Below are positions 1 to 20,537 of a stretch of 20,537 nt of DNA, piece after piece. The notes under the pieces were generated by a model. It ran no database searches. It was not told where the DNA came from and worked only from the letters and a program-made list of their open reading frames with translations. Origin of the DNA: a virus; IMG/VR virus record IMGVR_UViG_3300031565_000481, positions 1 to 20,537 of that record; one strand, written 5' to 3'. Position 1 is the first letter of the stretch. Each line of letters opens with the position of its first letter. A program made the translations under genes and the position numbers.

Positions 1-2737
1 GTTCCCAACCCTCTTCTGCACCTTGGAATTCTACTTGCCAATTTCTACCCTGTATTATAGTTTGCTTACCAAATCCAATGTCGATATTTTGTTCTGCGGC
101 GGTCGGGTCCATTCTCTTTAAATGTTTCACTAAATCTAATAGCAAAAACTTAGAATCAAAATGGAGCCAAGCTTTATCGGATCCTGATGTTCTTTCGATT
201 GAATCCATTTTAAGTCCCGGAAAGTTTCTAAGGTGCTTTGCTAGTTGAGTAAGATTAATTCCTGAGGATGCTTCTGTAACATGCTCTTCACCAATGCCAA
301 CGTCAGGAACATCACCTGTACCTGCAACGGTAGTCAATTTTCCACGCCCACGCGCAGGGTTAAACGCAGCAATTTTTTTCATTAGTTTGTTATAGTGCCT
401 CATGCTTAACTTACCAAACTTCTTAGTAAGCTTAATTGAACGGGCAGCTAAACTATGTAAATCCATATCTGTTTTAGCATCTTCCCTAGCAAACTCTAAC
501 ATACGAATAAACAATGGGACGTCAACTGTAATGCTATCAACTTTATCGCCTTCAGTAACTGCAGGGTTTGTAGGCACTATTTGTTGCCCGCCTTTCTGTC
601 TGTAACCTAATACTGTGGATGCATCATTTACTTGATCTAAATATTTTGCTTCTGCGTCTGGACTATGTCCTTGCATTGCTAATGCGGCTTCGCTAGCATC
701 TTTAATAATAAACTGTAGTTTATTATGTGGAAGTGTGTGGTAAGGATGACCTTTCAACGGCATAGCAAGACGACCCCTCCTAGCCTCAGGATGCTTGTGC
801 ATTCCGCCCGTCTTCTCATTGCGTCCACCGGCCCAACCATATGCTGTTCGGAAATGTTTTGCTTCATCTAATTCAGTTTCATTGTAACCTTTCATAGGAA
901 CTTTTTCAATTGGAACATCGCTAAAACCTTTGCGGTTATAAGCATCAGCTATTTTAGATGCAAGTTCTACGGGCGCTCCCATTGTAGATGTTACAATCTG
1001 TTTACCGTCACTAGTAACGCCAATAATTTTAGAAACTTTATCACTCACACCAAGTGCATAAAAGTGATCGAATGGTACTTCGTGTCCTTTAGCAAGGTGA
1101 GGTAAAACTCCCGTCTTACGCTGTGGATCATACAACGGAATAGAATCTGCTACGTCTGGTTGACGTTGATATTTGTCTTTACCTTTTTGTGCTTGCTTAG
1201 TGGCAAATTTAGTTTGAATAACATCACTATCTCCGGATTGACCACTGCTTTTTTTAGCACCAAAGTCTACAGGTACTACATCACCTTCATTTGTGTTGTT
1301 TTCAATTGCTGGTAAATCCAAATCAAACTTTAATCTTATAATATTTCTCAACTTATCATACTTTTCAACAGTTGAAAAAATAAGTACAGTATATATTGCA
1401 TTGTTTCCCACTCCTGGGGAAGGATACATTTTCCTCCCATCAGACGAATCAAATATATATTCGTCTTTTTTTATTCCAACGAGTTTTAAATAATTAGGTT
1501 TGGCTATGGTCCTCACAATATTATTAACTAATATCATTGGAACTACTATATATGTTTCGCCCTTAATTGGTTTGTCTGACATGTTAGACAGCGACCTAAA
1601 ATAGTCAACTGAACTTTCTTTATTAGACTCAGTTAAATTACCTTTTATGCAATATTCCTCAAATATTGACATTCTATCTTTCATACTCATTTCGTTGCCC
1701 AGGCTATCCCAAGTAAATTCTCGTCCTTCGGTCGCCACACTCTTAAAAAATTTATGTTGTTTCAATTGGTGCTCCCTTTCATCTCTGGAACTGCCGGACT
1801 TCTTCATCTGTCTTAGGACGTTTTTAATACGGTCATCGTCGAACTTGTCGATTTGAGTTTTACGTTCGCCAGTTGGGGAAACAGTAAATGCATGTTCATT
1901 TACGTTAATTTCTGGTAAATGGAAATTATACTTTAACTTTATAATATTTCTTAATTTATTGTATGATTCAATATTTGAAAAGGTAAATGTTCCTGTTGTT
2001 GATACTCCTCTTAATTGCGGAGCCGGAAATATTATTTCTCCACCGGATGAATAAAATATTAATCCAGTTATACCATTTCCTAAAAATTTCATGTAACTAG
2101 GTGGGTTTAAAGATGTTACTCTATTATCAATTAATACCAATGGAACGACTATATAGGTCTGATTCTCAATAGGATCATCTGACATATTAAATAACGACAT
2201 AAAATATTCCCTACTATTTTCGTCATTGGATTCTATTATATTACCTTTAGTATAGTATTCTTCAAATATTCTGAGTTTATCTTCTACACTCAATCCCTCG
2301 CCCAAATTATTCCAATCTAAATCCTCTAAAGGTTTATCGTCATCATCTTCGACTTTTTCAATTTGATTAAAGCGTACATACCAACCACGGTCATTTTCGT
2401 CGCCGATCCAAGCTTTTCCTGGTTTGTTACCGACTTGACTTACAGTAAAGGTTTCATCCCCTCTATCTGCATATTTAGATGTTAGTTTAACAATGTCGCC
2501 GTTCTTAAATTCGTCTTTTTCTGTTTCTTCACTAACCCAGTCTTTAGCTTGATTATATGCTTCAATGTTATCGAATGTTATTTCAACGTAGTCGCCTAAT
2601 ATATTTTCGTCTATCCAAGTAAGACCATCCATCTGTAGCCATTTTTTAAGCTGGGAGAGAAGTTCGTGGGACACTGTTACCTTACCGGAAAAGCCGTCTT
2701 CAGTTAATGTTTGATCAGAAAAATCAACAACTTTCAT
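1..2737 (-). CDS. Very large phage protein with SH3-like and duplicated domains (partial, runs off left edge)
   Basis: An open frame runs from ATG at 2737 to base 1 without a stop, giving at least 912 codons; the C-terminus lies outside the window. The ATG sits one base after the TAG of the upstream gene, so the two are co-transcribed. Visible layout: an N-terminal segment (1-70) with a YVEITFDNIEAYNQ strand-helix; an SH3/KOW-like stretch (about 77-130, with GDIVKLTS and GWYVRF); a domain present twice (137-286 and 338-488); a central region; and a conserved-looking block around 640-720 containing RLAMPLKGHPYHT and FIIKDASEAALAM. From memory, the latter type of block occurs in long uncharacterised proteins of marine T4-like phages; this was not checked. 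No catalytic motif is recognised. Its position after two probable virion or membrane genes suggests a virion or DNA-injection role, which is inference. Confidence 0.85.
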   Translation of the reverse strand, partial: MKVVDFSDQTLTEDGFSGKVTVSHELLSQLKKWLQMDGLTWIDENILGDYVEITFDNIEAYNQAKDWVSEETEKDEFKNGDIVKLTSKYADRGDETFTVSQVGNKPGKAWIGDENDRGWYVRFNQIEKVEDDDDKPLEDLDWNNLGEGLSVEDKLRIFEEYYTKGNIIESNDENSREYFMSLFNMSDDPIENQTYIVVPLVLIDNRVTSLNPPSYMKFLGNGITGLIFYSSGGEIIFPAPQLRGVSTTGTFTFSNIESYNKLRNIIKLKYNFHLPEINVNEHAFTVSPTGERKTQIDKFDDDRIKNVLRQMKKSGSSRDEREHQLKQHKFFKSVATEGREFTWDSLGNEMSMKDRMSIFEEYCIKGNLTESNKESSVDYFRSLSNMSDKPIKGETYIVVPMILVNNIVRTIAKPNYLKLVGIKKDEYIFDSSDGRKMYPSPGVGNNAIYTVLIFSTVEKYDKLRNIIRLKFDLDLPAIENNTNEGDVVPVDFGAKKSSGQSGDSDVIQTKFATKQAQKGKDKYQRQPDVADSIPLYDPQRKTGVLPHLAKGHEVPFDHFYALGVSDKVSKIIGVTSDGKQIVTSTMGAPVELASKIADAYNRKGFSDVPIEKVPMKGYNETELDEAKHFRTAYGWAGGRNEKTGGMHKHPEARRGRLAMPLKGHPYHTLPHNKLQFIIKDASEAALAMQGHSPDAEAKYLDQVNDASTVLGYRQKGGQQIVPTNPAVTEGDKVDSITVDVPLFIRMLEFAREDAKTDMDLHSLAARSIKLTKKFGKLSMRHYNKLMKKIAAFNPARGRGKLTTVAGTGDVPDVGIGEEHVTEASSGINLTQLAKHLRNFPGLKMDSIERTSGSDKAWLHFDSKFLLLDLVKHLKRMDPTAAEQNIDIGFGKQTIIQGRNWQVEFQGAEEGWE
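1274..1726 (-). repeat. Internal domain duplication, copy 2 (residues 338-488)
   Basis: Second copy of the domain, separated from copy 1 by about 50 residues rich in charged amino acids. It keeps W343, IFEEY, KGN, NMSD, TYIVVP and KLRNII in the same spacing as copy 1 (offset 201 residues). It is also AT-rich (12 G+C in 60 bases from 1321), in contrast to the 36 in 60 bases from 781 further along the same gene. Confidence 0.85.
1880..2329 (-). repeat. Internal domain duplication, copy 1 (residues 137-286)
   Basis: First copy of a roughly 150-residue domain inside the large left-edge protein. Shared landmarks with copy 2 include IFEEY, KGN, NMSD, TYIVVP, KLRNII and LPxI. By hand alignment, 37 of 68 residues are identical over the first half, with no gap. 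The DNA is very AT-rich here (16 G+C in the 60 bases from 2161). Confidence 0.85.
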
Positions 2738-2738
2738 G

Positions 2739-3164
2739 CTACTGTCCTGTTAAGTTTCTTCTAATAATCTCTCTGCGTAGCTTAAGATCTGCAATCTCTC
2801 TTTGGATATCTTCGGGATCTCTGACATGATTTTTAGCTGTTGCGGGAATACTAGGATCGGTCATTATAAATCTTGCTCTTCTTGTTTCAGCAATTAAATA
2901 TTTAATACGGTCGTCATAGTATTCTAATTGGAATACTAGATTCTGTTGCTGTTGTTTCTTGGAAAAATCAATTTGGCTTTTTTGGTTCTCTAAGATCTGT
3001 TTAACATCACCGGCGTGAGCATAATTGCGATCAACATATAAAACTCCGCCTCCGATTACAGAGATAGTTGAAAACACCCCAAGGCTAATATACAGAACTA
3101 GCTTAATATTCTTTAATAGTGAGTCTTTAATACTAGTTTTTTTTACTGTGTCGGTAGTAGCCAC
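2739..3164 (-). CDS. Small membrane-anchored coiled-coil protein (141 aa), unknown function
   Basis: A GTG start at 3164 directly follows the TAA of the upstream gene and has a strong AGGAG seven bases upstream, which settles the start. The protein has a lysine-containing cytoplasmic-type N-terminus, one hydrophobic segment at about residues 21-43 and then a long charged helical region (about 53-140, rich in Q, K, E and R) likely to form a coiled coil. There is no signal-peptidase motif that I can recognise, so it is probably an anchored inner-membrane protein. It lies between a 150-aa unknown and the giant left-edge gene, all in one transcript. It could be a holin-like, spanin-like or virion-assembly membrane factor; nothing in the sequence decides between these. 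Confidence 0.8.
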   Translation of the reverse strand: MATTDTVKKTSIKDSLLKNIKLVLYISLGVFSTISVIGGGVLYVDRNYAHAGDVKQILENQKSQIDFSKKQQQQNLVFQLEYYDDRIKYLIAETRRARFIMTDPSIPATAKNHVRDPEDIQREIADLKLRREIIRRNLTGQ

Positions 3165-3617
3165 TTACTGTCTCCTACTTAATGCTTGTTTCGCCATTTG
3201 GTCAACGCGGTTTAGCTTCGGTACTCTACCGTTTCCTCCCTGCTGAGGATCCATTTGTTGCTGTGGCTGAGGCTGAGGTTCTGCAAACGGCTGATCTGTG
3301 GATGGCGCCGCACCATCCACAGGATCTGTGTTAATCACAGGATCTGTTTTATCAAACTCGTCGCCAACTGGTTTTAGTTTTACAGTCTTGTCGTCGAAAC
3401 TAGAAATTAGATTTTGAATTGTGGGTAACTTATTAGCGGATACCAATGCTTCGTAGGAGAATGGAACACCTGATTTCTGAATCATCGAAACCAGTTCTGT
3501 TGTACTAATGTCTAACGGAGCATTAAAATTATGAGCCCTATACCGTAAGAAGCTCAAAATCCCAATTAAAGAACTCTCAATTGGTGATTTGCTTGAACTA
3601 AATTCATACAGTCTCAT
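3165..3617 (-). CDS. Conserved-type phage protein, unknown (150 aa), Q/P-rich C-terminus
   Basis: The ATG at 3617 overlaps the TAA of the upstream gene in a TAATG junction, implying translational coupling. The first 75 residues look folded and helical (ESSLIGILSFLRYRA, ELVSMIQKSG), with the pattern of a small winged-helix or helical adaptor. The rest is low complexity, with a repeated NTDPVDG-type stretch and a run of P and Q residues before a basic tail. No family is recognised. The neighbours are a zinc-ribbon protein upstream and a membrane protein downstream, all apparently in a virion or assembly operon. Confidence 0.75.
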   Translation of the reverse strand: MRLYEFSSSKSPIESSLIGILSFLRYRAHNFNAPLDISTTELVSMIQKSGVPFSYEALVSANKLPTIQNLISSFDDKTVKLKPVGDEFDKTDPVINTDPVDGAAPSTDQPFAEPQPQPQQQMDPQQGGNGRVPKLNRVDQMAKQALSRRQ

Positions 3618-4654
3618 TATCTCTTTTCTCTACCCAGAGGATTGGCTCCTCCAACTGCTGCGTCCGATCCAGTAAAGTCATCACCAACTACTGAATCTAT
3701 TTCACTGTCTAAGCCTGATGCTGTTGGATCCATTCCGTCTGTTGGATCCATTCCGTCTGTTGGCATTCCCATGTCGTCGGATTGTTCTCCGGCCAATTCT
3801 CTAGTTGCGGCGTCAATCTGTTCTCTAGTTTGACGAAGTGTATCAAGCAACGAGTTCAATGAGGCAGTAACTTCACTATTAAACTTCGATGCTTCGTTAC
3901 TACCGATTTCATTTCTAATAGTATCTGTTAACGGTGGAATGTCTTCATTAACCATTCCGCCAACGTCTTCCAACATGCCTTGCAATCTATCTACTAAATC
4001 CTTAGAAGCTAGAATTGCTTGAGCCTGTTCGACTTCGCCTTCAGTTAATGCTTTGCCTCGCGCAGCAAAAAACTTACGCATTTCTTGTTCGTTGAATTCT
4101 TTCTTTACTGTAAGTTTTGCAAGAGCTTCTTTCAAAGTGTCCAGGTAACGTGCAGGAATTGCTTTACCAGCTTCACTCATTTCTACTGCCCGTTGCAACT
4201 TTTGGTGGTCTACTTTGGTTATCATAATTTTTCTCTCTCTGTTTTCTATAACTGGTTTATTTTCAAACTGTTTACTTTCTACACCGGTAGCTTTTTCAGC
4301 TGCGGAATGTTGATCGGCTTTGCAGTCTGGGCATCGCGCATGTTCACCGTATTCAGGTGTAAACATTTTGTGACATACCTTACATTTGCTCTGCTCATCA
4401 CTCTTGTCATTTTCTTTAAGATAACTTTTTAAGCTATCACGAACTAAAATTAGGTTCGAAAAGTGTGAACTTCTTTCGGTAAGAAGATTGCCGTTGGCTT
4501 TTTTGTAGGACCTGATATTCTCATCTACTTTTGCAAGTAGAATGTTGGCTTTTTCCAAAGTTAAATGTTTGGTGTTGAATCCGAAACCAAACTTTTGCCT
4601 TACTTTTCTGTTCAGCAAATCACTGGAAAAACTACCTAATTCACCTAATTTCAT
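3617..4654 (-). CDS. Zinc-ribbon, helical phage protein (345 aa), probable virion/assembly protein
   Basis: The ATG at 4654 has AGGA eight bases upstream. The N-terminal 80 residues are helical; a four-cysteine zinc ribbon follows (C91, C94, C108, C111, in CKVC and CPDC knuckles); then a basic linker and a long helical region (about 140-285, with ELAGEQ and LDTLRQTREQIDAATR). The C-terminal 50 residues are acidic and low complexity, with a DPTDGM repeat encoded by an 18-base tandem repeat. No enzymatic motif is seen. The combination of helices and acidic tail resembles scaffold or structural proteins, but this is inference from composition and position. Confidence 0.75.
   Translation of the reverse strand: MKLGELGSFSSDLLNRKVRQKFGFGFNTKHLTLEKANILLAKVDENIRSYKKANGNLLTERSSHFSNLILVRDSLKSYLKENDKSDEQSKCKVCHKMFTPEYGEHARCPDCKADQHSAAEKATGVESKQFENKPVIENRERKIMITKVDHQKLQRAVEMSEAGKAIPARYLDTLKEALAKLTVKKEFNEQEMRKFFAARGKALTEGEVEQAQAILASKDLVDRLQGMLEDVGGMVNEDIPPLTDTIRNEIGSNEASKFNSEVTASLNSLLDTLRQTREQIDAATRELAGEQSDDMGMPTDGMDPTDGMDPTASGLDSEIDSVVGDDFTGSDAAVGGANPLGREKR
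3723..3758. repeat. Perfect 18-bp tandem repeat, two units plus a 5-base third
   Basis: The unit gttggatccattccgtct occurs at 3723-3740 and 3741-3758, followed by gttgg. On the minus strand it encodes a six-residue DPTDGM-type repeat in the acidic tail of the 345-aa protein. Being a multiple of three, unit gain or loss would keep the frame. Confidence 0.95.
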
Positions 4655-4657
4655 AAA

Positions 4658-5152
4658 TCAAATCCTTTTTTGATATTTAGTCAAAAAACAATATTTTTTG
4701 ATTGTTTCTAGCACCTGTTTTATCTTCCCTTGCACTACAATAAGCTTGTGCTCTACTACCTGAGATTTGAAGGGGTCGGTGGTTACTGTCCGTTTCATCA
4801 CGCTTTCTAGCACTGCTTGGTCGTTTTTTAGGAAGAATAGTTCCCTGTCTAATTTTTCGACCTTAATAATGCCCATAATATCGTTAGCTAGCAGTGAGAT
4901 CACATAGAGGATAGCACATTGTTTAGTGTAAAATTCTTTAACTGGGACTAAATTGTGGGAGACAAGTACCTTCTCGTCCTCTAAAGTAATGATATAATCT
5001 TTAATTTGAAAGTTCTTGGAATCCCACGGGAGAATAACAAAACTCTTTGCCGTGTTAATATTAGCCAACTCTGCAGCTATCAGATTCTGAAGTTCTTCAA
5101 TAACGTCTTTATTTTGTTTCTGTGGCTTCTGTGGCCGTTTTGTTCGTCGCAT
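4658..5152 (-). CDS. Unknown phage protein (164 aa)
   Basis: The start at 5152 is supported by an AGGA six bases upstream of the ATG, even though this makes the gene overlap the end of its upstream neighbour by 44 bases. It has a basic N-terminus (MRRTKRPQKPQKQNK), a hydrophobic-helical middle (YVISLLANDIMGIIKV) that looks like a buried amphipathic helix rather than a membrane segment, and a helical C-terminus. No motif is recognised. The length and layout suit a small head or tail assembly factor in this operon, but the sequence gives no direct support for a function. Confidence 0.7.
   Translation of the reverse strand: MRRTKRPQKPQKQNKDVIEELQNLIAAELANINTAKSFVILPWDSKNFQIKDYIITLEDEKVLVSHNLVPVKEFYTKQCAILYVISLLANDIMGIIKVEKLDRELFFLKNDQAVLESVMKRTVTTDPFKSQVVEHKLIVVQGKIKQVLETIKKYCFLTKYQKRI
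4673..4680 (-). promoter_or_regulatory. Candidate late-type promoter box CTAAATAT
   Basis: The minus strand reads CTAAATAT 18 bases before the start of the 345-aa gene, resembling the T4 late box TATAAATA. It lies inside the last codons of the upstream gene, so it may be a coding coincidence; the same word also occurs inside genes elsewhere. Confidence 0.3.
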
Positions 5153-5552
5153 TATCTATCCTTTGAAATTCATAAGCACTTATGCCGATAATAATAGTTA
5201 TCAATAAAGCTATCACTCCGAGGGCATATTTTAAAACTTGGTCGCTACTAGATCTTACTCTTGCTAAGTCTTGTTCCTGACTTTGAGTTTTGGTTGTAAA
5301 GAGTCTCTCTTTAATGTCGTTGACAGTCCGCTCAATGTGAGAAGTACGTTCTTCTAAATTATCAAGTTTTCTATCCAAGTTCTTATACCTCTCTGCACAA
5401 AGTACGACATGTGCTTCAAGGTCACGTTTTTCTATATCGTCCGTCATATAACCCTTTTCAATTACAAATTCTAAATACTCGATGTCTCGAGGGGGAACAA
5501 AATTAACGTGCCTAGTTAAGCCTATGTTTGCCTGTACGATAATATTTACCAC
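5109..5552 (-). CDS. Coiled-coil protein with C-terminal membrane segment; XhlA/holin-accessory-like
   Basis: The central region (about 40-90) has a coiled-coil heptad pattern around AERYKNLDRKLDNLEERT, and residues about 107-127 are strongly hydrophobic (LGVIALLITIIIGI), followed by a short polar tail. This coiled coil plus C-terminal anchor is the layout of XhlA-type hemolysin/holin-associated phage proteins; the assignment is by architecture only. Two starts are possible: GTG at 5552, which leaves a 15-base gap but has no clear ribosome site, and ATG at 5447 (M36), which has AAAAGGG four bases upstream and gives 112 aa, a more usual length for this class. The upstream 35 codons look coding, so the longer form is listed. 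Confidence 0.65.
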   Translation of the reverse strand: MVNIIVQANIGLTRHVNFVPPRDIEYLEFVIEKGYMTDDIEKRDLEAHVVLCAERYKNLDRKLDNLEERTSHIERTVNDIKERLFTTKTQSQEQDLARVRSSSDQVLKYALGVIALLITIIIGISAYEFQRIDNATNKTATEATETK

Positions 5553-5567
5553 AAATTCTAATCTATT

Positions 5568-6092
5568 CTATTGCAGTATTTCTTCAAAGTGAATATTTTT
5601 ATTGTTTCCGAACGATTGAAAAATGGGGTATTTAATTTTAGCTGTTTCAGTCAGGTCTAAGATACACGGAATTAAATTTACATCTGCCGGCAATAGCAAC
5701 AAGGATTCGCCGTCCTTTTTATAGACGTCGATATGTTCTACTGCAAATGTAAACGTCCATACTTTACGTTTACCCTTAAACGATTTTCCAAAACAACCTA
5801 GTTCTTGTAAATCTACTAAATTATCTATTGGTACTTGAAGGTGTGTAATTTGGCTTTTAAGGCCGATTGTTTGAATAATAGTTTCAAAATTCCGTTGTTG
5901 GTTTCTAGATCTGCTCCAAGATATTTCATCATCAATAACTTGATCGGCGTCATCAATAAAATCGGGCGCACTTGGTTTAAAATTACTTACAATTCCTGTT
6001 TTGGTGATATCAATTAAGGAATAACAGACGATTGGATTTTGTACATCCTCTGTGGACTCAAGGGTACCTGCGGATCCGTGGGTTTTTATCAT
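5568..6092 (-). CDS. Unknown phage protein (174 aa)
   Basis: The ATG at 6092 is the first start in the frame and has no Shine-Dalgarno sequence; a late-type CTAAATA box ends only six bases before it, so the message may be nearly leaderless. The N-terminal third is polar and acidic (DFIDDADQVIDDE), and the rest alternates beta-like strands (KVWTFTFAVEHIDVYK, LLLLPADVNLIPCILDL). No transmembrane helix, signal peptide or catalytic motif is seen. It is the first gene after a strong terminator and so opens the leftward operon that contains the membrane and zinc-ribbon proteins. A tail or baseplate component is possible, on position only. Confidence 0.7.
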   Translation of the reverse strand: MIKTHGSAGTLESTEDVQNPIVCYSLIDITKTGIVSNFKPSAPDFIDDADQVIDDEISWSRSRNQQRNFETIIQTIGLKSQITHLQVPIDNLVDLQELGCFGKSFKGKRKVWTFTFAVEHIDVYKKDGESLLLLPADVNLIPCILDLTETAKIKYPIFQSFGNNKNIHFEEILQ

Positions 6093-6097
6093 CAGTC

Positions 6098-6105
6098 ATA
6101 TTTAG
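6098..6105 (-). promoter_or_regulatory. Candidate late promoter box CTAAATAT upstream of the 174-aa gene
   Basis: The minus strand reads CTAAATAT in the short gap between a terminator and the ATG at 6092. There is no recognisable -35 element, as in T4 late promoters. The box ends six bases before the ATG, so the predicted start of transcription is at or next to the first codon. Confidence 0.5.
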
Positions 6106-6127
6106 TGAGTTAGAAACTATAGAGAAT

Positions 6128-6157
6128 AAAAAAGGGCGAGTAAAAACTCGCCCTTTT
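6128..6157 (-). terminator. Rho-independent terminator after the 107-aa gene
   Basis: An 11-bp perfect stem (AAAAGGGCGAG at 6147-6157 pairing with 6130-6140 on the minus strand) with a six-base loop, followed on the minus strand by a T run. It lies 20 bases past the stop of the 107-aa gene and separates it from the next operon. Confidence 0.9.
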
Positions 6158-6177
6158 CGTTGCGTAAAAAACTTAGA

Positions 6178-6501
6178 TTACGCAAATACTGCGCCTGATA
6201 GTCCTGTATGAACAGTAGTTGCAGGTGTGTTACCTGAAATTGCTGCTGCTAGGGCTGTATCAAGTACTGCTGCGTTTGCTGACAAACCTTCGACTGCAAA
6301 ACGAACTGCAGACGTTGCTGGAGTTCCTACGATCGTAACTGTACCGTACTGCTCAACCACACGCATAGCAATTTCTAAGTTGCTATCTACTGCGGTTGGA
6401 GTAGTATCGATACCTGTCGAATCAATAAGTACCCAATCAATGTCGCGGCCGATTAATTCAATCGCTCCGGTTCCGCCATTTACTCTTGTTAAACCTGGCA
6501 T
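6178..6501 (-). CDS. Small, probably abundant virion protein (107 aa), unknown family
   Basis: The ATG at 6501 has a strong AGGAG with ideal spacing, a structured leader with a late-type box upstream, and a strong terminator just after the gene, so it forms a single-gene, highly expressed unit. The protein opens with MPGLTRVNGGTGAIELIGRD, is rich in small residues (A, T, G, V) and has alternating hydrophobic strands typical of a beta-rich fold; there is no membrane segment or catalytic motif. Strong expression signals and composition suggest a structural subunit such as a head decoration or fibre-associated protein, but I cannot name a family. Alternative: a late-expressed regulatory or host-modifying protein. 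Confidence 0.75.
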   Translation of the reverse strand: MPGLTRVNGGTGAIELIGRDIDWVLIDSTGIDTTPTAVDSNLEIAMRVVEQYGTVTIVGTPATSAVRFAVEGLSANAAVLDTALAAAISGNTPATTVHTGLSGAVFA

Positions 6502-6524
6502 AATAATTTCTCCTATTTTTAAAT

Positions 6525-6540
6525 GACACCTTACGATGTC
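6525..6540 (-). ncRNA. 5' leader hairpin with GUAA tetraloop upstream of the 107-aa gene
   Basis: The minus strand reads GACATC-GTAA-GGTGTC, a six-pair stem (one U-G pair) closed by a GNRA-type loop, located in the leader between the late-type box and the ribosome site. Such a leader hairpin could stabilise a highly expressed mRNA; that role is inference. Confidence 0.5.
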
Positions 6541-6550
6541 TTTGTTAATA

Positions 6551-6558
6551 ATATTTAG
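6551..6558 (-). promoter_or_regulatory. Candidate late promoter box CTAAATAT upstream of the 107-aa gene
   Basis: The minus strand reads CTAAATAT in the non-coding gap about 50 bases upstream of the ATG at 6501. It is preceded by GA, as in the box at 4673-4680. Its intergenic position ahead of a strongly translated gene makes it the most credible late box in the window. Confidence 0.55.
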
Positions 6559-6582
6559 TCTAATAGAAGAAAAAAGCAGGTA

Positions 6583-7203
6583 TTAGTTATTTTTCCAGCC
6601 AAACTTGATTACTTTGTGTCTAGCAGACTGTTTATAATGCCAGTGAACGTCTGTGAATGTGCCCATACTGTCGAGCATTCTACTTATTCTTTCTGCCATG
6701 TCCATTAGCTCATTCGGTTCAATATCATACAAATTAGTTAATGCACGACGCACATGACTAACCACACCTTCTTGTACTCTTAAGTCTGATTGTAATTGAT
6801 AGAATAAGGATCTATCCTGGGACTGCTGTACGGGCCCGCGATTTCCTATAGCTAATTCCTGAAAATAACGTTTTAACGCCATCATCGGCACACTAATTCC
6901 ATTGTCGTTTGATAAACGTATTCTAACTTCCCAGTCCGTCAGTGCAGCAATTAAATTGTGTAAGTCGGTAGCATAACTTCTTATTCCTTTGAAGCTGCCG
7001 TAATGGAATGTATCCTTCGAATACTTTTGAACGTAATATGGATCGACAATTCGAAGTATTTCTAGCATTAGTAGATTAAGAAATAAAATCTTAGCAAGCT
7101 CGCTCACGGACTTGCCCTTTAACTCCGATTCATATCTAAATAAACGAGCTTCGGTTAACTCCTCGATAAACTTACAAGGATGATTGCTTACGACTTCTTC
7201 CAT
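6583..7203 (-). CDS. Unknown helical phage protein (206 aa)
   Basis: The ATG at 7203 lies within the last 16 bases of the upstream gene, so translation is likely coupled. The protein is predominantly helical (ELAKILFLNLLMLEILRIV, LHNLIAALTDWEVRIRL, MALKRYFQELAI) with a basic C-terminus ending KFGWKNN. The leucine-rich helix at about 36-55 looks amphipathic rather than membrane-spanning. No motif is recognised. It closes the operon that carries the replication enzymes and the ligase-like gene and is followed by an 80-base regulatory gap before the 107-aa gene. Confidence 0.75.
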   Translation of the reverse strand: MEEVVSNHPCKFIEELTEARLFRYESELKGKSVSELAKILFLNLLMLEILRIVDPYYVQKYSKDTFHYGSFKGIRSYATDLHNLIAALTDWEVRIRLSNDNGISVPMMALKRYFQELAIGNRGPVQQSQDRSLFYQLQSDLRVQEGVVSHVRRALTNLYDIEPNELMDMAERISRMLDSMGTFTDVHWHYKQSARHKVIKFGWKNN

Positions 7204-8450
7204 CGCGCCGCATTTACCGAACTAAATTGGATTCTGTCTACTAGTTTTACTGCGGTACCATAATGACCTACCACAACAAATCCTTCCGGATTGGTAACTG
7301 TATAACCAGCACCTTCTTTTCTAAACGTGCTAATCATCGAGTCAATGGAATTTAGTTTGTTGATTAACATCAGCTTGAGGTTGATGATTTGCTGATAGAT
7401 AGCAAGGATTCCCAGCATTACATTCATATTGTCCTCGACAAATTTCTCTTGCTGCTTAATCTTATATAATCTGTTCTTCATAGTAGCCGTTAATTCGTCG
7501 CCTACCGGAGTATTCTCTTGCCCTAATACTTTCGTACTATAGAACTTAATGTAGCCCTTCAAAAAGCTAATTGGATCGGTGATGTTCTTCCTTGCCCAAA
7601 CCAAACTGTTAATATATGGCTTAATAAATCTAGCAAATTCTTTGTTTTGGACTACGATGTTGAACTTAGCAGGTGCTAGCTTTTGGATAGTATTGCGTAG
7701 TTTGTCGATGGAAGTTAATAAGTGTTGATTCTCTTCCGGCGTTAAACTTGCTCTACCAGTCAAGTCTTTGTACGAGGAATCATCGTACCAAACATCGGGT
7801 GTATCATTCAGTCCCTGTATGTTTGCTCCTAACGTTGCTCGCATAGTAGGCAAGCTTGATCCTCTGTATGAAGTGTGGAATGCAATCCCTAACTTTGCTC
7901 GCAATATCGCTTGTCCCACGTCGCTCTTTATAGGAGCAGCATAGGTTATTGTATTTGGGGTGAAGGTAACCACTGCTTGACCGTCGATTACGTCCTCAGC
8001 TTTTGAGTCTGCAAGGAATAATAGATCTCCTTGAAGTACTCCAGTAATGCCTAGCTTTTTAAGATACTTGAATGCGCCAAGTAGTTTCTCTTTAAACTCT
8101 GGATCTTTGTCTTTATAAAATTTAGTGATATCCTTCGGCGACTTGATAAGCTTTGGAACTTTAATTGAGAACGCAGATTTTGTTCCGATAAAGAACTTGC
8201 CATCCTCTGGATCAACTCCGGTAACTATTGCCGGCGAGCCGTCCCACTTGTTTGTAATTTTGACAGGTTTGTCTCCGGAACCTAGTTCCAACATTCTTCG
8301 AACGTCGTTTAAAAAGTTAACTGCGGCGGTCGCGCCGTCGTATCCCTCATTGTATACTAAGTCTTCTATGTGTTCTAAATGCGTTAACTTTTCGACTTTA
8401 GCTTCAACAATAAACTGTCTGACCGGGTTATTAAATTCATTTAACTGCAT
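7188..8450 (-). CDS. Ligase-fold nucleotidyltransferase-like phage protein (420 aa)
   Basis: The start ATG at 8450 overlaps the TAA of the upstream gene (TAATG). Motifs of the covalent nucleotidyltransferase superfamily (RNA/DNA ligases, capping enzymes) appear in the right order: motif I K68-W-D-G71; a motif III-like GVLQGDLLF (137-145); a beta strand VTFTPNTITY (161-170) in the motif IIIa position; motif IV E389-G-F-V; and a motif V-like AVKLVDR with K402. A helical insertion of about 150 residues (240-385) lies between motifs III and IV. The N-terminal THLEHIEDLVYNEG segment resembles a phage family I remember as DUF6267, unverified. Probable role: RNA or DNA end joining or nucleotidylation in infected cells. 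Motif V has one clear lysine rather than the usual pair, so activity is uncertain. Confidence 0.8.
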   Translation of the reverse strand: MQLNEFNNPVRQFIVEAKVEKLTHLEHIEDLVYNEGYDGATAAVNFLNDVRRMLELGSGDKPVKITNKWDGSPAIVTGVDPEDGKFFIGTKSAFSIKVPKLIKSPKDITKFYKDKDPEFKEKLLGAFKYLKKLGITGVLQGDLLFLADSKAEDVIDGQAVVTFTPNTITYAAPIKSDVGQAILRAKLGIAFHTSYRGSSLPTMRATLGANIQGLNDTPDVWYDDSSYKDLTGRASLTPEENQHLLTSIDKLRNTIQKLAPAKFNIVVQNKEFARFIKPYINSLVWARKNITDPISFLKGYIKFYSTKVLGQENTPVGDELTATMKNRLYKIKQQEKFVEDNMNVMLGILAIYQQIINLKLMLINKLNSIDSMISTFRKEGAGYTVTNPEGFVVVGHYGTAVKLVDRIQFSSVNAARWKKS

Positions 8451-8704
8451 TATTCAGTGCCCTTATTCTTAATCCGCTTAATACCTCTGGTGAATTTGCT
8501 ACCATCATGCGCCCTAATGCTATTAATAAGTCTACGTTCTAACTCATCAGCTTCGTCCCTAGTAAAGTTTTCTTTAATAAAGGTCAAAAGGTTAATGGCA
8601 CTTTGTATGAGATTAGTTGCTTTGCTCTCTACAAAATGGGTTTTATCCTTAGATAAAAATAAATCGTCAAGCTCTGTTAATAGACTCTTAGTTTTCTTCT
8701 GCAC
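8450..8704 (-). CDS. Small helical phage protein (84 aa), unknown
   Basis: The start is GTG at 8704, with GGAG seven bases upstream; no ATG is available nearby. The protein is entirely helical and highly charged (LTELDDLFLSKDKT, ENFTRDEADELERR) with a basic C-terminus (KFTRGIKRIKNKG). It is coupled to the ligase-like gene by a TAATG junction, so the two are probably made together; a small partner or nucleic-acid-binding subunit for that protein is possible but unsupported by any motif. Confidence 0.7.
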   Translation of the reverse strand: MQKKTKSLLTELDDLFLSKDKTHFVESKATNLIQSAINLLTFIKENFTRDEADELERRLINSIRAHDGSKFTRGIKRIKNKGTE

Positions 8705-8722
8705 AATGGTACTCCAGTATAG

Positions 8723-8729
8723 TATTTAT
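8723..8729 (-). promoter_or_regulatory. Candidate late promoter box ATAAATA upstream of the 84-aa gene
   Basis: The minus strand reads AATAAATACT in the 26-base gap between the glycosyltransferase gene and the GTG start at 8704, a closer match to the T4 late box than the CTAAATA words. A transcript starting here would have a leader of about a dozen bases carrying the GGAG ribosome site. Confidence 0.45.
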
Positions 8730-8730
8730 T

Positions 8731-9423
8731 TTAGTTATGATGAATTGGAGGTCCGTGTCTAGTAAATGAATCAGCTTTTATACGACCTCCTTCTATGGAA
8801 TAATGCGGGTGCAGCCTAGCTAGATTTGGGAAAGTGGTTTGTATTTTTACTAAGTTCTTACCAATTTGGTGATCAGCCGGCAAATATCCGTGTTTATGAC
8901 AGCTATCTATTAGGTTTTGAGCGGCATGTGGCTTGATAATATAAGCGTATGCTCCGCGTAAATATTCGCCATGTAACGTATTTGGTTTGCACTTGGGATT
9001 GTTATATTCCTGTATTACGAGCAGTGAGTCCAATTTGATATGTTGTTCGTAATTATTGCTAAATTGATCGTAAGGATCCAAATTAAGCACATCATCAAAT
9101 CTATCAAGTATGTTCTTAGGAACGTCCCTCATTAGCAATCCGTCGTGCTCAAAAATTGCGATAGGATGGTTTAGTGTTACGCATTTCTTCCAAAGAAAGT
9201 AGTGACTAAGGAAACAACCTTTAACGCCAGGCTTAGACGCTTTTGATTTTACTTTAAAAGGTTTAAGTTCTAGGGATTCTAAAATGGGATCGGCAACATG
9301 ACCATTTATTCCTGCAAAGGGTTCAATTTGAACTCCATGTTTCTCTCCCGCCTCTATACAATCGCGGGCTAAGTCTTCACTAAGTTTTACTCCTGCAAGT
9401 CTTATTATATAGCCATTAAGCAT
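8731..9423 (-). CDS. Glycosyltransferase family 25 (LPS-type) protein
   Basis: The 230-aa sequence has the GT25 (Glyco_transf_25) pattern in order: N-terminal YIIRLAGVKLS strand; GCFLSHYFLW (69-78), the family's conserved G-x3-SH-x3-W; an acidic IFEHDG (90-95) in the place of the usual EDD metal-binding motif; GAYAYIIKPHAAQNLI (157-172); and P182-A-D184 near the end of the core. Such enzymes transfer hexoses from nucleotide sugars to lipooligosaccharide or protein. Here H93 sits between E92 and D94, a small departure from the norm. The ATG at 9423 overlaps the helicase stop by 8 bases, so it is co-translated with replication genes. It may modify phage DNA, capsid or host surface sugars; the target is not visible. 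Confidence 0.85.
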   Translation of the reverse strand: MLNGYIIRLAGVKLSEDLARDCIEAGEKHGVQIEPFAGINGHVADPILESLELKPFKVKSKASKPGVKGCFLSHYFLWKKCVTLNHPIAIFEHDGLLMRDVPKNILDRFDDVLNLDPYDQFSNNYEQHIKLDSLLVIQEYNNPKCKPNTLHGEYLRGAYAYIIKPHAAQNLIDSCHKHGYLPADHQIGKNLVKIQTTFPNLARLHPHYSIEGGRIKADSFTRHGPPIHHN

Positions 9424-10813
9424 CTGTTTTTAGTTTGTTTAACATATCTTTCAGCTTACTGCTTTGTACGTCAGCCTTTATCTTCGGTCCATCCTGTGCC
9501 GGCACGTTTTCTGCCGGAGTGACAGTACTCTTATTCTTAATCTGTCCTAACACTGCCTGCGTGGAAATTGGTGCTGTATGTTCCTGATCTAACGTATCTC
9601 TAATCCTCAGGGATTCTATGTCAAATTCTAAATCGATCTTTTGTCCTACTCCACTGCTACTTCTGGTCTTCATTAATTGTATTTGATAACGTCCGCGCTC
9701 ACGCATTGCCCTGCTAGTAAAGATACCGATAACATTATCTGCTGTATTAATTTTAGATATGCCGCCGGCAATGTGACTGTGGTCGTAGTCAACTTCTTCT
9801 ACTGCGCCTCTGTTTAACTGACTTGCTGTTACTAAAATAACGTTTAACTCTTTGCTCAAGTTCCTAAGTTCTTCACTTACATACTTGTCCTTAACGAACA
9901 AATCGTTTGGACTAACCTTAGCACTAACTGGCATTAACAAATCCAAATAGTCTACTGCCAAGAAATCTATCTTCTCACTATTTTTAATTTCTAATTCTTT
10001 AACTATTGATCTAATATTGTTAACTGTACTCTGTGCTGGCAAGTATGTAATTACTAAATCTCCTGCCTTCCTGCCCACTAGGTTTACTTTCATCACTACT
10101 GTATCTAAATCTCTAAAAATATCTCTAGTTGCTATACCTGCAACCATACTATCTAATCTCATTGCACAAAGGTCTTCGTTTAATTCCAATGTGATATACA
10201 GACCGTTTAATCCGGCAGTTACCCAATTTAATGATAGGTTCTGCAAGAACAAACTCTTTCCTGCTCCGGATGAACCTGCAAATATTTGAAGCTCGCCCCG
10301 ATTAAATCCACCGTACAGTTTCTTATCTAATGTTGGCCAACCCGTACTAAGTTGACCGTTGTTGTTCTTCAATCGTAGTAGCCTTTCCTTAGGATTCTCA
10401 AAGTAATTTGTTCCTAAATTTTTGGGTAATCCGATTTGTACTGCATCAACTATCAACTTCTCTACCGGGTCGAAATTCTCTTTTTCTAATAGGTCTACGC
10501 TTTTCAGGATCGCACGTTCTAGTTCTTTTCTTCTAGTAAACTGTTCAAACTCTTCTAAAAACCAATTGGCGTGACCCTCAGATAACGAATCTAATTTATT
10601 AAGAGTTAATCCGGTTTTTGCTTTTATCTGTCCTACAGTAGGAAGAACACTATGTCCTTTAACTTGTCCTATAATGAATGATGCCGCTTCATTTAAATCT
10701 TCATCAAAGTTGCTGGGGTTGAATATACCTTGTATCCGTGCAAATACTTGTGCGTCATGCAACATTATTTCTAGGAATAATTTTTGTAAGTCAGAACTGT
10801 ATGGTTTGCTCAT
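9416..10813 (-). CDS. 41: DnaB-family replicative helicase (T4 gp41-like)
   Basis: 465 aa, close to the T4 gp41 length of 475. The N-terminal 130 residues are helical, as in the DnaB/gp41 N-terminal domain. The RecA-like SF4 core follows: STGWPTLDKKLYGGFNRGEL (156-175), Walker A GSSGAGKS (180-187), catalytic glutamate in ITLE (E210), Walker B FLAVDYLDLL (D288), the glutamine motif TASQLNRG (329-336) and the late MKTRSSSGVG (381-390). It unwinds DNA 5' to 3' at the fork as a hexamer and works with the primase encoded immediately upstream, whose TGA overlaps this ATG. The T4 counterpart is also near its primase gene. The C-terminal 55 residues are low complexity and may bind a partner. Confidence 0.95.
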   Translation of the reverse strand: MSKPYSSDLQKLFLEIMLHDAQVFARIQGIFNPSNFDEDLNEAASFIIGQVKGHSVLPTVGQIKAKTGLTLNKLDSLSEGHANWFLEEFEQFTRRKELERAILKSVDLLEKENFDPVEKLIVDAVQIGLPKNLGTNYFENPKERLLRLKNNNGQLSTGWPTLDKKLYGGFNRGELQIFAGSSGAGKSLFLQNLSLNWVTAGLNGLYITLELNEDLCAMRLDSMVAGIATRDIFRDLDTVVMKVNLVGRKAGDLVITYLPAQSTVNNIRSIVKELEIKNSEKIDFLAVDYLDLLMPVSAKVSPNDLFVKDKYVSEELRNLSKELNVILVTASQLNRGAVEEVDYDHSHIAGGISKINTADNVIGIFTSRAMRERGRYQIQLMKTRSSSGVGQKIDLEFDIESLRIRDTLDQEHTAPISTQAVLGQIKNKSTVTPAENVPAQDGPKIKADVQSSKLKDMLNKLKTDA

Positions 10814-11838
10814 TGTTGTTTATTTAAAAGTTTTTTAAGCAGCAATTTTATTTTTAGTTCGTTTGTAATTTCATGCTTAAGGATACCAGTTAATACTTGT
10901 ATCTTGCCTACCTGTCCTACTATCGTATTCAAATCCTTGTATTCCGTCTTTGTCAGATACTCGGAGATATTCCACCCATACTTGATCGCTGCCTTTATCA
11001 ATTCCACGCCGGACTTATCATTGTCTGGTACTACAATAACTTTTCTGTTTAGTGAGTTAACGAGTTCTGCTTTTTTGTCGCTAATTTCATTTCCACAAAA
11101 TGCAATGCCGCCAATACTCATTGCGTCAATCGGGCCTTCGCAAGCAACTACAAATTTTCTCTCTATAGTCTGTTCATTCATATTAAAAACAAAATTGGCA
11201 TCGTGGGAACTAAGGTACTTCGGAAAGGAATCGTTTATTGATCTTGCTGTATAACCTACGTTTTTCCCTTCATGCTTAAACTGAATAATCAAACGTCGTT
11301 TAAACCCATCGGACATAGATGCTCCCAATAACGATTGGTACCTAGGAACATTTATCATACGCTGAGATGCATAATCAAGTATTTCTTTATACAGCCCCAG
11401 CTTTTCATCTGTCACACTTAATTCAGACAGGACACTTAATTCTTCAAAGTTAATAAAGCCATCGGGCAACGGCTGTTCTGTAAATACTATCTTTTCTTTC
11501 TTCTCTACAGTTCTTTGTGATTGCATTGACAAATACTTTATTGCTTCAAACTCTAGCTTCTTAATATTTGCATCGTTCATGCCCAGCCAACCCAGCAGCT
11601 TTTTGAATTTCAAACTTATTTTCCTGCCCGGTGCCCAAGATGCCTTGTACTTACAGTTAAAGCAATGATAAACAACCGATCCATCGGGCGTAAACAAAAT
11701 GCCGCTCCGTTTTCTTTTATCTTTGGACTCTCCGAAGTATGTGCAACAAACCGCATTGAAGCTATACCAACCCGACGGGGTTACTTTTTTCCTACCTGGT
11801 ATGTGTAAAGATACGGCTTCCTGGATCTGGTTATGCAT
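10810..11838 (-). CDS. 61: DNA primase, zinc-finger plus TOPRIM (T4 gp61-like)
   Basis: 342 aa, the same size as T4 gp61. The N-terminus carries cysteines C31, C32, C59 and C62 (CFNC knuckle) of a primase zinc domain. A TOPRIM domain follows: VVACEGPIDAMS with E234 and D238, then VVPDNDKSG with D272 and D274, and KDLN at 301-304, which is where DnaG-type enzymes have their third acidic motif. It makes RNA primers for lagging-strand synthesis and is co-translated with the gp41-like helicase by an ATGA overlap. The ATG at 11838 has no Shine-Dalgarno sequence; a sigma70-type promoter is placed so that transcription would begin at the A of this ATG. Confidence 0.92.
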   Translation of the reverse strand: MHNQIQEAVSLHIPGRKKVTPSGWYSFNAVCCTYFGESKDKRKRSGILFTPDGSVVYHCFNCKYKASWAPGRKISLKFKKLLGWLGMNDANIKKLEFEAIKYLSMQSQRTVEKKEKIVFTEQPLPDGFINFEELSVLSELSVTDEKLGLYKEILDYASQRMINVPRYQSLLGASMSDGFKRRLIIQFKHEGKNVGYTARSINDSFPKYLSSHDANFVFNMNEQTIERKFVVACEGPIDAMSIGGIAFCGNEISDKKAELVNSLNRKVIVVPDNDKSGVELIKAAIKYGWNISEYLTKTEYKDLNTIVGQVGKIQVLTGILKHEITNELKIKLLLKKLLNKQQ

Positions 11839-11844
11839 CTAGTT

Positions 11845-11873
11845 ATTTTACTTGATTTAACGAATTAAATCAA
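11845..11873 (-). promoter_or_regulatory. Sigma70-type promoter for primase, predicted leaderless
   Basis: On the minus strand: -35 TTGATT (11868-11873), 17-base spacer, -10 TAAAAT (11845-11850). Counting from the -10 hexamer at -12 to -7, +1 falls on 11838, the A of the primase ATG. The -35 is inside an inverted repeat. Confidence 0.55.
11852..11873. promoter_or_regulatory. 9-bp inverted repeat (possible operator or UUCG-loop hairpin) at the primase promoter
   Basis: TTGATTTAA and its exact reverse complement flank four bases that read TTCG on the minus strand. It covers the stop codon of the baseplate-like gene and the -35 of the primase promoter. No T run follows, so it is not a standard terminator; it could be a repressor site or an RNA-processing or stability hairpin. 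Confidence 0.55.
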
Positions 11874-12325
11874 ATAGTTCTTAGGTAATATGGATACTTC
11901 CCTTCAATCAATTCGACTTGGCCGCCGGCACCATAATTATCGTCTGCGTAGGCAATTTCGTCCTCTCCCTCGCCAGAAATAACTTCTAATGCATAAGTGT
12001 AATATCCAGTGACTAAAAATTCAATATCGGTATTGAGCACCTTGGCTGTTCCGATACCTATTAGGCTAGCACTAACTAAAACTGGTGTTGATACTACAAT
12101 GCTGCTATCCTCCGGATGGAAAATATGCAGTGTAATAGTCTTATCCTGTATTGGTACTCGCTTTTGATCTTGATTTACAAAAACTAGCTTAATAGTGTTA
12201 TCGACACCCTTATATATTTTAACGTTTCTAGCGTACACTATTCTATCCCCGATTTTTATCTCTAATAAATCACAAAGCTGAACTAGCACGGTTTGTTCTA
12301 TTAGATAACTCATAATCTCTTGCAT
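11870..12325 (-). CDS. BppU-like Ig-fold baseplate/fibre domain protein (151 aa)
   Basis: After about 28 helical residues the protein is a chain of beta strands: an opening RNVKIYKGVDNTIKLVFVNQ, a middle TITLHIFHPEDSSIVVS, and a closing GYYTYALEVISGEG. This is the pattern of the N-terminal beta-sandwich of phage upper-baseplate proteins (BppU family), which describe strain-like 'measurement' strands followed by a turn; recognition is by pattern only. Two ATGs compete: 12325, which lies right behind a late-type box, and 12313 (MSYLIEQTVL), preceded by AAGAG. It is a structural gene sitting alone between replication genes, with its own divergent promoter region. Confidence 0.65.
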   Translation of the reverse strand: MQEIMSYLIEQTVLVQLCDLLEIKIGDRIVYARNVKIYKGVDNTIKLVFVNQDQKRVPIQDKTITLHIFHPEDSSIVVSTPVLVSASLIGIGTAKVLNTDIEFLVTGYYTYALEVISGEGEDEIAYADDNYGAGGQVELIEGKYPYYLRTI

Positions 12326-12329
12326 TAGT

Positions 12330-12336
12330 TATTTAT
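12330..12336 (-). promoter_or_regulatory. Candidate late promoter box ATAAATA, minus strand
   Basis: The minus strand reads GATAAATA in the divergent gap ahead of the baseplate-like gene, with no -35 element. It ends four bases before the ATG at 12325, so the transcript would begin at or just inside the first codon; the downstream ATG at 12313 would then have a short leader. Confidence 0.5.
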
Positions 12337-12372
12337 CTAGTAATAAAAAGTTTTAAAATGGTCTACATATCA

Positions 12373-12379
12373 ATAAATA
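12373..12379 (+). promoter_or_regulatory. Candidate late promoter box ATAAATA, plus strand
   Basis: The plus strand reads AATAAATAA in the same gap, 15 bases before the ATG at 12395. Together with the minus-strand box 36 bases away it forms a back-to-back pair, so the only plus-strand gene would be switched on together with the baseplate-like gene. Confidence 0.5.
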
Positions 12380-12394
12380 AATTGAAATTTGAAT

Positions 12395-12769
12395 ATGGAT
12401 GAACTTGAACTTAAATCACTGTTAGAGAAGTACCCGTTTATTAGTTTTTTGACGTATGGGAAAAACGAATATATTGGCATCATACAAAATGTAGATCAAT
12501 ATGTGACCAATGTCTACGACTACAGTAAATTAGTGACAGTAGAGCAAAAAAACAGGTTTTTAATACTAGGTGAGCAATGGTGGTGGGAAAGTAATAGGTT
12601 AATTCCAATCAACATATTTCTCAAGCAAGATTGGACCGAGTTTAGGATTAGCTTGCGCACGTTTAATACTAAGGACGTTGTTATCAAGTTTGGTCCGCAG
12701 GTAAGCATTAGCCAAATAGCAAATAAGAGAATTAAACGGAAGCAGATCGTCCTAGTTAAAAAACTCTAG
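12395..12769 (+). CDS. Lone plus-strand phage protein (124 aa), unknown
   Basis: The only convincing plus-strand gene. ATG at 12395 is preferred over TTG at 12389; neither has a Shine-Dalgarno sequence. The sequence has balanced protein-like composition: DELELKSLLEKYPFISFLTYG, then beta strands (EYIGIIQNVDQYVTNVYDY), a striking WWWESNR (57-63 of this start), a strand pair ending DVVIKFG and a very basic C-terminus (KRIKRKQIVLVKK). The small beta-rich centre and basic tail would fit nucleic-acid binding, but no family is certain. Its stop TAG abuts the stop of the opposite gene with no space between, and no terminator is seen, so its transcript probably reads antisense into the DnaE-like gene. 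Confidence 0.8.
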   Translation: MDELELKSLLEKYPFISFLTYGKNEYIGIIQNVDQYVTNVYDYSKLVTVEQKNRFLILGEQWWWESNRLIPINIFLKQDWTEFRISLRTFNTKDVVIKFGPQVSISQIANKRIKRKQIVLVKKL

Positions 12770-13333
12770 CTATTCTTCTAACACATTTAATAAATTCATG
12801 TTCAATACTACTAGGTGCGCATACGCAAAACTGTGACTCTTTTTAAAATGATAAGTTCCATCTGTGGGTTTAACCCAAATCTCTTTCTCAATGTCATCCC
12901 AAGACTTTCCTAGCAAATGTCTTTTTGCTGGACGTATAATTGCTAACACCATAGCTAGTTTATCTATACTGTCGGGCTGCATTGTTTTTATAATATTGTA
13001 ATGGTTACTGATATGAACAAGCTTACTACAAAATTCTCTATCTAATAATTTGTCCCACTGTGGTGGCAGAGTAAGTAGGAAGTTCAATTCTTCCTCAGAA
13101 TCTATTTTTTGATAAAGCCCCATGTTTAATAAATCTAATTTAAAATAGCTGCGGTCTTCTGCTTCCTTGTAATCAATAGTGGCCATGTTAGTCAATGGAT
13201 TATGCGGAATTGCAGTAAGATAAATTCCACTAATATGTTTCTCCATCTTATCGCCGTTCAACTTCATTGCGTTGATGTGCGGGATCAACGCTAAAAGCTT
13301 TTCTCTGTCGGCTAAGTCAATATCAATATCCAT
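12770..13333 (-). CDS. Miniature DnaE/PolC-like (C-family DNA polymerase palm) protein, 187 aa
   Basis: The whole protein follows the order of conserved blocks in the bacterial Pol III alpha palm and fingers, with most of the sequence between them missing. MDIDIDLADREKLL matches the PDFDVDF block holding the first two catalytic aspartates (D2 and D4 here). KHISGIYLT (32-40) matches KHAGGVVIA. YFKLDLLNMGLYQKI (63-77) matches VKFDFLGLRTLTII, with D67 at the third catalytic aspartate. MQPDSIDKLAMVLAIIRP (118-135) matches LQPDCFEDMIALVALFRP, and FKKSHSFAYAHL (163-174) matches FNKSHSAAYALV. PHP, tau-binding and OB regions are absent. The ATG overlaps the upstream stop (TAATG). Normal DnaE is over 1,100 aa, so processive synthesis is unlikely; an accessory, limited or regulatory role is inference. 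Confidence 0.75.
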   Translation of the reverse strand: MDIDIDLADREKLLALIPHINAMKLNGDKMEKHISGIYLTAIPHNPLTNMATIDYKEAEDRSYFKLDLLNMGLYQKIDSEEELNFLLTLPPQWDKLLDREFCSKLVHISNHYNIIKTMQPDSIDKLAMVLAIIRPAKRHLLGKSWDDIEKEIWVKPTDGTYHFKKSHSFAYAHLVVLNMNLLNVLEE

Positions 13334-13542
13334 TATATCTGTCCAAAAAGTGTAAATTCAACTGCTGCTCTTTCATTTTGAAAGTATATCATTAAATGAT
13401 TATCTTTTCCTGGATCCATGCCCCAATCCCAATTTTCTTTTTGCTTTCCTACATTCTTTTCTAACCATCCTCGATAAATGTCATTCGGATCGGTCGAATA
13501 CTTTGTTATTGGCCACGGAACGCTAATTCTGTAAGCTAACAT
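13333..13542 (-). CDS. Small phage protein (69 aa), unknown
   Basis: The ATG at 13542 follows the upstream stop by one base with only a weak TAAAG ribosome site, and the TAA overlaps the next ATG (TAATG). It contains tryptophan-rich turns (VPWPITKY, GWLEKN, NWDWGMDPG) and a C-terminal strand-helix (HLMIYFQNERAAVEFTLFG). No motif is recognised. It is tightly coupled to the DnaE-like gene downstream. Its first codons lie in a duplicated junction sequence. Confidence 0.65.
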   Translation of the reverse strand: MLAYRISVPWPITKYSTDPNDIYRGWLEKNVGKQKENWDWGMDPGKDNHLMIYFQNERAAVEFTLFGQI

Positions 13543-13561
13543 TTTAGTCTTTAAGTAAGTC
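13536..13561 (-). repeat. Duplicated gene-junction sequence, copy after paralog B
   Basis: The 26 bases match 13756-13781 at 21 positions by hand count, covering the end of the paralog, its stop codon and the first codons (ATGTTAG) of the next gene. The GGAGG of the other copy has decayed to TAAAG here. Confidence 0.7.
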
Positions 13562-13762
13562 GAGGATGTTCTTAGTAATTTCTATTTCAAAATCAGATTT
13601 CATGCCGAATTGGTTTTCAAAATGCCTTTTATAAAATCTGCCCCATATAATTTTGTTGTCGTGCCTAATAGGAAATAATGCAAATTCTTTCGACCAAGAA
13701 CCCTTAATCCATTCCGATGGGGGTCCGCGATAGCCACCGTCCATTTCATCCTCGTCTAACAT
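13544..13762 (-). CDS. Small paralogous phage protein B (72 aa)
   Basis: The frame is open to a TTG further upstream, but ATG at 13762 (MLDEDEMDGG) has GGAGG six bases before it and follows the upstream stop by one base, so this start is chosen. Its core matches the preceding gene: W-x-K-x-FA-x2-P-x-RH, then IWG, an aromatic-rich strand and IDITKNI/DLL at the end (IEITKNILDLLKD here). The C-terminus may be a short helix. Function unknown; a small dimerising or host-takeover factor is conceivable but not shown. Confidence 0.7.
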   Translation of the reverse strand: MLDEDEMDGGYRGPPSEWIKGSWSKEFALFPIRHDNKIIWGRFYKRHFENQFGMKSDFEIEITKNILDLLKD

Positions 13763-13781
13763 GTTAGTCCTCCAATAAGTC
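13756..13781 (-). repeat. Duplicated gene-junction sequence, copy after paralog A
   Basis: Partner of the junction at 13536-13561. It holds the last codons of paralog A, its TAA and the ATGTTAG that begins paralog B, and it retains an intact GGAGG ribosome site. Confidence 0.7.
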
Positions 13782-13952
13782 AAAAATGTTTTTGGTAATG
13801 TCTATCGTACTACCATATAATAGGCCGGGCCCGTAGACTTTCCTATAATAGTACTCGCCCCATATAAACTTTCCGTTGTGCCTAAACGGAACCATTGCAA
13901 ATTTCTTTTTCCAATTAGTTTTACTTGGGCCCGACGACATTTCGTTATCCAT
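13764..13952 (-). CDS. Small paralogous phage protein A (62 aa)
   Basis: ATG at 13952 overlaps the TAA of the zinc-finger gene (TAATG) and has GGAGG six bases upstream. The protein reads NWKKKFAMVPFRHNGKFIWG, a YYYRK strand and ends in IDITKNIFDLLED, clearly paralogous to the next gene, with similar spacing. No motif or membrane segment is seen. The pair arose by tandem duplication, as the junction DNA after both copies is also conserved. Confidence 0.7.
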   Translation of the reverse strand: MDNEMSSGPSKTNWKKKFAMVPFRHNGKFIWGEYYYRKVYGPGLLYGSTIDITKNIFDLLED

Positions 13953-14632
13953 TAAAAGCCTCCGTCGCTCAATGCTTTCTTAATAAGTTCAGTATCAGCC
14001 ATATAGTCTATAAAGTGCCTCTGCCAATATGATGGATCAATCCATTTAAATATGTACTGCACTTGTTCTTCATTCAATTCCTCTAAGAACTTTATGCCCG
14101 TGTCACAATTATAAAGCGCCCACGGACTTATCTTCCCTAATGTAATATAGTAGCATATTTTATTCTCATTTCCTAGCCAGAAAACATGGTTAAATTCAGC
14201 ATCGTTTTCTATGCCCCACTCCACGGTGAATTCCACAAATCGTTCTATTGCTTCTTCTGCTTTTTCCTTTCTCAAATAATTGTGTAGGAATTCTTCGTAC
14301 ATATCATCCCTACACCACTTATCCAATTTCTTATTTTGTTTAATTATCCAATCAATAAACAGTGCAGGAGCAACTGCATTAATCTTTTTAATGTGTTTAC
14401 CAAACTTGACAAAGGCAGTGTAATACGGGCTAGTGCTAAAGTCTTCGTGTGTCTTTAACTTAGAGGTGCCCTGTGTTAATTCAAAAAAACGTAGGTATGT
14501 TTGAAATCCTATTTGCACACCAGGATCATTCTTTTGGAAGAATCTCTTTTTCTGCTCACAGTTGTGGACTTGAAGAGTGCTTTCTCTTCTAAAAAACTTC
14601 CCGCAAAATGTACAACTTAGTTCGTCTGCCAT
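13952..14632 (-). CDS. Zinc-finger phage protein (226 aa)
   Basis: The N-terminus has a classical-finger-like C7-x2-C10-x12-H23-x-C25 (CTFCGKFF ... STLQVHNC), followed by a basic EQKKRFFQK stretch. The remaining 190 residues are helical, with ALFIDWIIKQNKKLDKW, a YEEFLHNYLRKEKAEEAIERF helix pair and SPWALYNCDTGIKFLEELN. A nucleic-acid- or protein-binding role is suggested by the finger; the large domain is not recognised, though it looks like a protein I remember as common in marine T4-like phages. The ATG at 14632 lies in the last 16 bases of the SDR-like gene. It may regulate replication or transcription; evidence for this is only the finger and its location. Confidence 0.75.
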   Translation of the reverse strand: MADELSCTFCGKFFRRESTLQVHNCEQKKRFFQKNDPGVQIGFQTYLRFFELTQGTSKLKTHEDFSTSPYYTAFVKFGKHIKKINAVAPALFIDWIIKQNKKLDKWCRDDMYEEFLHNYLRKEKAEEAIERFVEFTVEWGIENDAEFNHVFWLGNENKICYYITLGKISPWALYNCDTGIKFLEELNEEQVQYIFKWIDPSYWQRHFIDYMADTELIKKALSDGGF

Positions 14633-15168
14633 CTTCCTTGTTGAAACAACATATCCTCGATGTGGATTTTACTACTTATAACGTAGTCCACTAGCTTACA
14701 CATTTCATCCATTTCTATATAATGTTCTGGCTTAACTGTTCTCAATACCCGCTCCGATGCAAAGTAACTAGGGCGTATTAGGATTATTTTACACACAGGA
14801 TTTAGCTTCCTGAGGTTCTTACATGCTGCATCTAATCCGAATTTCTCAGCGTAGTATTGATTTGGTTCGCTATGGAAATCATCTGTTGTATGACTACCCA
14901 CAGTTAAAATAATTTTCTGCTTGTCTTTCCATCTATGGTATAACTGATACAACAAGGAAACCTGTGCTGTTACTGGCAATGCATTGTTGATAAACACATC
15001 TGCATCATCAGCTAACGTAAGTACTTCCTGCATTTTAAACGGAAGGATATATCCTAACGACCTAGAGAATCCTGAGACCTCGTGTCCAGTATTTATAAAG
15101 TGCTCATATAATGCTGCACCCAATCCCTTAGTATGACCAGTTATTGCAATTTTAAGCTTTGATGTCAT
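14617..15168 (-). CDS. Short-chain dehydrogenase/reductase-fold protein (183 aa)
   Basis: ATG at 15168 is chosen over the upstream ATG at 15198 because it has GGAGG close by and overlaps the upstream gene by only 17 bases. SDR hallmarks are in order: T10-G-x3-G-L-G17 nucleotide-binding turn after a KIAI strand; NNA at 61-63; S92 after ILTV; and Y105-x3-K109 (YYAEK), the catalytic pair. At 183 aa it is shorter than typical 250-aa SDRs, mostly in the substrate-binding C-terminus. It may reduce a nucleotide sugar or other small metabolite, or be an NAD(P)-sensing protein; the substrate cannot be read. Its placement inside the replication operon is unusual. Confidence 0.8.
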   Translation of the reverse strand: MTSKLKIAITGHTKGLGAALYEHFINTGHEVSGFSRSLGYILPFKMQEVLTLADDADVFINNALPVTAQVSLLYQLYHRWKDKQKIILTVGSHTTDDFHSEPNQYYAEKFGLDAACKNLRKLNPVCKIILIRPSYFASERVLRTVKPEHYIEMDEMCKLVDYVISSKIHIEDMLFQQGRWQTN

Positions 15169-15628
15169 AGTCCTCCAGCAACTGTTTGAACTCCTCATCA
15201 GTCATAAGCTCACCCATTAAGTCTATGTTTGATAATTTCTCGTTGGGATACAGTTTTTGCAATACCTTAGTTTTGCTCTTAGTGCCTTTGGACTTTCCTG
15301 AGGGTATCGGAACCCATGCGTGAAATTGCATGCCTACGTTGGGACTAATAGTGCTAAGAACTAACCATTGTAATCCAAAATGCTTAGACCCAATGTCGAA
15401 AAACATTTTGTTGGCGCGTTTATTTGCTGCTATTAAGTAATATGCTTGAAGGTCTGCATTGCCAGTTACTGAACTGGCATACCTTAATCCCAAATACCCG
15501 CTAAACTTTTTCTGTTCTTCTGCTGTTAGCCGATCGAAAAAACCTCTGTCTTTGCGATCTATCGCATTACAAAGATCCTTTATGTTAACCCCGGGTTTCG
15601 TCGTTTTTTTGGGTGATGGCATAAGCAA
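15152..15628 (-). CDS. Conserved-type phage protein, possibly gp62-like clamp-loader small subunit
   Basis: The start is either TTG at 15628, with AGAGG seven bases upstream, or ATG at 15622, which has no site at proper distance. The layout recalls T4 gp62: an N-terminal basic tail, a helix with a NAIDRKDRG turn (compare GAINNK in gp62), a YASSVTGNADLQAYYL helix, a central LQWLV, a lysine-rich loop (SGKSKGTKSKTK) and a C-terminal LYPNEKLSNIDLMGELMTDE. T4 gp62 is 187 aa and this is 158. No gp44-like ATPase or gp45 clamp gene is in view, so the assignment is tentative. The operon position between uvsW and the primase fits a replisome component. Confidence 0.5.
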   Translation of the reverse strand: MLMPSPKKTTKPGVNIKDLCNAIDRKDRGFFDRLTAEEQKKFSGYLGLRYASSVTGNADLQAYYLIAANKRANKMFFDIGSKHFGLQWLVLSTISPNVGMQFHAWVPIPSGKSKGTKSKTKVLQKLYPNEKLSNIDLMGELMTDEEFKQLLEDYDIKA

Positions 15629-15848
15629 CCGCTAACCTCTCTAGTGCATCCTTTATTATCAAACTACGCTTCGATAAATCACATGCTTCTAAGTAATCAT
15701 ATGCATCTAAATATCTTTCTGGAGTCTTCGGTGGACTAAATTGTTTCCTTCTACCATGTGGGTCACCGCTCTTTCTACCATATACAGTTTTCCCACCGTC
15801 GGGTGACTCGTATATAATAATTTCCTTTGTGCTTTTTACAAGCGCCAT
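15585..15848 (-). CDS. Small phage protein (87 aa), unknown
   Basis: The ATG at 15848 overlaps the upstream TAA (TAATG). The N-terminal part has two predicted strands and a glycine-rich turn (IIIYESPDGGKTVYGRKSG), a pattern I have seen in short phage proteins but cannot name. A helical C-terminus (YLDAYDYLEACDLS, LIIKDALERLAVAYAI) follows. It overlaps the possible gp62-like gene by about 40 bases. It has no zinc site or catalytic motif. Confidence 0.65.
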   Translation of the reverse strand: MALVKSTKEIIIYESPDGGKTVYGRKSGDPHGRRKQFSPPKTPERYLDAYDYLEACDLSKRSLIIKDALERLAVAYAITQKNDETRG

Positions 15849-16366
15849 TACCAGGCCTTACTAATATCTACAATCTCACACTGCCTACTAATTTCCTTAA
15901 CTAGGAATATGCAGGGTGGTTTGTCTCCATCATGCAATGGTATTCCTAGTAAGTGATTGTTCTTTAGCTTAGGGAAGTACCATTTAACATCTTGGTAAAC
16001 GTCGACTATCTCTATTTCTAAAAAGGTAGGTTTAAAATCGGCAATAGGATTAAACACGAACGCTTTGAAGCCGCGATCGTTTACGCTTGTTAGTGGGATA
16101 GTTTCTAAGTCCCCTAAGTCAGGCTCGCCTATTAATATTTGCCATTCCTTTGACATTGGTGGTGAGACCGGAACCTTAATAATGTGTTCTCCGATCTTAC
16201 AAGCCAGGGCGGGCGAATTGAAGCTTTCTAAAAATACTAGTGGCATAAAAAAATAGTCTGGGTTCTTCGGATTGCTGTTGTCTAGTACACAAAACCTTAA
16301 GTCTTCTACCTCTTCTGGAATGTTGTCTAATTCAAATGCTTTATTGTCTACGGTTAATATCTTCAT
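15848..16366 (-). CDS. Conserved-type phage protein (172 aa), unknown, probably early
   Basis: The frame is open to GTG at 16381, but ATG at 16366 (MKILTVDNKAF) fits better: a sigma70-type promoter has its predicted +1 on the A of this ATG. It is beta-rich and acidic, with well-formed blocks (EEVEDLRFCVLDNSNPKNPD, PLVFLESFNSPALACKIGEH, LIGEPDLGDLETIPLTSVND, VYQDVKWYFPKLKNN). No enzymatic motif is seen. It has the feel of a strongly conserved structural or regulatory protein and begins a transcript running to the replication genes. Confidence 0.75.
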   Translation of the reverse strand: MKILTVDNKAFELDNIPEEVEDLRFCVLDNSNPKNPDYFFMPLVFLESFNSPALACKIGEHIIKVPVSPPMSKEWQILIGEPDLGDLETIPLTSVNDRGFKAFVFNPIADFKPTFLEIEIVDVYQDVKWYFPKLKNNHLLGIPLHDGDKPPCIFLVKEISRQCEIVDISKAW

Positions 16367-16372
16367 CTTATT

Positions 16373-16401
16373 ACTATACACTATCCTTTCGTTATTTGCA
16401 A
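16373..16401 (-). promoter_or_regulatory. Sigma70-type promoter for the 172-aa gene, predicted leaderless
   Basis: On the minus strand: -35 TTGCAA (16396-16401), 17-base spacer, -10 TATAGT (16373-16378). The predicted +1 is 16366, the A of the ATG. No Shine-Dalgarno sequence lies at usual distance; the nearest AAAGGA is about 18 bases upstream. Confidence 0.55.
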
Positions 16402-16425
16402 TACTTTAATCAATCCGTGCATGAA

Positions 16426-17880
16426 TTATTGCCATACTACCTTTTCAAGTTGAAATTCGTACCGTTGATCTTTGTAGAACTGTTTACGTTTTAGTAAATG
16501 CCGGTGAGAGAATTTACTGGTGCTTGCTATGTCCCAAATCTGTACAAAGTTCTTATCCTTTGCTTTCCTAACACCCCGGCCGATAGATTGAATTACTCGG
16601 ACGAAGCTTTTCCCCGGCTCAAGTAACACCAGATTGAAGATCCTAGGTATATTAATACCAACAGCGGCCACGCCATAAGTAGCAACAATAAGCTTATTAC
16701 TATAGTCAGCAACTTCATCGTAGTGTTCTTTCCTGTTCTTAACATGAGTGCTCCCACTTATAAAGACGGAATCAGGTAACAGTGTATTTAACAGTTTGCC
16801 AGTTTTAATTCTATCCACCAACACCAACGTGTTCCCACTTTCAAGCATATTTTTAATAAGGTTACTAATATATTTTACTCGGTCATCGTTGGTTACTAGG
16901 TAACTTAGTTCTTTCGGATAACTGCCGTAGTTGATATGATCGATTAACTGGACGATGTTGACGTTGCAATTGGCTAACACATCCTTTGCTTGCAATTCAT
17001 GCGTCTGAATCCTGTGAATTACTGGGCCAAGGCTGACCAACAATGCATTAAACTCAAATAGTTCTTTAGGAATTGTTCCAGTAAGGCCCCAGCGTATAGG
17101 AATGTGGGCAAATATTCCAGTTAACATAGCTTTTAATACATCGGCTTTAGTGCCATGTGCTTCATCTACCATAATGCAGATAACATCCTCAATAAACTCA
17201 TGTATCGTGTGTTCACCTACCTTATTCTTCGTGTTCTTAAGTAGATTATTAAGGCTCTGCCATGTGCATATGGTGTGTTTCTTATTGTATTCTTTGCGGT
17301 CACCAAAGTAAACGCCGACATCCATGTTCAATATCTTGTAGTCTTCTTCTGTTTGATTAACCAGACTTTTGTTGGGTACTATAATGATTGTGCGGCCGTA
17401 CTTTTCACACTTCTGGCTTAGTACTGCTGTAACAATTGTTTTGCCTGCGCCCGTTGCTATCTCTTGTAAGCCCTGCGGGTTCGCTAAGAATTTATTAATA
17501 ATCTCAACTTGATAATCCCTAAGTTCTATTGCTTGATTTTCATGAACGTGCCCTTTCGGCCACGAAAAATGGCCATAACTGTCCTTGTCCACTTCAACAA
17601 AACTAAACTCTGTTGTATTAATTCGCAAGTCTTCGAGGTCGATCTCATACCCAGCCTTTTCAACAAGGGGTAATATTTGATCTAGTAAATGAAGATACGA
17701 ACTACCACCAAGTTGGAAAAAGTTTATGCAACCATCCCATCTTCCTAGCTTAACTGAGGGTAGATGATGGGCGTAAGGAACCCTGAATTTAAACTTATCC
17801 GACAACTTTTTTCTTGTTGATAAATCTAACCCTTCAAATTTTATGTTTACTTCATCTTTGATTAATAGTTTTGTTCTCAT
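16426..17880 (-). CDS. uvsW: UvsW-type SF2 helicase (recombination and fork regression)
   Basis: 484 aa against 503 in T4 UvsW. The N-terminal domain keeps the UvsW signature GRWDGCINFF (46-55; GNWDGRIRLL in T4). The SF2 core follows: ELRDYQ (119-124), Walker A ATGAGKT (142-148), IIIVPNKSLV, CTWQSL (205-210), DEAH box (239-242), LTGT (266-269), ATYGVAAVGINIP and motif VI QSIGRGVRK (431-439). UvsW unwinds R-loops and branched DNA, promotes fork regression and helps switch from origin- to recombination-dependent replication. The ATG at 17880 lies in the last 29 bases of the upstream HARP-like gene and has no clear ribosome site, so translation is probably coupled to it. Confidence 0.95.
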   Translation of the reverse strand: MRTKLLIKDEVNIKFEGLDLSTRKKLSDKFKFRVPYAHHLPSVKLGRWDGCINFFQLGGSSYLHLLDQILPLVEKAGYEIDLEDLRINTTEFSFVEVDKDSYGHFSWPKGHVHENQAIELRDYQVEIINKFLANPQGLQEIATGAGKTIVTAVLSQKCEKYGRTIIIVPNKSLVNQTEEDYKILNMDVGVYFGDRKEYNKKHTICTWQSLNNLLKNTKNKVGEHTIHEFIEDVICIMVDEAHGTKADVLKAMLTGIFAHIPIRWGLTGTIPKELFEFNALLVSLGPVIHRIQTHELQAKDVLANCNVNIVQLIDHINYGSYPKELSYLVTNDDRVKYISNLIKNMLESGNTLVLVDRIKTGKLLNTLLPDSVFISGSTHVKNRKEHYDEVADYSNKLIVATYGVAAVGINIPRIFNLVLLEPGKSFVRVIQSIGRGVRKAKDKNFVQIWDIASTSKFSHRHLLKRKQFYKDQRYEFQLEKVVWQ

Positions 17881-19009
17881 TTAAATATATCATTTTTTCT
17901 ATGCTTGGGGACATTTCGTTTACCCCATTGGTACGGCAGATAGATACACAAACGATTCTGTCGCTGTATCCCTCAACACACTTTTGTAAATATAAATGCT
18001 CAAAATTTGAGCTTGAAAGATTACACAATAGTATTGTTCCGTCAGTTTTTGCGGGCACTGTCACGTCGCGCACTACACCCCAAACATTTTCATCTTCATT
18101 GACAGTTTCATCAAGTACAAGATAATCCTTTCTATTAAATAAAATTATATCTCTATTTACTAGTTTAGCGTATTCTTTTACATGTGTCAAAACTTTCCCT
18201 GGTTGATCGTTCTTTAAGAATTTAAGCTCGACTATACGGTCAAACATTAGACTAGTGTGCAGTACTGTAGTATCCGAAAGTAATTCTCGTGCTTTGCTTG
18301 ACATTTTGGCTGATAGATTGTACCCATACAGCCTGCGTCTATCAATTAAGTAGATGATGCGTTCGCGTTCGGTCATTCCCTTAGTTTTCAATTCTAGCGC
18401 ACTCGCTAATTCCTTCGGTGCGCCCACCACAATACCGTCCTCAGTCAACTGCATTGTATTTGCGTGGCTAACATCTAATTTACAAATCTCCTCGAACTTA
18501 GCTAATACGTCCGGCGCGATCTTGTAGCCATCGTTCATACATATTTTGACAAAGTCTTTAATGTTATTAGGCGAGGCATAAATGTACCAAAATTTATCGG
18601 CAGAACTATACGCTAATGTCCCGCGGGTAGAATACCTAAGCTTTTTAAGGGCGGTAAACATTTTCTGATCGAACGGGAAGGAAAGTTCTAAGTATCGTCG
18701 GTCCTCAGAAAACCTAAGTTCTTTTTCTAAATGTTTAGGCACCCGTATTTTATTGCGTAATAGAAGTTTATCTACTTGGTCGATATTAATCCCGAACTTA
18801 GTACGCAATTGACGCGAATACTTTTTAACGAGAATCACACTAACTTCATATTGATTTTCTGTGAGGGCTGTTCCTTGTAGAACCTGCTGCGCCAAATTGT
18901 GCATCAAACTAACATCATTCCTGCCAAGGTTAATTTTAGTCTTAACTCGATGTGATCCCCAAGAGTTTTGGGACAAGAACACTATCACATCTTCCAAGTA
19001 CTTTGTCAT
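17852..19009 (-). CDS. HARP-like domain protein (385 aa) overlapping uvsW
   Basis: Residues about 97-175 resemble the HARP domain of SMARCAL1-type annealing helicases: LELSFPFDQKMFTALKKL, a tryptophan in DKFWYIYASP and KICMNDGYKIAPDVLAKFEEI, matching the F-P-F-D ... W-x-V ... L pattern. A preceding helical segment (35-85) includes LTENQYEVSVILVKKYSRQL. The C-terminal 200 residues are alpha/beta with no Walker motif, so this is not itself an evident helicase. In SMARCAL1 the HARP domain binds fork junctions and is fused to an SF2 motor; here the motor could be the UvsW encoded next. The ATG at 19009 has no ribosome site and coincides with a predicted +1. Identity of the C-terminal domain is unknown. 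Confidence 0.75.
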   Translation of the reverse strand: MTKYLEDVIVFLSQNSWGSHRVKTKINLGRNDVSLMHNLAQQVLQGTALTENQYEVSVILVKKYSRQLRTKFGINIDQVDKLLLRNKIRVPKHLEKELRFSEDRRYLELSFPFDQKMFTALKKLRYSTRGTLAYSSADKFWYIYASPNNIKDFVKICMNDGYKIAPDVLAKFEEICKLDVSHANTMQLTEDGIVVGAPKELASALELKTKGMTERERIIYLIDRRRLYGYNLSAKMSSKARELLSDTTVLHTSLMFDRIVELKFLKNDQPGKVLTHVKEYAKLVNRDIILFNRKDYLVLDETVNEDENVWGVVRDVTVPAKTDGTILLCNLSSSNFEHLYLQKCVEGYSDRIVCVSICRTNGVNEMSPSIEKMIYLNENKTINQR

Positions 19010-19015
19010 ATTAAT

Positions 19016-19044
19016 ATATTAACACCTATGCATTTTCAAGTCAA
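19016..19044 (-). promoter_or_regulatory. Sigma70-type promoter of the HARP-like gene/uvsW operon, predicted leaderless
   Basis: On the minus strand: -35 TTGACT (19039-19044), 17-base spacer, -10 TAATAT (19016-19021). The predicted +1 is 19009, the A of the ATG. The -35 begins at the end of the T run of the preceding terminator. Confidence 0.7.
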
Positions 19045-19071
19045 AAAAAACCCCCGAACAAGTCGGGGGTT
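19043..19071 (-). terminator. Rho-independent terminator after the AAA+ ATPase gene
   Basis: A 9-bp perfect stem (AACCCCCGA with TCGGGGGTT, five-base loop) followed on the minus strand by eight T residues. It ends the ATPase transcript 30 bases past its stop codon and abuts the promoter of the next operon. Confidence 0.95.
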
Positions 19072-19100
19072 CCTGCGCCGGAGCCAACCTGCGCAAAACT

Positions 19101-20123
19101 TTATGCTTGTGTACGACGCTTGAAGCAAAGCTCTTTGGTGTAAGCTTCCCACTTCTCCGGGAACGACTTGACCAAGTCAGCAATTTTGATCGCCATACGC
19201 AGACTCATTTCCGACACCTCGTCCTGGTGTGCGTACATGAAGTCCAGGATCATATTTTCCTGATCAGCATCGAAGTCGTAGTTGGTAAACAGTTCGCCCG
19301 ACTTCGCTACCGATTTGATGCGTAGGATTTTCTCGCGCATCGTGTCCATCGTCAAGTCCAAGTAATGGCAGCGTGACTGAAGCGCGTCAAGGTGATCGCG
19401 GATCTTCGGGCTGCGGATGTTGTCGAACTTGGTGTTGGTAATAATGATCACCGAGCCTCGGAATTCAAAGCTATCGGGGATTCCTTCGCGACGCAGCACG
19501 TTCGAATCCTTGCTCCAGGAAATCCTACGCGACTTGCCCGAGTCCAGTGCGCCCTTCAAAATGTTCAAGCACACTTCATCATGCAAGGGGGAGTCACAGT
19601 CATCAAACACAACGACGTTACCTTTTTCGGAGTACTTGAACAAGTTGATATACAAGCCCAAGTCACTTGACGCGCCCTTAATAACTGCAAAGGGCAGCGG
19701 TTTTTGTGCAACTTGCGAAAACAGAGTGCAACGTTCCAGTTCCTGCTCGACGCCAAAGCTCTTGCCAACCCCCGGAGGGCCGACAACAATCATTGCGCGG
19801 ATGTCACCGGCGCAGGTTGCTTTGGTCATCTCGTGCAGCATCTCAAACTTGTGGTCGATGCGCTCCATAATCTGTTCATCGGTTTCTACGACAACAGGTG
19901 CCGCAGCATCCGTACCCGGACTACCACCATCCGAGAACTCGTAATCTTCAATACTGTTGATTTTAACTTTGACTCGATCCGGAAAGCCGGGGAACCGGTC
20001 GTTGTTTTCGACGGTAACGTAACCGCCCTTTTTGCCCTGTCGGAACTGCTCGACGAGGACGAACGCTTCATTAGTAATTTGCGTCCCGCGGTAGCTGCCT
20101 TTCTTAATCATTACTGAGGACAT
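19101..20123 (-). CDS. AAA+ ATPase (340 aa), GC-rich, separate transcription unit
   Basis: Residues 1-63 form a small basic beta-rich domain; an acidic linker with an alanine/proline stretch (64-80) follows; then an AAA+ module with Walker A GPPGVGKS (115-122), Walker B VVVFDDCD (170-177), a sensor-1 asparagine in IIITNTKF (N230) and a likely arginine finger (R251). The C-terminal helical lid ends the protein. ATP hydrolysis with remodelling of a nucleic acid or protein complex is expected; the substrate is unknown. The gene has AGGAG seven bases before its ATG, a consensus promoter and its own terminator. Composition is unlike its neighbours (33 G+C in 60 bases from 19501) with C- or G-ending codons dominating, suggesting recent acquisition or strong expression. 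Confidence 0.9.
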   Translation of the reverse strand: MSSVMIKKGSYRGTQITNEAFVLVEQFRQGKKGGYVTVENNDRFPGFPDRVKVKINSIEDYEFSDGGSPGTDAAAPVVVETDEQIMERIDHKFEMLHEMTKATCAGDIRAMIVVGPPGVGKSFGVEQELERCTLFSQVAQKPLPFAVIKGASSDLGLYINLFKYSEKGNVVVFDDCDSPLHDEVCLNILKGALDSGKSRRISWSKDSNVLRREGIPDSFEFRGSVIIITNTKFDNIRSPKIRDHLDALQSRCHYLDLTMDTMREKILRIKSVAKSGELFTNYDFDADQENMILDFMYAHQDEVSEMSLRMAIKIADLVKSFPEKWEAYTKELCFKRRTQA

Positions 20124-20168
20124 ATTTGGCTCCTAGCTGTTGAATGGAATGTTTTTTCTTATGTATGT

Positions 20169-20197
20169 ATTATACTGCCAGTCCATTCTTTGGTCAA
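20169..20197 (-). promoter_or_regulatory. Consensus sigma70 promoter of the ATPase gene
   Basis: On the minus strand: -35 TTGACC (20192-20197), exactly 17 bases, -10 TATAAT (20169-20174, perfect). The predicted +1 is at about 20162, giving a leader of 39 bases with a good ribosome site. This is the best promoter in the window. Confidence 0.85.
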
Positions 20198-20202
20198 CCA
20201 AA
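20189..20202. promoter_or_regulatory. Inverted repeat overlapping the -35 (candidate operator)
   Basis: TTTGGT-N2-ACCAAA, perfect six-base arms, fully covers the -35 hexamer of the ATPase promoter. A dimeric repressor bound here would block RNA polymerase; there is no repressor gene in the window to pair with it. Confidence 0.5.
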
Positions 20203-20271
20203 ATGAATCCCTTTAAAATCAAGAGGTTACAAATATAGGGGTCTTGTAAGTTGTTGTTTTATAAGGGGTTT

Positions 20272-20537
20272 TTAGCACATTGCTAAGGGGTGATCCCGCG
20301 GAACCGAAAATCCGGATGAATGTTCGTGCCCGCCGCCGTCGTACATTCCTGCAATAAGAGTCACGTCTAATCCGTCGGATGCAGAGCGCAAGCTAAATCG
20401 TCGACTATCTTCAGCGTCATAGTATGATGCAGCAAACGGCTTATCTATGTTTAGAATATTCCCTGCATCTGATGCCATATTATGGGACACATTGACAACA
20501 GGAACAACATACCCACCTATTTCCATGTCACGCTTGG
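20272..20537 (-). CDS. DHH-family phosphoesterase, C-terminal DHHA1 part (partial, runs off right edge)
   Basis: The frame is open through the right edge, so the ATG at 20526 is internal and the N-terminus with the DHH motif is outside the window. What is seen is a DHHA1-type end: VVPVVNVSH, a strand-helix with the FSLRSASDGLDVTLIA pattern (family: S-x-R-S, then D-V-x2-IA) and the substrate-binding YDGGGHEHSSGFSV, the family's GGGH-x-x-A/S-G loop. DHH/DHHA1 proteins include oligoribonuclease NrnA and RecJ-type nucleases and phosphatases; in a phage this is probably nucleotide or oligonucleotide turnover. It ends 70 bases before the ATPase promoter without an evident terminator. Confidence 0.8.
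   Translation of the reverse strand, partial: KRDMEIGGYVVPVVNVSHNMASDAGNILNIDKPFAASYYDAEDSRRFSLRSASDGLDVTLIAGMYDGGGHEHSSGFSVPRDHPLAMC

What the first reader, a model, noticed from the sequence alone, without database searches (positions are those of the whole stretch)
7188..8450. Ligase-type nucleotidyltransferase motifs in a phage gene of unknown function
Seen: KWDG at 68-71, GVLQGDLLF, EGFVVV at 389 and AVKLVDR in the right order for motifs I, III, IV and V, with a helical insertion of about 150 residues between III and IV. Known: K of KxDG becomes AMP- or GMP-linked in ligases and capping enzymes. If right, this is a divergent RNA/DNA ligase or nucleotidylating enzyme with an unusual insertion.
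Basis: partly seen in the sequence, partly recalled or inferred. Interest (0 to 1): 0.65.

Follow-up and report, generated by a model that had tools for sequence, protein, structure and literature searches.

The report
Phage RNA-ligase-like enzyme, probably virion-packaged
A gene shared by hundreds of marine and freshwater T4-like phages, until now labelled 'unknown function', looks like a highly divergent RNA-ligase-type enzyme, and in this phage and its nearer relatives it also carries a tag like the one T4 uses to pack proteins into the virus head for injection into the host.

Summary
The ORF is on the minus strand (8450->7188, 420 aa) with KWDG 68-71, GVLQGDLLF 137-145, EGFVVV 389-394, AVKLVDR 400-406. 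It belongs to DUF6267/PHROG_455, an uncharacterised family in about 465 phage records, mostly T4-like cyanophages. K68, D70, G71, K91, D142, E389, G390, K402 and R406 are invariant. The compact relative without the extra helices gives a confident AlphaFold model. Its top 16 PDB neighbours are all DNA/RNA ligase-type nucleotidyltransferases, T4 Rnl2 second, though none is individually significant. Profile comparison aligns motifs IV-V with T4 Rnl1 in register, above 33 null profiles. So a divergent covalent nucleotidyltransferase is likely, but not a member of a named ligase family: motif III has Asp, motif V lacks its second Lys, and no OB or RNA-binding domain follows. New here: long forms carry a disordered N-terminus matching T4's capsid-targeting propeptide (L/I-x-E cleavage site), as do nearby cytidylyltransferase, kinase and phosphatase genes. 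Three such cytidylyltransferases are reported in virions by mass spectrometry. Best reading: an RNA-end-sealing-type enzyme that this phage packs in its head and injects. Fold likely; ligase chemistry and packaging inferred. Two published cyanophage virions whose DUF6267 is a form without the tag do not list it.

The parts
7188..8450 (-). DUF6267 / PHROG_455 gene, 420 aa, divergent ligase-type nucleotidyltransferase (long form)
   Evidence: Pfam E=1e-92, PHROG E=2e-84, AF2 pLDDT 87 pTM 0.84
8403..8450 (-). Residues 1-16 MQLNEFNNPVRQFIVE: putative capsid-targeting propeptide with a gp21-type cleavage site IVE|A
   Evidence: Disordered in the model (residues 1-20 pLDDT<50); 59 of 68 distinct N-terminal extensions of homologues keep [LIVMF]xE[ASGD] versus 7.5 expected by shuffling
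8361..8381 (-). Residues 24-30 HLEHIED: invariant HxxHxE(D) motif unique to the family
   Evidence: H24, H27, E29 invariant
8238..8249 (-). Residues 68-71 KWDG: motif I, candidate nucleotidyl-lysine K68
   Evidence: Invariant K, D, G
8175..8180 (-). Residues 91-92 KS: motif Ia-like
   Evidence: K91 invariant; S92 S/G/A
8016..8042 (-). Residues 137-145 GVLQGDLLF: motif III-like strand, with Asp142 in place of the usual Glu
   Evidence: Q140 and D142 invariant; strand 138-146 in the model
7866..7877 (-). Residues 192-195 HTSY: invariant HTxY, possible motif IIIa equivalent
   Evidence: H192, T193, Y195 invariant; motif IIIa assignment is inference by analogy to His195 of viral RLIG1 (PMC11494293)
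7353..7739 (-). Residues 238-366: helical region between motifs III and IV, enlarged relative to short forms
   Evidence: Helices 238-257, 260-267, 270-285, 293-309, 322-340, 342-366 in the model; shorter in L132 short form
7269..7286 (-). Residues 389-394 EGFVVV: motif IV
   Evidence: E389, G390, V392 invariant; aligned in register with T4 Rnl1 motif IV by hhalign
7233..7253 (-). Residues 400-406 AVKLVDR: motif V-like, second Lys replaced by Val, followed by invariant Arg
   Evidence: K402 and R406 invariant, V404 V/I
8450..8704 (-). Upstream gene, 84 aa, PHROG_11854 'head and packaging, virion structural protein'; its stop overlaps the DUF6267 start (TAATG)
   Evidence: PHROG E=2e-15; sequence; homologues (cluster c10) in 22 of 80 related contigs
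6583..7203 (-). Downstream overlapping gene, 206 aa, no family; N-terminus also has LTE|A
   Evidence: homologues (cluster c16) in 15 of 80 related contigs, 12 of 15 with the site in their first 30 residues

Best explanation
The gene encodes a divergent member of the covalent (lysyl-NMP) nucleotidyltransferase superfamily that contains RNA and DNA ligases. Most likely K68 attacks the alpha-phosphate of a nucleotide (probably ATP) to form lysyl-NMP, and the enzyme then activates and seals an RNA 5'-phosphate end, so that it works like an RNA ligase in repair of cleaved RNA (for example host tRNA cut by anti-phage nucleases). In long forms such as this one the N-terminal ~16 residues are a T4-type capsid-targeting propeptide, so the enzyme is packed into the prohead, trimmed by the phage head protease after IVE|A, and ejected into the host with the DNA, as T4 Alt and the internal proteins are. 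Shown by computation: motif conservation, fold resemblance by rank enrichment, and the propeptide pattern. Inferred: catalysis, nucleotide used, RNA as substrate, packaging and injection.
For: Invariant K68-x-D-G, K91, D142, E389-G390, K402 and R406 in long and short forms. Short-form model pLDDT 91, pTM 0.84. Its top 16 PDB neighbours are all ligase-type nucleotidyltransferases: archaeal DNA ligases, T4 Rnl2, LIG1, the NHEJ ligation complex, REL1, Naegleria Rnl, tRNA ligase. In BFVD the family members come first, and most of the named hits among the lower ranks are RNA/DNA ligases. hhalign against 82 Rnl1-type sequences scores 28.5 (30.5 with long forms only), P 0.0045-0.0087, with motif IV-V in register; the best of 33 null profiles scores 23.3. 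Propeptide: 59 of 68 distinct extensions carry the site, shuffles expect 7.5, other ORF families 34 of 221. The T4 capsid-targeting layout M..[FYL]..[FYWLM][LI].E is in 30 of 80 long forms, 0 of 71 short forms, 40 of 67 CTP_transf-like proteins, 24 of 1429 other ORFs and 1 of 795 internal segments; layout and L/I-x-E cleavage rule from PMC9026906. Neighbouring kinases, HAD phosphatases and cytidylyltransferases in homologous loci carry the same tag, and one kinase and one HAD match PHROG polynucleotide kinase families (E=2e-6 and 4e-5). Tagged cytidylyltransferases were found in S-SM1, S-SZBM1 and S-CREM2 virions (PMC3037559, PMC9146016, PMC10665884).
Against: No individual structural or profile match is significant: Foldseek best E 0.096, none useful for the window model itself, no PDB sequence match, no hhalign signal to Rnl2. 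Motif III has Asp for Glu, motif V lacks the second Lys, and no OB-fold or RNA-binding domain follows motif V. Many neighbours of the wider family are nucleotide-metabolism-like (cytidylyltransferase, adenylate kinase, 5'-nucleotidase), so RNA repair is not the only reading, and no kinase or phosphatase was recognised next to the gene in this window. DUF6267 of S-SZBM1, which lacks the tag, and the short-form DUF6267 of S-CREM2 are not in the printed virion lists. The strict ten-residue tag is absent from the window protein, which has a 16-residue variant, and 23 of the 59 sites have Asp after the cleavage Glu, whose effect on cleavage is unknown here.
Confidence: 0.55

Rival explanations
1. 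It is an active covalent nucleotidyltransferase but not a ligase: it transfers NMP from K68 to a host protein or a small molecule, working with the neighbouring cytidylyltransferase/NMNAT-like enzyme in nucleotide or NAD metabolism or host takeover.
For: Recurrent adjacency or fusion to CTP_transf_like proteins; PHROG_455 spans both domains; other neighbours are adenylate kinase and 5'-nucleotidase-like; no nucleic-acid-binding domain; family-specific invariant HxxHxED and HTxY.
Against: Nearest folds are all polynucleotide ligases, not capping or other enzymes; the best profile match is to Rnl1; minimal ligases without an extra domain exist (RLIG1, PMC11494293).
Confidence: 0.27
2. Nucleotidyltransferase fold retained, but a non-catalytic or structural role, for example in head assembly.
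For: Asp for Glu in motif III and loss of the second Lys in motif V; gene next to PHROG_11854 head protein; putative prohead targeting.
Against: All residues expected to touch nucleotide, including K68, are invariant across family members at 26-49% identity to the window protein, unlike a degenerate enzyme; the family members of S-SZBM1 and S-CREM2 are not in the printed virion lists, so the family is not generally structural.
Confidence: 0.1
3. Chance resemblance: the motifs fall in the right order by accident in an unrelated fold.
For: No significant individual Foldseek, HMMER or hhalign match.
Against: Sixteen of sixteen top PDB hits belong to one superfamily; motif columns are among the most conserved in the family; motif IV-V aligns in register with Rnl1 above all nulls.
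Confidence: 0.06
4. The N-terminal extension is not a capsid-targeting sequence; the enzyme is an ordinary cytoplasmic protein made during infection. (This rival concerns only the packaging part and can hold together with the ligase reading.)
For: Short forms have no extension and presumably function without it; the gene lies close to replication genes; no virion data for tagged DUF6267.
Against: Statistics; the three tagged cytidylyltransferases checked are reported in virions; upstream overlapping gene is a head protein family.
Confidence: 0.35

Closest known systems
Pfam DUF6267 (PF19782) / PHROG_455
   Same: Full-length homology, all conserved residues
   Different: Nothing structural; no function had been assigned in either library and no paper in the held library uses the Pfam name. 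The fold, mechanism and propeptide reading are new here.
T4 RNA ligase 1 family (Rnl1, PF09511)
   Same: KxDG, a Lys in motif Ia position, EG motif IV, K of motif V; best profile-profile match, motif IV-V in register
   Different: No Pfam match; Asp in motif III, second motif V Lys missing, no C-terminal domain, large helices between III and IV
T4 RNA ligase 2 family (Rnl2)
   Same: Second-best Foldseek hit for the short form (2hvr, prob 0.54)
   Different: No profile signal; Rnl2 has KxHG-type motif I in this phage set, this family KxDG
RLIG1 (C12orf29 and viral homologues)
   Same: Minimal nucleotidyltransferase without an RNA-binding domain; His in motif IIIa, one Lys named in motif V (PMC11494293)
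   Different: No direct sequence comparison was made; Asp instead of Glu in motif III; large helical region; this family is phage-restricted
T4 Alt and internal proteins IPI-IPIII (capsid-targeted, ejected)
   Same: Short N-terminal propeptide ending L/I-x-E, aromatic or Leu at positions 4 and 7 in many homologues (rule from PMC9026906)
   Different: Cargo is a ligase-type nucleotidyltransferase, not an ADP-ribosyltransferase or nuclease inhibitor; packaging not shown experimentally
T4 Pnkp + Rnl1 tRNA repair
   Same: Some homologous loci combine this gene with P-loop kinase and HAD phosphatase genes (both in 5 of 80)
   Different: Separate genes, several bearing capsid-targeting-like N-termini; not found next to the gene in this window

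Membership tests
DUF6267 (PF19782) | Score above Pfam gathering threshold over most of the profile | tested here: met
   311.6 bits versus cutoff 27, profile 2-371 of 376
Covalent nucleotidyltransferase superfamily (ligases, capping enzymes) | Motif I KxDG with conserved Lys | tested here: met
   K68, D70, G71 invariant
Covalent nucleotidyltransferase superfamily (ligases, capping enzymes) | Motifs III, IV, V in order with canonical Glu (III), Glu (IV), KxK (V) | tested here: inconclusive
   IV met; III has Asp142; V has K402 then V404 instead of Lys
Covalent nucleotidyltransferase superfamily (ligases, capping enzymes) | Nucleotidyltransferase fold | tested here: inconclusive
   Top 16 PDB neighbours of the short form all in the superfamily, none significant alone; window model no hit
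Covalent nucleotidyltransferase superfamily (ligases, capping enzymes) | Lysyl-NMP intermediate | not testable with these tools
   Needs labelled NTP assay
T4 Rnl1 family | Match to the family model or significant profile similarity | tested here: not met
   No Pfam RNA ligase hit for the window protein or any of 41 short-form members; hhalign P 0.0045-0.0087, probability below 8%
T4 Rnl2 family | Significant profile similarity | tested here: not met
   hhalign probability about 0.1-0.3%
ATP- or NAD-dependent DNA ligase | OB-fold domain with motif VI after motif V | tested here: not met
   Protein ends 14 residues after R406; the model shows one helix there
T4-type capsid-targeted internal proteins | 10-19-residue N-terminal propeptide ending L/I-x-E | tested here: met
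   MQLNEFNNPVRQFIVE|A, 16 residues, I-V-E; 59 of 68 homologue extensions; length and rule from PMC9026906
T4-type capsid-targeted internal proteins | Presence and cleavage in the virion | not testable with these tools
   No virion proteome of a tagged DUF6267 phage found; homologues of S-SZBM1 and S-CREM2 not listed in those virions

The most novel reading that the evidence does not exclude
Aquatic T4-like phages pack a pre-made enzyme kit into the head (this ligase-like nucleotidyltransferase, a cytidylyltransferase/NMNAT-like enzyme, polynucleotide-kinase-like kinases and HAD phosphatases), each tagged with a T4-type capsid-targeting propeptide, and inject it so that RNA cut by host defences is repaired before any phage gene is expressed.
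Probability: 0.25. Interest if true: 0.88.

Novelty: new variant of a known kind. Interest (0 to 1): 0.62.

Why it matters
DUF6267 is widespread in T4-like cyanophages in public records and occurs in pelagiphages and methylophages, viruses of some of the most abundant aquatic bacteria, yet it has no assigned function. A ligase-type nucleotidyltransferase assignment gives a testable catalytic residue (K68) and substrate class. The capsid-targeting reading would explain why metabolic-looking enzymes keep turning up in cyanophage virions and would link head assembly to immediate counter-defence. A divergent minimal ligase could also be a useful reagent.

Tried and rejected
Single-sequence search of viral contigs found no relatives; alignment-based search did. 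Sequence and profile searches of PDB chains gave only chance hits. Foldseek of the full window model gave no useful hit, probably because of the long helices, so I folded the short form. hhalign with small ligase profiles was uninformative, so deeper ones and a null set were built. S-CREM2 gp160 (297 aa, in virions) looked like a candidate virion DUF6267 by length but is unrelated; the real gene lies at 58914-59762. I considered the kinase/phosphatase neighbours as proof of tRNA repair and toned this down, because Pfam calls several of them adenylate kinase, Zeta-like or 5'-nucleotidase. A motif-conservation count on 150 sequences is partly circular for motifs I, IV and V, because those motifs were used to pick the sequences; searches are the evidence used for them. 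A loose cleavage-site scan of the HTVC008M genome was only mildly enriched (27 of 179 versus 8.4% background), so the stricter test was used. The genome-contig scan shows no clear cellular homologues: 17 loci, nearly all in metagenome-assembled genomes and so probably phage contigs.

Full report
What is there. Its start overlaps the stop of an upstream 84-aa gene as TAATG; that gene matches PHROG_11854, a head and packaging family. A 206-aa gene of no known family overlaps its end. The surroundings are a T4-like phage: DnaB-type helicase, primase, UvsW-type helicase and an AAA-like protein. No tRNA or Rfam RNA was found.

Family. The protein is Pfam DUF6267 (E=1e-92) and PHROG_455 (E=2e-84), both of unknown function. 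tblastn finds it in about 465 of 50,697 phage records, nearly all T4-like cyanophages, plus pelagiphage HTVC008M and Methylophilales phages. In 84,980 prokaryote species genomes only 17 loci appear, nearly all in metagenome-assembled genomes, which I read as phage contigs. There are long forms (about 400-420 aa) and short forms (about 295-310 aa). In cyanophages the gene usually sits beside a cytidylyltransferase-like gene and is sometimes fused to it.

Is it a nucleotidyltransferase? In 42 long and short forms at 26-49% identity to the window protein, the invariant columns include K68, D70, G71, K91, D142, E389, G390, K402 and R406, along with family-specific H24, H27, E29, H192, T193, Y195, N281, K359, F409 and N413. 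The short forms were collected with peptide patterns that did not include KxDG, so motif I invariance there is not a selection effect. AlphaFold gives confident models for the window protein (pLDDT 87, pTM 0.84) and a short form (pLDDT 91, pTM 0.84). Foldseek of the window model against the PDB is uninformative. Foldseek of the short form has no match below E=0.001, but its first sixteen hits, out of 350,542 chains, are all ligase-type nucleotidyltransferases: Thermococcus, Pyrococcus and Sulfolobus DNA ligases, T4 Rnl2, human LIG1, the NHEJ ligation complex, trypanosome REL1, Naegleria RNA ligase and fungal tRNA ligase. In the viral library, family members come first, and most of the named hits among the lower ranks are RNA and DNA ligases. 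A profile comparison with 82 Rnl1-type sequences scores 28.5 (30.5 for long forms alone), aligning motif IV-V in register; the best of 33 unrelated profiles scored 23.3; Rnl2 gave nothing. I take the fold as likely, about 85%, and catalysis as probable.

How it differs from known ligases. Motif III carries Asp142 where ligases have Glu. Motif V is K-L-V-D-R, with the second lysine replaced by valine and an invariant arginine two residues further on. The chain ends 14 residues after that arginine, so there is no OB fold and no Rnl1- or Rnl2-like C-terminal domain. RLIG1 is a precedent for a working RNA ligase with only the nucleotidyltransferase domain (PMC11494293). The helices between III and IV span about 130 residues here and are an enlarged version of a region all members have. 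It therefore works like a ligase-type nucleotidyltransferase, as far as sequence and fold can say, but is not a member of Rnl1, Rnl2 or the DNA ligase families by the tests made here.

The N-terminal tag. Residues 1-20 are disordered in the model. In long forms this extension varies in sequence and length but almost always ends in a hydrophobic-x-Glu site: 59 of 68 distinct extensions, against 7.5 expected from shuffling and 34 of 221 other ORF families. This is the cleavage rule of the T4 head protease gp21, L/I-x-E, and T4 internal proteins are targeted to the head by 10-19-residue propeptides in which positions 4 and 7 matter for targeting and 8 and 10 for cleavage (PMC9026906). A pattern of that layout occurs in 30 of 80 long forms, none of 71 short forms, 40 of 67 cytidylyltransferase neighbours, 24 of 1429 other ORFs and 1 of 795 internal segments. 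T4 gp22 (LIAE|A) and gp24 (LLRE|S) from the T4 record show the same kind of site. The tagged cytidylyltransferases of S-SM1, S-SZBM1 and S-CREM2 are all reported in virions by mass spectrometry (PMC3037559, PMC9146016, PMC10665884; N-termini). The untagged DUF6267 of S-SZBM1 (gene 141) and the short-form DUF6267 of S-CREM2 (58914-59762) are not in those papers' printed virion lists. This fits a tag-dependent model, but no virion data exist for a tagged DUF6267. The window protein has a 16-residue version, MQLNEFNNPVRQFIVE|A, not the strict ten-residue layout. A caveat: 23 of the 59 sites have Asp after the Glu, and I do not know whether the phage protease accepts it.

Company it keeps. In related contigs the neighbours include P-loop kinases (10 of 80), HAD-type phosphatases (12 of 80), both together in 5, and cytidylyltransferases (28 of 80), several with the tag. 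One kinase and one HAD protein match PHROG polynucleotide kinase families weakly; Pfam calls others Zeta-like/AAA_33, adenylate kinase or 5'-nucleotidase. This is compatible with RNA end repair as in T4 Pnkp plus Rnl1, and equally with nucleotide or NAD metabolism. None of these enzymes was recognised next to the gene in the window itself.

Verdict. Motifs: confirmed. Fold: likely. Covalent lysyl-NMP chemistry: probable, untested. RNA as substrate: the best single guess, about even. Head packaging of this long form: more likely than not, by sequence pattern only. Novelty: a new, divergent variant of a known kind of enzyme in a family that had no function, with a possible new delivery route.

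Noticed in passing
L023:3818-4534, L031:3528-4211, L056:6241-7182, L082:6369-7040, L084:8305-10503: P-loop kinases (Zeta_toxin/AAA_33, GGPG[SA]GK) beside DUF6267; several begin with a capsid-targeting-like peptide (L082 MKQFLTHLSE|G), possibly a phage family of packaged kinases.
   Followed up: partly
L031:2954-3538 and L066:4801-5385: Adenylate kinase (Pfam ADK E=1e-38 in L031) starting MKTFRDFIFE / MKSFRDFIFE, that is, an adenylate kinase with a T4-like capsid-targeting N-terminus.
   Followed up: partly
L028:6507-7223, L072:6607-7206, L057:7132-7815, L023:4544-5071, L056:7475-7846: HAD-type phosphatases beside DUF6267; L028, L023 and L056 carry tag-like N-termini (METFGEFLTE|G, MKTLLEYLSE, MKTFNQYILE).
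   Followed up: partly
L074:6212-6721: 170-aa ORF starting MKTFKQMLYE followed by KIKLYHQTSDKNLTNIRKQGIKLS, which to the eye resembles an ADP-ribosyltransferase (compare T4 Alt); no Pfam match.
   Followed up: partly
L007:3989-6172 (JN371769, metaG-MbCM1): Annotated 'NrdB ribonucleotide reductase A subunit', but the protein is DUF6267 fused to a CTP_transf_like domain; the annotation looks wrong.
   Followed up: yes
window 2-2737, minus strand: 912-aa ORF running off the window edge with an internal repeat (two copies of a segment around 'EEYYTKGNIIESN' / 'EEYCIKGNLTESN'); N-terminus MKVVDFSDQTLTE|D also looks tag-like; no Pfam match.
   Followed up: no
window 8731-9423, minus strand: Glycosyltransferase family 25 (LPS-type, Pfam E=8e-16) between the helicase and the head-protein/DUF6267 pair.
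   Followed up: no
window 12389-12769, plus strand: 126-aa plus-strand ORF with a TTG start among minus-strand genes; matches PHROG_11637 (E=1e-31, unknown function), so it is probably real and oppositely transcribed.
   Followed up: no
window 14617-15198, minus strand: 193-aa short-chain-dehydrogenase-like ORF (weak match to a phage FabG family, E=2e-4).
   Followed up: no
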